DNA of 64,000 nt from Micromonospora sp. C95 (GTDB lineage Bacteria > Actinomycetota > Actinomycetes > Mycobacteriales > Micromonosporaceae). The notes under the pieces are model-generated. The model did not search any database, was not told the DNA's origin, and worked only from the letters and a program-made list of their open reading frames with translations. Location of the stretch: assembly GCF_018070465.1 (NCBI RefSeq), contig NZ_JAGPXT010000002.1, positions 124,001 to 188,000 of the forward strand, written 5' to 3'. Positions 1-64,000 of this stretch are shown piece after piece; the stretch's first letter is position 1, and each line of letters starts with the position of its first letter. The position numbers and the translations under genes were made by a program.

Positions 1-394
1 GCCGGGCCGCCTCCGCCATCACCCGCTCTCCCGCCTTGTCCCAGCGGACCACGTCGCGGGGGTTGGTGACCTCGGGGGTGGAGTACTCCGGGTGCGCGTG
101 GTCGACGTAGAGCCGGGCGCCGTTGGTCAGGATCACGTTGGCCAGGCCGAGGTCCTCGTCGGCGAGCGCCTCGGCCGGGTCGTAGGCCGCGCCGGAGTAG
201 GTGAACCCGCGGGCGTCCCGCAGCGGTGACTCCTCCTCGTAGTCCCAGCGGGCCCGGCCGCCGCGGTTCAGCTCCGGTCGGGCGCCGTAGGCGTTGACCA
301 CCTGGGAGGAGGTGACCATCGGGTTGGCGCCGGCCTGACCGGGCACGGAGATGCCGTACTCGACCTCGGTGCCCATGATTCGTCTAACGCTCAT
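1..394 (-). CDS. dop: Dop, Pup deamidase/depupylase (N-terminal 131 residues, cut by window edge)
   Basis: The reverse strand from 394 reads [20 protein letters not shown] and continues open to base 1. This is the start of Dop, which deamidates the C-terminal Gln of Pup and strips Pup from tagged proteins. EVEYG carries the catalytic Glu of the Dop/PafA carboxylate-amine ligase fold. The MGTEVEYGI context and the following N-rich, Arg-rich segment fit Dop rather than the ligase PafA, which begins with a GLENEYG-like motif. An in-frame ATG at 376 is an alternative start. The rest of the gene lies left of the window. The proteasomal ATPase gene arc lies two genes upstream on the same strand, which supports the call. 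Confidence 0.93.
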
Positions 395-503
395 CGACCT
401 ACCCGCTTCGTTTGCCTGACCGGTCCCCGTCATGTCGAGCGTAGTCGCCACGTCGCCAACCGGGGGCGTGGCGGTCGTGCGGCGTACCGCTGGGTCGCGT
501 CGG

Positions 504-2477
504 TCAGGCCGGGGGTTCGTCGACGAGCATCACCTCGACGGTGGCCCGGTCACGCAGTTCCGGGGCGTCCCGCAGCAGCCTGTTGACCCGGACCTGGGCA
601 CCGTCGGTGGTGACCACCAGCCGGATGTCGCCCAGAGTCCGTTGCAGCATCTGCGAGGTTCGCTCCGGTTCGACGAAGGCCATGTGGTAGATCCCGGCTT
701 CGGTCTGCGCGGTCGTGCCCTGCATGGTGGCAACGCAGATGTTGGCCAGGTAGGCACGGTACGGGCTGCGGTCGAGGATCAGCGTGGTGACGCCGTCGAC
801 CGGTGGATACCGCCGCAGGGCCCGGTCGCACACGACGGGGACGCGCGTGGGCTGGTCGACCTGCTGGTGCGCCCAGCGCTGCGCCCAGGTCGGGTTGTCG
901 ACGACGAGCAGGCTGCGGTGCCAACCGGTGACACCGACGAGCAGCACGGTGGCGGCGACGACGGCGACGGCGGTGAGGCCGGCCGTGGCGGTGCGCAGCG
1001 GGCGGTTGCGACGTGGGATCGGCAGTAGCCGTACCACGGCGGCGGTGCCGGCGATCAGCAGCACCGTGGTGAGGTGGCCGGCCTTGTTGAAGTAGTAGCC
1101 GGGTTCACCGCCGAGGCTGACGCTGGCCTGCCCGATGCCCAGGACGAGGGCGAGGCTGACCAGCAGGATGAACAGCCAGCGTCGCCAGGCCGGGTCGTCG
1201 CGTCCGGACCGTACGGCGTGCACCAGCAGCGCCGGTACGACGAGGGCGCCCAGGCCGCCGAGGGCGAGCCAGGTCTCGGTGAGGTCGGGTCCGACGGTGG
1301 CGGTGAGTGCCTCGGTCTGGTTGGCGCGGAACACGCCGAGCAGGATCGGCACCGGGGTGAGGACGGCGGTGGCCGTGCCGATGGCCAGCACGGCGCGGCG
1401 GGCCCGCAGCACCTCACGACGGCGGGCGAGCAGGGCCCCCAGCACCATGACGGCGGCGGCGGGGAGGAACAGGTAGTAGGTGTAGCCGATGCCGACGAGC
1501 AGGGCACCGAGCAGCAGCAGGTGTTCGCGGAGGGCGGCGACCGGCCGGGCGACGAGCGCTGCGAGGGCGATGGTGAGGGTCAGCCCGAGCGTCTCGGTGG
1601 GGTATCCCGACAGGAGCATGCGGGGCATCTGGCTGCCGAGGACGAGGGCACATACGACGACGGTGAGCACGCTGCGACTGAGCGGGTGCAGCGGCCCGGG
1701 TAGGCGGTGCGCGGCCCAGAGCAGGGTGAGCACGAAGACGCCGAACGTGGCGACGTTCCACCACAGGAACGGCTGCACCGCGCCGGGTCCGGCCGGTGCG
1801 ACGCCGGGCGGGGTGAGGTGGCCGTCGAGCAGGGCGACCAGCAGGTGCCAGCCCTGCGGGTAGTGGACGAGCAGGGAGAGGAGCTGCTCGCGTACGGCGT
1901 CGGGGTCAAGGAAGACGTAGCCGCCGTGTCTGCCGATGACGTCGACGAGGGAGAAGTGCCGGAAGTAGTCCTCGCCCCTGGAGAGGATCGTCAGCCGGCC
2001 GAGGGGATCGTCGGCGCGCAGGACGGGCTGCGCGAGATAGCCGACGAGCGCGGCGGTGCCGAGGACGGGGAACAGGTCGTCCCGGCCGGGTCGGGGCAGG
2101 GTGGGGTGCCGCCCGGTGGCCAGGGCGATGAGGATGAGGACGGTCAGCGCGGTGCCGGCCACCGGGACAGGTGCCATCCCCCAGGGCCAGACGGCGAAGA
2201 GCAGCCCGGCCGCGGTGGTGAGGCCGGCGAGCAGGAGGGTGGCGAGCAGCAGCCGGTCGAGCAGCGTCCGGCCGCCGCGCAGCAGGCTGGCGGTGGCGAG
2301 CAGGACTGCCGGGGGCATTGTCCAGCGGGCGTCGACGGCGGTCGCGGCCAACGGCAGCAGCCAGGCCGCGGGTAGCGCGGCCAGCGCGGTGAGCAGGGGT
2401 CGGCGACGCCACGCGGCGGGGCTGGCGGTCGGACTCGCGGGGAGCGCCGGGGCTTTTTCGCTCTGCTGGGTGGGCAC
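504..2477 (-). CDS. Polytopic membrane protein, GT-C glycosyltransferase-like
   Basis: The protein has 657 residues. A short Pro/Ala-rich cytoplasmic start is followed by about a dozen hydrophobic segments, then a C-terminal soluble region of roughly 130 residues (from about [17 protein letters not shown]). The segment [14 protein letters not shown] after the first helices resembles the acidic first extracytoplasmic loop of GT-C sugar transferases. That would make it an enzyme using a lipid-linked sugar donor in the cell envelope, but no family-specific motif proves it. It sits between arc and dop on the same strand, 128 bp after the arc stop. The arc terminator separates it from arc, so it is probably transcribed on its own or with dop. 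The function is inferred only from topology. Confidence 0.8.
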
Positions 2478-2560
2478 GACTGTCCTTCTCGGATGGGAAG
2501 GTGGCCCCGGAGTCTATCCGCGCGGAGTGGTGCGCGCGCCGCGGGCCGGAGCGCATGCGC

Positions 2561-2591
2561 GGGGCCCGTGACGGGTGGCGTCACGGGCCCC
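2561..2591 (-). terminator. Hairpin after arc
   Basis: A perfect inverted repeat has 13-bp arms (GGGGCCCGTGACG and its complement) around the 5-nt loop GGTGG. It lies 15 bp beyond the arc stop codon and has no T tract, as is usual in high-GC actinobacteria. It probably ends arc transcription before the membrane-protein gene. Confidence 0.75.
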
Positions 2592-2605
2592 GGTGGCGCG
2601 TACGG

Positions 2606-4387
2606 TCAGAGGTACTGACCGGTGTTGCTGGCGGTTTCGATGGAGCGGCCGGCCTCGGTGCCCTTGCCGCCGGAGACGAGCGTGCGGATGTAGACGATCC
2701 GCTCGCCCTTCTTGCCGGAGATGCGGGCCCAGTCGTCCGGGTTCGTGGTGTTGGGCAGGTCCTCGTTCTCGCGGAACTCGTCGACGCAGGCGTCGAGCAG
2801 GTGCTGCAGGCGCAGCCCCTTGCGACCGGAGGTGAGGAACTCCTTGATGGCCATCTTCTTGCCCCGGTCGACGATGTTCTGGATCATCGCGCCGGAGTTG
2901 AAGTCCTTGAAGTACAGGACCTCCTTGTCACCGTTGGCGTAGGTGACCTCCAGGAAGCGGTTCTCCTCCGTCTCCGAGTACATCCGCAGCACCACCGCGT
3001 CGATCATGGCGGCGACGGTGGCCTGGGCGTCGCTGCCGTGCTCGGCCAGGTCGTCGGCGTGCAGCGGCAGGCCGGGGAGGATGTACTTGGAGAAAATGTC
3101 CTTGGCCGCCTCGGCGTCCGGACGCTCGATCTTGATCTTCACGTCGAGTCGTCCCGGCCGCAGGATCGCCGGGTCGATCATGTCTTCCCGGTTGGAGGCG
3201 CCGATGACGATGACGTTCTCCAGCCCTTCGACGCCGTCGATCTCGCTGAGCAACTGCGGCACGATGGTGTTCTCCACGTCGGAGGAGACACCGGAGCCGC
3301 GGGTGCGGAAGACCGAGTCCATCTCGTCGAAGAAAACGATGACCGGCGTGCCTTCACCGGCCTTCTCACGGGCGCGCTGGAAGATCAGCCGGATGTGCCG
3401 CTCGGTCTCGCCGACGTACTTGTTGAGCAGCTCCGGGCCCTTGATGTTGAGGAAGAAGCTGGTGTGCCGCTCCTTACCCTGCCGCTCGGCGATCTTCTTG
3501 GCGAGGGAGTTGGCGACCGCCTTGGCGATGAGGGTCTTACCGCAGCCGGGCGGGCCGTAGAGCAGGATGCCCTTCGGCGGGCGTAGCTGGTGCTCCCGGA
3601 ACAGGTCGGCGTGCAGGAACGGCAGCTCCACCGCGTCGCGGATCTGCTCGATCTGGGAGTGCAGGCCGCCGATGTCGGTGTAGTCGACGTCCGGCACCTC
3701 CTCCAGCACGAGTTCCTCGACCTCGCTCTTGGGAATCCGCTCGTACGCGTACGCCGAGCGAGGTTCGATCATGAGCGAGTCGCCGGCCCGGATCGGACTG
3801 CCGATCAGGGTCTCGGCCAGGTGCACGATGCGTTCCTCGTCGGAGTGCGAGACCACGAGCGCCCGGTCACCCGGCGCGCCTTCGGGACCGGCGAGGATCT
3901 CCTTGAGCATGACCACCTCGCCGACCCGCTCGTAGCCGAACGCGTCGACGATGTTGAGCGCGTCGTTGAGCAGGACCTCCTGGCCGCGCCGCAGCTCGTC
4001 GACGTCGAGCGAGGGCGAGACGGCCACGCGCAGTTTCCGTCCGCCGGTGAAGACGTCGACCGTGCCGTCGTCGTGCCGGGCCAGGAAGACGCCGTAGCCA
4101 CTTGGGGGTTGAGCGAGCCGGTCGATCTCCTCCTTGAGCGTCACGATCTGCGCGCGAGCTTCCTTGAGGGTGCTCACGAGCCGTTCGTTGTTCTCGGTCA
4201 GCCGCGCCAACTGCGCCTGGGTGGCGGCCAGCCGCTCTTCGAGCTGCCGGACGTGTCGGGGGCTCTCGGTCAACTTGCGCCGCACCAGAGCGAGTTCCTC
4301 TTGAAGGAACGCGACCTGCGTGGAGAGATCGTGGGCCTCCTTCTCCCACCGTGCGGCGCGCGAGTCCGCGTCGTCGCTGCGTGCCAC
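2606..4387 (-). CDS. arc: Proteasome-associated AAA ATPase ARC (Mpa)
   Basis: This is the hexameric AAA ATPase that recognises pupylated proteins, unfolds them and feeds them into the 20S proteasome. In 593 residues it shows the full family order: an N-terminal coiled coil (about 10-90) that binds Pup, two OB-fold subdomains (about 95-225), and the AAA module with Walker A GPPGCGKT (278-285), Walker [10 protein letters not shown] (349-357) and Arg fingers in ILRPGRLD. It ends in GQYL, the C-terminal motif that docks on the proteasome alpha ring. I chose the GTG at 4387 ([14 protein letters not shown]) because GGGGAGGTGGG lies just upstream; the longer open frame to 4552 has no family similarity. 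The prcAB genes are not in the window. Confidence 0.96.
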
Positions 4388-4550
4388 GTCCCACCTCCCC
4401 GGGGGGCTTGAACGTTCTGACCTAACACTAGCCGCTATGAGCCCGATTCGGTCCTCCGCAACGCGCCCGTCACCGAAGCTTGATCGCCAAGGGTGGGTCG
4501 ACGGACGGGTACGGGCATTCGGGTACCGTCGAGGGGTGGGACGGGAGAAC

Positions 4551-4859
4551 ATGGGGGGTGCACCGGTGGCCGAGGTCGCGACCGATCAGCTGCAGGTCTG
4601 GGTCGACCAGGACCTGTGCACGGGCGACGGGCTGTGCGTGCAGTACGCGCCAGAGGTCTTCGAGTTCGACGTCGACGGGTTGGCCTACGTCAAGGGGCCC
4701 GACGGTGAGCTGGTGCAGGCACCGGGCGGCCGGGTCGACGTGCCGGAGCACCTGCGCCTCGAGGTGATCGACTCGGCGAAGGAGTGCCCGGGCGAGTGCA
4801 TCCACGTGGTCCGCGGCAGCGACGGCGTCGAGGTCGCCGGCCCGGAGGCCGACGCCTGA
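4551..4859 (+). CDS. Small acidic ferredoxin
   Basis: About 102 residues, very acidic. It contains the cluster-binding pattern [20 protein letters not shown] (C-x5-C) and a distal [10 protein letters not shown] (C-x3-C followed by I), as in single-cluster [3Fe-4S]/[4Fe-4S] actinobacterial ferredoxins. Proteins of this type carry electrons to cytochromes P450 or other oxidoreductases, but no partner gene is next to it. It is divergent from arc, and the same pairing is common beside actinobacterial arc genes. The start is either ATG 4551, after GGGAG, or GTG 4566 ([12 protein letters not shown]). The second gives a more usual ferredoxin N-terminus. Confidence 0.85.
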
Positions 4860-4871
4860 CCGTACCGCCCA

Positions 4872-5444
4872 CTACAGCAGCGGGCGGCCGACCACCGACG
4901 CGACCAGCCGGGCGAACTCCTCCAACCGGGCGATCTGCCCGGCCCCACCGTCGTCGAGTGTCTTACCGAAGCGCAGCGCGTCGTGGCGCGGCCCGCCGAC
5001 GTTCTCCTCGCTCGGCGGCGACTCGTCCAGCGAGGTCAGCAGCAGGTAGACGTCGATGCTGTCGACGCGGATCTCGCCGTTGTCGTGGCGGAACAGCCGG
5101 CGTCGGCAGCCGACCTCGGTGACCGAGGAAACCGGCACCACCCGCAGCGAGGAGGTCATCGAGCCCGGTGGTCCCTCCCCGGGCGGCACGTCCTCGCCGT
5201 GCCAGAGCACCAGGCGGCTGCCGTCGCAGACGACGACCTCCTGCCACACGCCGTTCACCTCGTTGACGAAGCGCTCCAGGGTGAAGCCGAGCACCTTCGC
5301 CCCGCGCAGTACCCCGCCGAGCGCCTCCAGGGCGACGTCGGGGTCACGCAGGTAGGCGCGCGCCGCCGATTCGAGGTCGGTGTACGGCGACCAGTCGGGA
5401 AAGACCGCCGGCAGGTCGCCGCCGCCGAAGCCGGGACGACTCAT
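4872..5444 (-). CDS. Conserved actinobacterial protein of unknown function
   Basis: 190 residues, soluble, with no signal peptide or membrane segment. It has a conserved-looking core (SAARAYLRDPDVALEALGG, then WQEVVVCDGSRLVLWHGED) and a C-terminal helix ending GRPLL. I recognise it only as the unknown protein that often sits between the arc-linked ferredoxin and trmI in actinobacteria. ATG 5444 is preceded by GGAGGG at good spacing. It converges on the ferredoxin gene with 12 bp between the stops and is followed upstream by trmI on the same strand. No enzymatic motif is evident. Confidence 0.8.
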   Translation of the reverse strand: MSRPGFGGGDLPAVFPDWSPYTDLESAARAYLRDPDVALEALGGVLRGAKVLGFTLERFVNEVNGVWQEVVVCDGSRLVLWHGEDVPPGEGPPGSMTSSLRVVPVSSVTEVGCRRRLFRHDNGEIRVDSIDVYLLLTSLDESPPSEENVGGPRHDALRFGKTLDDGGAGQIARLEEFARLVASVVGRPLL

Positions 5445-5540
5445 GCCCGCCCTCCGCTGCGCTGCGGGCCGACATGAGGCACCAGGACGCAGAGTTGACG
5501 ATTCGCTCGCTGACGCTCACTCATCGGATCACCTCCGCCG

Positions 5541-7733
<2,193 letters not shown>

Positions 7734-7806
7734 CTACGCGGCAGGAGATCACGTACCGGAGCGGCGGCGGTCGGCCTGTCATACCGGTGGCCTAACCTCT
7801 GCGGGC

Positions 7807-8721
7807 ATGACGGCGGATCCGGTGATCACTCAGCAGGCCCCGACCCCGACGGAGCTGCCGGCGACGGTGCGGGCCTCGCTGTCGCCGTCGCGGGCGGCGG
7901 ATTTCAAGACCTGCCCACTGCTCTACCGGTTCCGCAGCATCGACCGGCTACCGGAGCGGCCCAGCGTGGAGCAGGCTCGGGGCACGCTCGTGCACGCGGT
8001 GCTGGAGCGGTTGTTCGACCTGCCGCCGGCCGACCGCACCCCGGCATCCGCCGGTGATCTCGTGCCCGGCCAGTGGGACCACCTGGTCACCGAGCAGCCG
8101 GAGTTGGCCGGGTTGTTTCCCGACGACGATCCGTCGGCCGTGACGGAGTTCCTCCGCTCGGCGTCGGCCCTGCTGGGTGGCTACTTCGCGGTGGAGGATC
8201 CGCGCCGGCTGGAGCCGGCCGAGCGGGAGAGTCTGATCTCCGCCGTGGTCGACGACGAGCTGCTGATCCGCGGCTACCTCGACCGGCTCGACGTGGCTGC
8301 CGACGGCGCGCTGCGGGTGGTGGACTACAAGACCGGCGGTGCCCCACGGGAGGCGTTCGAGGCGCGGGCCCTGTTCCAGCTGAAGTTCTACGCCCTGGTG
8401 CTGTGGCGCACCCGTGGCGTGGTGCCCCGGGTGCTGCGCCTGCTCTACCTCAAGGACGCCGAGGTGTGCGACTACGCCCCCGACGCCGAGGAACTGGTGC
8501 GCTTCGAGCGGACGGTGGTGGCATTGTGGCGGGCGATCGAGCGGGCCACCGCCGCCCGGGATTTCCGGCCCCGACCGAGCCGGCTCTGCGACTGGTGCAG
8601 TCACCAGGCCCACTGCCCCAGCTTCGGGGGCACTCCGCCGCCGTTCCCGGAGTCGACGGCGACGCCTGGTCCGATGCGTGACGCACGGTCCTCCCCCACG
8701 CCACCCGGTGCCGACGAGTAG
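7807..8721 (+). CDS. RecB/Cas4-family PD-(D/E)XK nuclease with Fe-S cysteines
   Basis: 304 residues. The nuclease core is visible as GTLVHAVLE (His63), GYLDRLDVAADG (Asp162) and VVDYKTGG (Asp173, Lys175), the D-(D/E)xK triad. Four cysteines, Cys36 in KTCPLLYRFR and Cys261, Cys264 and Cys270 in CDWCSHQAHCPSF, are arranged as the iron-sulfur staple of Cas4/AddB-type nucleases. The gene stands alone, without cas genes, so a role in DNA repair or recombination is more likely than CRISPR adaptation. It is divergent from the M50 protease gene. The ATG at 7807 gives a full domain. Confidence 0.9.
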   Translation: MTADPVITQQAPTPTELPATVRASLSPSRAADFKTCPLLYRFRSIDRLPERPSVEQARGTLVHAVLERLFDLPPADRTPASAGDLVPGQWDHLVTEQPELAGLFPDDDPSAVTEFLRSASALLGGYFAVEDPRRLEPAERESLISAVVDDELLIRGYLDRLDVAADGALRVVDYKTGGAPREAFEARALFQLKFYALVLWRTRGVVPRVLRLLYLKDAEVCDYAPDAEELVRFERTVVALWRAIERATAARDFRPRPSRLCDWCSHQAHCPSFGGTPPPFPESTATPGPMRDARSSPTPPGADE

Positions 8722-8800
8722 CCGCTCTCCTTCCCGGGGATGAGGGACGAGTCACCACGCAAGACGATCTTTCGGCGGCCTGGGCGGTTAGCGTCGAGGC

Positions 8801-9997
8801 GTGGGCAACACCCTGAGGCAGTGGCTGCGGCGGAATCCAGTGGGCGGCGACGCGCTGCTGGCCGTCGGCCTGGTCCTGGTGGAGGTCGTGTTCACCCTGC
8901 TGGCGCCTCGGGAGCTGTGGCCGCGACCGCTGCCGGCAGCGTTCGGTTGGAGTGTGTTGTGTGCGGTGCCGGTCGTGCTGCGCCGGGTGGCGCCGTGGCC
9001 GGCGCTGTTGGTCGCGTTGGCGACGCTGCTGCCGTCCTTCGTCATCGAGGTGGCGCCGGCGACGCAGAGTCTCGCCTTCGTGGTGCTCACCTACACGATG
9101 GCGGCCTACTTTCCGGTGCGTCCGGCGCTGGCGGCGGCGGTGGTGCTGTGGCTTCCGGTGGCGGTGGTGAACGCCCTGATGCCGCCGGAGGGTGTTCCGC
9201 AGGTCAGTTCGGCGTTCCTGATCGCCAACAGCATCCTGGTGGGGATCGTGTCGTTCTCGGTGGGGCGCACGGTGCACGCGCGGCGCTCCTCGACCGAGGC
9301 GCTGCGGGAGCGGGCCCGGGTCGCCGAGGCGAACCAGCGGGCGTTGGCCGAGCAGGCGGTCGCGGACGAGCGGCGCCGGATCGCCCGGGAGTTGCACGAC
9401 GTGGTGGCCCACCACGTGAGCGTGATGGGGGTGCTGGCGACCGGGGTGCGACGGGTGCTGCGCCGCGACCCGGAGGGTGCCGACGAGGCGATGGCCACGA
9501 TCGAGGAGACCAGCCGGGCGACCCTGCGGGAGCTACGCCGGCTGCTCGACGTGCTGCGTACCGAGGCCGAGCCGGCGGCGGAGTTGGCACCGCAGCCAGG
9601 TCTGGCCGGTATCGAGGCGCTCACCGATCAGGTCCGGGAGGCCGGGTTGCCGGTGACGTTGACGGTGACCGGACAGCCGGGGCAACTGGAGGAGGGGGTG
9701 GCGCTGACGGTCTACCGGATCGTGCAGGAGGCGCTGACGAACGCCCTCAAGCATGCTGGGACGGCGACCGCGCAGGTGCGGGTGGGCCTCGGTGGCGACG
9801 CGGTGGAGGTCGAGGTCACCGACACCGGTCGGGGGCCGTCACCGGACACCGATCGGATCGGGCACGGCCTGGTCGGGATGCGGGAACGGGTCGGCCTCTA
9901 CGGTGGGATCCTGCGCACCGGCGCGCGAAGCGGCGGCGGCTACCGGGTGTACGCCCGGATTCCGGTCGAGCCGCTACCCGAGGCGAGCCGTCGGTGA
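8801..9997 (+). CDS. Sensor histidine kinase, NarL/DesK type
   Basis: 398 residues. Five or so hydrophobic helices occupy residues 15-155 with very short loops, so any signal is probably sensed in or at the membrane. The dimerisation/phosphoacceptor (HisKA_3) box is ADERRRIARELHDVVAHH with His199, and the ATPase part contains VYRIVQEALTNALKHAG and DTGRGPSPD...GHGLVGMRERVGLYGG. The start codon is GTG. The response regulator begins 40 bp downstream on the same strand and is its obvious partner. Confidence 0.94.
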   Translation: MGNTLRQWLRRNPVGGDALLAVGLVLVEVVFTLLAPRELWPRPLPAAFGWSVLCAVPVVLRRVAPWPALLVALATLLPSFVIEVAPATQSLAFVVLTYTMAAYFPVRPALAAAVVLWLPVAVVNALMPPEGVPQVSSAFLIANSILVGIVSFSVGRTVHARRSSTEALRERARVAEANQRALAEQAVADERRRIARELHDVVAHHVSVMGVLATGVRRVLRRDPEGADEAMATIEETSRATLRELRRLLDVLRTEAEPAAELAPQPGLAGIEALTDQVREAGLPVTLTVTGQPGQLEEGVALTVYRIVQEALTNALKHAGTATAQVRVGLGGDAVEVEVTDTGRGPSPDTDRIGHGLVGMRERVGLYGGILRTGARSGGGYRVYARIPVEPLPEASRR

Positions 9998-10037
9998 GGC
10001 GGGCCTGGTGAGCGGTGCAGCAGACAGGGAGGACCAG

Positions 10038-10724
10038 ATGGCCGATGCGACGGGACGTGCCCGACCGGTGCGGATCCTGCTCGCCGACGACCAGCCGCTG
10101 CTGCGTACGGGCTTCCGGATGGTCCTCGGCGCGGAGGCCGACCTGGACATCGTCGCGGAGGCCGGCGACGGGGTGGAGGCGGTGGAGCTGTCCCGTCGGT
10201 TGCTGCCGGACGTGGTGCTGATGGACATCAGGATGCCGAGGATGGACGGGGTGAGCGCCACCAGGGCGATCGTGGACGCCCGGTTGCCGGTAAGGGTGCT
10301 CATCCTGACCACCTTCGACCTGGACGAGTACGTGGTCGGGGCGCTGCGGGCCGGGGCGAGCGGCTTCCTGGCCAAGGACGTGCCGGCCGAGGACCTGGTC
10401 ACCGCGATCCACACGGTGGCCGCCGGTGACGCGGTGGTGGCACCGCGGATCCTGCGTCGGCTGCTGGACCGGTTCGCCGACATACTGCCGGACCCGTCCG
10501 CGACGCCGCCGAAGGCGTTGGGCGCGCTCACCGAGCGGGAGCGGGAGGTGCTCGTGCAGGTCGCCCGCGGCTTGTCGAACGCCGAGATCGCCCGGGCGCT
10601 TTCGGTGAGCGAGACCACCATCAAGACGCACGTCGGACACGTGTTGACCAAGCTCGGGTTGCGCGACCGGGTGCAGGCCGTGGTGCTGGCGTACGAGTCG
10701 GGTCTGGTCCGACCTGGGGGTTAA
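10038..10724 (+). CDS. NarL-family response regulator
   Basis: 228 residues: a receiver domain with the acidic pair in ADDQ, phosphoacceptor Asp63 in VVLMDIRMPRMDG and Lys in FLAKD, then a LuxR-type helix-turn-helix (LTEREREVLVQVARGLSNAE and SETTIKTHVGHVLTKL). The ATG at 10038 is preceded by AGGGAGG five bases away; an in-frame GTG at 10008 has no such site. It lies directly after the kinase at 8801-9997 and ahead of the ABC transporter operon at 11007, whose expression it may control. That link is inferred from position only. Confidence 0.93.
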   Translation: MADATGRARPVRILLADDQPLLRTGFRMVLGAEADLDIVAEAGDGVEAVELSRRLLPDVVLMDIRMPRMDGVSATRAIVDARLPVRVLILTTFDLDEYVVGALRAGASGFLAKDVPAEDLVTAIHTVAAGDAVVAPRILRRLLDRFADILPDPSATPPKALGALTEREREVLVQVARGLSNAEIARALSVSETTIKTHVGHVLTKLGLRDRVQAVVLAYESGLVRPGG

Positions 10725-11006
10725 CGCGGGCGTTGCATCCGTCACCTACCGTGACGGCCTGCGGTGGAAATCGGTTGACCCTCACGCGACGGCAACGTCC
10801 AGGATGACCGTGACCGCCGCCGGCAGATGAGCGACAGCTGCCGGAGTCGGGGACAAACCCTGACTCCGGTTGGGGGGTACCCGCAGCCGGAAATCCGCTC
10901 CGCCTCCGCCCGGAGTCGGACGGATCCGCGGTGGGCAGCACAGATGATTGACTCGCACCGGTCCAGCGGGGGCGGTGCGAGCTGACGCGACGGAGAGGTA
11001 CGTGAC
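10725..11006. promoter_or_regulatory. Intergenic region before the ABC operon, with repeated CCGGAGTCGG
   Basis: No gene is visible. CCGGAGTCGG occurs at 10841-10850 and again at 10910-10919, and the first copy forms an inverted repeat with GACTCCGG at 10862-10869. The spacing and position upstream of the ABC transporter start (GTG 11007) suit a regulator-binding site, for example for the adjacent response regulator. This is inference from pattern alone. Confidence 0.35.
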
Positions 11007-11774
11007 GTGACCGCTACCACAGGCCAGTCGGCATCGGCCGCAGCCCGGGCGAGCGACGTGTGGAAGGTGTACGGCAGCGGCGAGGCACAGGTCATCGCCC
11101 TGCGGGGGGTCAGCGCGGAGTTCGAGCGCGGACGGTTCACGGCGATCATGGGCCCGTCGGGCTCAGGTAAGTCGACGTTGATGCACTGCCTGGCCGGGTT
11201 GGACTCGGTGACCCGGGGGACGGTGGCGATCGGCGAGACCACCGTCACCGGGCTCGGTGACGCGGGGCTGACGAAGCTGCGTCGCGACAAGGTCGGCTTC
11301 ATCTTCCAGCAGTTCAACCTGCTGCCGACGTTGACCGCCAAGGAGAACATCCTGCTTCCGCTGTCGATCGCCGGCCGGAAGCCGGACCCGGCCTGGTTCG
11401 ACGTCGTGATCGACACGGTGGGCCTGCGGGACCGGTTGGGTCACCGGCCGGCGCAGTTGTCCGGCGGCCAGCAGCAGCGGGTGGCCTGCGCCCGGGCCCT
11501 GGTGGCCCGCCCCGAGGTGATCTTCGCGGACGAGCCGACCGGCAACCTCGACTCGCGCTCCGGCGCGGAGGTGCTGAACTTCCTGCGCGACTCGGTACGC
11601 CAGCACGGGCAGACCATCGTGATGGTGACCCACGACCCGACGGCCGCCGCGTACGCCGACCGGGTGGTGTTCCTCGCCGACGGGCAGATCGTCTCGGAGC
11701 TGATCGAGCCGACCGCGGACACGGTGCTGGACACGATGAAGAAGCTGGACACGCCCGCCGAGGTGGCCGGCTGA
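11007..11774 (+). CDS. ABC transporter ATP-binding protein, MacB/LolD type
   Basis: 255 residues. It contains Walker A GPSGSGKS (near residue 51), the Q loop IFQQFNLLPTLTAKENILLP, the ABC signature LSGGQQQRVACARAL, Walker B PEVIFADEPTGNLDS and the switch His in VTHDPTAAAYADR. DEPTGNLDS and the long Q-loop segment are typical of ATPases that pair with FtsX-like mechanotransmission permeases rather than classical importers. The GTG start has AGAGG upstream. Its TGA stop shares a base with the ATG of the next gene, so ATPase and permease are co-translated. Confidence 0.95.
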   Translation: MTATTGQSASAAARASDVWKVYGSGEAQVIALRGVSAEFERGRFTAIMGPSGSGKSTLMHCLAGLDSVTRGTVAIGETTVTGLGDAGLTKLRRDKVGFIFQQFNLLPTLTAKENILLPLSIAGRKPDPAWFDVVIDTVGLRDRLGHRPAQLSGGQQQRVACARALVARPEVIFADEPTGNLDSRSGAEVLNFLRDSVRQHGQTIVMVTHDPTAAAYADRVVFLADGQIVSELIEPTADTVLDTMKKLDTPAEVAG

Positions 11775-14323
11775 TGTTCCGGGCAACTGTGAAGAGTCTG
11801 CTGGCCCGCAAGGTCCGGCTGATCCTGTCCGGCCTGGCCGTGGTGCTCGGCGTCATGTTCGTCTCCGGCGCCTTCGTCCTCACCGACACGCTGGGCCGTT
11901 CCTTCGACTCGCTGTTCGCCGACGCGTACGCCGAGGTCGACGTGAACGTGGCCGCCAAGCCGAAGCTGGAGCTAGGCGAGTTGGAGGGCGAGCAGCTCGC
12001 CACCCCGTTCCCGGCCTCCACCGTGGAGACGGTGCGTGCGGTGGACGGGGTGGCCGAGGCCACGGGTGTGGTCGCCGCCGACGGGGCCCGGTTGATCGGC
12101 AGCAACGGCAAGGTCGTCACCTCGTTCGGGCCGCCGCAGTTGGGCGGCAACTGGACCGGCGAGAGCGACCTGGTGCGGCTGCGGGAGGGTCGGGCACCGC
12201 AGGCCGACGACGAGATCGTGATCAACAAAGGGCTGGCGGACGCCGGCCGGGTGGCGCTCGGTGACCGGGTGGGGGTGCTCACCCTCCAGCCGCGCAAGGA
12301 TTTCACGATCGTCGGCATCTTCGGTTACAGCGGTGACCGGGACTCCCTCGGCGGCGCCAACGAGGTCATGTTCACCACTCCCGTGGCGCAGCAGCTGATG
12401 CTCGGCGAGTCCGACGTGTTCAGCAACGTCGTGGCCACCGCCGCCGACGGGGTCTCCGACGAGCAGCTGCGCGACGCGGTGGCCGCGGCGGTCGGCGACG
12501 GCTACGTGGTCAAGACCGGTGAGCAGCTTTCCGCCGACGCCGCCGCCGGCCTGAAGGAGGGGCTGTCCTTCTTCAACCGGATCCTGCTCGGCTTCGCCGC
12601 GGTGGCCCTGCTGGTCGGCACGTTCCTGATCCTCAACACCTTCTCGATCATCGTGGCGCAGCGCACCCGGGAACTGGCGTTGCTGCGGGCGGTCGGTGCC
12701 AGCGGCAAGCAGATCATCGGTTCGGTGGTGCTGGAGGCGATCGCCGTCGGGCTGATCGCCTCGGTGTTCGGCCTGGCCGCCGGCATCGGCATCGGCGCGC
12801 TGCTGGCGTACCTGTTCGGTAACCTCGCCGGCGGGCTGGCCCTGGCTGGGGTCGGGGTACCGGCGTCGGCGGTGATCGGCGCATTCGGTGTCGGCCTGGT
12901 GATCACCGTGTTGGCGGCGCTGCTGCCGGCACTGCGAGCCGCGCGGATCCCACCGATCGCGGCGATGCAGGACGTGGCGACGCCGGATCGGCCGTTGACC
13001 AAGGTGACCGTCGGCGGTGCGCTGGTCACCGCGATCGGCGCCACCCTGCTCTTCCTCGGTCTGGGCGGGCACGCCGGTGACAGCACGCTGGCCACCATCC
13101 TCGGTGGCGTGCTGTTCACCTTCATCGGGGTGGCCCTGCTGACGCCGCTGATCAGTCGTCCGGTGGTGGCGGCACTGGGCACGGTCTTCTCCGGCTGGGT
13201 GCCGGGCAAGCTGGGCCGGCTCAACTCCGGTCGCAACCCGCGCCGCACCGCGATCACCGCAGCCGCGCTGATGGTGGGCATCGCCCTGGTCACCGGCATC
13301 ACGGTGATCCTGGACTCGGCCAAGAGCAGCATCAGCGGGCTGGCACAGGACAGCATCAGCGCCGAGCTGGTGATCGCCGGGGCACAGTCCGGTCCGCGCC
13401 CGCCGACGTTCGACCCGGCGGTGCTGGACGAGGCGAAGGCCATCCCCGGGGTCCGCCTCGTCGACGGCGAGTACGGCGACATGGCGCTTGTCGGCGGCGA
13501 GCGTACCTGGGTCGGTGCCAGCAGCGAACCGAGCGCGCTGGTGGAGATGTTCGGCCTCACCGCCACCGCCGGGGACATCGGGCGGCTCGGGCCGGGCCAG
13601 ATGTTGATCAGCTCGGACGCGGCGGAGTCACGGGGTCTGTCGGTCGGCTCCACCGTGCCGGTGCAGCTGGCCCGGGGCGACGAACGCAGCTACACGGTCA
13701 CCGGCATCTACCAGAGCACCCCGCTGTTCGGCGGCGTGACGTTGCCCGCCGAGGCGGCGCGTGACTTCGCCATCCCGCAGCCCATCCAGGGTTACATCCA
13801 GCTGGAGTCGGGGGTCCGGGCGGCCGACGTGCTGCCCCGGGTGGAGGCGCTGCTGACGGACAGTCCGGAGGTCTCGGTGGCCGACCGCGACGCGTTCATC
13901 GAACAGCAGGCCGGGCAGCTCGACGGGCTGCTGCAGATGATCCAGATCCTGCTGGCGCTGGCCATCGTGATCGCGGTGCTCGGCATCGTCAACACCCTCG
14001 CCCTGTCGGTGCTGGAGCGGACCCGGGAGCTGGGTCTGCTGCGTGCCATCGGCCTGCGCCGGTCGCAGACCATGGGGATGATCACCGTCGAGGCGGTGGT
14101 GATCTCGGTGTTCGGCGCGCTGCTCGGCGTGGTGGTCGGCGCCGGCCTGGGTGCCGCGGTGGTGGAGGCCCTGCGCGACGAGGGAATCACCAGGCTGGTG
14201 CTGCCGTGGGGCCAGATGGGTGTCTTCCTCGGGCTGGCCGCGATCATCGGCGTGATCGCGGCGGCGCTGCCGGCGATCCGGGCCGCCCGGATCAACGTGC
14301 TGGGCGCCATCGCGCACGACTGA
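11774..14323 (+). CDS. FtsX/MacB-like ABC permease with two FtsX domains
   Basis: 849 residues. It has one N-terminal membrane helix, a large extracytoplasmic domain (about 45-255), three helices of the first FtsX unit (about 260-400, with RTRELALLRAVGASGKQ), then a further helix, a second extracytoplasmic domain and a second three-helix FtsX unit (about 715-849, with RTRELGLLRAIGLRRSQ). It is the membrane partner of the preceding ATPase. Relatives export lipids, peptides or antibiotics or sense antimicrobial peptides; nothing here fixes the substrate. A kinase and regulator pair directly upstream suggests an envelope-stress or drug-response unit. Confidence 0.93.
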   Translation: MFRATVKSLLARKVRLILSGLAVVLGVMFVSGAFVLTDTLGRSFDSLFADAYAEVDVNVAAKPKLELGELEGEQLATPFPASTVETVRAVDGVAEATGVVAADGARLIGSNGKVVTSFGPPQLGGNWTGESDLVRLREGRAPQADDEIVINKGLADAGRVALGDRVGVLTLQPRKDFTIVGIFGYSGDRDSLGGANEVMFTTPVAQQLMLGESDVFSNVVATAADGVSDEQLRDAVAAAVGDGYVVKTGEQLSADAAAGLKEGLSFFNRILLGFAAVALLVGTFLILNTFSIIVAQRTRELALLRAVGASGKQIIGSVVLEAIAVGLIASVFGLAAGIGIGALLAYLFGNLAGGLALAGVGVPASAVIGAFGVGLVITVLAALLPALRAARIPPIAAMQDVATPDRPLTKVTVGGALVTAIGATLLFLGLGGHAGDSTLATILGGVLFTFIGVALLTPLISRPVVAALGTVFSGWVPGKLGRLNSGRNPRRTAITAAALMVGIALVTGITVILDSAKSSISGLAQDSISAELVIAGAQSGPRPPTFDPAVLDEAKAIPGVRLVDGEYGDMALVGGERTWVGASSEPSALVEMFGLTATAGDIGRLGPGQMLISSDAAESRGLSVGSTVPVQLARGDERSYTVTGIYQSTPLFGGVTLPAEAARDFAIPQPIQGYIQLESGVRAADVLPRVEALLTDSPEVSVADRDAFIEQQAGQLDGLLQMIQILLALAIVIAVLGIVNTLALSVLERTRELGLLRAIGLRRSQTMGMITVEAVVISVFGALLGVVVGAGLGAAVVEALRDEGITRLVLPWGQMGVFLGLAAIIGVIAAALPAIRAARINVLGAIAHD

Positions 14324-14334
14324 GCCGCCGACCC

Positions 14335-14374
14335 GAAGGGCCCCTGTCACCGGATCCGGTGACAGGGGCCCTTC
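14335..14374. terminator. 40-bp perfect palindrome between converging genes
   Basis: Two 20-bp arms (GAAGGGCCCCTGTCACCGGA and its complement) abut with no loop bases. It lies 11 bp after the permease stop and 41 bp before the end of the converging HAD gene. It should form a strong hairpin on either strand and act as a two-way terminator. Confidence 0.85.
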
Positions 14375-14414
14375 GCGCTGCGCGCCCGGCAGACCAGCCG
14401 GGCGGTGGGCGGTG

Positions 14415-15086
14415 TCAGGCGGAGGCTCGACGCAGCAGCCCCGCCAGCAGTTCCAGGTCCGCCAGCAGCAGGCTCTCGAGCTGGTGTACGCCGTCGGCCG
14501 GTGCCAGCGGCACCTCGGCGGGCACGGCCAGTACCGCCGCCCCGGCGGCGACCGCGCTGGCCACCCCGGTCGCCGAGTCCTCGATCGCCACGCACCTGTC
14601 GATGGGCACCCCGAGCAGCCGGGCGGCCGTCAGGTACGGCTCCGGATGCGGCTTGGTCGAGTCGACCTCGTCGCCGCAGACCACCACGTCGAAGCTGTCC
14701 CGGCCGAGGGTGTCCAGGGCGATCTCGACCAGGGCCCGCCCGCTGGAGGTGACCAGCGCCGTCGGGATCCGCGCCCGCCGGACCGCGCCGAGCAGCGCCA
14801 GTGCCCCCGGCCGCCACCGCAGGCCGGTACGGAACAGCTCCAGGATCCGCGTGTTGATCCATTCCGCGCTGGTCTGCGGATCCCGGTGCGGCTGCCCCAG
14901 GTCGTCGTGCAGGATCCGCATCGAGTCGGCCATGCCCGTGCCGACGATCGCCCGCCGGGCGTCGGCGGACAGCGTGCCGCCGTACTGCTGCGCCAGTTCG
15001 GCCAGGGCGACGTCCCACAACCGCTCGCTGTCGACCAGGGTGCCGTCCATGTCGAAGAGCACGGCGGCCGGATGGATGCTGCTCAC
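14415..15086 (-). CDS. HAD-superfamily phosphatase (beta-phosphoglucomutase-like subgroup)
   Basis: 223 residues from GTG 15086, which follows GAGGAGG at ideal spacing. Motif I is LFDMDGTLVDSE with the nucleophile Asp, motif II is LVTSSG, motif III is the Lys in DEVDSTKPHPEPYL, and motif IV is VAIEDSATGV. These, with the helical cap between motifs I and II, place it with the phosphatases that act on small sugar or nucleoside phosphates. The substrate cannot be read from the sequence. It converges on the ABC permease gene across the shared palindrome. Confidence 0.93.
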   Translation of the reverse strand: MSSIHPAAVLFDMDGTLVDSERLWDVALAELAQQYGGTLSADARRAIVGTGMADSMRILHDDLGQPHRDPQTSAEWINTRILELFRTGLRWRPGALALLGAVRRARIPTALVTSSGRALVEIALDTLGRDSFDVVVCGDEVDSTKPHPEPYLTAARLLGVPIDRCVAIEDSATGVASAVAAGAAVLAVPAEVPLAPADGVHQLESLLLADLELLAGLLRRASA

Positions 15087-15163
15087 CGGATCCTCCTCGG
15101 GCTCGGGTAACCGGTGAATCCTGTCAGCCGAGGGTGGTCCGGCGCCCGCCGCAGTGACCTTTC

Positions 15164-15901
15164 TCAACCGAGGTCGCAGGCGGTCAGGGACCGTTCGTAG
15201 CCACGGAAGAACGCCTCGGTCCGCTGCTCAGGGGTGCCGTGGGAGCCCTCGGCGAACCACGGCTGACCCGAGTCGTCGCCGACGGCCAGCAAGCCGTCGT
15301 TGAACTCGTCGAGGTCACCCTCCTCCAGGGTGAGCCGGCCGGCCCGTACCGAGTCGCCGAGGAACGCCCCGGCCATGCAGTCGGCCTGTAGTTCCTGCTG
15401 GATGGTGAAGTTGTACCGGATGCCCAGCCGGGTCTGGATGCCGTGCGCGTACTCGTGGCCGAGCAGGTAGAACACGAACGCGTCGCCGATCTGCCGGAAG
15501 GCGCCGAACGACCAGTTGATGTCGTACGCGATGTAGTCGTCGATGGTGCAGTAGACCGCGTTGTTGCGGGGCACCTCCTGCCCGCCGCAGGAAACCTCAC
15601 CGTCACGCTGGTACGGGATGACCTGCCGGATCGGCCGGAAGGACTGCTCCGACGCCTCGAACTGGTCGGCCCAGTACAGCTCGGCGAGCCGCTGCGCGTC
15701 GGCCGCGTCCTGCCGGAACTCCTCTACCGTGTCGGTGCCGTCGGCGCGGGTCACCTCCGCCGTCGGTTCGGCCGGTTCCCGCTGCCCGCTCGGGTCCGCC
15801 GGCCCGCCCACCGGCTCCACCATGCAGGCGGCCGCCGCCACCAGCGCCACCGCCAGGCCGGCGAGTCTGCCCCGGCGTAGCCCTCGCCCACCTGCCGCCA
15901 C
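15164..15901 (-). CDS. Secreted neutral zinc metallopeptidase lipoprotein (YpfJ-like)
   Basis: 245 residues from GTG 15901, which follows GGGAGGA. Basic residues and a hydrophobic stretch LAGLAVALVAAAAC form a lipoprotein signal with the lipobox Cys at about residue 26. The mature protein has FYLLGHEYAHGIQTRLG, an HExxH zinc motif, and downstream ELQADCMAGAF, the extra Glu ligand region of the YpfJ/neutral zinc peptidase family. SCGGQEVPRNNAVYC before the catalytic helix is also family-like. The longer open frame that runs into the DGPF gene on the other strand is not coding. The substrates are unknown. Confidence 0.9.
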   Translation of the reverse strand: MAAGGRGLRRGRLAGLAVALVAAAACMVEPVGGPADPSGQREPAEPTAEVTRADGTDTVEEFRQDAADAQRLAELYWADQFEASEQSFRPIRQVIPYQRDGEVSCGGQEVPRNNAVYCTIDDYIAYDINWSFGAFRQIGDAFVFYLLGHEYAHGIQTRLGIRYNFTIQQELQADCMAGAFLGDSVRAGRLTLEEGDLDEFNDGLLAVGDDSGQPWFAEGSHGTPEQRTEAFFRGYERSLTACDLG

Positions 15902-15998
15902 CGCGCTCCTCCCGCCTCCACGCCGCCGGTGCTGTACCCCGACGGTACGACCGTCACGCCCGTTGCCGTCAGGTACGCCGCACCGCCCCGTCCGGTTC

Positions 15999-16051
15999 AG
16001 AGCGACCGGCGATAGGACTGGCGGAGCTGCGGCGCTATTGCCGGTCGCTCT
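15999..16051. repeat. Inverted repeat in a divergent promoter region
   Basis: AGAGCGACCGGC (15999-16010) is mirrored by GCCGGTCGCTCT (16040-16051) with a 29-base spacer. It lies between the divergent metallopeptidase gene (start 15901) and the DGPF/sigma operon (start 16196). It may be a regulator site or a structured leader; nothing else in this 294-bp gap looks coding. Confidence 0.5.
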
Positions 16052-16195
16052 CAGTTGCGCGTATTTCGTCCGCCCGCTCGGCCGGTCGGAGAAAGACGGC
16101 CTAGGGTGCGGAGGTCCGTGTCCGGAACCGACGTCCGGCTCCGACGTACCCGGTGAACCGACACGCGATGGTGGCGGGTGGGAGAGGGAGACACC

Positions 16196-16594
16196 GTGAA
16201 ATACATGATCATGCTGTACGGCTCGCAGCGGGACTACGACGCGATGGCCGGGCATGGCTCCGACCGGCCGGCGATGTCGGCCGAGCAGGTGGCCGCGATG
16301 CACGCGCACATGGGCAAGGTGCACCAGGACCTCGCCGACGCCGGTGAACTGGTGGACGCCCAGGGGCTCACCGCGCCGGTGCACGCCCGTCGGGTCCAGG
16401 TGCGCGACGGCGCGACGATGGTCACCGACGGGCCGTACCCGGAGACGCAGGAGGTTCTCGCCGGGTACACGGTGGTCGAGTGCGCCAGCTTCGACCGGGC
16501 AGCCGAGATCGCCGCGATGCTTGTCAACCCGGACAACCCCGGTGAGTACGTCGACATCCGTCCGATCGCCGAGGGTATCGACGACCTCGTCTGA
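16196..16594 (+). CDS. DGPF/YCII-related protein, ECF42 partner
   Basis: 132 residues from GTG 16196 with GGAG five bases upstream. It begins VKYMIMLYGSQRDYDAM and contains MVTDGPYPETQEVLAGY, the DGPF motif of the YCII-related family. DGPF proteins are the regular genomic neighbours of ECF42 sigma factors, and here the stop shares a base with the sigma factor's ATG. The biochemical role is not established; the ferredoxin-like fold suggests a small-molecule binder or a lyase-like enzyme. No anti-sigma factor is present, as usual for this group. Confidence 0.9.
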   Translation: MKYMIMLYGSQRDYDAMAGHGSDRPAMSAEQVAAMHAHMGKVHQDLADAGELVDAQGLTAPVHARRVQVRDGATMVTDGPYPETQEVLAGYTVVECASFDRAAEIAAMLVNPDNPGEYVDIRPIAEGIDDLV

Positions 16595-17832
16595 TGGGTG
16601 ATCCGGCCGTCGAGGATCTGCTGCGCCGGCTGGCGCCGCAGGTCCTCGGCGCGCTCGTACGCCGCTACGGGCACTTCGACACCGCCGAGGACGCCACCCA
16701 GGAGGCGCTGATCGCGGCGGCCACCGGCTGGCCCCGCGACGGCGTACCAGCGAACCCTCGGGGCTGGCTGATCACGGTGGCATCGCGGCGGCTCACCGAC
16801 CTGCTCCGGGCCGAGCAGGCGCGACGGCAGCGGGAGGACGTCGTCGGCCGGCGCGTGGTGGCCGAATGGCGGCTACCACCGTCGGGTGGCCGGATCGCGG
16901 ACTCCGACGACACCCTGATCCTGCTGTTCCTGTGCTGCCACCCGTCGCTGTCCCCGGCCACTCAGATCGCGTTGACCCTCCGGGCGGTCGGCGGGTTGAG
17001 CACGGCCGAGGTGGCGCGGGCGTTCCTGGTGCCGGAGCAGACCATGACCCGGCGTATCAGCCGGGGCAAGCAGCGCATCCGCGACAGCGGCCTGCGCTTC
17101 GCGATGCCCGACCCGGCCGAACTCCCGACGCGCCTCACGGTCGTGCTCCGGGTGCTCTACCTGGTCTTCAACGAGGGGTACGCGAGCACGTCCGGACCCG
17201 GGCTGCTCCGCGCCGACCTGTGCGCCGAGGCGATCCGGCTGACCTGGCTGCTGCGTCGGACAATGCCCGACGCCGCCGAGGTGACCGGTCTGCTGGCGCT
17301 GCTGCTGCTCACCGACGCCCGCGCACCGGCGCGCACCGACGCGCACGGCGAACTGGTGCCGATGGCCGAACAGGACCGTTCCCGCTGGCGTGCCGATCAG
17401 ATTGCCGAGGGCACGGCGCTGGTGGTCGAGGCGCTGCGCCGGGGGCGTCCCGGGCCGTACCAGGTCCAGGCCGCCATCGCCGCCCTGCACGACGAGGCAC
17501 CCGGCCCGGACCAGACGGACTGGCCGCAGATCGCGATGCTGTACGAGGTGCTGACGGCGATGGACGCCAGTCCCCTGGTCGCGCTGAACCGTGCGGTCGC
17601 GGTGGCGATGACTGACGGTCCCGACGCGGGGCTGGCGCTTGTCGAGAAGGTGGCCGCCGACGGTCGGCTGGCCCGGGACGCGAGGCTGCCCGCCGTACGT
17701 GCGCATCTGCTGGAGCGCCGCGGCGACCTGGCGGCGGCCCGCGCCGAGTATCGGACGGCCGCCGCGCAGGCCACGAACCTGGCGCAGCAGCGTTACCTCA
17801 ACGCTCGCGCCGACCGCCTCACCGACGGCTGA
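16594..17832 (+). CDS. ECF RNA polymerase sigma factor, ECF42-type with C-terminal extension
   Basis: 412 residues. Region 2 spans about 10-80 (RYGHFDTAEDATQEALIAAA, PRGWLITVASRRLTDLLRAE) and region 4 spans about 105-165 (ALTLRAVGGLSTAEVARAFL, EQTMTRRISRGKQRI). The remaining 230 residues are the helical, TPR-like extension of the ECF42 group, with PLVALNRAVAVAM and ARAEYRTAAAQATNLAQQR. In that group the extension replaces an anti-sigma factor and is needed for activity. It is co-translated with the DGPF gene. A matching target promoter upstream of 16196 could not be identified by eye. Confidence 0.93.
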   Translation: MGDPAVEDLLRRLAPQVLGALVRRYGHFDTAEDATQEALIAAATGWPRDGVPANPRGWLITVASRRLTDLLRAEQARRQREDVVGRRVVAEWRLPPSGGRIADSDDTLILLFLCCHPSLSPATQIALTLRAVGGLSTAEVARAFLVPEQTMTRRISRGKQRIRDSGLRFAMPDPAELPTRLTVVLRVLYLVFNEGYASTSGPGLLRADLCAEAIRLTWLLRRTMPDAAEVTGLLALLLLTDARAPARTDAHGELVPMAEQDRSRWRADQIAEGTALVVEALRRGRPGPYQVQAAIAALHDEAPGPDQTDWPQIAMLYEVLTAMDASPLVALNRAVAVAMTDGPDAGLALVEKVAADGRLARDARLPAVRAHLLERRGDLAAARAEYRTAAAQATNLAQQRYLNARADRLTDG

Positions 17833-17931
17833 ACGAATGTGAGGCAGTCAGCTGAAGATGGTGTGGTGGTGCGGTCAGGGCCGGTTGCCCGCCCAGAGAT
17901 CGGTCGGACCCGACCACGTACGGCGGTCAGC

Positions 17932-17968
17932 AACGGGGGCGTGACGTCAGCGACGTCACGCCCCCGTT
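17932..17968. terminator. Hairpin between converging sigma-factor and nuclease genes
   Basis: Perfect 17-bp arms (AACGGGGGCGTGACGTC and its complement) surround the loop AGC. It lies 14 bp from the stop of the HNH gene on the minus strand and 100 bp past the sigma-factor stop, so it can terminate both. Confidence 0.85.
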
Positions 17969-17981
17969 CACCGGTGCCGCC

Positions 17982-18614
17982 TCAGCAGGTGTTGAGCATG
18001 GTGTTCAAAGCCGACTTCTCCGCGCTGTTCACGGTGAGGCCGTAGTACCACTTCACCTGGATCCACGCCCGGGCGTAGGTGCAGTGGAAGGCCGCCCGCG
18101 GCGGCTTCCAGGCGGCCGGATCCTTGTCACCCTTCGACGAGTTGACGGTGCCGGTGACCGCCCACAGTTCCGGCCCACCCAGGTCGTTGGCGTAGGTCTG
18201 ACGCCGCGAGGTGGTCCAGGCCCAGGCGCCCGAACGCCACGCCTCGGCCAGCGGCACCACGTGGTCGATGGAGATGTCGGCGGGGTTGGTGCGGGTCACG
18301 CCGTCGTACGGGCTGTACCAGGACCCGGACGTCGGATAGCAGCTGGAGTTCACCACCACGTTGCTGCCGTCCCGCTTGAGCACCTGCTCCCGGGTGTTGC
18401 AGGCTCCGGTGATCGTGATCCAGTGCGGGAACAGGTCACGGCTGTAGCTGGACTGGTGGGACTCGGATGCGACGGTGAGCGAGTTGAGCCGGCTGACCGC
18501 CGTGCTGTACGAGGGGATGTTGGGCGGAGTGGCATGGGCGGCCGACGGCACGAGTACGACCGACAGGACGACGGCGATCACCGAGACGACGGCGACCTTG
18601 CGTAGGTGAGCCAC
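17982..18614 (-). CDS. Secreted HNH-family endonuclease
   Basis: 210 residues from GTG 18614 behind AGGAGT. A signal peptide (VVSVIAVVLSVVLVPSAAHA, cleavage near 29) precedes a domain with ISIDHVVPLAEAWRSGAW and later LGGPELWAVTGTVNSSKGDK followed by DPAAWKPP. The DHVVPL His and the Asn/Lys/Asp cluster are the hallmarks of the secreted HNH/GmrSD-C-like nucleases common in actinomycetes. Cysteines flanking the domain probably form disulfides outside the cell. Likely roles are nutrient DNA degradation or extracellular DNA removal. No immunity gene is evident next to it. Confidence 0.9.
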   Translation of the reverse strand: MAHLRKVAVVSVIAVVLSVVLVPSAAHATPPNIPSYSTAVSRLNSLTVASESHQSSYSRDLFPHWITITGACNTREQVLKRDGSNVVVNSSCYPTSGSWYSPYDGVTRTNPADISIDHVVPLAEAWRSGAWAWTTSRRQTYANDLGGPELWAVTGTVNSSKGDKDPAAWKPPRAAFHCTYARAWIQVKWYYGLTVNSAEKSALNTMLNTC

Positions 18615-18779
18615 GGGGCGACTCCTGACTGTCTCCTGCGGCGGCGGGTGGGGGAACCCGACTTGGGGGCGCGGCAGGCGACATCAGGATTCTCGCAAAC
18701 ATCTCGATCAATAAATGTCATCGCGCCACAAGCGCTGTGAACGCCACGTGAAGACCAGCCCCGACGTTCTGGCGCGACG

Positions 18780-19448
18780 CTACGCCGAGCGGCCCGGACG
18801 GACCCGGTCGGTCTGGTACGCCCACATCGCGATCTCCACCCGGTTACGGACGCCGAGCTTGACCATCAGGCTGGCGATGTGGGTCTTCACGGTGCTGAGG
18901 CTGATGTGCAGTTCCTCGGCGATCTCGGTGTTGGTGCGACCCCGCGCCACGGCGAGCAGCACCTCCTCCTCCCGCAGCGTGAGCGCGTCGACCGGCTGTG
19001 CTGGCGGCGCGGCCGGACCAGCGTCGGCGAAGGCCCGGAGCAGCCGCGTGGCGATGTTCGGCGCGATGAGCGCGTCACCGGCGGCGGCGGCCCGCACGGC
19101 CTGGGTGAGCAGGGCCGTGCCGGCGTCCTTGAGCAGGAAACCACGCGCTCCCGCGCGGAGCGCGGCGTAGACGTACTCGTCGAGGTCGAACGTGGTGATC
19201 ACGACCACCGCCAAGGGGTCGGCCACGGCCGGCCCGGCGAGGCGCCGGGTGGCCTCGATGCCGTCCACACCGGGCATCCGGATGTCGAACAGGCACACGT
19301 CCGGACGTAACCGCCGGGCGAGTTCGACGGCTCGGTTACCGTCGCCCGCCTCGCCCACCACCTCGATGTCCGGCTGGGCGTCGAGGATCATCGTCAGTCC
19401 GGTACGGACGATCTCCTGGTCGTCGGCGACGATCACGCGGATGGCCAC
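18780..19448 (-). CDS. NarL-family response regulator (orphan)
   Basis: 222 residues from GTG 19448 (VAIRVIVADDQE). The receiver carries Asp55 in VCLFDIRMPGVDG, ITTFDLDEY and GFLLKDAG. The output domain is LuxR-type, with LTLREEEVLLAVARGRTNTE and SLSTVKTHIASLMVKLG. No histidine kinase gene is adjacent: upstream is the divergent DUF2306 gene and downstream the nuclease gene on the same strand. The start lacks a clear ribosome site, so a slightly different start is possible. The long upstream extension of this frame, antisense to the DUF2306 gene, is not coding. Confidence 0.9.
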   Translation of the reverse strand: MAIRVIVADDQEIVRTGLTMILDAQPDIEVVGEAGDGNRAVELARRLRPDVCLFDIRMPGVDGIEATRRLAGPAVADPLAVVVITTFDLDEYVYAALRAGARGFLLKDAGTALLTQAVRAAAAGDALIAPNIATRLLRAFADAGPAAPPAQPVDALTLREEEVLLAVARGRTNTEIAEELHISLSTVKTHIASLMVKLGVRNRVEIAMWAYQTDRVRPGRSA

Positions 19449-19688
19449 CCCACGATTGAACACGGCCGGCGACCCGGCCCAAAGTACGGCCGGCTTCCCC
19501 GTCCATCGGCCGAGACGACACCGGCCCGCACGGCGATGAGTATCGCTCGCCACATCGTCAGGATCGACCTCAGAGAATGCGGCCGGATCCCTTCTCCGCT
19601 GAACCGCAGCCGGCGTCCGTCCGAGGTCGGGCGGGCCCGGAGCGCGGACGTCTGGGGTACTGGTCGCCGCGAGAAGGGACTCACCGCT

Positions 19689-20378
19689 GTGCCGTCTTCC
19701 GCCAGGTCGACCTGGCTCATCCCGACCGGTCTGCTGGTGCTCAGCGCCGTGCCGGTGATCGCCGGGGGCTTCCGGCTGGCCGAGTTCGCCGGCGGCGCCC
19801 AGGTGCTGCCCGACAGTGACCGGATCACCTCGGCCCCGCTGCCCGTGATCGCCCACATCGTCGCGGTCACCGTGTTCAGCGTCCTCGGCGCCTTCCAGTT
19901 CGCGCCACGGTTCCGTCGCCTGCACCGGCGCTGGCACCGGGTGGCCGGCCGGGTTCTGGTTCCCTGTGGGCTGCTCACCGCGCTGAGCGGCCTGTGGCTG
20001 ACGCTGTTCCTGCCACGGGGGCCGCTCGACAGTGACGTGTTGGTCGCCGTCCGGGTGGTGGTCAGCGTCGCGATGGCCGCGTCGATCGTGCTCGGCTTCG
20101 TGGCGGTTCGACGCCGCGACTTCACCCGGCACCGGGCCTGGATGATCCGCGGCTACGCCATCGGGATGGGTGCGGGTACCCAGTTCTTCACCCAGATGGC
20201 CTGGCTCGCCGCCGTGGGTCCGCTCACGACCTCGGGCCGGACCGGGACGATGACCGCCGCCTGGCTGATCAACGTGGCGCTGGCGGAATGGATCATCCGA
20301 CGGGCCGGCGGCACCGTCGGAAAGCGTCCGGCGGTCCGGGGACGCCGCGCGCCACAGGACAAGGCGATTCCGGTGTGA
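19689..20378 (+). CDS. DUF2306 membrane protein
   Basis: 229 residues from GTG 19689 with AAGGGA upstream. About seven membrane segments are present. Conserved-looking charged sites are FRRLHRRWHRVAGRV between helices three and four and FTRHRAWMIRGYAIGMGAGT between helices five and six; these His/Arg pairs are the hallmark of the DUF2306 family. The His residues may bind haem, but this is not shown here. It is divergent from the orphan response regulator, which may regulate it. A basic C-terminal tail follows the last helix. Confidence 0.85.
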   Translation: MPSSARSTWLIPTGLLVLSAVPVIAGGFRLAEFAGGAQVLPDSDRITSAPLPVIAHIVAVTVFSVLGAFQFAPRFRRLHRRWHRVAGRVLVPCGLLTALSGLWLTLFLPRGPLDSDVLVAVRVVVSVAMAASIVLGFVAVRRRDFTRHRAWMIRGYAIGMGAGTQFFTQMAWLAAVGPLTTSGRTGTMTAAWLINVALAEWIIRRAGGTVGKRPAVRGRRAPQDKAIPV

Positions 20379-20504
20379 GATCTCCGGACGGGCGGAGCAG
20401 CCGCGGCAGGTACGCCGCCTCGTCACGGGCGAGCGCGGCAACGACCCGGCGGTCCTCGCCGGTCAGCGGCCTAGCCTCGTTGGCGAGAGCCCGGGTCAGG
20501 GAGG

Positions 20505-20966
20505 TCAGCGTGGCGACCGTCGGTCCCGGCGAGCGTGCTCGTCGATCCGCTGCCGCAGGGTGTCGGCGAACCCCTCGGCCGTGGCCAGTTGCTCGCGGAG
20601 CGCGTCGACCCGGGTGGTGGCGAGGGTGTGGAACATGGCGAGCCGGTCGAGCAGGGCGGCACGTTCCGCACCGACGGCGGCGGGCAGCGCGTCGAGGAGG
20701 CCGAGCAGGTCGCGCATCTCGTCGAGGGTGAACCCGAGAGGCTTCATCCGTTTGACCACCGCGAGGCGGTCCAGGTCGGGTTCGGTGTAGAGGCGGAAGC
20801 CGCCGTCGGTGCGCGCCGACGGGACGATCAGCCCGACCTGTTCGTAATGCCGGATGGTGCGGATGCTCAGGCCGACCCGCTCGGCGGCCTCGCCGATCTG
20901 CATGAGACGGCCCGCCGCCGAGCCGCTGACGGGTCGCGGCCCGGCGTCGCGGTCGGTACGAGGCAT
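20505..20966 (-). CDS. MerR-family transcriptional regulator
   Basis: 153 residues. The N-terminal winged helix reads MQIGEAAERVGLSIRTIRHY, then EQVGLIVPSARTDGGFRLYT, then KRMKPLGFTLDEMRDLLGLL, followed by a coiled-coil dimerisation helix and a short tail. There are no cysteines in the effector region, so it is not a CueR/ZntR-type metal sensor. Its ATG shares one base with the stop of the SulP transporter gene, so the pair is a coupled operon, and it probably controls that operon through the palindrome at 22661-22686. Confidence 0.92.
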   Translation of the reverse strand: MPRTDRDAGPRPVSGSAAGRLMQIGEAAERVGLSIRTIRHYEQVGLIVPSARTDGGFRLYTEPDLDRLAVVKRMKPLGFTLDEMRDLLGLLDALPAAVGAERAALLDRLAMFHTLATTRVDALREQLATAEGFADTLRQRIDEHARRDRRSPR

Positions 20967-22465
20967 CAGTGACCCGCGCCGAGGGTGCCGGCGAGGGTGC
21001 CGTGGATGGCGGCGCTGGGCTTGTTCAGTTCGACGATCTCGACGGTCTTGCCCCGTGCCGCGTACTTGGTGGTGACGGCGTCGAGGGCGGCGACCGATGA
21101 GGCGTCCCACACGTGGGCACGGCTCATGTCGATGATCACCTTGTCCGGGTCACCGGCGTAGTCGAACTGGTAGACCAGGTCGTTGCTGGAGGCGAAGAAG
21201 AGTTCGCCGTGCACGGAGTAGATGCGGGTGCCGCCGTCGGGGTCGAGCACGCTGGTGACCTCGACGAGATGGGCGACCCGGCGGGCGAAGACGACCATGG
21301 CGGTGAGCACCCCGGCGACGACGCCGATGGCGAGGTTGTGGGTGGCCAGGGTGGTGGCGACGGTGGTGACCATGACCAGGGTCTCGCCCAGCGGCATGCG
21401 CTTGAGCGTGGCGGGGGCGACGGAGTGCCAGTCGAAGGTGGAGACCGCGACGATGATCATGACGGCGACGAGGGCGGCCATCGGGATGGTGGCGACCACG
21501 TCGCCGAGCGCCACGACCAGGATGAGCAGGAAGGCGCCGGCCAGGAAGGTCGACAGGCGGGTCCGGGCGCCGGACGCCTTCACGTTGATCATCGTCTGGC
21601 CGATCATGGCGCAGCCGCCCATGCCGCCGAAGAAGCCGGTGACGATGTTCGCCACCCCCTGCCCCCAGGACTCGCGGGTCTTGTTGGAGTGGGTGTCGGT
21701 GATGTCGTCGACCAGCTTCGCGGTCATCAACGACTCCATCAACCCGACCAGCGCGATCCCCACCGCGTAGGGGGCGATCAGTGCCAGGGTGTCCATGGTC
21801 CAGGGGATCTGCGGCAGACCGAGGGTGGGCAGGCTGTTGGGTAGTTCGCCCTGGTCACCGACGGTCGGCACGGTCACCGCGGCGGCCACCGTGATCACGG
21901 TGAGCACGACGATGGCGACCAGCGGTGCGGGAACGGCCCGGGTGAGGCGGGGCAGCCCGACCATGATCACCAGGGCGAGGGCGACGAGCGGGTAGACCAG
22001 CCACGGCACCCCGAGCAGATACGGCACCTGCGCGGCGAAGATCAGGATGGCCAGGGCGTTGACGAAACCGACCATCACGCTGCGTGGGATGAACCGCATC
22101 AGCCGCGCCACCCCGAGGACGGCCAGCAGCACCTGGATCAGCCCGCCCAGGATCACCGCCGCGATCAGGTAGTCGAGCCCGTGCTCCTTCGCGAGAGGCG
22201 CGACCACCAGGGCGATCGCGCCGGTCGCCGCGCTGATCATCGCCGGCCGGCCGCCGCAGATCGAGATGACCACGGCCATCGTGAACGAGGCGAACAGCCC
22301 GACCCGCGGATCCACCCCGGCCAGGATCGAGAAGCTGATCGCCTCCGGGATCAACGCCAGGGCCACCACCAGCCCGGCGAGGACCTCGGTCCGGAACACC
22401 TTCGGCGACAACCACGACGGGCGGGACAGACGCGGCCGGGCGACCGCGGACAACATCGAAGACAT
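20966..22465 (-). CDS. SulP-family inorganic anion transporter with STAS domain
   Basis: 499 residues from ATG 22465. The transporter part (about 15-390) shows the SulP signature [40 protein letters not shown] and a helix rich in small residues ([20 protein letters not shown]). The C-terminal STAS domain (about 400-499) contains [20 protein letters not shown]. SulP proteins carry sulfate, bicarbonate or other anions. No carbonic anhydrase or sulfate-assimilation gene is adjacent, so the substrate is open. It is followed by and coupled to the MerR gene. The ribosome site is weak, and an in-frame ATG at 22456 is possible. Confidence 0.93.
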
Positions 22466-22660
22466 ACAGCCGTTTCCACTCAGGGGTGTACGCGCCGAGC
22501 GCACACCCGATGCCGCTCCCCCGGGCCGGGAACGACGTGATCTGCACATACCAGTACCGGTCGGACGTTTCCGGACCGTTTCCGGGCATCGTCGCCCGGG
22601 ACAAGACTGCTCAGGAGGAGACCGCGAGGGGCCGTAGCCGCACCTCGACGACCAGCACCG

Positions 22661-22686
22661 AACCTACCCTCCGGGGAGGGTAGGTT
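22661..22686. promoter_or_regulatory. MerR-type operator palindrome upstream of sulP-merR
   Basis: AACCTACCCTCC and GGAGGGTAGGTT are perfect 12-bp arms around a GG spacer. On the minus strand GTGAAA and TAGGTT flank the core about 19 bp apart, the overlong promoter spacing that MerR-family activators correct. It lies about 195 bp before the SulP start and is the best candidate for MerR control of the operon. That assignment is inference. Confidence 0.65.
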
Positions 22687-22783
22687 TCACCCCACGGTGA
22701 TGATCATCACGATGGTGTGGCGAAGGCCCTCACCGCCGGGTGTGAACTCTCGGCAGACCGGCTGGATCGGGCTCGATACGAGG

Positions 22784-23080
22784 TCATCCGGACTGGTGAC
22801 GCCCGTTCCGGCCTCGTTCGGCCGGCACGGTTGCTGTACTCCGCTGCGGTACTTCCGCCGGCTGCCTGGTCCAGCCGATGAAACGGCGGTGCAGCGCGCC
22901 AGCCGGCGCCCACGGCATGTCCTCGGCTGCCTGGACGAGATAGCCACCGAGATAGAGAGCCAGCGACACCGGCGCATCCGCGTACTCCGCACGCAGCTCC
23001 CGCCGCCGCGTCGGGCACGGCCACGGCAGGTCGCAGCCGCCGCAGTTCCAGATCGGCAGCACCGGGCCGTGGGTGGTCAC
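22784..23080 (-). CDS. Small Cys-motif protein (third of three)
   Basis: 98 residues from GTG 23080 (VTTHGPVLPIWNCGGCDLPW). The N-terminal NCGGCDLPWPCPTRR is a C-x2-C-x4-PC cluster that could bind zinc, followed by a helical part containing SLALYLGGYLVQAAEDMPW and LHRRFIGWTR. Similar short proteins sit beside XRE/TPR regulators in Micromonospora-type genomes; I do not know a function. Its start overlaps the stop of the preceding small gene by GTGA. The C-terminal 25 residues are low-complexity and may be less conserved. Confidence 0.75.
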   Translation of the reverse strand: MTTHGPVLPIWNCGGCDLPWPCPTRRRELRAEYADAPVSLALYLGGYLVQAAEDMPWAPAGALHRRFIGWTRQPAEVPQRSTATVPAERGRNGRHQSG

Positions 23081-23256
23081 CGCACACCCTCCAGGAACCG
23101 GGCGACGCTCGCGCGGGCCTGCCGACTCGTCGCCCACTCCACCTGCCAGCACGGGTACGGCAACAGCCGCGACCACCACGCCCGGCAGCCGACGCACATG
23201 CCGTCTAGCCCTCGGACATGCACGGCGAGGATCGTCCGCTCCGGGCCGCCGGTCAC
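23077..23256 (-). CDS. Very small Cys-motif protein (second of three)
   Basis: 59 residues from GTG 23256, preceded by AGGAGG at seven bases. The core GMCVGCRAWWSRLLPYPCWQ is a C-x2-C-x11-PC arrangement like that of its neighbours, followed by a short amphipathic helix (SRQARASVARFLEGVR). It overlaps the genes on both sides by four bases (GTGA at each junction), so the three are translated as a unit. No function is known to me. Confidence 0.75.
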   Translation of the reverse strand: MTGGPERTILAVHVRGLDGMCVGCRAWWSRLLPYPCWQVEWATSRQARASVARFLEGVR

Positions 23257-23621
23257 TGCTCGCCCTCCTGGGGCCAGTGGCCCCGGTTGATCGGGATTCG
23301 GTGCCGAGCCCGGCACGGCAGGTCGGCCCCACACCGGCAGACACGCCGCCACAGTTGCCACGACCACACCGGCCGATGCCGCCGGGCGAGCGTCAACGCG
23401 GTAGCCGACAGGTACTCGTCGTACGAGACGCGCCGCTCCCGCGACATCGACGCATCCTTGCCCGCCGGGTGCTGTTGTACGCCTCGCGCCTGGTCCAACA
23501 GCCGCCGCCGGGCGGCGTCCTGCTCCATCGTCTGGAAGCGCTGACCGAACCCCGACACCGCCGGCGGCGACGAGAAGTACCGGCTGACTATTCGCCGCAG
23601 GAGTCCAATAGCCACCGCCAC
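23253..23621 (-). CDS. Small Cys-motif protein (first of three)
   Basis: 122 residues from GTG 23621, with GGAGGG eight bases upstream. An N-terminal helix (VAVAIGLLRRIVSRYF) and a charged middle are followed by VSYDEYLSATALTLARRHRP and RRVCRCGADLPCRARHRIPI, a C-x-C-x4-PC cluster. It is the first gene of a run of three overlapping genes, 120 bp downstream of the XRE/TPR regulator on the same strand. The start could also be a few codons further in. The function is unknown. Confidence 0.7.
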   Translation of the reverse strand: MAVAIGLLRRIVSRYFSSPPAVSGFGQRFQTMEQDAARRRLLDQARGVQQHPAGKDASMSRERRVSYDEYLSATALTLARRHRPVWSWQLWRRVCRCGADLPCRARHRIPINRGHWPQEGEQ

Positions 23622-23741
23622 CTGTCCAGCCCTCCCTCCTGAGGACACGGAGGGCCATCTGCTGATGTGCCTCGATCCGCGCCCGATGTAGAGGTCAAGC
23701 GTCACGCCGTGCGCGTTGTCGATCCAGAAGGTGACTGTCCG

Positions 23742-24938
23742 CTAACCAGGTGTGCCGTCCGCTGGTGGTCGTCGTTCCGGGGCGTACTCGATGCACAGGT
23801 CACGCAATGTTGCGGCCTCTGGTGCGCCCGTCTGCTCCACCTTCGTCAGCAACTCCGCAGCCCGCCACCAGTTCGACGGCACCACCCGCCCGGACGCCAC
23901 CGCCTGCGCCCCCAGGGCCACCGCCTCATCCGGCTGGCCGGCAGCGACCAACGCAAGACCAAGGTCAAGACGCGCCGACGCAGACCGGCGGGGCCGCGCT
24001 CCCCCATCACCGTGCGGATCCAGATCCGCCAACACCGCCCTCGCCACCTGCTCGGCACCAGGGTCACCCGCCCACGCCAACGTCGTGGCCGTATACGCGG
24101 CAGCCTTCGCCGGGTCGTAGCGATAGTGGTGCTCGGCCCGCTCGGGAACAGGCAGATTCGCCGTCAGCCGCTCAACCCGGTCCAACGCGCGCCGGGTCGC
24201 ACCGACATCCCCGATCCGCGCCCACGCACGGGCCTCCTGGGCAGTCGCCTGGATGCGGGCGGAGCTACCCTTCGGAGCGACCCGCTGGGCTTGATCGGAA
24301 AGATCGAGTGCGGTCCGGTAGTCGCCTTGAGTCAATACATCCCAGGCCCGGGTCTCCAGACACCATGCCTGAATCTCCGCATGCTCCGCATGCTCGGCAA
24401 GATCACGCGCAGCTCGCAGATGGGCAGCCGCAGCAGTCCGCTGCCGCAGGTCGATGTGGACGGTCGCCCGCAGCACCGCCAGCCAGCCACCGGCAACCAA
24501 CAACCGACGCCGTTGGGCAAGCGTGACCCGTCCATCCAGCAGCCGCCCCACATAGGCGAGATGCCGCCGCACCAACGGCAGAAGATCCACCGGAGCCAAC
24601 GTCGGATAGGAACTGGCAAGGTCGTCAACGCCCTGCTCGATCCGGTCGAGCACGTCTCTACTCACGTCACTGGCAGCGACTCTCGCAAGCAGCTCGCCGG
24701 CCTCGGCGGCGTGGTCGACCGGCGTATCCACCAGGCCAGCAAGCACGCCTCCCGCGTCGAGAATCTGGTCCAGGTGGCGCGCCGTGTCCGCTGTCGGAGC
24801 CTTCAGCCCTGTCTCCAACTCGTGCAGATGACTCTTACTCCGATGCGCGAGCTGCCCCAGAGATCGAAGCGACAGACCACGCCGCTCCCGAAACTCACGC
24901 AGCGCTACACCGAAGCGCGGATCGACGGACGAGGCCAT
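23742..24938 (-). CDS. XRE-family regulator with TPR-like C-terminal region
   Basis: 398 residues from ATG 24938. The helix-turn-helix (about 8-65) reads FGVALREFRERRGLSLRSLG and SKSHLHELETGLKAPTADTA. The remaining 320 residues are helical, Ala/Leu-rich TPR-like repeats (for example RAARDLAEHAEHAEIQAWCL and LDLGLALVAAGQPDEAVALG). This build is typical of actinomycete XRE regulators that sense a peptide or small ligand through the repeats. It begins the probable operon with the three Cys-motif genes and probably regulates it. The locus is less GC-extreme than its surroundings. Confidence 0.88.
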   Translation of the reverse strand: MASSVDPRFGVALREFRERRGLSLRSLGQLAHRSKSHLHELETGLKAPTADTARHLDQILDAGGVLAGLVDTPVDHAAEAGELLARVAASDVSRDVLDRIEQGVDDLASSYPTLAPVDLLPLVRRHLAYVGRLLDGRVTLAQRRRLLVAGGWLAVLRATVHIDLRQRTAAAAHLRAARDLAEHAEHAEIQAWCLETRAWDVLTQGDYRTALDLSDQAQRVAPKGSSARIQATAQEARAWARIGDVGATRRALDRVERLTANLPVPERAEHHYRYDPAKAAAYTATTLAWAGDPGAEQVARAVLADLDPHGDGGARPRRSASARLDLGLALVAAGQPDEAVALGAQAVASGRVVPSNWWRAAELLTKVEQTGAPEAATLRDLCIEYAPERRPPADGTPG

Positions 24939-25152
24939 AACGCCGCTCCAAGCTCAACAGGCCAGGCGAACCCGCCCAGCCGCCACCCCATCGACCGTAC
25001 CCCGCATCGAGGGCCCCTCGCCTGTAAGTTCGGCGCGCTCCGTCCGGCTGGATCCGTCCGGTCCGGAGCCTAGGGCGCCTGTCCGTGTCTGGTACCTGGC
25101 GGCTGCGCTCGTCCCGGCCGGTGGCTGTCGGCAGCTCAGACTGCGGTCCCGG

Positions 25153-25422
25153 TCAATCGTCCTCGTCCAAGAGACCGAACGCCTCCGGCGCATCTCCGAC
25201 GAACTGGCGGTAGGGCGGTTGGAAGTTCTCCGCTCTGGCTGCGATGGCGGCGGCTAGACGTGCCCGATCAGCAGGCTCTAGCCCACTCAGCCGGGCAGCT
25301 GCATCGTTGAGCTGCTGCACGGCAATGTCCGGGTGGAGTGTCTCATCGTCGCACAGCTCGAAGAAGGCCAGGCACTCAAGCAAGCTGTCGAGCACTGCCG
25401 TAAAGACCGGGTCATCTGACAC
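25153..25422 (-). CDS. Small acidic hypothetical protein
   Basis: 89 residues, strongly acidic, with an all-helical prediction: VFTAVLDSLLECLAFFELCD, QQLNDAAARLSGLEPADRAR, AAAIAARAENFQPPYRQFVG, ending DEDD. The codon use and regular helices support a real protein, but I do not recognise a family. The GTG start has no obvious ribosome site, so leaderless translation or a different start is possible. It stands alone between the XRE operon and the decayed stretch that follows. Confidence 0.65.
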   Translation of the reverse strand: MSDDPVFTAVLDSLLECLAFFELCDDETLHPDIAVQQLNDAAARLSGLEPADRARLAAAIAARAENFQPPYRQFVGDAPEAFGLLDEDD

Positions 25423-25732
25423 GCGCGCATGCTACGGCGTCCAGACGTTGCAGCGGAACATAGGCCGCCCTCCCGTAACCTGCGGCGACCTGGTCGGCGC
25501 GCTGGCCACGCCTGCTCCCGGGCTCACGTCGTTCGTCGCTGGTTGCCGACGTGTCACGCTGTCTGGTGCCCCATGTGTGCCCCGGAGACCCCTTGACACC
25601 CAGGCAACCAACACTGTGTCATGACCTGCTGCTCTACACCCAGTCAACTGCTGCAACGATCCCCCGGCGTCCGTGTTCGTCCGCCCACGTGCGTCCCGTC
25701 GTCACCCAGTTAGTCAGCGGCTCGCCTGACCC
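25423..25732. other. Gap without a recognised gene
   Basis: 310 bp with lower GC than the flanks and no open frame that looks coding on either strand. I looked for a tRNA or an integration site and found neither. It may be remains of accessory DNA. Confidence 0.5.
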
Positions 25733-25948
25733 TCAGGTATAAACCCCGCGCCCGTACTCTTCGCTCGAGACCGTGAAGTCATCGGGCCGGGTCCGTCGCA
25801 GAAGTTCATACCGCTCCGCAAAGACGTCGATCGCCCGGTGCAGGCTGCACCCCTCTGCCTCGCGGATGGCCTGCATCGCTTGCAGGATCCGCCGTTGCAC
25901 GATGAGATCATCGATTGACTGCCAGGCGTCCACGCGACCATCCTGCAC
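25733..25948 (-). CDS. Small hypothetical protein, possibly N-terminally damaged
   Basis: 71 residues from GTG 25948: DAWQSIDDLIVQRRILQAMQ, IREAEGCSLHRAIDVFAERY, then DDFTVSSEEYGRGVY. The pattern of a helix, AIREAxGCSL and a following helix resembles small proteins with an L7/L12 C-terminal-like fold, but this is tentative. The same frame continues upstream to about 26035 with protein-like sequence (SALTPQQARLLTVWINPIPK), yet no ATG, GTG or TTG starts it; only a CTG at 26035 is available. Either the gene uses an unusual start or its 5' end has been lost. Confidence 0.55.
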   Translation of the reverse strand: MQDGRVDAWQSIDDLIVQRRILQAMQAIREAEGCSLHRAIDVFAERYELLRRTRPDDFTVSSEEYGRGVYT

Positions 25949-26132
25949 GTCGACTGCCAGCTTGGGAATCGGGTTGATCCATACCGTGAGTAGTCGGGCT
26001 TGCTGGGGAGTGAGCGCGGAGCGTTCAGCTTGCAGCTGCCGGGATGCCGCTGTGGGCCGATGTTGACCGCTACATCGGGCACGCCGCGGGCACGGTGACC
26101 GCTTCGGTTCGAACTTCCATCGTCAGCGTTGG

Positions 26133-26477
26133 TCATCTTCCGTATCCCCGCAACCAATGCAGCGAACTGACCTCGTCGGCTCGCCCTTGCAAGACCATCC
26201 TGAACAGGTCCAGCATCCCGGCCCGCGAGTAGCCCTCCATGTGCAGCGGGCCGCGGACTTCGTCGTGATCCTCCCAGATCACAAGCCCTCGGCTTCCCGT
26301 GAACGCCGACACGCTGTACCCAGCCTCGTTATCGCTGATCCACACGTCAGGGTGCTCCGGGTCGTCAGCCTCTAACTCCTCAAGCAGACCCGGGAGCTGG
26401 TCAACCGAAGAAACCTCCTCGCTGGTTCCCCAACGATGCTGGATCGAGCAGCGAGACGCACTCGGAACATCAGCCAT
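26133..26477 (-). CDS. Small hypothetical protein, possible Imm1-like immunity protein
   Basis: 114 residues from ATG 26477. After a short basic start it has SSVDQLPGLLEELEADDPEH, DVWISDNEAGYSVSAFTGSR, GLVIWEDHDEVRGPLHMEGY, then DLFRMVLQGRADEVSSLHWL. The alternation of a helix, beta strands and a final LxW element resembles the Imm1 group of actinobacterial immunity proteins, but the match is by eye and weak. No toxin gene is adjacent. The less GC-biased composition fits acquired DNA. Confidence 0.55.
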   Translation of the reverse strand: MADVPSASRCSIQHRWGTSEEVSSVDQLPGLLEELEADDPEHPDVWISDNEAGYSVSAFTGSRGLVIWEDHDEVRGPLHMEGYSRAGMLDLFRMVLQGRADEVSSLHWLRGYGR

Positions 26478-26991
26478 GGCAGCAATCCTCGCCTACGCCG
26501 AGACTGCAACCTGCCTCGGTGCCAACCGCATAGGCCCTGACTCTTTGGTGTGCAGGAACGACCCGCCGCCGGTGAGCTGCGCCACCAGCAGGGGTGAGCT
26601 GTCTGAGCGTCCGTAGAAGTCCACGGACGTCCGGCCTTGCTCGCGCTCGTCATCACTCAGTTGGTCACCCAGCCGGAGTGGCAGACGTTGAAGCGGAACC
26701 GAGCCGCCAGCTCCCTGTCAGCGGGAACGGGCCGCGACACCTGCTTGGAGCACCTCTCGGACTGACATAGTTACTTGGCGGCCCCTTGGGCTTCTCGCTT
26801 CCGCGCCAGCCGCCGGGCATGTTGCGTTGGGCCGGAGTCGGAGTGCCAGCGGAGCGACGGACGCGCGCCCACGCGGCGGAATCCCAGGCCCCCACCCGTG
26901 CTGGCCCAAGCACGTCCACGAGCGCGAGAGGACATCACCCATCGGCGGAGTGCGGCACCACCACGATTCCGCTCCCGGCGTCAGCCGCCTT
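26478..26991. other. Gap without a recognised gene
   Basis: 514 bp between the small acidic protein gene and the 3' end of the UvrA-like gene. Several open frames exist on both strands, but none has a plausible start, ribosome site or protein-like composition. It may hold decayed remnants; I see no repeat, tRNA or mobile-element end. Confidence 0.45.
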
Positions 26992-29363
<2,372 letters not shown>

Positions 29364-29367
<4 letters not shown>

Positions 29368-29783
29368 CGCACTTCCTGGATACGGATCATGTTGCCGGCG
29401 GCGTCCCGGACGGCGCAGTCACGAACGCCGTACGGCTGCTCGGTCGGCTCCTGCACGATCTCGGTGTCGCTGGCCTGCAACCGGTCGAAGACGCCGTCGA
29501 GGTCGGGCGTGGCCAGCAGGATCGAGGCGTAGGTGCCCTTGGCCATCATCTCGGTGATGGTGCGCCGTTCCTCCTCGGTCACCCCCGGATCGGCGGCCGG
29601 CGGATGCAGCACGATCGAGGTGCCGGGCTGACCGGGTGGGCCGACGGTGATCCAACGCATGCCCTGGTAGCCGACATCGTTGCGGACCTCGAAGCCGAGG
29701 AGATCCCGGTAGAAGGCCAGGGCGGCGTCCGGGTCGTTGTGCGGCAGGAAGCTGGCGTGAATCGTGATGTCCATGGCGGTCAC
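29364..29783 (-). CDS. VOC-family (glyoxalase/bleomycin-resistance fold) protein
   Basis: 139 residues with paired beta-alpha-beta-beta-beta modules: HASFLPHNDPDAALAFYRDL, GFEVRNDVGYQGMRWITVGP, then GVFDRLQASDTEIVQEPTEQ and YGVRDCAVRDAAGNMIRIQE. The final RDAAGNMIRI holds the usual late strand; the metal-binding set is incomplete by eye, so it may bind rather than transform a ligand. The GTG start overlaps the AraC stop (GTGA), and its own stop overlaps the UvrA-like start. ATG 29774 is an alternative start. With the UvrA-like gene it suggests handling of a toxic compound. Confidence 0.88.
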
Positions 29784-30229
29784 GCTAACTGCGGCGCATG
29801 GGCCGCGGCTTCTCGATTCCTGATCGGTCTGGTCACCTGTTTCACCACGCAGGAGGGCATCCCCTGGGTCGCGCGGGCCGCGTCCCGGCGGTAGACGCTC
29901 GGCGGCATGCCGACCAGTTCGGTGAAGCGGGTGCTGAAGGTGCCAAGCGACGAGCAGCCGACCGCGAAACAGACATCGGTGACGCTGAGGTCACCACGGC
30001 GCAGCAGCGCCATGGCCCGCTCGATGCGCCGGGTCATCAGATAGCCGTACGGGGATTCGCCGTAGGCCACCCGGAACTGGCGGCTCAGGTGCCCGGCCGA
30101 CATGTTGACCCCACGGGCGAGCGCCTCGACATCAAGCGGCTGCGCGTACTCCCGGTCGATGCGGTCACGCACGCGGCGCAGCCGGGCCAGATCGTCGAGA
30201 CGCTGTTCGGTGGTGGATCTGCTGGTCAC
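29780..30229 (-). CDS. Small AraC-family regulator
   Basis: 149 residues, little more than the DNA-binding domain. The first helix-turn-helix is LDVEALARGVNMSAGHLSRQ and the second SVTDVCFAVGCSSLGTFSTR, followed by FTELVGMPPSVYRR, the standard AraC end. There is no separate ligand domain, so it may respond to partner proteins or act constitutively. GTG 30229 is chosen; no clear ribosome site precedes it. It heads the overlapping run with the VOC and UvrA-like genes and probably regulates it. Confidence 0.88.
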   Translation of the reverse strand: MTSRSTTEQRLDDLARLRRVRDRIDREYAQPLDVEALARGVNMSAGHLSRQFRVAYGESPYGYLMTRRIERAMALLRRGDLSVTDVCFAVGCSSLGTFSTRFTELVGMPPSVYRRDAARATQGMPSCVVKQVTRPIRNREAAAHAPQLA

Positions 30230-30320
30230 CTGAGCGATCGTGCCACGCAGGTCCGACCGGCGGCGACTTTGTCGGCCACCCGGCGCGCCAAGGTCGCTTC
30301 GGAACCCGGTCGGGCCGATG

Positions 30321-31007
30321 TCACCCGGTGGTCTTCGGTGCAGGTCGGCGGTCGCGCGGAGCGACCAGGCCGGACTCGTAGGCGATGACCACGAGCTGGG
30401 CTCGGTCACGGGCGTGCAGCTTGGTCATCGCCCGGTTGATGTGGGTCTTGGCGGTCAGCGGGCTGATCACCAGGCGCTCGGCGATCTGGTCGTTGGACAG
30501 GCCCTGCGCGAGTAGGACGACCGCCTCCCGTTCCCGGTTGGTCAACTCCTTGAGCCGCGCACCCGTCCGCGCCGGCAGCGGCTCGGTGACGTACCGGTCG
30601 ATCAGCTTGCGGGTGATCGACGGCGCCAGCAGGGCGTCGCCACGGGCGGCCACCCGGACGGCGTGCACGAGATCCGCCGGCTCGATGTCCTTGACGAGGA
30701 AGCCGGCGGCACCGGCCCGCAACGCGTGGAAGACGTGTTCGTCCAAACCGTAGTTGGTCAGGATGACCACGTGCACGCCGGCCAGGGCCGGATCCGCAGC
30801 GATCTGCCGGGTCGCCTCGATGCCGTCCATGACCGGCATCTGGATGTCGACGAGTGCGATGTCGGGCAGGTGTTCCCGGGCCAGGGTCAACGCCTGCTGG
30901 CCGTCGGCGGCCTCGGCCACCACCTCGATGTCGTCCTCGATGGCGAGCAGCGCGCGGAATCCGCTGCGCAGTAACGGCTGGTCGTCGACCAGCAGCACGC
31001 GGATCAT
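30321..31007 (-). CDS. NarL-family response regulator
   Basis: 228 residues. The receiver has the DD pair in LLVDDQPLLRSGFR, phosphoacceptor Asp54 in IALVDIQMPVMDG, LTNYGLDEHV and GFLVKDIEP. The LuxR-type output is LTNREREAVVLLAQGLSNDQ and SPLTAKTHINRAMTKLHARD. The start overlaps the stop of the kinase gene by 4 bp (ATGA), so the two are translationally coupled. A basic tail (APRDRRPAPKTTG) follows the DNA-binding domain. The targets are unknown. Confidence 0.94.
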   Translation of the reverse strand: MIRVLLVDDQPLLRSGFRALLAIEDDIEVVAEAADGQQALTLAREHLPDIALVDIQMPVMDGIEATRQIAADPALAGVHVVILTNYGLDEHVFHALRAGAAGFLVKDIEPADLVHAVRVAARGDALLAPSITRKLIDRYVTEPLPARTGARLKELTNREREAVVLLAQGLSNDQIAERLVISPLTAKTHINRAMTKLHARDRAQLVVIAYESGLVAPRDRRPAPKTTG

Positions 31008-32137
31008 GCCGCACCCACCGGAAGCTCGGCGTGGACGCTGAACCCGCCCTCGTCGCGTGCCTCGGCCCGGAGCAGTCCACCGAGAGCGGCGACGCGCTCC
31101 CGCATTCCGAGCAGTCCGACACCGGGCGCCGCCGCCCGGCCCGGCGCGGCGTCGCCGTCGTCGTCCACCCGGATCGCGAGGATGCCCGGCCGGTAGTCGA
31201 TCCGGACCGACGCCGTGGCGGTGGACGCATGGCGGGCGATGTTGGTCAGGGACTCCTGCACGATGCGGTAGGCGGTGCGGTCGACCGCGACCGGCAGGTC
31301 GGGCCGTTGTCCGTCGATCGTCAACGTCGCCGCCAGGCCGGCCGTCCGGGCCCGGGCCACCAGTTCCGGGAGTTGGTCGAGTCCGGGCGCGGTGGCGGTG
31401 CCGTCGGCGCGCAACGTCTCCAAGGTGGCGCGCAGCTCCCGGGTCGCCTCGCGGCTGGCCTCCCGGATGGCGGCCAGCGCCTCCGGCACCGGCTCGCCAC
31501 GCCTGCTGGCCAGGTGCACGGCGACCTCGGCCTGCACCTTGATGATCGAAATCTGGTGGGTGAGGGAATCATGCAGTTCCCGCGCGATGTGCAGCCGTTC
31601 CTCGTCGGCGCGGCGCAGTGCCGCCTCCTCCCGGGTGCGCTCGGCCTCCTCGGCACGCCGCTCGGCCTGCCGGAGCGCCTCACCCGCCGCCCCGGCGGCG
31701 ACCAGCCAGGCCACTTCGAGGGCGTCGCGGGCCCGCCCGAGTGCCTCGCCGACGGGCAGTCCCGGTGGCAGCGCCAAAGCCGCGAGCGGAAGGGCGACAA
31801 GCATCGCGACGCCCGCGACGACCGTGACCATGCGGTGCCCCGCGCGTACGGCCGCGTAGACCGCGAACAGGAACGCGACGGCGGGCACCTCGACGCCGGT
31901 CGCCTGCTGGCCCACCGCGCACACCCCGGTGACGATCAGCACCGCGACCGGTGCCCGTCGACGCGCGGCCAACGCCAGACCGCCGGTCATCAACCAGGCG
32001 TAGCCGAGCAGATCCTCCCCATCGGCGGGGCGGGTCGCGGACAGCGCGGCGATCAGCAGCACCGCCGTCACGCCCACCGCGACCGTCCAGTCCCTGACCG
32101 CAGCGCGCCTCAGGACCCGCCCGCACCGCTCGCCCAT
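31004..32137 (-). CDS. Sensor histidine kinase, NarL/DesK type
   Basis: 377 residues. Four to five membrane helices with almost no external loop occupy 18-150. A coiled coil (RQAERRAEEAERTREEAALR) leads into the phosphoacceptor box EERLHIARELHDSLTHQ with His189. The ATPase domain shows TAYRIVQESLTNIARHAS, VDDDGDAAPG and GVGLLGMRERVAALGG. It is the first gene of a kinase-regulator pair. The signal is probably sensed within the membrane. Confidence 0.94.
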   Translation of the reverse strand: MGERCGRVLRRAAVRDWTVAVGVTAVLLIAALSATRPADGEDLLGYAWLMTGGLALAARRRAPVAVLIVTGVCAVGQQATGVEVPAVAFLFAVYAAVRAGHRMVTVVAGVAMLVALPLAALALPPGLPVGEALGRARDALEVAWLVAAGAAGEALRQAERRAEEAERTREEAALRRADEERLHIARELHDSLTHQISIIKVQAEVAVHLASRRGEPVPEALAAIREASREATRELRATLETLRADGTATAPGLDQLPELVARARTAGLAATLTIDGQRPDLPVAVDRTAYRIVQESLTNIARHASTATASVRIDYRPGILAIRVDDDGDAAPGRAAAPGVGLLGMRERVAALGGLLRAEARDEGGFSVHAELPVGAA

Positions 32138-32363
32138 GCGCGCACCCTAACCGGCCGGCGCGGCCGGGCGACTCCTGCGCAGGGACGACTGGCCGGCTAC
32201 CACGCACGCGGTAGTGGTGCGTCGGCTACGGCGGACGTGGCAGCCGGTCATGCCAGCTGCGGCAGCCGGAAGTGCCTACGGCGGCCGGATGACCGCCGCT
32301 GCGCCCGCCGACATGATCGGTGACGTCGAGTTCCACGACCCGTACCCCACGTAGGAGACAGGC

Positions 32364-32747
32364 ATGACGATCGTCAGGCTCGTACTCACCGCACCGGTGA
32401 CCACGCAGATCGCCGCCCACCCGGCGGCCGCCCAGGGAGTCAGCATGGGTACCGGCCGGATCGGATCGACGGTGGCCGCCCTGTTGGCACTCGCGGGGGT
32501 GGTCGTCGGCGGACTGGCGCTCGCCCGGCCCGCGGGTCGTTCCCGTGACGGCAAGACTCGGCGGGGCTGGATCGCCATGATTGCGGGAGCGCTCGGGTCG
32601 GCCGTCGGCGGTCTGGTCGTGGTCACCTCGGACGGTGGTCTCGGCACCGGCAACGGCCGGGGTGGCGGCTACGTGGCGCTGGTGGTGGGGCTGATCGCCG
32701 TGGTCGTCGGCGGGGTCGTGCTGGCCCGCTCCCGACGTTCCGGCTGA
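32364..32747 (+). CDS. DUF6223-type membrane protein
   Basis: 127 residues with three hydrophobic helices: TVAALLALAGVVVGGLALAR, MIAGALGSAVGGLVVVTSDG and VALVVGLIAVVVGGVVLARS. The loop GGLGTGNGRGGGY between the last two is characteristic of DUF6223. The N-terminal region may be a cleaved signal ending near AAAQG. The 3' end overlaps the converging DUF305 gene by 79 bp, which is unusual and could cause antisense effects. The function is unknown. Confidence 0.8.
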   Translation: MTIVRLVLTAPVTTQIAAHPAAAQGVSMGTGRIGSTVAALLALAGVVVGGLALARPAGRSRDGKTRRGWIAMIAGALGSAVGGLVVVTSDGGLGTGNGRGGGYVALVVGLIAVVVGGVVLARSRRSG

Positions 32748-33388
32748 GTGGCCGCAGCCGGTTCGATCCGGCTGAGCTGGGCGAGGTCGACGGTGCCGGC
32801 CCGGATCACGGCTGCGGCCAGCCCGGTGGTCGCCGGGTGGGACCCGACCCGCTGCTCGGCGGTGGCGATCCGCAGCGACTGCGTCAGGTGTGCCCGCAGG
32901 TGCCTGGCGAACCGGTGGTGGAACTGCTGCCCGGTGGCCGAACGCAACGCGGTCAGTTCCTCGTCGGTGACCATGCCGGGCATGTCGTGGCCCTCGTGTG
33001 GGTTGGCCACCGGCGCGCCGGAGTCGACCAACAGCCGCCGGGACCGGCTCAGGTGCATCCGTTCGCCGGTCTCGATCCGGGTGGCGAGTCGCCGCCAGGC
33101 CGGGTCGGTGGTCCGGCTCGGCACCAGGTCGAGGATCGGCAGCAGCCGCTCGGCCATGGCCACCGTCAGCTGGAGCCAGGCGATGTCGGTGGAGCTGAAC
33201 TGGCCATCCGTACCGGGAAGAACCGTAGTGGGTGATCCGGCGGCCGGTGCCGGTCCGGTCACCGGTGCGAGGTCCGACGGCGGTCCGGTGCGCGGTGGCG
33301 ACGGTCCACCGGTGGTCGGTGGCGTTCCGGTGGCGCACCCGGCGACGAACAGCAGCGCACCCAGCAGCGCGCCGAGTGGGTGTCGCAC
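32669..33388 (-). CDS. DUF305 lipoprotein
   Basis: 239 residues. The N-terminus LGALLGALLFVAGCATGTPP is a lipoprotein signal with lipobox VAGC. After a Pro/Thr-rich linker comes the helical DUF305 ferritin-like domain, with WRRLATRIETGERMHLSRSR, NPHEGHDMPGMVTDEELTAL and FHHRFARHLRAHLTQSLRIA; the HxxHxMPGM segment is the family's Met/His-rich, possibly copper-binding, part. The tail is Thr/Pro-rich. Its last 79 bp overlap the converging DUF6223 gene, so the true end of this protein's structured part is before the overlap. Confidence 0.88.
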   Translation of the reverse strand: MRHPLGALLGALLFVAGCATGTPPTTGGPSPPRTGPPSDLAPVTGPAPAAGSPTTVLPGTDGQFSSTDIAWLQLTVAMAERLLPILDLVPSRTTDPAWRRLATRIETGERMHLSRSRRLLVDSGAPVANPHEGHDMPGMVTDEELTALRSATGQQFHHRFARHLRAHLTQSLRIATAEQRVGSHPATTGLAAAVIRAGTVDLAQLSRIEPAAATQPERRERASTTPPTTTAISPTTSAT

Positions 33389-33460
33389 GCGGCCTCCTTC
33401 GCGTCCGCCCGGCGGCGGGCCGGCATCACCGGGCCCGCCGCCGGGGTGTCACGGATCGGC

Positions 33461-34354
33461 TCAGAGCGGCCTGCCGTCGTGCCCGCACTTGATGACCGGA
33501 CGGATGCAGTCGCGGACGCGGCGCGCCAGCTCCTCCACCGGCCAGGCGTTGAAGAAGTCGCCGTGCATCGTGTAGCCCCGCCCGGAGGCCAGTCGCAGCC
33601 GCGACGGGTCACCGTTCACCGGGTACCGCAGCACCTGCCGCAGCTTCGGCACGTGCACCGGGTGGCTGGCCGGACAGGCCTGGTTCACCGGGTACGCCAG
33701 GTGGCTCTGGTGATCCGGCGAGTCGAGGTCCCGGCCGTTCCAGCACTGCGGGAAGTCAAGGTACGACTCCAGCATGGTGCCGGCCGGGCAGTTGACGAAG
33801 TCCTTGGACGGCGGCACGTGCCCGGCGTGCAGGCAGGACCAGCGGGCGATGCTGTCGCCGGGTCCGGCGGCCCGGGCGTTTCCGGCGACGAGGCGCAACC
33901 CCTGCGGGAACGGCTGGGTCTGCGCGACGACGTCCGATCGGACCCCTTCCCCCAGGTAGTAGAACGTGGCGATGGTCGGCTCCACCGGCACGTTGTCGCG
34001 GTAGAGGGTCGGCACCCAGTACGACGAGACGTCGACTCGTGGGTTGCAGGTGGTGCTGGATCGGACCAGGTCGGGCAGCGTGGTGTGGGCGTTGGTCACG
34101 GTGCTGCCGAAGAAGCTGTGCATGTGCGAGGCGCCGGGCAGCCCGGGAAAGACGATGGGGTCGTCCGGGAGCCGGTGGCTGTACGTGCAGTCGGCCGGGA
34201 ATTCGGCGACCCGGATGGCATTGACACCCGGGGCGGCGTCGGCCGGCGCGGTGGTGGCCACGACGTAGCTGCCGAGCAGCACCAGCAGGGCGCCGATCGC
34301 GGTGGCGAGGCGTAGCCGGCTGCGGCCGGCGGGATGGGGTGCGGCGCTGTCCAT
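33461..34354 (-). CDS. Secreted DUF1996 protein
   Basis: 297 residues from ATG 34354, with AGGAG seven bases upstream. A signal peptide (TAIGALLVLLGSYVVATTAP, cleavage after ADA near 41) precedes a DUF1996 domain: DDPIVFPGLPGASHMHSFFG, SYWVPTLYRDNVPVEP, FPQCWNGRDLDSPDHQSHLA, YPVNQACPASHPVHVPKLRQ. The His-rich HMHSFFG and the Cys pairs are typical. The family is shared by actinomycetes and fungi, and its activity is not established. The palindrome GAGAGCGCTCTC about 100 bp upstream suggests LacI-type, sugar-responsive control together with the neighbouring xylanase. Confidence 0.88.
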   Translation of the reverse strand: MDSAAPHPAGRSRLRLATAIGALLVLLGSYVVATTAPADAAPGVNAIRVAEFPADCTYSHRLPDDPIVFPGLPGASHMHSFFGSTVTNAHTTLPDLVRSSTTCNPRVDVSSYWVPTLYRDNVPVEPTIATFYYLGEGVRSDVVAQTQPFPQGLRLVAGNARAAGPGDSIARWSCLHAGHVPPSKDFVNCPAGTMLESYLDFPQCWNGRDLDSPDHQSHLAYPVNQACPASHPVHVPKLRQVLRYPVNGDPSRLRLASGRGYTMHGDFFNAWPVEELARRVRDCIRPVIKCGHDGRPL

Positions 34355-34454
34355 CTCATGGCTCCTGTCGGGAGGGCCAGGGTCCTTCCGGCGCCGCCGC
34401 CGTAGACACCGGAGCTTCCCTGGCCGGACTGGTGGTGGTCGCGGTTGCGAGTGA

Positions 34455-34466
34455 GAGAGCGCTCTC
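34455..34466. promoter_or_regulatory. LacI-type operator GAGAGCGCTCTC
   Basis: A perfect 12-bp palindrome with the AGCGCT core of actinomycete LacI-family operators (CebR-like boxes share the GAGCGCTC centre). It lies 101 bp before the DUF1996 start. No LacI gene is in the window. Confidence 0.6.
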
Positions 34467-34525
34467 ACACCAGCCTCACCCCAACGTCGATGGTTGTCAA
34501 TACAAACCGCAGTTGGGCGCAACGA

Positions 34526-34557
34526 CGACGGGCCGACCCTCAGGGGTCGGCCCGTCG
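34526..34557 (-). terminator. Hairpin after the xylanase gene
   Basis: 14-bp arms (CGACGGGCCGACCC and complement) with a 4-nt TCAG loop, perfect pairing, about 60 bp beyond the xylanase stop on the minus strand. It precedes the DUF1996 promoter. Confidence 0.75.
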
Positions 34558-34572
34558 AGTGCCGATGGCGGC

Positions 34573-34584
34573 GGGGGGGGGGGG
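34573..34584. repeat. Run of 12 consecutive G
   Basis: An uninterrupted 12-base G tract lies between the xylanase stop and its hairpin. It is non-coding. It may be a slippage-prone tract or an assembly-sensitive site; GTCGACC/GGTCGAC complements follow at once. Confidence 0.7.
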
Positions 34585-34619
34585 TCGACCTCGGTCGACG
34601 CCCCACCCGGTTCACCAGG

Positions 34620-36208
<1,589 letters not shown>

Positions 36209-38440
36209 ATGTCGGCTGGGTCAGCGGGAGCAGGAGGCGCGGCGAGGGCCGGGAACGTGGTGCAACTGCGGGTGCACGGGGTCTCCGCCCCGGCAGTCGA
36301 CCAGGGTTCGCAAACGCCCGTGCAGGTGGCCGGAGATCGCAACGCCGGCTTCTACCGGCCCCGTCCCGCCGATGCCGAGCGCGACCGGACGGACGCCGGC
36401 ACCGTGGAGGCGTACCGCTGGAGTGATCTGCCCTCCGGCACCATGACCCGGACCTTGTCGCTGGTCTTCCTGCTGCCGTTCATGCTGCTCAACGTCGCGG
36501 CCTGGATGCGCCCGGGAAACCCCGCCACCGACCCGGCCGTACGCGCCCTGTGCCGGGTGCTCGGCCTCACCCTCACGGCGCTGTACGTGCTCACCGCCGT
36601 CGGGGTGGCGCTGGACCTGATCGCCTGGCAGTGCATGTCCGTCCCGGCCTGCCTGTCCGGCCGCAGCTGGCTGTCCTGGCTGGGTGGACGACCCACCGGG
36701 TTGCGCCTGGCGACGCTCGCGCTGGTCCCGGCCACCGCCATCGGGCTGATCTGGTGGGCCAGCACCCGCCCCGGACGTTCCTTCAACGCGTTTCGTCCGC
36801 CGGAGAGCACCCGGTCCGGGCGTCCGCTGAGCACTGTCGGCCAGTGGGACGCCGAGCCGCTGATGGGACGGCTGCGCTCGATCCACGTCGCCGCGGCGTT
36901 CGCCACGCTCGCCGGCAGCCTGCTCGCCGCCCGGGTCGCCCACCCGCAGGGCCCCGGGCCGCTGACCGTCGCGCTGGTGCTCGCCACCGGAGCCGTCCTG
37001 ACCACCTGCGTCGTGCTGCTCTGCGTCCCCCCGTTGATCGAGCGGGACCCCGCGAGCCGTCGGCTCGACAGTGTCGCCCGGACGCTACGGACGGTCACGC
37101 TCGGCCTCACCATCGTGGTCGTCGTCGACGTGCTCACCGCTCCGGCGACCTGGCCCGAGCAACCCGGCCTGCCCGGCTACGCCCCCACGCTCACCTGGCT
37201 GTTCGGTACGCACGCCGGGCTGCTCGCCGCGCTGGGCGCGGTGCTGCTGTGGCGGCGGGGCCGGCGGCCGGACCACCGGCCGTCAGCCGTCCTCGGCGCG
37301 CTGGCGGCCGCCGCCATCGGGGCGGGCATCGCCGTGGCGTTCTCGGCCGAACTCGTGCGTCGGGTGGCCGATCTGCTGGATCGAGGCGCGCCGGCCGCCG
37401 ACCGCGCCGCCGTTCGGCCGCCACCCGCCTTCACCTGGGCGATCTACGGCTTCTTCCGGGCGGTGCTGATCACGCTGGTCGTCACCGGTCTGGTGATCCT
37501 GCTGTCCCGACGCGGACGCATCCGGGCGGCAGCGGAGATCCTGGCGCGCGACTTCCCCGACCCGCCGGCGGAGGCCGCCGCTCGGCTACGGCAGGTTCGG
37601 CAGGTCATCGCGCGGGCCCGGTTCACCGAGTGGCTGCCGGCGCTGGCCGTGGTCTACGCCGGCCTCGCCGGACTCGGCGCGGCAACCACCGTGATCGACC
37701 TACTGGAGCAATATCCCGGCGACGTCATCCAGCGGTACGCCCAGGTGCCCGCGGGCCTGGTCGACTTCGGCATCCGGGTCGGCAGTCAGTTGATCTCGGC
37801 GACCGTTCTCGCCCTCGTCATCGGTGGGATCTTCGCCTACCGAACGCCAGGCTTCCGGCGGCACGTCGGTGTGCTCTGGGATCTGGCGACGTTCTGGCCC
37901 CGCGCGGCCCATCCCTTCGCGCCGCCGTGCTACGCCGAGCGGGCCGTTCCGGAGCTGGCCCGACGCATCACCTACCTGGTGGACAGCGGCAAGACGGTGG
38001 TGGTGACCGGGTACAGCCAGGGTTCGGTGCTGGTCGCCGCCACCGTCCTCCAGCTGGCACCGCAGGTCAGTGACCGGGTCGCCCTGCTCACCCACAGCTC
38101 GCCGCTGCGCCGGCTCTACGCTCGGCTCTTTCCCGCGTACATCGACGACGAGATGTTGCACGAGGTCGGTGACCGGCTGGGCTGGCGGTGGGTGAACCTG
38201 TGGCGGGACACCGACCCGATCGGAGGGTGGATCTTCTCCGCCCACCGGACCGACGCGCCGCCCACCGTCACCGGTCCCCCGGCGACGGTGGACCGCCGGT
38301 TACGCGACCCGGACGGGCTGGTCGCCCCGCCAGGCGACAGCGTTCCACCGCCGATCCGGGGCCATGCGCCCGGCGAGTCGGACGAACCGTACGCGGCGGC
38401 GGTACGGGACCTGGTCCATCGGTTGCGCAACCGGCGGTAG
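36209..38440 (+). CDS. Large membrane protein with a split serine-hydrolase-like domain
   Basis: 743 residues from ATG 36209 behind GGAGGG. Residues 15-30 (GNVVQLRVHGVSAPAV) look like the first strand and oxyanion HG turn of an alpha/beta hydrolase. About ten membrane helices then fill roughly 85-570. The C-terminal 170 residues return to a soluble fold with KTVVVTGYSQGSVLVAATVL; Ser603 sits in a GxSxG nucleophile elbow. VALLTHSSPLRRLYARLFP and NLWRDTDPIGGWIF follow, the latter offering a possible catalytic Asp. This may be a membrane lipase or esterase; the activity is inferred. Confidence 0.85.
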   Translation: MSAGSAGAGGAARAGNVVQLRVHGVSAPAVDQGSQTPVQVAGDRNAGFYRPRPADAERDRTDAGTVEAYRWSDLPSGTMTRTLSLVFLLPFMLLNVAAWMRPGNPATDPAVRALCRVLGLTLTALYVLTAVGVALDLIAWQCMSVPACLSGRSWLSWLGGRPTGLRLATLALVPATAIGLIWWASTRPGRSFNAFRPPESTRSGRPLSTVGQWDAEPLMGRLRSIHVAAAFATLAGSLLAARVAHPQGPGPLTVALVLATGAVLTTCVVLLCVPPLIERDPASRRLDSVARTLRTVTLGLTIVVVVDVLTAPATWPEQPGLPGYAPTLTWLFGTHAGLLAALGAVLLWRRGRRPDHRPSAVLGALAAAAIGAGIAVAFSAELVRRVADLLDRGAPAADRAAVRPPPAFTWAIYGFFRAVLITLVVTGLVILLSRRGRIRAAAEILARDFPDPPAEAAARLRQVRQVIARARFTEWLPALAVVYAGLAGLGAATTVIDLLEQYPGDVIQRYAQVPAGLVDFGIRVGSQLISATVLALVIGGIFAYRTPGFRRHVGVLWDLATFWPRAAHPFAPPCYAERAVPELARRITYLVDSGKTVVVTGYSQGSVLVAATVLQLAPQVSDRVALLTHSSPLRRLYARLFPAYIDDEMLHEVGDRLGWRWVNLWRDTDPIGGWIFSAHRTDAPPTVTGPPATVDRRLRDPDGLVAPPGDSVPPPIRGHAPGESDEPYAAAVRDLVHRLRNRR

Positions 38441-39622
38441 CTATCCGCTGCCGTGGTGACCGGTGGCGTGACTGGTCAACACCACCAAAAGCTCGAATCG
38501 GACGGTGGGGTCGTCCAGGTCGTCGCCGTACAGCTCACGCAGCCGCTTGAGGCGGTAGCTGACCGTCTGCGGGTGCACGAACAGCTCGGTGGCGACCTCG
38601 GCTCGTGAGCCCCAGTGCCGGAGCCAGGCATAGAGCGTCGCCAGCAGATTCTCCCGCTGCGCCGGACGCAGCCGCGCCAGCGGTGCCAGGCGGCGCTCGG
38701 TGAGCACCGCCAACGCCCGCTGTTCGCCGCGCAGGGTCAGCGTGACCAGGTGGTCGTCGACGAAGACCAGGCCGGGCGCGGGTCCGAACAGCCCGGCGGC
38801 CAGCTCGGCGAGCCGGACCGCCGCCGGCACCTGCGGCCAGCCCAGTTCCGGACCGACCACCGCCGGCCGGCCGGCCAACGCCTCGGCCAGTGCGGCACGG
38901 GTCGCCCGGGTACCGGCCCGCAGCAGCAGCACGGCGTCCCGGCCACGCTCGATGACCAGCCCGTCCGGGCCGTACCGGAACCGCGCGTCGCGAGCCTGCT
39001 CCAGCGGCAGCAGTACGGGCACCACCGCGTCCAGGTCCGCCCAGCCGATCCGGGCCGCCGCCGACTCGACGCCGCTGGGCAGCCCGTCGCCGCGCAGCAG
39101 CAACTCGGCGAGGTGGCGACGGCGGTCGCCCTCCCCGGCCTGCTCACGAAGTTGCAGGGCGTACCCGTCGGTGCTCGCCGCGGCCAGTTCGGCGATGTAC
39201 GCGCTCACCGCGTCGGAGAGGTCGATCAGTTCCTCCGGGTCGACCGGACGCAGCCGGGCCAGGGACCGCGACGCCGTACGCAGCAGCAGCCGCGCCGCAG
39301 CCCGGAGCGCGGCCAGCAGCGCCTCCGGCCCCCGGTCCTCGCGGGCCTCGGCGGCGCCCAACCCGACGAACACCTCCCGGAACCGGGGCGGCAGCGCCGG
39401 TTCGCCGGTGCCGACGAGATCGAGGAAGCGGTCGAGCGCCACCTGCACGGCGGTGTGTACGTCCCGGGTGAACTTGTCGTCGGCGATGCCGGCGAACGCC
39501 GGCGTGGCCTCGGTGACGGCGACCGCGACGGCGGCCACCGTGTCCGGCAGCTGCGGGCGCATCGCGGCAGCCAGGTCGGCGGGCAGGTGCTGCCAGGGAG
39601 TCGTGGAGACAGGCGCACTCAC
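38441..39622 (-). CDS. PucR/CdaR-family transcriptional regulator
   Basis: 393 residues from GTG 39622. A helical N-terminal region (about 1-150) and a GGDEF-like, degenerate middle (about 170-300) precede the PucR C-terminal helix-turn-helix: ENLLATLYAWLRHWGSRAEV, then LFVHPQTVSYRLKRLRELYG and DPTVRFELLVVLTSH. Regulators of this family activate catabolic genes for purines, amino acids or sugars and are often next to their targets. Here the gene is divergent from the aldolase-aminotransferase operon with a 151-bp shared promoter region, so that operon is its likely target. Confidence 0.92.
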   Translation of the reverse strand: MSAPVSTTPWQHLPADLAAAMRPQLPDTVAAVAVAVTEATPAFAGIADDKFTRDVHTAVQVALDRFLDLVGTGEPALPPRFREVFVGLGAAEAREDRGPEALLAALRAAARLLLRTASRSLARLRPVDPEELIDLSDAVSAYIAELAAASTDGYALQLREQAGEGDRRRHLAELLLRGDGLPSGVESAAARIGWADLDAVVPVLLPLEQARDARFRYGPDGLVIERGRDAVLLLRAGTRATRAALAEALAGRPAVVGPELGWPQVPAAVRLAELAAGLFGPAPGLVFVDDHLVTLTLRGEQRALAVLTERRLAPLARLRPAQRENLLATLYAWLRHWGSRAEVATELFVHPQTVSYRLKRLRELYGDDLDDPTVRFELLVVLTSHATGHHGSG

Positions 39623-39773
39623 CCGGCGATTTTGTCACGGCGGGATAAGAAGCGCGGCGATTCTCGCTGCCGGCGGAACGGTGTTTCGACCGGCGCGCCC
39701 ACGCGACGATGAACCCGACCGGCCGGACGGGAGGCACCGACCGGCGGCCGACGACCCGACGGAGGAGAACGCC

Positions 39774-42071
39774 GTGCAGCACCGCCTGTCCCGCCAGCAC
39801 GTCGTCGACATGTGCCACACCATGCTCGCCCGGGGCTACCTCAAGGCCACCGAGGGCAACGTGTCGGTGCGGGTGCCCGGCCACCGGCGGTACGCGGTCA
39901 CTCCGAGCAACTACGACTACGACCGGATGCGCGTCGAGGACATCTGCATCGTGGACTTCGACGGCAGGCACCTGCCCGACGACTCCGGTGCCGACCTCAA
40001 GCCGTCCATCGAGTGCGGGATGCACGCGAACATCTACCGCGAGCGGCCGGACGTCAACGCGATCGTGCACACCCACCAGCCGTACGCCTCGGCGTTGGCC
40101 TTCCTGCGCCGGCCGATCCCGGCGCTCACCGACGAGCAGGTGCGCTTCCTCGGCCGTGCGGTGGCGATCATCGACTACGCCCCGTCCGGCACCGGATTCC
40201 TGGCCCGCAACGTGCAGAAGAAGGTGGCCAGCGGCGACAACGCCTTCATCATCGCCAATCACGGGGTGGTCGCCGTCGGCACCGACCCCGACCGGGCGGT
40301 GTTCAACATGGCGCTGCTGGAGAAGGTGTCCATCGCCTACCTGCTGGCGCTGACCAGCGAGGCGGGGAAGATCCACACCATCCCGACCGCGATCCGGGAG
40401 ATCGCCTTCACGAAGCTGCGGGCCGACGAGAAGCGGATCGCCGCGCAGCTGACCGAGGCGGTCGAGCCGCTGCGGGTACCCGCCGACGAGGAACTGCCCA
40501 GCGCCGACGCGGCAGCCGCCGAGGTCGCCGCCGGCCGGACCGCGGACATCACGCCCGGCGCGGTGGACGGTGCCGCGCCCCCGGGCAACGGGACGGACAG
40601 CGATCCGGGCGCCGAGTCGGCCCGGCTCGGCTACGCGATAAGCGAGTATCCCGACGTCGACGACGTGATGCGTCGGCTGAAGGCGCTGACCGCCCAGCCG
40701 CTGCGCGGGCTGCGCCACGACGCGATGCTCGACGTGCTGAACTACTTCGACACCAAGTGCCGCGCCAGCAAGGAGATCACCGACCGGGCGCGGCGACGGA
40801 TCCCCGGTGGGGTACAGCACAACCTGGCGTTCAACTACCCGTTCCCGCTCGCCGTCGACAAGGCCGACGGCGCGTTTCTGGTGGACCGGGACGGCAACAC
40901 GTACATCGACTTCCTCCAGGCCGGCGGGCCGACGATCCTGGGCAGCAACTACGGCCCGGTCAACGAGCGGGTCGCCGAGGTGGTCCGGGACTCCGGCCCG
41001 GTGACCGGGCTGTTCCACGAGTACGAGCTGAAGCTCGCCGAGATCATCCATCGGTTCATGCCGCACGTGGAGATGTACCGGTCGCTCGGCTCGGGCACCG
41101 AGGCGGTGATGGCCGCCGTCCGAGGAGCCCGCGCCTTCACCGGCAAGAAAATGGTGATCAAGATCGGTGGGGCCTACCACGGATGGTCGGACACCATGGT
41201 CTACGGCCTGCGGGTGCCGGGCACGTACCGGATGAACGCCAAGGGCATCCCCTTCGGGGCGACGACCCGCACCCGGGAGGCCTTCCCGCACGACCTCGGG
41301 CAGCTCAAGCGCAAGCTGATCGAGAACCGGCTGCGCGGCGGCACGGCCGCGGTGGTGGTCGAGCCGGTCGGCCCGGAGTCGGGCACCCGGCCGGCGCCGC
41401 GCGACTTCAACGCCCGGGTCCGCGAGCTGTGCGACGAGTTCGGCGCGCTGCTGATCTTCGACGAGGTGGTCACCGGGTTCCGGCTCGGGCTGGGCGGTGC
41501 CGCCGGCTACTTCGGTGTCACCCCCGACCTGACCGTGCTGGGCAAGGCGGTCTCCGGCGGCTACCCGATGGCCGGCGGCGTCGGCGGCCGGGCCGACGTG
41601 ATGGCGGTCTTCGGTTCCGGGCTGGACGGCAGGAGTGGCGCGCACATCCAGGTCGGCGGCACGCTGTCGGCCAACCCGCTGTCCTGCGCGGCCGGCTACT
41701 TCGCCATCGAGGAGATGGCCCGCACCAACGCGCCGGTGATCGCCGGCCGGGCCGGTGACCGGCTGACCCGGGGGCTGCAACGGCTGATCGACTCCTACGG
41801 GCTGCCGTACGTCGCGTACAACCAGGGGTCCATCGTGCACCTGGAGTGCAGCGGCGTGATGCTGTTGGACATGCGCAACCCGGTGAAGCTGCTCAAGGAG
41901 AACAAGGCCCGCAAGCGGCTGATGGAACAGATGGGGGCCGCCTACACCGCGCACGGCATAGTCACCCTGGCCGGCTCGCGGATGTACACGTCGATGGCCG
42001 CCACCGACGAGGTCATCGACGACGCGCTCGCCCGCTTCGACCAGGTCTTCGCGCTCGTCGAGGGGGTCTGA
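39774..42071 (+). CDS. Fused class II aldolase / class III aminotransferase
   Basis: 765 residues from GTG 39774, with GGAGGA seven bases upstream. Residues 1-235 are a class II (FucA-like) aldolase: catalytic Glu80 in PSIECGMHANIYRERPD, zinc ligands His99 and His101 in AIVHTHQPYA, and His163 in ANHGVVAVG. A flexible linker (about 240-285) follows. Residues 290-765 are a class III, glutamate-1-semialdehyde-aminomutase-like PLP enzyme: GGAYHGWSD, LIFDEVVTGFRLG and Lys591 in VLGKAVSGGYPMAGG. The two activities could cleave a phosphorylated sugar and aminate the resulting carbonyl, or act in reverse. The substrate is unknown. An FGGY kinase gene follows after 4 bp. Confidence 0.92.
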   Translation: MQHRLSRQHVVDMCHTMLARGYLKATEGNVSVRVPGHRRYAVTPSNYDYDRMRVEDICIVDFDGRHLPDDSGADLKPSIECGMHANIYRERPDVNAIVHTHQPYASALAFLRRPIPALTDEQVRFLGRAVAIIDYAPSGTGFLARNVQKKVASGDNAFIIANHGVVAVGTDPDRAVFNMALLEKVSIAYLLALTSEAGKIHTIPTAIREIAFTKLRADEKRIAAQLTEAVEPLRVPADEELPSADAAAAEVAAGRTADITPGAVDGAAPPGNGTDSDPGAESARLGYAISEYPDVDDVMRRLKALTAQPLRGLRHDAMLDVLNYFDTKCRASKEITDRARRRIPGGVQHNLAFNYPFPLAVDKADGAFLVDRDGNTYIDFLQAGGPTILGSNYGPVNERVAEVVRDSGPVTGLFHEYELKLAEIIHRFMPHVEMYRSLGSGTEAVMAAVRGARAFTGKKMVIKIGGAYHGWSDTMVYGLRVPGTYRMNAKGIPFGATTRTREAFPHDLGQLKRKLIENRLRGGTAAVVVEPVGPESGTRPAPRDFNARVRELCDEFGALLIFDEVVTGFRLGLGGAAGYFGVTPDLTVLGKAVSGGYPMAGGVGGRADVMAVFGSGLDGRSGAHIQVGGTLSANPLSCAAGYFAIEEMARTNAPVIAGRAGDRLTRGLQRLIDSYGLPYVAYNQGSIVHLECSGVMLLDMRNPVKLLKENKARKRLMEQMGAAYTAHGIVTLAGSRMYTSMAATDEVIDDALARFDQVFALVEGV

Positions 42072-42075
42072 GCCG

Positions 42076-43668
42076 GTGCAGGCCAGCCCGCCGCAGGTCT
42101 TCGCGATCGACCTGGGCACCTCGGGACTGAAGGCCGCGCTGGTCGCCGCCGACGGCACGGTCACCGGCTGGGCCGAGCGGCCGGTTCCGCTGCGGGTGCT
42201 GCCCGGTGGCGGTGCCGAACAGGACCCGCTCGCCTGGTGGACGGCGCTCGGGCAGGTCGCCGCCGACCTGGGCCGGGATCATCCCGAGCAGTTGCGGGCG
42301 GTCGAGGCGGTGTGCGCCTCCACCCAGGGTGAGGGCACCATAGCGGTGGACGCCGCCGGGGATCCGCTGACGCCGTGCATCAGCTGGCTCGACATGCGGG
42401 GCGCGCCGCACCTGCGACGGCAGTTCGGCGGCTTTCCCGCGTACCAGGGGATGTCGGTGCGCCGGATCGGCCGTTGGCTGCGGCTCACCGGCGGCATGCC
42501 CTCCCCGACCGGCAAGGACCCCGCCGCCCACATGCTGTTCGTCCGCGACACCATGCCGCAGGTGTACGCGCGGACGGCGACGTTCCTCAACGTGCTCGAC
42601 TGGATCAACCTGAAGCTCACCGGACGCACGGTGGCCACCGTCGACTCGATCCTGACGTCGTGGGTGACCGACAACCGGCGGCCCGGCGACATCCGCTACT
42701 CCCCCGCCCTGGTCGCCGACAGCGGCATCGAGGCGGACAAGCTGCCGCCGATCGTCTCCTGCACCGAGGTGATCGGCACGTTGACACCGGCCGCCGCCGC
42801 GCACCTGGGGCTGCCCGCGACGGTGCGGGTGGTCGCCGGGGCGATCGACAACACCGCCGCGGCGATCGGCTCCGGCACCACCGGCTACCGGGAGCCGCAC
42901 CTGTACGTCGGCACCTCCTCCTGGATCGCCGCCCACGTACCCGGCAAAAAGACCGACGTCGCCGCCGGCATCGCCTCGGTGCCCTGCGCGGTCGGTGACC
43001 GCTACCTGATGACCGCCCTGCAGGCCACCGCCGGTGCCAACCTGACCTGGCTGCGGGACAAGATCGTGGAGTACGACGACCCGCTGCTCAGCGCCGGTCA
43101 CCTCAGCCGCGACGAGGGCACGATCTTCGACGCCTTCGACGCCATCATCCCGACGGTGCCGCCGGGCGCGAACGGGGTGCTCTACACCCCCTGGCTCTAC
43201 GGCGAACGCGCCCCGGTGGACGACGCCAACCTGCGCGCCGGCTTCTTCAACATCTCTCTCGACACCAACCGCTCCGACCTGCTGCGGGCGGTTTTCGAGG
43301 GGGTGGCGTTCAACACCCGCTGGCTGCTCGGCGCGGTGAACCGGTTCCTCGGCGCGCCGGTCACCTCGATGGCCATCACCGGCGGCGGGGCGCTGTCGGA
43401 CTCGTGGTGCCAGATCTTCGCCGACGTGCTCGGCGTGGAGATTCGCCGCGACGCCCAACCGCTCGCGGTGAACGCCCGGGGTGCCGGCTGGATCGGCGCG
43501 GTCGGCACCGGCCAGCTCACCTTCGCGGACATCCCCGGGCTCATGCGTACCGACCGGATCTTCGTGCCGACCCCCGCGCACCGGGCCGGTTACGACGAGA
43601 TCTTCGACGTCTATCGGACGCTGCACCGGCGGCTGGCCCCGGTCTATCGCCGCCTCAACCGCAGCTGA
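42076..43668 (+). CDS. FGGY-family carbohydrate kinase
   Basis: 530 residues from GTG 42076, starting four bases after the aldolase-aminotransferase stop. The first ATPase-fold motif is VFAIDLGTSGLKAALVAADG and the catalytic region includes CISWLDMRGAPHLRRQFG. Further motifs are GAIDNTAAAIGSGTTG, YVGTSSWIAAHVPGKK, LYGERAPVDDANLRAGFFNI and AITGGGALSDSWCQIFADVL. It resembles xylulose/ribulose-type kinases more than glycerol kinase, and it would supply the phosphorylated sugar to the aldolase. The exact sugar cannot be read from the sequence. Confidence 0.92.
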   Translation: MQASPPQVFAIDLGTSGLKAALVAADGTVTGWAERPVPLRVLPGGGAEQDPLAWWTALGQVAADLGRDHPEQLRAVEAVCASTQGEGTIAVDAAGDPLTPCISWLDMRGAPHLRRQFGGFPAYQGMSVRRIGRWLRLTGGMPSPTGKDPAAHMLFVRDTMPQVYARTATFLNVLDWINLKLTGRTVATVDSILTSWVTDNRRPGDIRYSPALVADSGIEADKLPPIVSCTEVIGTLTPAAAAHLGLPATVRVVAGAIDNTAAAIGSGTTGYREPHLYVGTSSWIAAHVPGKKTDVAAGIASVPCAVGDRYLMTALQATAGANLTWLRDKIVEYDDPLLSAGHLSRDEGTIFDAFDAIIPTVPPGANGVLYTPWLYGERAPVDDANLRAGFFNISLDTNRSDLLRAVFEGVAFNTRWLLGAVNRFLGAPVTSMAITGGGALSDSWCQIFADVLGVEIRRDAQPLAVNARGAGWIGAVGTGQLTFADIPGLMRTDRIFVPTPAHRAGYDEIFDVYRTLHRRLAPVYRRLNRS

Positions 43669-43716
43669 CCTGCCGAAACAGCCACCAACAAGGTCCGGTT
43701 TGGCGAGACTGAGGCC

Positions 43717-44430
43717 ATGGTCGACGTCAGACGGTACGTGGCTGAGTTCATCGGCACCTTCCTTCTGGTCTTCTTCGGCGTGGGCAGCGCCGTCGCGGCC
43801 CGGGTCGACGGCGGCGTGGTGGTGGTCTCGCTGGCGTTCGGGTTCGTCCTGCTCGCGCTGGTCTACACGATCGGGCAGCTCTCCGGCAGTCACGTGAACC
43901 CGGCGGTGACCCTCGGCGTGCTGCTCTCCGGCAAGATCACCGCACTCGGGGCGGTGGTCTACTGGATCGCCCAGTTCGCCGGTGCCGCTGTGGCTTCTCT
44001 GCTGCTCTGGGTGCTGGTCCGCTGGGGAGGGGTGACCGACCAGACCGGTGTGCTGGGTGCCAACGGCTACGGCACCAACATCAACGCCGGTGGCGCGATG
44101 CTGCTTGAGACCGTACTGACCTTCCTCTTCGTCCTGGTCGTGCTCGTGGTGAGCAAGCGCAGCACGGACCTGTCCGGCTTCGCCGGCCTGGCGATCGGGC
44201 TTGCTCTCGGCGTGGCGAACCTGGTCGGCGTCGCGCTGACCGGTGCGGCGGTGAATCCGGCGCGAGCCTTCGGGCCGGCGATCTTCGAAGGTGGCCTCGC
44301 GCTCCGCCAACTCTGGGTGTTCATCGTCTTCCCGCTGCTCGGCGGAGTCCTGGCCGCGCTGGTCGCGCCACTTGTCGAACACGGCTCCGGCGTCACCCGG
44401 GTCGGCACGCCCCGGCCGTCCGGGCGCTGA
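43717..44430 (+). CDS. MIP-family channel, aquaporin type
   Basis: 237 residues with six membrane helices and two half-helices carrying the NPA boxes: GQLSGSHVNPAVTLGVLLSG and LTGAAVNPARAFGPA. The second box reads NPARAFGPA rather than the NPARD of glycerol facilitators, which favours a water channel (AqpZ-like). Its place right after the kinase, on the same strand, leaves open passage of a small polyol. The gap to the kinase is 48 bp, so co-transcription is likely. Confidence 0.92.
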   Translation: MVDVRRYVAEFIGTFLLVFFGVGSAVAARVDGGVVVVSLAFGFVLLALVYTIGQLSGSHVNPAVTLGVLLSGKITALGAVVYWIAQFAGAAVASLLLWVLVRWGGVTDQTGVLGANGYGTNINAGGAMLLETVLTFLFVLVVLVVSKRSTDLSGFAGLAIGLALGVANLVGVALTGAAVNPARAFGPAIFEGGLALRQLWVFIVFPLLGGVLAALVAPLVEHGSGVTRVGTPRPSGR

Positions 44431-44577
44431 GCCGGGCCGTCCTGAGCCCGTTTCCCGTCAATCGGGATCGACGGCGGCGATGCCCACCTGGAAGTTTCGG
44501 TGGTCATCGATGATGGCTTTTATCCTCTGATCGATGCGACGCTATGGCGTCGGCGCCGGCCATCGACAGGAGGATAC

Positions 44578-46392
44578 GTGCAGGCGATACGTCGAAGGCT
44601 ACTCGGAGCCCCCTCCGCCGACCCCGAGCAAGCCGGCCCGGAACAGGCGGCAGCGGAAGTCCAGCCTGGTAAGGGACAGGTGAGGCTGGCGAGGGCCGCT
44701 CGAGTCGCGTCGCGCCTGCTGCTACATGAATGGACGTTGGCGGTAATCGCTGGTGTGGCGGTGGCCGTCGTCCTCACCTGGCCGACGCTCAAGCAGCCGT
44801 GGACGACCATTCCGGGCGACATCGGCGATCCACCATTGCAGGCGTGGCAGGTCGCCTGGGCCGGGCATGCGCTGGTCACCGACCCGCTCAACCTCTGGCA
44901 CTCGAACACGTTCTTCCCGGACCTGTACACGTACGCCTACACCGACATCGTGCTCGGCTATGCACCGGCCGGCCTGCTCGGCCACGGCGTCGCGGCGGCC
45001 ATCTTCCGCTACAACCTCCTCTACGTCCTGGCGCACGCCCTCGCCTTCGTCGGGGCGTACGCCCTGGTGCGCCAACTGGGCGCTATCCGGACGGCGGCGG
45101 CCGTGGCCGGCGTCGCCTGGGCCTTCGCGCCGTGGCGGCTCGCGCACAGCGGCCATCTGAACATCCTCTCCATCGGCGGCGTCGCACTGTGCCTGGCGAT
45201 GCTGGCTCGCGGCCACGGCTGGTCCCTGCGCGACGGTCACCGACCGGAGCTGCATCGCCCCGGATGGATCGTGGCCGGCTGGCTGGTCGCCGCCTGGCAG
45301 CTGACCCTGGGCCTGGCGATCGGCCTGCCGCTCGCGTACTTCCTGGCCGGCACCATGCTTGTGGTCCTGGTGGCGGTCGGCTGGGCCCGCTGGCGGAGCC
45401 GCACCTGGCTGTTGGGTCGCCGGGTGGTGCTCGCCAACCTTCTCGGCGGCGTCGTCTTCGGATCGGTGTTGATCTGGTTGGGGACCACGTTCCTGCGCGT
45501 GGTGGAGCTGAACCCGGAGGCGCACCGGGACCTGTCCTGGACGGAGATGTTCTCCCCACCCCTGCTGGGATACTTCGTCGCGCCCGCGGACTCGTGGCTG
45601 TGGGGTGACCACTTCGCGGCCGCCCGCGCCCAGCTGTCCTGGCCGCCGGAGATGGCGCTGCTGCCGGGCGTCACGTTGATCGTGCTGGCAGTGGCCGGGC
45701 TGAGCTACTCGACGTTCCGGGTCCGCCACCGCGTGCTGCTCGGGCTCGGCGTGCTGGTCAGCGGCGCGCTCGGGCTGGGCAGCAACCTCGTCGGTCAGGG
45801 CGACCCGGGATATCTGACCTTGTCGCGGCTACTGCCCGGCTGGGACGCGCTGCGAACCCCGGGGCGGCTGATGGTGTGGACGAGCCTGCTGCTCGCCATT
45901 CTCGCCGCCGGGGCGATCAGCGAGTTCGGACGAAATCGCCCCACGCTCGGGTGGCGGAAGTCGGTCAGTGCGGTCGTGCTCCTGCTGCCCCTGCTGCTGG
46001 TCACGGTCGAGGGCGTCAACCGGACACCGCACCCCACCGTGCCGACCGCCCCGCCGGCGTTCCAGGCAGCCACCGAGCCGATGCTGGTCCTGCCCAGCAA
46101 CGGGGTGGCCGAATCCGACATCATGCTCTGGACCACCGACGGATTTCCCCGCGTCGCCAACGGGTCGGTCACCTTCCTGCCGGCCAGTCAACAACAGATC
46201 CGCGCGGCGACCACGACCTTCCCCGATCCGGTCAGCATCGCGTTTCTCCGGCAGGTCGGCATCCGGTCGGTGGTGGTCCTGCCGGATCGGCTGGCCGGCA
46301 CGCCCTGGGACGGCCTGCCCACCCGACCCGTCGACGGTCTCGGCATCACTCGGGAGGAGATAGCCGGCGCGTTGGTGTACCGCCTCGACTGA
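44578..46392 (+). CDS. Polytopic membrane protein, GT-C glycosyltransferase-like
   Basis: 604 residues from GTG 44578, preceded by AGGAGG. About eleven membrane helices are followed by a small extracytoplasmic domain (about 500-604, with AATEPMLVLPSNGVAESDIM). The first external loop holds IPGDIGDPPLQAWQVAWAGH and LWHSNTFFPDLYTYAYTD, the kind of acidic loop seen in GT-C transferases and YfhO-like proteins. It may transfer sugars to envelope polymers. The longer frame to 44500 lacks a ribosome site. Its neighbours do not help with the function. Confidence 0.8.
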   Translation: MQAIRRRLLGAPSADPEQAGPEQAAAEVQPGKGQVRLARAARVASRLLLHEWTLAVIAGVAVAVVLTWPTLKQPWTTIPGDIGDPPLQAWQVAWAGHALVTDPLNLWHSNTFFPDLYTYAYTDIVLGYAPAGLLGHGVAAAIFRYNLLYVLAHALAFVGAYALVRQLGAIRTAAAVAGVAWAFAPWRLAHSGHLNILSIGGVALCLAMLARGHGWSLRDGHRPELHRPGWIVAGWLVAAWQLTLGLAIGLPLAYFLAGTMLVVLVAVGWARWRSRTWLLGRRVVLANLLGGVVFGSVLIWLGTTFLRVVELNPEAHRDLSWTEMFSPPLLGYFVAPADSWLWGDHFAAARAQLSWPPEMALLPGVTLIVLAVAGLSYSTFRVRHRVLLGLGVLVSGALGLGSNLVGQGDPGYLTLSRLLPGWDALRTPGRLMVWTSLLLAILAAGAISEFGRNRPTLGWRKSVSAVVLLLPLLLVTVEGVNRTPHPTVPTAPPAFQAATEPMLVLPSNGVAESDIMLWTTDGFPRVANGSVTFLPASQQQIRAATTTFPDPVSIAFLRQVGIRSVVVLPDRLAGTPWDGLPTRPVDGLGITREEIAGALVYRLD

Positions 46393-46419
46393 GGCGGACA
46401 GCAGCCGACGGCACGGGCG

Positions 46420-47898
46420 TCACTCCCGGGTGGCGCCCATCGGCTCGCGGATCAGGGCGCCGTCGATGTAGCAGTAGCGCCAGTCCTCGCCCTCCTCCAG
46501 CGACCGGATCAACGGATGGCCGGTCTGCCGGTAGTGCTCCTCCGCGTGGTTGTTTACCGAGTCGCTGCAACAGCCCACCGCGCCGCAGGTCAGACACATC
46601 CGCAACTGCACCCAGTCGTCGCCGCTCTCCACACACTGCGGGCACGCATCGGCGTCGGACTCGGTGATGTTGATCCGGTCGAGGTGGGTGCAGGCGGTGC
46701 TGATGGTCTCCTCGCGGACGTATCGCCAACTGGAGTGCAGCAGCCGGTCCGGGATGATCCGGGCCAGGTACCGCGAGTTCGCCGCGAGCAGTGGACTCGC
46801 CACGGCCAGGATCAGCACGTACAGGGCGATGAACGGGCCGAGCCGGTCGTCCAGGCCGGCGGCGATGGCGAGCGTGGCCAGGATCAGCGAGAACTCGCCC
46901 CGGCCCAGCACGGTCAGGCCGACGTTGGCGGCCCCGCGCTGGTTGAGCCCGAACAGCCGACCGGCGATCAAGCCGGCCACCACGTTGGTGACGACGGTCA
47001 TCAGTACGGCCAGCAGCACCGGCAGCGCCACCGAGCCGAATTCCCCGACGTCGATGCTCAGCCCGAACACCAGGAAGAAGACGGCCGCGAAGACGTCGCG
47101 TAGCGGCAGTACCAGGCGCTCGACCCGTTCGCGGATGGGGGTGCGGGCCACCACCAGACCGATCATCAGCGCGCCGATCGCGTCGGATACGCCGATGTCG
47201 GCCGACACGCCGGCGACGAGCACGACCAACCCGACCATCAGGATGGCCAGCAACTCGTCCTCGTTGCTGTCGATCACCTTGCCGACCAGGCGGGCACCGA
47301 AGCGGGCGACGGCGAAGAGCACCACCAGGTAGGCGAAGCTCAGTCCGATCCGCAGCACCAGTTCCCCGGCGGACCCGGCACCGGACAGCAGCGGCGACAG
47401 CAGCGCCAGATACAGGGCGAGGAACAGGTCCTCGATCACGATGATGCCGAGGATGACCGGCGTTTCCGCGTTAGCCAACCGGCGGAACTCGATGAGCAGT
47501 TTCGTCACGATCGCCGAGGAGGAGATGCCGAGCGCACCGGCGATCACGAACGCCTCGTAGCCGCCCCAACCGAGGGCGAAGCCGAAGAGCAGGCCGGCGC
47601 CGACGTTGAGTCCGATGTACGAGCCGGCGGCGACGAACAGCCGCTTGCCGCTGCCGAGCACCTGGTCGACCGGGAACTCGACGCCCAGATGGAACAGCAG
47701 CAGGACCAGGCCGAGGGAGGCGAGCAGGCTCAGGTCCTCGGGATGAGCGATGAGCACCGGACCGGGGGTACCAGGCCCGAGCAGGATGCCCGCGAGCATG
47801 AAGAACGGCACGGTGGGCAGGTTGATCCGGCGACCCGCCCGGGCTAGCAGGCCCGCGATCAGTATGAGGGCCCCGAAGCCCACGAGGTCAGCATGCAC
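46420..47898 (-). CDS. CPA2-type K+(Na+)/H+ antiporter with C-terminal UBP-type zinc finger
   Basis: 492 residues. Twelve or so helices fill 1-385, with the CPA2 motifs LLFHLGVEFPVDQVLGSGKR, AGALGISSSAIVTKLLIEF and FGLSIDVGEF. The last 90 residues are not the usual TrkA domain but a UBP-type zinc finger: ACTHLDRINITESDADACPQ, CLTCGAVGCCSDSVNNHAEE, then HYRQTGHPLIRS and WRYCYIDGALI. That fold binds the free Gly-Gly end of ubiquitin in eukaryotes; its bacterial role is unknown. The small KhtT-like gene 49 bp upstream is its likely regulatory subunit. Confidence 0.92.
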   Translation of the reverse strand: MHADLVGFGALILIAGLLARAGRRINLPTVPFFMLAGILLGPGTPGPVLIAHPEDLSLLASLGLVLLLFHLGVEFPVDQVLGSGKRLFVAAGSYIGLNVGAGLLFGFALGWGGYEAFVIAGALGISSSAIVTKLLIEFRRLANAETPVILGIIVIEDLFLALYLALLSPLLSGAGSAGELVLRIGLSFAYLVVLFAVARFGARLVGKVIDSNEDELLAILMVGLVVLVAGVSADIGVSDAIGALMIGLVVARTPIRERVERLVLPLRDVFAAVFFLVFGLSIDVGEFGSVALPVLLAVLMTVVTNVVAGLIAGRLFGLNQRGAANVGLTVLGRGEFSLILATLAIAAGLDDRLGPFIALYVLILAVASPLLAANSRYLARIIPDRLLHSSWRYVREETISTACTHLDRINITESDADACPQCVESGDDWVQLRMCLTCGAVGCCSDSVNNHAEEHYRQTGHPLIRSLEEGEDWRYCYIDGALIREPMGATRE

Positions 47899-47947
47899 GG
47901 TGAGGACTCCTGGAGCGGACTGAACGAGGGCGCACGGCTCGGGACGA

Positions 47948-48175
47948 CTACTCGGAGAAGTACGTGCCGGCCAACAGGGCGCCCACCTTACGCGCCTGCT
48001 CCTCCGACATCTCGATAACGGCTACCGGATCGTCCTTGCCGGCGGCGAAGACGTACAGGTCACGGTTGCCGTCCCGGCGTACCACCACCGAGATCCGTTG
48101 GGTGTTGCTGCCCAGGTCGACGTCGTACCGCTTGCCGATACCCGGTAGTTCCTGCACGTATATCCCTTTACCCAT
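47948..48175 (-). CDS. KhtT N-terminal-domain protein, antiporter regulatory subunit
   Basis: 75 residues. MGKGIYVQELPGIGKRYDVD, then ISVVVRRDGNRDLYVFA and DDPVAVIEMSEEQARKVGALL match the N-terminal domain of the K+/H+ antiporter subunit KhtT. Full-length KhtT has about 160 residues with a ligand-sensing TrkA-C domain; this protein stops at the end of the first domain. It lies directly upstream of the antiporter gene on the same strand. The missing sensor domain suggests that sensing is done elsewhere, perhaps by the antiporter's zinc finger. Confidence 0.85.
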   Translation of the reverse strand: MGKGIYVQELPGIGKRYDVDLGSNTQRISVVVRRDGNRDLYVFAAGKDDPVAVIEMSEEQARKVGALLAGTYFSE

Positions 48176-48289
48176 GGCCCCTCCCCGCTGCGCGCTGTGG
48201 AATCTCTGCGCAATGGTACGAGGCGTCCGGCACCTGACGGCCGTACCACCACCTGCCTGGTCTGCGGCAGCGCGTCGAGGGCGGTCCGG

Positions 48290-49744
48290 CTATGAGGTGA
48301 GGCGGAACGTGGCGTCGGCGCGGGCCTGGGCATCGTTGATCGGGTCGAGTCGGAGCTGGTAGTTGTAGTGCCGGACGTAGCGGTCGGGATAGTTGTACGA
48401 GCGGAACGACGACCAGGACGAGTTGGCCAGGCCGGCGACCTGCCGGAAGGTCGCGTCCGCGGCGAAGACCGAGCTACCGTCGTTGGCCGCTAGCACGAAG
48501 TCGAAGCCGTAGTGCCGCAGGTAGTGACCGGGGTAGTTGACCGACTCGAACGACACCGCGCTGGTGTCGGCCAGCCCCGGCACCACCCGGAACTGGGCGT
48601 CCTGCGCCGGGCTGACGTTCGCGTCGATCCGTACGTCGTAGTTGGCGTGCCGCACGTACCGGTCCTGGTGGGTGTACGCCTGGATCCGGTTGGCCGGCGT
48701 GCTGGCGCCCCAGCGCCCCAGCACGGCGCTCTCCTCGGCGGCGGTCAGATTGAGGATCGAGCCGTGCCGCTTGCGGCTGGCACCCAGTTGGTAGTCGGTG
48801 CGGGTCCGGAAGTTGGTGACACTACCCAGGTTGGTGGAGGTGACCGGCAGATAGCCACGCCCGGTGGCGTACTGGTCGAGCCAGAGCGCCCACTCGTTCC
48901 GACCGTTGAACTGCATCCACATCGGCCCTTCGACCACGTTGCCGCCGCCGGTGCCGTTGGAGATGCCGAGGTGGGAGAGGTTGCCCAACGTCGTCCACGA
49001 GCCGAGGATCGAGTTGCTGCCCTCGATGGTGATGTGCCCGTCGGCCGACGCCCGGTAGTAGCGGTAACCGCCGACGGACCCGGGTACCTCGACGATCTGG
49101 GTGTCGATGATGCCCTGGCCGCCGCCGGGTCGCTCGATGTAGAGCTGGGGCGCGGTGAAGCTACGGAAGTCACTGGTCCGGACGTACCAGATGCGGTGCT
49201 TGGTCACGCCGTCGCGCAGCGAGTTCGTCGCCCAGTAGACGACGTAGTCACCGGTCGCGGCGTTGTAGATGGCTTCCGGTGCCCAGGCGTTGCCGGCCCC
49301 GGGGATGGCGCCCGCGACGTTGATCAGCCAGGGAGCGGACCAGTTCACCAGGTCGCGGGACTCCCACACCACGAGCGACCTGCTACCCCGGTTCGCCGCG
49401 TCGTTCCACGAGGTGCCGCTGGCGATCCGCAGGTCGGTGGCGACGATCCAGTACCGGTCGCCGGAGGGTGATCGGACGATGGAGGGGTCACGCACCCCCC
49501 GGGTGCCGATCGTGGACAGCAGCACGGGTGCGCCGTTGTTCAGATCGCGCCAGGTCAACCCGTCCCGGCTGTGCGCGAGGTAGACCTGCTCGCCGGTGGC
49601 CGACTCGCCGGTGAAGTGCGCCATCAGGTAGCCGGTGAACGGATCGAGCGCGGCGGCCTCGGCACGCGGCGCCTGCACCGCCGGCAGCAACAGCAGGCAC
49701 AGTGTGGCGAGCAGGGCGCTGACCCTGGTCAGGACTCTGGACAT
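48290..49744 (-). CDS. Secreted GH43 glycosidase with AbfB (CBM42) domain
   Basis: 484 residues. The signal peptide ends near AEA (30). The five-bladed GH43 domain (about 35-325) contains FTGYLMAHFTGE, VRDPSIVRSPSGDRYWIVAT, NAWAPEAIYNAATGDYVVYW and NVVEGPMWMQFNGRNEWALW, the last with a candidate general-acid Glu. The C-terminal 140 residues are an AbfB beta-trefoil, with repeats such as QDRYVRHANYDVRIDA and YPDRYVRHYNYQLRLD that bind arabinose side chains. It probably removes arabinofuranosyl groups from xylan or arabinan and complements the GH11 enzyme. A LacI-type palindrome lies 30 bp before the start. Confidence 0.92.
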   Translation of the reverse strand: MSRVLTRVSALLATLCLLLLPAVQAPRAEAAALDPFTGYLMAHFTGESATGEQVYLAHSRDGLTWRDLNNGAPVLLSTIGTRGVRDPSIVRSPSGDRYWIVATDLRIASGTSWNDAANRGSRSLVVWESRDLVNWSAPWLINVAGAIPGAGNAWAPEAIYNAATGDYVVYWATNSLRDGVTKHRIWYVRTSDFRSFTAPQLYIERPGGGQGIIDTQIVEVPGSVGGYRYYRASADGHITIEGSNSILGSWTTLGNLSHLGISNGTGGGNVVEGPMWMQFNGRNEWALWLDQYATGRGYLPVTSTNLGSVTNFRTRTDYQLGASRKRHGSILNLTAAEESAVLGRWGASTPANRIQAYTHQDRYVRHANYDVRIDANVSPAQDAQFRVVPGLADTSAVSFESVNYPGHYLRHYGFDFVLAANDGSSVFAADATFRQVAGLANSSWSSFRSYNYPDRYVRHYNYQLRLDPINDAQARADATFRLTS

Positions 49745-49773
49745 GTACGGCTCCGTCCGTGCAGCCCGCCAAC

Positions 49774-49785
49774 GTTAGCGCTAAC
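49774..49785. promoter_or_regulatory. LacI-type operator GTTAGCGCTAAC
   Basis: A perfect 12-bp palindrome with the AGCGCT centre, 30 bp upstream of the GH43 start, where a bound repressor would block initiation. Its core matches the palindrome before the DUF1996 gene. Confidence 0.7.
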
Positions 49786-49971
49786 ATCACCGCGCCCGAG
49801 CGGCCCTGGTCACTGTTTCGGGGGTGTTACGCAGTCTCCACTTCAAATAGACGCCCGTCAAGACGATGGCCGTCCCCACGGCGACGGGCCGACGCCGACC
49901 GCCGGTCTCCACAGCCGCCGTGGCACGGAAATCCGGGTGCCGCTGGACAGCGGCACCGACAGAATGTTCCG

Positions 49972-50505
49972 GTGCGGATCCGAGCGGTACGTCAGGACGA
50001 GCTACCCCTCCTGCAAGGCATCGAGCGCGCGGCCGGACGATGCTTCCGCGACGTCGGTATGCCACAGATCGCCGACGACGAGCCGCTGCCGCTGGACGTA
50101 CTCGGCCGCTACCAGGAGGCAGGCCGTGCCTGGGTGGCCACCGACGCCACCGACGGGCCGGTCGGCTACCTCATCGCCGACCTCGTCGACGGCAACTTCC
50201 ACATCGAACAGGTCTCCGTACATCCCGCCGTCGCCCGTCGCGGGATCGGACGTCAGCTGATCACCCACCTTGCCGATCGGGCGGTGGCCAGCGGCATCCC
50301 CGCCCTGACCCTCACGACCTTCGCTCACGTGCCCTGGAACGCCCCGTACTACACCCGCTGCGGCTTCCAGACCCTCGACCAGCGCGACCTCACCCCGGGT
50401 CTTCGGGCCATCCGCCAGCGCGAGGCGGCACACGGGCTCGACCGCTGGCCCCGCGTCTGCATGCGCCGGACGCTGTGCCCGCTCGCGGACCAGACGCCAC
50501 CCTGA
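49972..50505 (+). CDS. GNAT-family N-acetyltransferase
   Basis: 177 residues from GTG 49972 (VRIRAVRQDELPLLQGIERA). The acetyl-CoA-binding motif A is clear: HIEQVSVHPAVARRGIGRQLITHL, with the R-R-G-I-G pyrophosphate loop. ALTLTTFAHVPWNAPYYTRC and GFQTLDQRDL follow, as in GNAT acyltransferases. The acceptor could be an antibiotic, a small amine or a protein. It is divergent from the GH43 gene. The start has only a weak ribosome site. Confidence 0.85.
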   Translation: MRIRAVRQDELPLLQGIERAAGRCFRDVGMPQIADDEPLPLDVLGRYQEAGRAWVATDATDGPVGYLIADLVDGNFHIEQVSVHPAVARRGIGRQLITHLADRAVASGIPALTLTTFAHVPWNAPYYTRCGFQTLDQRDLTPGLRAIRQREAAHGLDRWPRVCMRRTLCPLADQTPP

Positions 50506-50523
50506 GGGGCGGTCCTGAGCTGC

Positions 50524-51089
50524 GTGGACCTGCCAGCTCCACGAACGTTCGCCGTCACGGAAACTCGCCACCCAATCGGGCGGACACTGCCGCACCGCCT
50601 CGTCACACTGGCTGCCGTGTTCGCCCTTGTCGCCGATACTCCCGTCGCAGCCGGTGAACTGGTCCGCCGAGGGCCAACGCAGTTCGGCCAGGTTGTTCCA
50701 GGCTGGTCGGTTGCGCCGTACTGCCTGCATGTGCCGGTCGAGCACCTCGTCGCGGTATTCGAACCGGTCTTCGACGCGCGTTCCTCAACGACGGGCTGGC
50801 GGATGTCCGAAACGGTAGCGACGACTGGCCCGAGATCGAGACACTCGTCGCTGCCGGCTGCCCACCGCTGCCCGAGCTACCCATGAGACTGCCAGGATTG
50901 CTGGCCGAGATCCTGCTGGAGTCGCTGTACATGGACGTCCTTGACGCACTGTTGCCGCTGAGGCCCGACGCCGCCATCAGGTACCTGGCCAACACCGTCG
51001 ACCATGTCACCGTCGACCCCGACTGGGTGGCGGTGTGCGGACGAGCCCTTCAAGTACCCGAAGCGACCCCGTCCGGCTCAACCCGGTAG
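50524..51089 (+). pseudogene. Probable decayed gene with a frameshift
   Basis: Two frames carry protein-like sequence in succession. The first, from about 50524, ends with HVPVEHLVAVFEPVFDA near 50776. The second takes over near 50780 (FLNDGLADVRNGSDDWPEIE) and runs through PMRLPGLLAEILLESLYMDV and DAAIRYLANTVDHVTVDPDW to a stop at 51089. Joined by a one-base shift they would form one short protein. I do not recognise the family, and no single frame gives an intact product. This is low confidence. Confidence 0.35.
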
Positions 51090-51182
51090 ACACCGAGGAC
51101 TCATCTGCGCGCCCAGCCAGGGCATCGCGCGGCCGGCAGGACGGCAGCTTGTGGGCGATGCTCAACCACCTCGTCCGGGCGG

Positions 51183-51716
51183 TCAGTCGGGCGGCTGGTC
51201 GTCCGACTCCGCGCAGATCGCGGCCATCTCGTCCAGGTAGGCGGCCAGTGGCTGGAGACCCGCCGTGGCCCGCCGCTTGTCGACACCGGCCTCGTCCCGG
51301 ATCGGGGTGGCGGGCGCCGGCCCGTCCGCACCGCACCGCATCTGCGTCCCGTACGTCTGGGGCTCTCCCTTCGCCACCGCGACCCGATCCTCGAGGTAGG
51401 CCAGATTGCCGGGAGACGCCTGACCGTCCGCGACGGCTGCCCGAAGCAGCTCGAGCGCCTGCTGCTGGAAGGCGAGATCGAGGTCGGCGTGTTGGGCGAT
51501 CAACCAGGCCGCGTTCTCGCCGTCCTTGCCGACGAGGTCGAAGGTCGGCCAGCCGTACTCCTGGACTATCTCCTTCAACCGGGCGGTGCGCTGCTCCGGG
51601 GTGTCGGTCTGCGGGATTCCTCTCAGCGCCGCCTGGTCACGCTCGAACATCCCGATCAGCTCGTCGTGCAGCACCTCGTTGAAGCTCACGGCCGCAGGCG
51701 ACGTCGCCGGCGACAC
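51183..51716 (-). CDS. DUF6624-like lipoprotein with an unclear start
   Basis: 177 residues from GTG 51716: FNEVLHDELIGMFERDQAAL, VQEYGWPTFDLVGKDGENAA, WLIAQHADLDLAFQQQALEL, YLEDRVAVAKGEPQTYGTQM. This is the pattern of the DUF6624 family of unknown function. In the same frame upstream, LRRASFPLIVLTALVGCSSS is an obvious lipoprotein signal, but it is reached only from an ATC codon (51815 or 51818) behind AAGGGAGG. Without it the protein would lack export. It lies between the decayed gene and the tiny membrane-protein gene. Confidence 0.75.
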   Translation of the reverse strand: MSPATSPAAVSFNEVLHDELIGMFERDQAALRGIPQTDTPEQRTARLKEIVQEYGWPTFDLVGKDGENAAWLIAQHADLDLAFQQQALELLRAAVADGQASPGNLAYLEDRVAVAKGEPQTYGTQMRCGADGPAPATPIRDEAGVDKRRATAGLQPLAAYLDEMAAICAESDDQPPD

Positions 51717-51846
51717 CGATGACTGGGACGGCTCGGCCGAGCGAGGCGAGGACGAGCAGCCGACAAGCGCCGTCAGGACGATCAGCGGAAACGACGCTCG
51801 CCGTAGGTCTCTGATGATGCCTCCCTTCCTCGAACCACAGCGATGG

Positions 51847-52002
51847 TTACTGCGCAGCGGCGAGACGGTAGGCGGTGATGACGACGGAGACGAGGGTGAC
51901 AGACCAGCCTCGGATGGTGAACGAGTTCTGCGCGAGGCGGGAGACCGTGGCTTGGATGTCGGCCAGGTGCTTGACCCGCAGTTCCTCGTCGTTGGTGGTC
52001 AC
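51847..52002 (-). CDS. 51-residue membrane protein, possibly truncated
   Basis: From GTG 52002, with GGAGG six bases upstream: LRVKHLADIQATVSRLAQNS, then FTIRGWSVTLVSVVITAYRL, ending AAAQ. An N-terminal amphipathic helix and one membrane helix are visible. Bacterial proteins with a HLxxIQxxIxRxAxNSFxxxGWSVTL start are usually about 130-160 residues with several helices, so this one appears to stop after the first. It is divergent from the TIR-NB-ARC-TPR gene across 119 bp, which suggests joint regulation. No function is known. Confidence 0.6.
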   Translation of the reverse strand: MTTNDEELRVKHLADIQATVSRLAQNSFTIRGWSVTLVSVVITAYRLAAAQ

Positions 52003-52060
52003 CGTGCACCTCCGCTTCGCTGTCGGGCGTCACGATACCGACGACCAACAAGTGACCTTG

Positions 52061-52082
52061 CAGTGTCGTCAACAGGACACTG
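52061..52082. promoter_or_regulatory. Inverted repeat in the TIR gene promoter region
   Basis: CAGTGTC (52061-52067) and GACACTG (52076-52082) form 7-bp arms with an 8-base spacer between the divergent 51-residue protein gene and the TIR gene (start 52122). It is a candidate operator controlling both. This is by eye only. Confidence 0.4.
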
Positions 52083-52121
52083 GGTGGTGGGCCGGATTGT
52101 CCTGCATGGTAGGTCTGTTTC

Positions 52122-54968
52122 GTGACGACGGATGCCGGGGCGCTGACCGCTAAAAAGCTGTTCATTTCCTATGCCGGCCCGGATCGGGCGTGGGCGGAGT
52201 GGGTGGCCTGGCAGCTGGAACAGGCCGGGTACACGGTGGAACTGGACCTGTGGGACTGGGCCGCCGGCGACAACGCGGTAGTGCGGATGAGTCAGGCGTT
52301 GCAGCAGGCAGACCGGGTGGTGGCGCTGTTCTCCGCGGCGTACTTCGAACACCAACGGTTCACCACCGACGAGTGGACCGGCGTCATGTCCGGACGTGAT
52401 CGGCACGGACGTCTGATCCCGCTGCGCCTGGACGATGCCGCACCCCCGCCGCTGCTCCGTCCGCTGATCGCCCCGAGCCTGGCCGGACTGTCGGCCGAGG
52501 ACGCGCACCGAGTCCTGATCAATGCGGTGCGTACGACGCAACGGCCCGCAACGGAGCCCGCCTTCCCGGGCCCGCAGGTTCCTCGGCAGCGCTCGACGAA
52601 CGAGGCCCCTCGGCTTCCAGGGGCACACCAGCCGACGCTGTGGCAGGTGCCCCACCGCAACGCGGACTTCATCGGCCGCGATCGCGACATCGACGACGTG
52701 CGTCGGCGGCTCCGTCCTGGACAGCCCGTCGTGATCCAGTCATCAGTTCCGCTCGGCGGGGTCGGCAAGACCCAGGTGGCGATGCAGTACGTCCACCGGT
52801 TCGCCGCCCAGTACGACCTCGTGGCGTGGATCAACGCTGAGGACCCGCAGTTGGTGCCGGCCCGGCTCACCGCCCTCGCCACCGATCTGGGACTGGTAGC
52901 CGAGCACGGCGAGGCCGGGGCGCTGCCCGCGTTGCGCAGGTACCTGCAGCAGCCGAAACGGTGGTTGCTGGTCTTCGACAACGCGGAAACCGCCGAGGCG
53001 GTCCAACCGTGGGTGCCGGTCGGGATCGGCCACGTCCTCATCACATCAAGGAGGGGAAACTGGCCCGAGTTCACCAGGGTGACCCTCGAGCTGCTGACCC
53101 GGCGGGAGTCGGTCACACTCCTGCGGCATCGGGTGCCGGAGCTCTCAGTTGACAACGCCGATGTGGTGGCGGACAAGCTCGGTGACCTCCCGTTGGCGTT
53201 GGTCCAAGCGGCGACGGTGTTGTCGACGATGCCGGTTGAGCTGTATGTCCAGATGCTGGACACCGACGCCGATGAGGTGCTCAACGCGGGCCTACCACCG
53301 TCATACCCGCGGTCGCTCGCCGCTGCCTTGCGTGTCTCCATCACCGAGCTTGCCGATGACGACGAAGCACTTCATCTGCTGCGCCTGTGCTGCGTCATGG
53401 CACCCGAACCCATCCCGATCGCGATGCTCACCGCCGCGCCCAGCCCCGTGCCGGAGCCACTGGGGCCGATCCTGGCCAGTCCCATTCGGCTCTATCGGAC
53501 CGCATCTCGTCTCGGTGATCTGATCGGCATGTCACAACGTGGCATCCAGGTTCACCGTCTGGTGCAGACCCTCGTTCTCAGCCAACTCGATGCCCATAAG
53601 CAGGACGACCTGCGCCGGCAGGCGGGCAGCCTCGTGGCGGCCTGCAATCCCGGCGAGCCGGCATCGGCGGTCACCTGGCCAGCCTGGTCCCAGCTCATGC
53701 CGCATCTGCTGGCCCTGGACCCGGGCAACACGGATGACCGTGGCCTGCGCGACGTGGCCTCCGACGCCATGCTCTACCTGCTCTACAGCGGCAACACCGG
53801 TGCCGGATTCCGCTTCGCCGAACGTCTCTACGACCAGTGGCGACAGAATCTGGGCCCCGATGACCCGCACACTCTCACCGCAGCCGCCGAACTCGCGCAC
53901 GCCCACCACAAGCAGGGTCGCGACCGGGAAGCGCTGAACCTGGTCGAGGACACACTGGCCCGCCGCCAGAGGACCCTCGGGCCCAACGACCCTGCCACAC
54001 TGCGCTCAGCCAACGATCACGCAATCCTCCTCGCTGCTTTCGGGGACTTGAGCCGAAGCATCAACAGGGTCAACGATGTTTTGCTCCGTCGTGTCGCCGT
54101 CATTGGTCCCGACCACCGCGACACGCTGTCCACTCGAGGCAACCTCGCCGCATGGCGAGGCGAGGCCGGCGACCTCCACGCCGCCATCACCGGCTACGAG
54201 CAACTGCTCACCGACCAACTCCGCGTCCTCGGCCCCGACCACCCCGACACCCTCACCACCCGCGGCAACCTCGCCCGTTGGCGAGGTGAGACCGGCGACC
54301 ACCACGCCGCCATCACCGGCTACGAGCAACTCCTCACCGACCAACTCCGCGTCCTCGGCCCCGACCACCCCGACACCCTCACCACCCGCGGCAACCTCGC
54401 CCGTTGGCGAGGTGAGACCGGCGACCACCACGCCGCCATCACCAGCTACGAGCAACTCCTCACCGACCAACTCCGCATCCTCGACCCCGACCACCCCAGT
54501 ACCCTCACCACCCGCAACAACCTCGCCCATTGGCGAGGTGAGGCCGGCGACCACCACGCCGCCATCACCAGCTACGAAGAACTCCTCACCGACCGACTCC
54601 GCATCCTCGACCCCGACCACCCCGACACCCTCACCACCCGCAACAACCTCGCCGCTTGGCGAGGTGAGGCCGGCGACCACCACGCCGCCATCACCGGCTA
54701 CGAGCAACTCCTCACCGACCAACTCCGCGTCCTCGGCCCCGACCACCCCGACACCCTCACCACCCGCGGCAACCTGGCGCGGCTGCTCCTAGTTCGAGGC
54801 GCGGTAGGGGCAGCACGAGCACAGGCAACGGCGAAACTCGAAGCAGAACGACGACTGTTCGGATCAGGCGACAAGCGGACCCGGCGGACCCAAGAGTTGG
54901 TCAACGGGATCAGGGCGCAGATGGGTGGACGACCGGGCGCCAGACGTAACACCAGGAAGAAGCGCTGA
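52122..54968 (+). CDS. TIR-NB-ARC-TPR protein (STAND ATPase, FxsT-like)
   Basis: 948 residues from GTG 52122. A TIR domain (about 10-135: KKLFISYAGPDRAWAEWVAW, SAAYFEHQRFTTDEW with candidate catalytic Glu84) is followed by an NB-ARC ATPase (about 180-480) with P-loop GGVGKT (212-217), Walker B WLLVFDNAE and LITSRR. TPRs fill about 570-900, and the protein ends in a basic tail. The same order occurs in the FxSxx-COOH system protein FxsT, but no FxsA peptide or radical-SAM FxsB gene is near. TIR-STAND proteins sense phage or other signals and may degrade NAD+. Its TPRs are near-identical 126-bp DNA repeats. Confidence 0.93.
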   Translation: MTTDAGALTAKKLFISYAGPDRAWAEWVAWQLEQAGYTVELDLWDWAAGDNAVVRMSQALQQADRVVALFSAAYFEHQRFTTDEWTGVMSGRDRHGRLIPLRLDDAAPPPLLRPLIAPSLAGLSAEDAHRVLINAVRTTQRPATEPAFPGPQVPRQRSTNEAPRLPGAHQPTLWQVPHRNADFIGRDRDIDDVRRRLRPGQPVVIQSSVPLGGVGKTQVAMQYVHRFAAQYDLVAWINAEDPQLVPARLTALATDLGLVAEHGEAGALPALRRYLQQPKRWLLVFDNAETAEAVQPWVPVGIGHVLITSRRGNWPEFTRVTLELLTRRESVTLLRHRVPELSVDNADVVADKLGDLPLALVQAATVLSTMPVELYVQMLDTDADEVLNAGLPPSYPRSLAAALRVSITELADDDEALHLLRLCCVMAPEPIPIAMLTAAPSPVPEPLGPILASPIRLYRTASRLGDLIGMSQRGIQVHRLVQTLVLSQLDAHKQDDLRRQAGSLVAACNPGEPASAVTWPAWSQLMPHLLALDPGNTDDRGLRDVASDAMLYLLYSGNTGAGFRFAERLYDQWRQNLGPDDPHTLTAAAELAHAHHKQGRDREALNLVEDTLARRQRTLGPNDPATLRSANDHAILLAAFGDLSRSINRVNDVLLRRVAVIGPDHRDTLSTRGNLAAWRGEAGDLHAAITGYEQLLTDQLRVLGPDHPDTLTTRGNLARWRGETGDHHAAITGYEQLLTDQLRVLGPDHPDTLTTRGNLARWRGETGDHHAAITSYEQLLTDQLRILDPDHPSTLTTRNNLAHWRGEAGDHHAAITSYEELLTDRLRILDPDHPDTLTTRNNLAAWRGEAGDHHAAITGYEQLLTDQLRVLGPDHPDTLTTRGNLARLLLVRGAVGAARAQATAKLEAERRLFGSGDKRTRRTQELVNGIRAQMGGRPGARRNTRKKR
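54093..54776 (+). repeat. Tandem 126-bp repeats encoding TPR motifs
   Basis: Five units of 42 codons start at 54093, 54219, 54345, 54471 and 54597, and a sixth partial unit starts at 54723. Units at 54219 and 54345 differ by very few bases; the first unit is the most diverged. Each encodes a variant of LRVLGPDHPDTLTTRGNLAR plus WRGETGDHHAAITGYEQLLT. The DNA identity, beyond what the protein needs, indicates recent duplication or gene conversion. Confidence 0.95.
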
Positions 54969-55016
54969 CCCACCCCGAGCGAACCCGGCGCGATCCGGAC
55001 CCGGGGGCCGGCTCCG

Positions 55017-55035
55017 GGCGCTGCCCCTGAGCGCC
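55017..55035 (+). terminator. Weak hairpin after the TIR gene
   Basis: GGCGCT and AGCGCC arms with a 7-nt loop, about 50 bp past the TIR-gene stop. Short arms, so only a possible terminator. Confidence 0.35.
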
Positions 55036-55152
55036 GCGAGCGAAAACAGGTAACCCAAGCCGTCGCCGATCCGACGAGCTCGAACCCTGTTCCCCGGCAC
55101 CTTCTGAGAGTCCCCGGATGCCGCCGGCCGAACATCAACCCAAACAACTCAT

Positions 55153-55173
55153 GTACTTGGTCTGATACAGTAC
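55153..55173. promoter_or_regulatory. Possible PadR operator
   Basis: GTACT-N11-AGTAC lies just before the PadR start codon (GTG 55179), at the distance expected for autoregulation by a PadR protein. The first transcribed base may be close to the GTG, as no ribosome site is seen. Confidence 0.45.
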
Positions 55174-55178
55174 CTGTT

Positions 55179-55592
55179 GTGGTTGATAAGTCTTCGACCG
55201 TGGAGCCCTCCGCCGACGACGTGCTCGCCGCCGACCTGCTGCGCGGTCACACCGACACGATCGTGCTGGGGCTGCTGCGCCGCACCGACAGCTACGGCTT
55301 CGAGATCTTCAAGCGGATCCGGGACCGCACCGGCGGCCGCCACGAGATCAAGGAAGCCACCCTGTACGCCAGCTACCGCCGGCTCGCCCGGGACGGGCTG
55401 ATCGAGTCGTACTGGGGCGACGAAACCCAGGGTGGCCGCCGCAAGTACTACCGGATCACCGACGCCGGACGTGCGGTCTACCGCCGCAACGTGGCGGCCT
55501 GGTCGGTGACCCGCGACCTCATCGACACCCTGCTCGACCTGGCCGACCGTGCCGGCCACCCCGACGAAACGACCGGAGGGCAGTCCGCATGA
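55179..55592 (+). CDS. PadR-family transcriptional regulator
   Basis: 137 residues from GTG 55179. The winged helix reads DTIVLGLLRRTDSYGFEIFK, then EIKEATLYASYRRLARDGLI, then GGRRKYYRITDAGRAVYRRN, the standard PadR pattern, with a C-terminal dimerisation helix (RDLIDTLLDLADRAG). Its stop overlaps the start of the next gene by ATGA. PadR-type repressors paired with HAAS-domain membrane proteins are common in actinobacteria and usually control their own operon. No ribosome site is visible, so translation may be leaderless. Confidence 0.92.
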   Translation: MVDKSSTVEPSADDVLAADLLRGHTDTIVLGLLRRTDSYGFEIFKRIRDRTGGRHEIKEATLYASYRRLARDGLIESYWGDETQGGRRKYYRITDAGRAVYRRNVAAWSVTRDLIDTLLDLADRAGHPDETTGGQSA

Positions 55593-56491
55593 CCACCGCA
55601 CACTCCACTTACGACACCGCGCTGGACGTCCACCGGCTGCTCGACGAGGCGTTCGCCGGTGCCGAGATGAGCCCCGAACGGCAGGATCTCAAGGAGGAGA
55701 TCCGGGCCAACCTGGTCGCCCGCGTCGGCGAGCTGGTCGACGCGGGCCGTTCCCCCGCCGTCGCCGCCCGCGCGGCCATGGCCGAGCTGGGCGACCTCGG
55801 CCCGCTGTTGGACGCGGTGCCGGCGGCCGGGCCGACCTCCAGCCACACCGAATGGGAGCGCCAGCGAATCCGTCCGGCGGCCGGATTCCTGATTCGCACG
55901 GCGCTGCTCGCCGCACTCGGCGTCACCGGAGTCGTACTCTTGGTGCTCACCGTGGCCGGCACCGCCGTACCGTCGGGTTGGTTGCTGGTGGCGGTGGCCG
56001 CCGTCGCGGTCGCGGCCGGGGCCGGCACCGCCGACGCGCTGTGCCAGGAGACCTCGACCAGCTACCCGATGCCGGCGGGGCGCGCCGGGGGGTACGGCGC
56101 CGCCGTCACCCTGGTGCTCGCCGGGCTCGGCGCCGGCTGGCAGTTCCTGACCGACGGCAGTCTTCCGTGGCTGGTCGGCGGGGCGCTCGCGGTGGTCGTG
56201 GCGGTGGTGCTCTTCGCCTACCTCGGTGGCACCCAGACCAACCGGCACAAGCCGTGGGTGCTGAGCATGGAGGCGACCCACCGGGAAACGGTCGACGTGT
56301 TCACCCGGGACCCGGCCGCCGCCGCCCGGTTCGGGCTCTACGTGGCCACGCTCTGGTTGGTCGCGACCGCCACCTTCGGGGTGCTCAGCTTCACCGTCGG
56401 CTGGGCCTGGTCCTGGCTCGCGCCGCTCGGCGGTGTCGTGGTCATGCTGCTGATGCTGGCCCGCATGCAGTTCGGCCACCCTCGGTGCTGA
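55589..56491 (+). CDS. Membrane protein with N-terminal HAAS (permease prefix) domain
   Basis: 300 residues. The first 75 residues (LDVHRLLDEAFAGAEMSPER, LKEEIRANLVARVGELVDAG, AARAAMAELGDLGPLLDAV) are the helical HAAS/permease-prefix domain linked to PadR regulators. About six membrane helices follow (from LIRTALLAALGVTGVVLLVL). There is no catalytic motif. It is co-translated with the PadR gene and is probably part of a membrane-stress or export response. Confidence 0.88.
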   Translation: MTTAHSTYDTALDVHRLLDEAFAGAEMSPERQDLKEEIRANLVARVGELVDAGRSPAVAARAAMAELGDLGPLLDAVPAAGPTSSHTEWERQRIRPAAGFLIRTALLAALGVTGVVLLVLTVAGTAVPSGWLLVAVAAVAVAAGAGTADALCQETSTSYPMPAGRAGGYGAAVTLVLAGLGAGWQFLTDGSLPWLVGGALAVVVAVVLFAYLGGTQTNRHKPWVLSMEATHRETVDVFTRDPAAAARFGLYVATLWLVATATFGVLSFTVGWAWSWLAPLGGVVVMLLMLARMQFGHPRC

Positions 56492-56494
56492 ACT

Positions 56495-56569
56495 CCCGCT
56501 CCGTTGATCAAGAAAATGAGATCGCCGACCGTCGAACCACGACGCGAACCTCTTGATCAACGGGGCGGG
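56495..56569. terminator. Inverted repeat between converging genes (possible dispersed element)
   Basis: CCCGCTCCGTTGATCAAG (56495-56512) and CTTGATCAACGGGGCGGG (56552-56569) pair over 18 bp with one mismatch and a 39-base loop. It lies between the HAAS gene stop (56491) and the argS stop (56581). The TTGATCAAG core is AT-rich for this genome. It can serve as a terminator but is longer than needed. Confidence 0.6.
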
Positions 56570-56580
56570 CGCCACGGCGG

Positions 56581-58308
56581 TCACAGGTGGTCGGGGGTGG
56601 GGATGCCGAGCAGGTGCAGGCCGGTGCGCAGGGTGTCGCCGGTGAGGTGGCACAGGGCCAGGCGGTTGGCGCGCTGTGGTCCGGTGGCGCGCAGCACCGG
56701 GCTGTGCTCGTAGAACGTGGTGAAGGTCTGCGCCAGGCGGTACAGGTAGCCGCAGAGGCGGTGCGGCTCGTGCCCGGCGACCACCTCGGCGAGGGTGTCG
56801 GCGAACGCGTCGAGGTCGAGGATCAGCGCGCGTTCCGCGGGTTCCAGCGTCGCCGTCACGTCCACTGTGGTGTGGCCGCCGTCGGCGCGGGCCAGGATGG
56901 ACCGGACGCGGGCGTGCGCGTACTGAAGGTAGACGCCGGTGTTGCCGGCCAGCGCTAGCATCCGCTGCGGATCGTAGAGGTAGTCGCGGGTCCGGTTGGT
57001 GGCCAGGTCGGCGTACTTGACCGCGCCGATGCCGACCTGCCACGCCCGCTCGTCCAGGGCGGCTCCGGTCAGCCCGGGATTCTTGGCCGCGACCACCTCC
57101 CGGGCCCGGTCGACCGCCTCGGTGAGCAGATCGACCAGGCGGACGGTGTCACCGGCCCGGGTCTTGAACGGCCGCCCGTCCGGGCCGAGGACGGTACCGA
57201 ACGCGACGTGCACGGCGGGTACGGTCGCCGGCAGCCACCCGGCCCGCCGCGCGGTGTCGAAGACCATCCGGAAGTGCCGGGCCTGCCGGGCGTCGACCAC
57301 GTACAGCAGCCGGTCGGCGTGCAGCTCCGCCACGCGCTGCCGCAGCGCGGCCAGGTCGGTCGCGGCGTAGCCGAAACCGCCGTCCCGCTTGCGTACGATC
57401 AGTGGGCTGGGCTCGCCGTCCGGGCCGCGCAGGTCGTCGAAGAATACGCAGAGCGCGCCGTCGCTGGTCACCGCGACTCCCCGGCGTTCGAGTTCGTCGG
57501 CGATCGCGGGCAGCGCGGCGTTGTAGGCGCTCTCCCCCACCGTGTCGGCGTCGGTCAGCCGCACACCCAGCCGGTCGTAGACGTCGGTGAAGTAGCGGGT
57601 CGACTCGGCGACGATGTTCCGCCAGGCGGCCACGGTGCCGGCGTCGCCGGCCTGCAACGCCACCACCCGTCGCCGGGCCCGGTCGGCGAACGCGGAGTCG
57701 GTGTCGAACTCCGCCCGAGCCAGCCGGTAGAGGGTGGCCAGCCGACCCATGGTGCCGGTGTCGTCCGGTGCCGGCTCGGGGTGCTCGACCTGGTACTGGA
57801 TGAGCATGCCGAACTGGGTTCCCCAGTCGCCGATGTGGTTGCGCCGCACCACGGTGCCGCCGAGGTGTTCCAGGATCCGCACCAGCGCGTCACCGATGAT
57901 CGTCGAGCGCAGGTGCCCGACGTGCATCTCCTTGGCGATGTTCGGCTGGGAGTAGTCGATCACGGTGGTGACGCCCGTCTCGGGGGTACCGACGCCCAGC
58001 CGGTCATCGCCCAACCGGCGGATGAGCTGCGCCAGCAACGCCCGGTCGGTCAGGTCGAGGTTGACGAAGCCCGGCCCGGCCACGACCGCGCTGGCCACCA
58101 GACCATCGTCGGGCAGGCCCGCGACCACCTCAGCCGCGACCTGCCGGGGGTTGCGACGCAGCGTCCGCGCCGCCGCCAGCACACCGTCGGCCTGGAAGTC
58201 GGCGTGCGCGGAGCGGCGGAGTTGCGGCGCGAGGTCCGCCATCCCCAGGCGGGCCGCGCTTGCGGTGACGGAGTCGGACAACGACGAGGCCAGCGAGGGC
58301 ACGGTCAC
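56581..58308 (-). CDS. argS: Arginyl-tRNA synthetase
   Basis: 575 residues. It attaches arginine to tRNA-Arg. The N-terminal Add-1 domain (about 1-105) is followed by the class I catalytic core: YSQPNIAKEMHVGHLRSTII carries the HIGH-type motif HVGH, with DWGTQFGMLI nearby. GRPFKTRAGDTVRLVDLLTE takes the place of KMSKS. The helical anticodon-binding domain is C-terminal (about 455-575, with YLQYAHARVRSILARADGG). The length and order match bacterial ArgS. An argS outside a proteasome cluster is ordinary; it may be one of two copies in the genome. Confidence 0.96.
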   Translation of the reverse strand: MTVPSLASSLSDSVTASAARLGMADLAPQLRRSAHADFQADGVLAAARTLRRNPRQVAAEVVAGLPDDGLVASAVVAGPGFVNLDLTDRALLAQLIRRLGDDRLGVGTPETGVTTVIDYSQPNIAKEMHVGHLRSTIIGDALVRILEHLGGTVVRRNHIGDWGTQFGMLIQYQVEHPEPAPDDTGTMGRLATLYRLARAEFDTDSAFADRARRRVVALQAGDAGTVAAWRNIVAESTRYFTDVYDRLGVRLTDADTVGESAYNAALPAIADELERRGVAVTSDGALCVFFDDLRGPDGEPSPLIVRKRDGGFGYAATDLAALRQRVAELHADRLLYVVDARQARHFRMVFDTARRAGWLPATVPAVHVAFGTVLGPDGRPFKTRAGDTVRLVDLLTEAVDRAREVVAAKNPGLTGAALDERAWQVGIGAVKYADLATNRTRDYLYDPQRMLALAGNTGVYLQYAHARVRSILARADGGHTTVDVTATLEPAERALILDLDAFADTLAEVVAGHEPHRLCGYLYRLAQTFTTFYEHSPVLRATGPQRANRLALCHLTGDTLRTGLHLLGIPTPDHL

Positions 58309-58714
58309 GGGTACTCCCTGGGATGGGATGAGCGATCGTCACGAGGCGGGCCGGCCGCACGGTGGGTGCGGGCACGGCGGAAGGTACGCGCGGGTGAGCG
58401 GGACGACTATCGTCGTCGCAGGCGCGAGCGGCGGACGGTGCCGAGCACCCGATCCATCTCCACCGCCTCGACCGCCGGGGCCGCGAACCGAGCGCGGCCA
58501 GATGCCGGAAGTGTACGCGCCGTGCGGTGCCGACGGGGACCGGGTTTCCGCGCCCGGCCCGTCGAGGCGTGGGGAAAACCCTGATTCCCTCGCCGCGGGC
58601 GCTGGCTAGGGTCGGTGCCATGGCCCGCCCCTGGTCCGCGTCGGCGTGACCGGGCCTGACGCCGCAGCTCCGGTGCCGGAGGGTGGCAACGTCCCGATCC
58701 ATTGAGGAGTCCCG
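58309..58714. other. Divergent intergenic region
   Basis: 406 bp between argS (minus) and the lipoprotein gene (plus). It holds both promoters and AGGAGT before GTG 58715. I see no convincing small gene, and no T-box or other RNA element that I can support. Confidence 0.5.
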
Positions 58715-60181
58715 GTGCGCAAGCTTGTCTCGGCCGTCCTCACCGTGGTTCTCGTACTGGCCGCGACGGGATGCGGCGGCCGGTTCCCGGGCGACCCGGC
58801 CGCCGACGAGGACCCGTACAGCGAGTCCGCGTTGCGCTACGGCATGGCACCGGTGCCCCACCCCGACCTGACGTACCAACCCGACGTGGTCCTCGTCGGT
58901 GGCGGCGGCCGCTCGGTCCGGTCGGTCACCGCCGACGGGTTGACCTGGCGGCTCGACGGCGACGCCCCCCGGGCCGACGACCTGGCGCCCGGAAAGGTCA
59001 TGTTCGTCACCGGTCGTGGCGTCGGCCGGGTGCTCGACGTGCAGCGCGACGGGGGCGACCTGCTCGTCACGATCGGCCCGGTCACCGTGACCGACGTGAT
59101 CCGCGACGGCACCCTCGAACAGCGCGGCATCGCCATCGAGAACCCGGTCGTCTACCAGGCCGGCGAACCGATCTGGGCGATGTCCGAGGAGGAGGCCGAC
59201 GCCCTGGGCGCCACGCCGACCGGCCGCGCCGGCCGGGCCGGGCCGCTGCTGCTCGCCCCGCCGCCGCCGCGACCGAACCAGCCGCCGCCGAGCCGTGGCG
59301 GTGGCGAGGTCAGGACGGTCGTCGCCAACTTCTCCACCGGCGTCAGCCTCACCGACGGTGCGGAGGTCAGCTTCCACTACGACCGCGACGGTACGATCCT
59401 GTCCGGACGGGCCGCGCTGACCTTCGCCACGCCGGAGGCGGATTTCCACCTGAAGATCAGCGGCGGTTCGGTGACCCGGGCCGAGCTGTCGATCAGCGGC
59501 GGCTTCGGCATCCGTTACTCGTTCGAGGCCGGGCTCCGGGACGGGCAGAACATCCGGGCGGTGCTTCCCATCCCGGTGGACTTCAGCATCCCGATGGGCA
59601 CGGTGCTCGGCGTGCCGCTGGCGCTGACCATCAGCCAGACGGTGAAGGTCACCACCGCGTTCGGCGCGAAAGCGGGGACGATCAAGGGCAAGGGTGAGTT
59701 CTCCCTCGCCGGCTCGCTCGGGTACGGCTACGCCAACGGCACGTTCGGCCCGCAGGTCAGCAAGAACTTCAAGCGCAAGGAGAGCTTGATCAACTCCCTG
59801 CGCGGCGTACCGGTCGGGGTGATGGGCCTGCTCATCGAGCATCAGGTCAAGTTCGACGTCGGGTTCAGCGCGTTCGTGCTCAAGGCCGGCCTGTTCTTCG
59901 AGGTGTCCACCGCCTACGGGACGACGATCGGATCGGCACTCGGCGCGCCGCTGGCGGTCTGCCGGGGCGTGGGCATCGGCGTCCGAGCCTCGTACGGCGT
60001 GGGATACACCATCCTGGCCCCGGTGGTGAACGTGATCAACAAGTTCCTCAGCCTGATCAATGTCAAGCCGATCGACCCGTCCGGCAAACTGGGGCCACCG
60101 CCGTACGTCATCCACAGCGACGAGGAGGTCATCCCGCCCGGCACCAAGCTCTGCGGCACCCCGAAGCCGGCCGCCGGCTGA
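58715..60181 (+). CDS. Large lipoprotein of unknown function
   Basis: 488 residues from GTG 58715, after AGGAGT. The N-terminus LVSAVLTVVLVLAATGCGGR is a lipoprotein signal with lipobox ATGC. A beta-rich region follows (about 50-165: VVLVGGGGRSVRSVTADGLT, VLDVQRDGGDLLVTIGPVTV), then a Pro-rich linker (PPPPRPNQPPPSRGGG), then a second, Gly-rich beta region (about 205-470) with GFGIRYSFEAGLRDG and KGEFSLAGSLGYGYANG. I do not recognise a family. The alternating strands suggest a surface adhesin-like or barrel-like fold, but this is speculative. Confidence 0.75.
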   Translation: MRKLVSAVLTVVLVLAATGCGGRFPGDPAADEDPYSESALRYGMAPVPHPDLTYQPDVVLVGGGGRSVRSVTADGLTWRLDGDAPRADDLAPGKVMFVTGRGVGRVLDVQRDGGDLLVTIGPVTVTDVIRDGTLEQRGIAIENPVVYQAGEPIWAMSEEEADALGATPTGRAGRAGPLLLAPPPPRPNQPPPSRGGGEVRTVVANFSTGVSLTDGAEVSFHYDRDGTILSGRAALTFATPEADFHLKISGGSVTRAELSISGGFGIRYSFEAGLRDGQNIRAVLPIPVDFSIPMGTVLGVPLALTISQTVKVTTAFGAKAGTIKGKGEFSLAGSLGYGYANGTFGPQVSKNFKRKESLINSLRGVPVGVMGLLIEHQVKFDVGFSAFVLKAGLFFEVSTAYGTTIGSALGAPLAVCRGVGIGVRASYGVGYTILAPVVNVINKFLSLINVKPIDPSGKLGPPPYVIHSDEEVIPPGTKLCGTPKPAAG

Positions 60182-60209
60182 CCGGGGTGCCGGCGATCCG
60201 GACGTCTGG

Positions 60210-60680
60210 TCACCGGCCCGCGTCGGTGCCGAAACCGTCGAGGTCGACCCGCTCGTCGAGCGTACGCAGTTCCTGGAACACGGTGATGTGCAGACCGGCC
60301 GGGGCGTCGAGACGGGCGTTGACCGAGTGCCACGGCGTGGTGGTGGGTGGTGCCACCTGCTCGGCACCGGCGGCGACCAGCCGATCGGTGGTCGCGGCGG
60401 TGTCGTCCACCTCGAACGCGACCCGGATACTCGGCGCCACCTGGCGTCCCACCTCGACGTCGTCGATCATGCGCTTCTGCGCCGGGTTGGCGATCTCCAG
60501 TGTCGCCCGCCCGGCGTCCAGGATCACCACCCGGGCGTCGTCCGCACCGGAGTACGCCGCCTGCTCGGGCAGGCCGAGCACGTCGCGATAGAACCGCACC
60601 GCCGCCTCGTAGTCGTCGGCCTGCACCACCAGCCGCAGCTGGCGAACCGTCGACGTGGACTTCTCGGATGAACTCGTCAC
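60210..60680 (-). CDS. VOC-family protein
   Basis: 156 residues from GTG 60680, which has GGGGAG at proper spacing. Paired VOC modules are visible: LRLVVQADDYEAAVRFYRDV, LDAGRATLEIANPAQKRMID, IRVAFEVDDTAATTDRLVAA and PAGLHITVFQELRTLDER. The Glu in TLEIAN and the late TVFQE strand occupy usual metal positions. The substrate is unknown. It is downstream of, and on the same strand as, the MarR gene, and could be part of its regulon. Confidence 0.88.
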   Translation of the reverse strand: MTSSSEKSTSTVRQLRLVVQADDYEAAVRFYRDVLGLPEQAAYSGADDARVVILDAGRATLEIANPAQKRMIDDVEVGRQVAPSIRVAFEVDDTAATTDRLVAAGAEQVAPPTTTPWHSVNARLDAPAGLHITVFQELRTLDERVDLDGFGTDAGR

Positions 60681-60743
60681 TGCCACTCCCCTGTGTCGTC
60701 CGGCGGCGCCGACGCCGGCACCACCGGCAATGCTGCGTCACGC

Positions 60744-61193
60744 TCAGTCGGGCAGGTCGGCGATCCGGGTCGAGAGCGCGCGCAGCATGGCAAGTTCGTC
60801 GGCACTCACATGTGCCAGAAAGCGAGATCGCACCGACACGACGTGGTGCGGCGCTGCCCGTTCGAGGACGGCGAAGCCGTCATCGGTCAGGTGCAGCAGA
60901 CAACCACGGGCGTCCTGCGGATCCGGTTCCTTGTCGATGAGTCCCCGTGCCTGCATCCGCGCGGCGTGGTGGGACAGGCGGCTGCGCGACCACTCCATCT
61001 TGGCAGCCAGCTCCCGGAGTTCCCAGCGGCGGTCGGGTTTCTCCGACAGCGTGCTCAGCACCTCGTAGTCCGCGGCGGACAGTCCCGAGTCGCGGGCCAG
61101 GTCGCGGCCGATCCGGGCGGGCAATGCGATGAGCAGCCGCCGGAAGGCTCGCCACGCCTGCTCCTCGTCCGCGCTCAGCCAGGCGGTGTCCAT
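60744..61193 (-). CDS. MarR-family transcriptional regulator
   Basis: 149 residues. The winged helix is DYEVLSTLSEKPDRRWELRE, LAAKMEWSRSRLSHHAARMQ, then RGLIDKEPDPQDARGCLLHL with the wing, flanked by the dimerisation helices. The pattern resembles the MarR group that controls oxidoreductases. It is divergent from the FMN-reductase/GNAT gene; two TGAC-N2-GTCA palindromes lie in the 55-bp gap and over the start of that gene, so it almost certainly represses it. Confidence 0.92.
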   Translation of the reverse strand: MDTAWLSADEEQAWRAFRRLLIALPARIGRDLARDSGLSAADYEVLSTLSEKPDRRWELRELAAKMEWSRSRLSHHAARMQARGLIDKEPDPQDARGCLLHLTDDGFAVLERAAPHHVVSVRSRFLAHVSADELAMLRALSTRIADLPD

Positions 61194-61213
61194 GTGGTCA
61201 CCCTACCCGTCGT

Positions 61214-61254
61214 TGACGTGTCACTGAAATCGACCTAAGGTCGTTGACATGTCA
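61214..61254. promoter_or_regulatory. Two MarR-type palindromes in the divergent promoter
   Basis: TGACGTGTCA (61214-61223) and the perfect palindrome TGACATGTCA (61245-61254), each in the context CGTTGACrTGTCA, are 31 bp apart, three helical turns. CGACCTAAGGTCG (61231-61243) between them is a third inverted repeat. The second site covers the ATG (61249) of the reductase gene. Confidence 0.7.
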
Positions 61255-62367
61255 TCGAATGACTCCAGCCCGCTCCGGGTCCTCGTCATCACCGCCAGCA
61301 CCCGCCCCGGCCGGCTCGGGCCCGCGATCACCGACTGGTTCGTGCGGACCGTCCGGTCGGACGTCGCGTCCTACCCGGTCACGGTGGACGTCGCCGACCT
61401 GGCCGACATCGCGCTGCCGTTGCTCGACGAACCGGAGCATCCCGCCAGCGGCAGCTACCGGCACGAGCACACCCGCCGGTGGAGCCGCACCGTCGCCGCG
61501 GCCGACGCCTTCGTGGTGGTGACGCCCGAATACAACTTCGGCATGCCGGCGGTGCTGAAGAACGCCTTCGACTTCCTCTATCACGAGTGGGCGTGGAAGC
61601 CGGTGGCCTTCGTCAGCTACGGCAACACCTCCGCCGGCACCCGGTCGGTGCAGATGGCGAAGCAGGTCGTCACGACGCTGCGGATGATGCCCATCGGCGC
61701 GACCGTCGCCCTGCGCCTCGCGGACAGCGTCCACGCCGGTCAGGTGGCCGGATCCGCAGCGCTCGACGGCGCCGCCCGCGCACTGCTGATCGAGCTGAGC
61801 CGGGTGGCCCGCGCGCTGCGTCCCCTGCGCGGTGGAAACGACCCGACGGACGTCGACGGGCCGGTCGCCGGTCTCACGCTTCGCGAGGCCCGCCCCGGCG
61901 ACCTGGCGGAACTGCTCGTCCTGCAACGGTGCTGCTGGGTCCAGGAAGCCATCGCCAACGACACCCTCGACCTGGCACCGCTCCGGGAAGACCTCGCCGA
62001 CCTACGGGCGTCGATGGCGACGTGGCGGTGGTGGTGCGTGCGCCACGACGGTCGCCTCGTCGCGGCGGTGCGCGCCCGGGCGCACCAGGGCGCCTGGCTG
62101 ATCGGTCGCCTGATGGTGGCACCCGACCAGGCGGGCAACGGCATCGGCTCCTGGCTGCTGTCGTACGCCGAAGGACAGGCTCCCGGGGAGACCACCCATT
62201 GCACCCTCTTCACCGGCCACCGCAGCACCCGCAACATCGGCCTGTACGAGCGCGCCGGCTACACCCGCACCGCGACCGAGGACACCCCACCGGACAGTGT
62301 GCGCCTGTCCAAGCCACGCCCCGGTCAGCCGACCGGCACTGTCCACCACGACGCAGGTGTGGTGTGA
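61249..62367 (+). CDS. Fused NADPH-dependent FMN reductase and GNAT acetyltransferase
   Basis: 372 residues. Residues 1-190 are a flavodoxin-like NAD(P)H:FMN reductase: VLVITASTRPGRLGPAITDW, VVVTPEYNFGMPAVLKNAFD and FVSYGNTSAGTRSVQMAKQV. Residues 200-345 are a GNAT acetyltransferase: LREARPGDLAELLVLQRCCW and LIGRLMVAPDQAGNGIGSWL, then FTGHRSTRNIGLYERAGY. Each is complete. The fusion is unusual; a flavin-reduction step coupled to acetyl transfer may detoxify a quinone or nitro compound. It is repressed, presumably, by the divergent MarR. Confidence 0.9.
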   Translation: MSSNDSSPLRVLVITASTRPGRLGPAITDWFVRTVRSDVASYPVTVDVADLADIALPLLDEPEHPASGSYRHEHTRRWSRTVAAADAFVVVTPEYNFGMPAVLKNAFDFLYHEWAWKPVAFVSYGNTSAGTRSVQMAKQVVTTLRMMPIGATVALRLADSVHAGQVAGSAALDGAARALLIELSRVARALRPLRGGNDPTDVDGPVAGLTLREARPGDLAELLVLQRCCWVQEAIANDTLDLAPLREDLADLRASMATWRWWCVRHDGRLVAAVRARAHQGAWLIGRLMVAPDQAGNGIGSWLLSYAEGQAPGETTHCTLFTGHRSTRNIGLYERAGYTRTATEDTPPDSVRLSKPRPGQPTGTVHHDAGVV

Positions 62368-62376
62368 TCCCCAGGC

Positions 62377-63321
62377 ATGAGGGTTCGGGTGGTCGGTGCC
62401 GGCGTCGTAGGTCTGACCAGCGCACTGCGCCTGGCCCGCGACGGCCATCACGTCGACCTCGTCGCCGCCCGGATGGGCGAGGAGACGACATCGGCGATCG
62501 CGGCTGCGCTCTGGTATCCCTACCGCGCGTACCCGGCGGCGGACGTGACCCGCTGGTCGGCGTCCAGCTACACGACCCTGCGCGGCCTGGCCGCCGATCC
62601 GCGCACCGGGGTGCGGATGCGGCTGGGGCGGGAGCTGTTCCGCCGGCCCGCACCCGAGCCGTGGTGGCGGGACGCGGTGCCGGAGCTGACCCGGGTCACC
62701 GCGGAGAGACTACCGACGGGCTACGCCGACGGTTTCCAGCTGACCGTCCCGGTGGCGGACATGGCGGTGCACCTGCCCTGGCTGCTCGGCGAGGTGACCG
62801 CCGCCGGGGTCGCGGTCCGCTCCGGGCGGTTCGAGAAGCTGGCCGACGCCCTCGTCGGCGTGGACGTCGTGGTCAACTGCACCGGCCTCGGCTCCCGGGA
62901 GCTCGTCGGCGACGCCCACCTCACCCCGGTGCGGGGACAGGTGGTCGTCGTCGCCCAGTTCGGCCTGCGCGAGTGGGTGATCGACCAGTCCGATCCCGAA
63001 CAGCTGCGATACGTCGTACCCCGCGATGACACCGTGCTGCTCGGTGGCACCGCCGACGACGGCGACGAGGACCTGACCGTTCGGGCGGACACGGCCGGCG
63101 GCATCCTCGATCGCTGCGCCGACCTCGTGCCCGCGCTGCGCGACGCGCGGGTCCTCGGTCACCGGGTCGGGCTACGGCCCGGTCGGCCGAGTGTGCGGCT
63201 GGAGGCCGAGGTCACCGACCGCGGTCCGGTGGTGCACTGCTACGGCCACGGCGGGGCCGGCGTGACGCTCGCCTACGGCTGCGCCGAGGACGTGGCCCAC
63301 CTGGTGTCCGGGCTGCGCTGA
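62377..63321 (+). CDS. D-amino-acid oxidase family FAD-dependent oxidoreductase
   Basis: 314 residues from ATG 62377. The N-terminal FAD-binding fold is VRVVGAGVVGLTSALRLARD. AAALWYPYRAYPAADVTRWS is the conserved DAAO segment, GVDVVVNCTGLGSRELVGD follows, and the C-terminal GLRPGRPSVRLEAE carries the Arg that binds the substrate carboxylate, with HCYGHGGAGVTLAYGCAEDV near the end. It would oxidise D-amino acids to oxo acids, releasing ammonia and peroxide. It begins 9 bp after the reductase-GNAT stop, so it is probably co-transcribed. Confidence 0.93.
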   Translation: MRVRVVGAGVVGLTSALRLARDGHHVDLVAARMGEETTSAIAAALWYPYRAYPAADVTRWSASSYTTLRGLAADPRTGVRMRLGRELFRRPAPEPWWRDAVPELTRVTAERLPTGYADGFQLTVPVADMAVHLPWLLGEVTAAGVAVRSGRFEKLADALVGVDVVVNCTGLGSRELVGDAHLTPVRGQVVVVAQFGLREWVIDQSDPEQLRYVVPRDDTVLLGGTADDGDEDLTVRADTAGGILDRCADLVPALRDARVLGHRVGLRPGRPSVRLEAEVTDRGPVVHCYGHGGAGVTLAYGCAEDVAHLVSGLR

Positions 63322-63348
63322 CCCGCCGCCCCCCGGTCGTCAGCGAGA

Positions 63349-64000
63349 TCATCGGGTCGGTGTCGCCGGTGGCAGCGTCACCGTGACGGTGAGGCCGCCG
63401 TCGGGACGTGGCGCTGCCTCGGCTGCGCCACCGTGCGCCCGGGCCACCGCCCGCACGATCGACAACCCGAGCCCGAAGCCCCTCGTGCCCGCCACCCGCT
63501 CCCGGCTGAGACGCCGAAACGGCTGGAACATCGTCTCCACGTCGTAGCTCGGGATCACCGGACCGGTGTTGACCACGACCAGGGTGGGACGGCCGGCCAC
63601 CTGTCCGGTACGTAGCCGCACCCACCCGTCCGTCGGCACGTTGTGCCGCAGGGCGTTCTCCACCAGGTTGAACACCAGCCGCTCCAGCAGCACCGGATCG
63701 CCGACCGTGCGGGCCGGCTCCAGCGAGCGGTGTACCGGAACCTCCGGGTACACCGGGGCCACCTGCTCGACCACGTGGGCGGCGATCTCGGCGAGGTCGA
63801 CCGTCGCACGCTCGGTCACTTCGCTCTCCGAGTCGGCGAGGGTGAGCAGCCCGTCGATCAGCCGCTCGTGTCGTTCGTTCACCGACAGCAACGCCTCGCC
63901 GAGCCGACGAACCTCGGCCGGGGCGTCCGGCCGGCTGACCGCCAGTTCCACGAGCGCCCGGTTCAGCGCGAGCGGTGTCCGCAGCTCGTGGGAGGCGTTC
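63349..64000 (-). CDS. Sensor histidine kinase, cut by window edge
   Basis: The reverse strand is open from the right edge to a stop at 63349. It begins NASHELRTPLALNRALVELA, the phosphoacceptor H-box of HisKA kinases. The rest is the ATPase domain: VFNLVENALRHNVP (N box), VETMFQPFRRLSRERV and GTRGFGLGLSIVRAVARAHG (G2 box), ending VTLPPATPTR. The sensor part and any response regulator lie beyond the window. Confidence 0.92.
   Translation of the reverse strand, partial: NASHELRTPLALNRALVELAVSRPDAPAEVRRLGEALLSVNERHERLIDGLLTLADSESEVTERATVDLAEIAAHVVEQVAPVYPEVPVHRSLEPARTVGDPVLLERLVFNLVENALRHNVPTDGWVRLRTGQVAGRPTLVVVNTGPVIPSYDVETMFQPFRRLSRERVAGTRGFGLGLSIVRAVARAHGGAAEAAPRPDGGLTVTVTLPPATPTR

Follow-up and report, generated by a model that had tools for sequence, protein, structure and literature searches.

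A fused class II aldolase and class III aminotransferase with an FGGY kinase in Micromonospora: a possible route of amino-alcohol breakdown

The window, the whole stretch of 64,000 nucleotides analysed here (Micromonospora sp. C95, contig NZ_JAGPXT010000002.1, positions 124,001 to 188,000), carries a gene in which a class II aldolase is fused with a class III aminotransferase (Table 1). The gene starts with a GTG codon at nt 39774, preceded by GGAGGAGAA. Pfam recognizes Aldolase_II (8.7e-50) and Aminotran_3 (1.9e-50) within one chain. Counted from this GTG, Glu80, His99, His101, His163 and Lys591 fall on the exact numbers of the first-pass annotation, and its claim of a fusion with these catalytic residues is borne out by the reading frame, the Pfam matches and the residue positions; Asp563 is an additional residue. 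The kinase gene that it placed four bases past the fusion stop and the PucR-type regulator that it described as divergent are also where it put them, the regulator being on the minus strand and having an HTH_30 domain. The AlphaFold model of the fusion is poor (mean pLDDT 53.2, pTM 0.37), with the aldolase part good and the aminotransferase part bad. Judged from their sequences, the aldolase, the aminotransferase and the kinase look catalytically intact, and they occur together.

Table 1. Genes and features of the locus (positions in the window).
Feature	Position	Strand	Details
PucR-type transcriptional regulator, HTH_30 at C-terminus	38441..39622	-	Pfam HTH_30 1.2e-19; divergent from operon
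Operator-like imperfect inverted repeat, regulator-fusion gap	39631..39648	.	Putative; conserved upstream in Micromonosporaceae alignment
Class II aldolase/class III aminotransferase fusion	39774..42071	+	765 aa; E80, H99, H101, H163, D563, K591
Aldolase_II domain	39795..40331	+	Pfam PF00596, P0001 residues 36-214
Ala/Gly/Pro-rich linker joining aldolase and aminotransferase domains	40464..40634	+	From sequence; low-confidence in AlphaFold model
Aminotransferase class III domain, GSA-aminomutase-like subfamily	40839..41963	+	Pfam PF00202, P0001 residues 384-758; GSA aminomutases are the nearest solved structures
FGGY-family carbohydrate kinase	42076..43668	+	Pfam FGGY_N and FGGY_C; 4 bases past fusion
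Aquaporin (MIP)	43717..44430	+	Pfam MIP 2.5e-49; 48 bases past kinase

The first-pass annotation had proposed a search for the fusion and its neighbours across actinobacteria. The locus set comprises 83 loci, 16 of them of Chloroflexota, with at least 80 drawn from a genome-contig collection in which three candidates were scored per genome. Both parts were examinable in 81 loci, and 63 of these carry the in-frame fusion; every fused locus is of Actinomycetota, and all fusions are explicable by a single event. The trio of aldolase, aminotransferase and kinase is found unfused and close together in Chloroflexota, Burkholderia and Butyrivibrio. Within a sample of 296 class genomes the fusion was found in the window genome only, at E ≤ 1e-60. 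Among plasmids, a tblastn search with the fusion matched 15 records at E ≤ 1e-50; two are true relatives, and the remaining 13 match at 33–38% and are hemL where annotated. No fusion relatives were found among viral contigs.

The metal-binding and catalytic residues Glu80, His99, His101 and His163 are present in 80 of 80 aldolase sequences, which places the domain in class II of the FucA/AraD superfamily. Its top aldolase match in NCBIfam is ribulose-1-phosphate aldolase, at 122.8 bits against a cut-off of 300, and the FucA equivalog cut-offs are not reached (105.4 bits against 264, and 104.9 against 308). D-ribulose and D-ribo-phytosphingosine have the same C3/C4 configuration. We take T43-G44 and S71-S72 of FucA to form the phosphate site, and Tyr113 to be catalytic. 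In the register obtained by alignment with FucA, the G44 position is mostly Asn, with Gly in 1 of 80 sequences, the S71 position is Ser in 79 of 80, and the S72 position is Ile or Val in 79 of 80. The Tyr113 position is Asp in 78 of 80, within a conserved DEQ-R-[FY]LG motif. An assignment as FucA proper was rejected on the changed G44, S72 and Tyr113 positions and on the scores below the cut-offs. The domain thus shares the fold family, the Zn-binding His and the catalytic Glu with FucA and ribulose-1-phosphate aldolase, and FucA structures are its top PDB matches; unlike FucA, it has mostly Asn and Ile/Val at the phosphate-site positions and Asp at that of Tyr113, and it is fused to an aminotransferase. 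The altered FucA-type phosphate site speaks against a 1-phosphate substrate for the aldolase.

In the aminotransferase part, the PLP lysine Lys591 and Asp563, the aspartate at PLP N1, are invariant in the 83-sequence alignment (gaps not counted), as is found in class III. The nearest NCBIfam family is GSA aminomutase (269.2 bits against a cut-off of 398), in agreement with the PDB matches. The hemL score of 249 bits is far under the family cut-off of 527.3, and an assignment as glutamate-1-semialdehyde aminomutase proper was rejected. The family alignment contains an invariant PGGVQHNLAFN, together with invariant Arg539 and Arg736. We take its counterpart in GSA aminomutase to be PGGVNSPVR, with a carboxylate-binding Arg, and its replacement by PGGVQHNLAFN is as would be expected of an enzyme whose amine substrate is something other than an amino acid. 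Thus, although HemL is the closest aminotransferase family and its PLP lysine and aspartate are retained, the present enzyme departs from it in this motif, in the invariant Arg539 and Arg736 and in its score. Another class III enzyme, the aminopentol aminotransferase FumI, was matched through PDB 6hbs at 3.9e-23, a distant sequence match only. FumI deaminates a sphingoid-like amine in fumonisin detoxification, and we know of no aldolase or kinase partner for it. RtxA of Bradyrhizobium elkanii is a two-domain protein whose N-terminal domain converts dihydroxyacetone phosphate to serinol phosphate, according to the accessible part of PMC3222319; as described there, it is biosynthetic and its fusion partner is sulfhydrylase-like, whereas the partner here is an aldolase.

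Asp258 of the kinase, which we take to be the catalytic Asp, is invariant in a 72-sequence alignment (gaps not counted), as is found in FGGY kinases. The closest NCBIfam kinase model is xylulokinase XylB, and the score of 237.8 bits lies under its cut-off of 380.25, so the gene was not assigned as a xylulokinase proper. The aquaporin gene does lie directly after the kinase as the first-pass annotation had it, but a role in the pathway was rejected, since tblastn found a homologue 3′ of the kinase in only 4 of the 83 loci (4 of 69 if only those loci are counted that have a kinase match followed by more than 0.8 kb of sequence). The aquaporin is probably incidental. Its second NPA box reads NPARA, the form found in water channels.

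In 56 of the 83 loci, the window included, tblastn found a divergent PucR homologue no more than about 210 bases from where the aldolase starts. With up to 3 mismatches allowed, the operator-like repeat between the two genes matches once in the window, against 0.06 expected, and that match is the sole one genome-wide at up to 2 mismatches. Because this putative operator is unique in the genome, the operon looks self-contained.

A protein of the MFS is encoded near the trio in 26 of the 83 loci, including 15 of the 16 Chloroflexota. It is closer to FLVCR1/2 than to other MFS proteins: phmmer gave FLVCR2 at 3.3e-43 and FLVCR1 at 7.2e-40 with the next MFS protein at 8.5e-7, and a profile search gave FLVCR1 at 2.5e-49 with the next non-FLVCR protein at 3.5e-7. 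FLVCR1/2 (SLC49) are carriers of choline and ethanolamine, as stated in the accessible part of PMC11168923, and the portion of PMC13160678 available to us does not mention prokaryotic FLVCR proteins. Twelve of the 26 bacterial proteins were selected and aligned; all 12 retain the FLVCR1 residues Trp125, Gln214, Phe348 and Gln471, and in all of them Tyr349 is replaced by Asn. In a wider alignment, the choline-site Trp is present in 30 of 30 rows from 27 distinct places, and the Tyr349 position is never Tyr (Asn in 27, Leu in 1, Ile in 2). The Trp125 and Gln214 equivalents are retained in all 30 bacterial rows whether operon-linked or not. A divergent branch includes four proteins encoded near the operon in which the Gln471 position is Asn, the same as in background proteins. 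Both observations count against the amino-alcohol reading. FLVCR-like genes are rare, with 7 of 296 class genomes giving a match at E ≤ 1e-40. Among 49 host genomes searched, 10 have such a gene, none of them Micromonospora or Actinoplanes; it was not found in the window genome or in the Burkholderia and Butyrivibrio loci, nor on any plasmid record at E ≤ 1e-20. The partner is thus clearly homologous to FLVCR1/2 and keeps most choline-contact residues, but it is bacterial, has Tyr349 replaced mostly by Asn and does not occur in the window genome. It is likely a mover of an amino alcohol.

Two other loci carry a different set of partners. An aldehyde dehydrogenase (ALDH) gene lies about 1.6 kb past the aminotransferase in Burkholderia and about 5.3 kb past it in Butyrivibrio, where an IS66 element and an opposite-strand cobyric acid synthase gene separate the two. 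Among the PDB matches of both ALDHs at E ≤ 1e-60 are enzymes of class 3, such as fatty aldehyde dehydrogenase. The preferred substrates of ALDH3 are hydrophobic aldehydes. After the Burkholderia ALDH gene lies one that Pfam names 2-hydroxy-palmitic acid dioxygenase Mpo1-like (2.8e-23), which we take to be a family of phytosphingosine breakdown; only 13 of 72,556 plasmid records have matches to it. Its place may be due to chance, since it is convergent, abuts an IS5 element and is accompanied by a second Mpo1-like gene elsewhere on the plasmid. By tblastn, an ALDH gene is near the trio in 2 of the 83 loci and an Mpo1-like gene in 1, and neither was found in the 26 transporter-bearing loci, so that the two types of clue never share a locus. 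The window genome yielded no Mpo1-like gene, and the strongest match there to the Burkholderia ALDH is at 2.3e-61 with 34% identity.

From the domains, catalytic residues, gene order, conservation and partners observed, we infer the reactions, their order and the substrate as follows. It is quite possible, though still short of probable, that the PucR-flanked operon degrades an amino alcohol bearing several hydroxyls. The aminotransferase would strip the 2-amino group to give a 1,3,4-trihydroxy-2-ketone, that is, a ketose, and the Zn aldolase would break the C3–C4 bond of this ketone, with a three-carbon ketone and an aldehyde as products. The FGGY kinase would route the C3 part into glycolysis as dihydroxyacetone phosphate, phosphorylating either the C1-OH of the substrate beforehand or the released dihydroxyacetone. 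Both versions allow the aldolase to act directly after the aminotransferase, an arrangement favoured by the fusion. Uptake of the amino alcohol would, in some relatives, be by the FLVCR-like transporter, and in Burkholderia and Butyrivibrio the ALDH3 would oxidize the aldehyde. Our leading guess for the substrate, a doubtful one, is a phytosphingosine-like long-chain base (2-amino-1,3,4-triol), which would yield a long-chain (about C15) aldehyde and a C3 unit. We hold with the same reserve that the operon serves a bacterial phytosphingosine breakdown without sphingosine-phosphate lyase, by a fused aminotransferase-aldolase and an FGGY kinase, with an FLVCR homologue importing in relatives. Amino-alcohol breakdown is supported by the FLVCR-like partner, the ALDH3-type and Mpo1-like genes, the match to ribulose-1-phosphate aldolase, the PGGVQHNLAFN motif and the unique operator-like site. 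Against it stand the separation of the transporter from the ALDH and Mpo1-like clues, the lack of transporter and Mpo1-like genes in the window genome and the altered phosphate site of the aldolase; the resemblance of the kinase to xylulokinase most, and not to glycerol kinase, also counts against it. To our knowledge, there is no biochemistry for any member of the family.

Yeast degrades phytosphingosine by way of Lcb4, Dpl1, Hfd1 and Mpo1. The kinase, the C–C cleavage to an aldehyde, the ALDH3-type enzyme and the Mpo1-like protein have putative counterparts, by function or by family, in the Burkholderia cluster. However, the yeast route uses a PLP lyase where transamination and retro-aldol cleavage are proposed here, and an Mpo1-like gene is absent outside the Burkholderia locus, as is the ALDH from all other loci but that of Butyrivibrio.

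The other half of the amino-alcohol reading, and likewise a doubtful one, is that the same three steps act on a small water-soluble amino polyol, such as an aminodeoxy alditol or a serinol derivative, with no tie to sphingolipids. This would suit the window genome, with neither an Mpo1-like gene nor a close match to the Burkholderia ALDH, and the 81 of 83 loci that have neither such gene; the two outliers with ALDH3 genes, one also with an Mpo1-like gene, go against it, and no abundant natural compound of this kind is known to us. Also in favour of this reading, the FLVCR pocket is suited to amino alcohols of small size, as far as the accessible part of PMC11168923 describes it.

The first-pass annotation proposed that a ketose is phosphorylated, that it is then cleaved to a three-carbon phosphate and an aldehyde, and that this aldehyde is aminated, possibly in a route making or degrading an amino sugar or amino alcohol. 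In the form weighed here, the kinase phosphorylates the ketose, the aldolase releases dihydroxyacetone phosphate and the aldehyde, and amination by the fused aminotransferase gives an amine or an amino alcohol. Its enzymes and their joint occurrence hold up, but its order of kinase, aldolase and amination is disfavoured by the FLVCR-like partner, the ALDH3-type genes and the poor conservation of the aquaporin. Fuculose and ribulose kinase-aldolase pairs are textbook cases, xylulokinase is the nearest kinase model, and a reactive aldehyde could be channelled from aldolase to aminotransferase by the fusion, which fits any order with these two steps consecutive and so leaves the ketose route compatible. 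SDR genes adjoin the kinase or the aminotransferase in two loci, Burkholderia and Nocardioides (L004, L030), and could be polyol dehydrogenases feeding a ketose. Yet the recurrent transporter is FLVCR-like and not a sugar transporter, the Burkholderia and Butyrivibrio ALDHs would oxidize the aldehyde rather than aminate it, and the aldolase phosphate site is altered, which makes this route rather improbable. Slightly less credible still is a biosynthetic role, in which the aldolase joins a C3 ketone to an aldehyde, the aminotransferase makes an amino polyol and the kinase phosphorylates it for a specialized metabolite or a lipid head group. Aldolase and aminotransferase would be consecutive in this direction too, and many hosts (Micromonospora, Actinoplanes) belong to natural-product genera; but the scanned subset of neighbours has no recurrent biosynthetic gene, the trio is common to Chloroflexota and Butyrivibrio, and the divergent regulator and FLVCR-like transporter fit nutrient use better. 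Fusions can originate by chance, and the two domains might have unrelated jobs; this is very improbable here, since the trio is clustered even where unfused and the fused group retains its catalytic residues. The recurrence of the same in-frame fusion and the identical aldolase residues also indicate that it is not a chance or assembly accident.

If amino-alcohol breakdown is correct, a gene set of Actinomycetota, Chloroflexota, a Burkholderia and a Butyrivibrio gains a testable function, and amino alcohols, perhaps plant sphingolipid bases, would be used in soil, the rumen and like places. Bacterial relatives of human FLVCR1/2 would gain a pathway context, and the aldolase-aminotransferase pair might be useful in amino polyol production. 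The first-pass annotation knew of no pathway with this exact fusion, and the accessible parts of the literature searched likewise describe neither such a pathway nor one with an aldolase, aminotransferase and FGGY kinase set; in the part of PMC13256967 available, phytosphingosine appears only as a metabolite in a Burkholderia metabolome table.

The Pfam scan of neighbours covered 40 protein entries (one a duplicate and two being trio kinases), a subset of all neighbours. No ceramidase was among them; an Amidase-family gene lies about 7 kb away in Burkholderia. The scan gave a polysaccharide deacetylase in one locus, GH31 and GH1 in one locus, a histidine kinase, RtcB, ILVD and others. As substrate clues, RtcB (in a cluster of two loci, one of them scanned) and a cystathionine-lyase-like gene (in two Thermoleophilia loci, read by eye) were judged local.

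The cluster that the first-pass annotation had read by eye is real. Pfam places both an Aldolase_II and an Aminotran_3 domain within a single fusion ORF, and its partner genes encode an FGGY kinase, a channel of the MIP family and a PucR-type regulator with an HTH_30 domain. The catalytic residues proposed earlier sit in the fusion at exactly the positions given. The enzymes of the trio (aldolase, aminotransferase and FGGY kinase, fused or unfused) belong to known superfamilies, yet every narrower family tested gave a membership failure. Among the listed matches, which for the fusion were 25 of 97, none of the four window proteins reached the cut-off of a curated NCBIfam model. No pathway combining these enzymes was found in the open-access papers searched. 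We regard the trio as an undescribed, probably catabolic module made of known folds.

Features in and around the cluster (window coordinates)
Feature	Position	Strand	Remarks
GH11 xylanase with binding module, in appearance	34620-35651	-	judged by eye; flanks the region
Imperfect inverted repeat, operator-like	39631-39648		intergenic, PucR-fusion
Fusion ORF, 765 residues	39774-42071	+	GTG start, Shine-Dalgarno-like GGAGGAGAA upstream
GH43-type arabinan-active enzyme, in appearance	48290-49744	-	judged by eye; flanks the region

A search for the fusion and its neighbours across actinobacteria, proposed in the first-pass annotation, was run. The locus set comprised 83 loci: the best 80 of 258 from one scan, two plasmid loci and the window. 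The 20 closest, from Micromonospora and its relatives, share 92-98% identity over the aminotransferase. The best 80 of 258 fall in Micromonosporaceae, Kineosporiaceae, Nocardioidaceae, Cellulomonadaceae, Propionibacteriaceae and Streptosporangiaceae, as well as Thermoleophilia and Chloroflexota; the plasmid relatives, from Burkholderia ambifaria and Butyrivibrio fibrisolvens, show 66.5% and 58.5% identity over the aminotransferase. Of 81 loci, 63 carry the fusion in frame and 18 are unfused, after exclusion of two loci whose contig has no aldolase. A maximum-likelihood tree was built from 42 selected rows, among which those of Butyrivibrio and Burkholderia form long branches. One branch (support 96/93) divides the fused from the unfused rows, so a single fusion event suffices.

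The catalytic machinery is conserved. Aldolase residues E80, H99, H101 and H163 are invariant in 80 sequences; gaps not counted, so are K591, D563, R539 and R736 of the aminotransferase in 83 and D258 of the kinase in 72. Two positions that are phosphate contacts in FucA, G44 and S72, are changed in the trio aldolases. At the former, 72 of the 80 sequences have N, four have D, two have S, and A and G occur once each; at the latter, 60 have I, 19 have V and one has S. The lone Gly and the lone Ser both come from Butyrivibrio.

At 72 of the 83 loci a stop-free match to the kinase spans 400 residues or more. Two Kineosporia loci and one MAG locus (L031, L032 and L038) lack an adjacent FGGY kinase; next to PucR they have a small gene, which falls in one cluster across the three. 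Scanned in L032, it encodes a P-loop AAA_33 protein, a possible replacement kinase. The one Kineosporia genome searched carries an FGGY kinase elsewhere, with 41% identity to that of Burkholderia.

With a threshold of E<=1e-15, MFS proteins of about 405 residues occur near the trio at 26 of 83 loci, namely 15 of 16 Chloroflexota and 11 Actinomycetota; the 16th Chloroflexota contig stops just past the aminotransferase. Among solved structures the matches of one such protein were FLVCR2 and FLVCR1 (1e-43 to 1e-40), with all else no better than 8.5e-7, and a 12-row profile gave 2.5e-49 for FLVCR versus 3.5e-7. According to excerpts of PMC11168923, FLVCR1/2 carry choline and ethanolamine, with W125 and Y349 contacting the amine and Q214 and Q471 the hydroxyl. 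In the 12 aligned bacterial proteins the equivalents of W125, Q214, F348 and Q471 are invariant, and Y349 is replaced by Asn. In a control sample of class genomes, an FLVCR-like gene occurs in 7 of 296 at E<=1e-40, and the fusion was found in none of these seven by a search that sets a lower bound. Among genomes carrying trio loci it occurs in 10 of 49, seven of them with the gene near the trio. The background proteins likewise retain the W125 and Q214 equivalents; those that reach the Q471 position have Asn there, as do the operon-near proteins of a divergent branch (loci L027, L028, L030 and L055). A genome search found no FLVCR-like gene in the window genome, nor in those of the 49 hosts that belong to Micromonospora or Actinoplanes. 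The protein at L082:11505-12740, one of the compared loci, and its relatives form a branch, found in bacteria, among the FLVCR/SLC49 transporters.

The Burkholderia and Butyrivibrio loci have no FLVCR-like transporter. The Burkholderia cluster runs TetR, kinase, aldolase, aminotransferase, second aldolase-like protein, SDR and aldehyde dehydrogenase (ALDH). The second aldolase-like protein (L004:13438-14085, on the plasmid) keeps the family motif FDEQVRHLGR without the HTH metal-binding histidines, and is possibly a non-catalytic partner subunit. The PDB matches of the Burkholderia ALDH and of the downstream Butyrivibrio ALDH include class 3 dehydrogenases, such as fatty aldehyde dehydrogenase. 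The Butyrivibrio ALDH is separated from the aminotransferase by an IS66 element and a cobyric acid synthase gene. The aldehyde of these relatives is likely hydrophobic but not necessarily long-chain, because the top ALDH matches are 6k0z, named only aldehyde dehydrogenase, and benzaldehyde dehydrogenase. An 83-residue Mpo1-like ORF (Pfam 2.8e-23) adjoins the Burkholderia ALDH in convergent orientation and abuts an IS5 element; it has matches in 13 of 72,556 plasmid records. Since the same plasmid bears a second Mpo1-like copy 44 kb off, where its neighbours are genes for an AraC regulator, an SDR and an NAD(P)-binding protein, the adjacency alone is a weak clue. Searched by tblastn across the 83 loci, such an ALDH or Mpo1-like gene appeared at no other locus. 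At NZ_CP152372.1:13189-17139 (L117), an AraC regulator, an NAD(P)-binding protein, an SDR and a full-length Mpo1-like gene stand in a row.

An amino alcohol fits as the pathway input, given the transporter in some relatives, the ALDH in others and the unusual amine-side motif of the aminotransferase. Deamination at C2 of a 2-amino-1,3,4-triol would yield a ketose, which the FucA-like aldolase would cleave to a C3 ketone and an aldehyde. C3 and C4 of D-ribo-phytosphingosine are D-erythro, as in D-ribulose, and the best NCBIfam aldolase model for the aldolase domain is ribulose-1-phosphate aldolase, below its cut-off. Sphingoid breakdown by such enzymes was not found in the open-access papers searched. 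If the kinase acted first, the aldolase would have to hold a phosphate. Alternatively, free dihydroxyacetone would be released and phosphorylated last, an order we take seriously because the aldolase phosphate site is altered. Either order could leave the two fused steps consecutive.

At 56 of 83 loci a PucR homologue, divergently oriented, is no more than about 210 bases from where the aldolase begins, and at two more the match is farther away; at E<=1e-20 none was found at 25, the Chloroflexota among them. In most Chloroflexota a cluster of short genes, also divergent, takes its place, TetR-family in the one scanned. In Micromonosporaceae the inverted repeat lies within a conserved block of the PucR-fusion intergenic region. 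At up to two mismatches the pattern matches only this site in the whole window genome; a slightly looser one matches exactly at 18 of 112 loci, including three slices taken from the window's own locus. Being conserved and matched only once in that genome, the repeat, a putative operator, suggests a local, self-contained switch.

The same genome has a second, unfused class II aldolase outside the window (G000:C12:313883-314416, L001). It adjoins ORFs that by eye are kinase-like and substrate-binding-protein-like, and its neighbourhood looks like an ordinary sugar operon.
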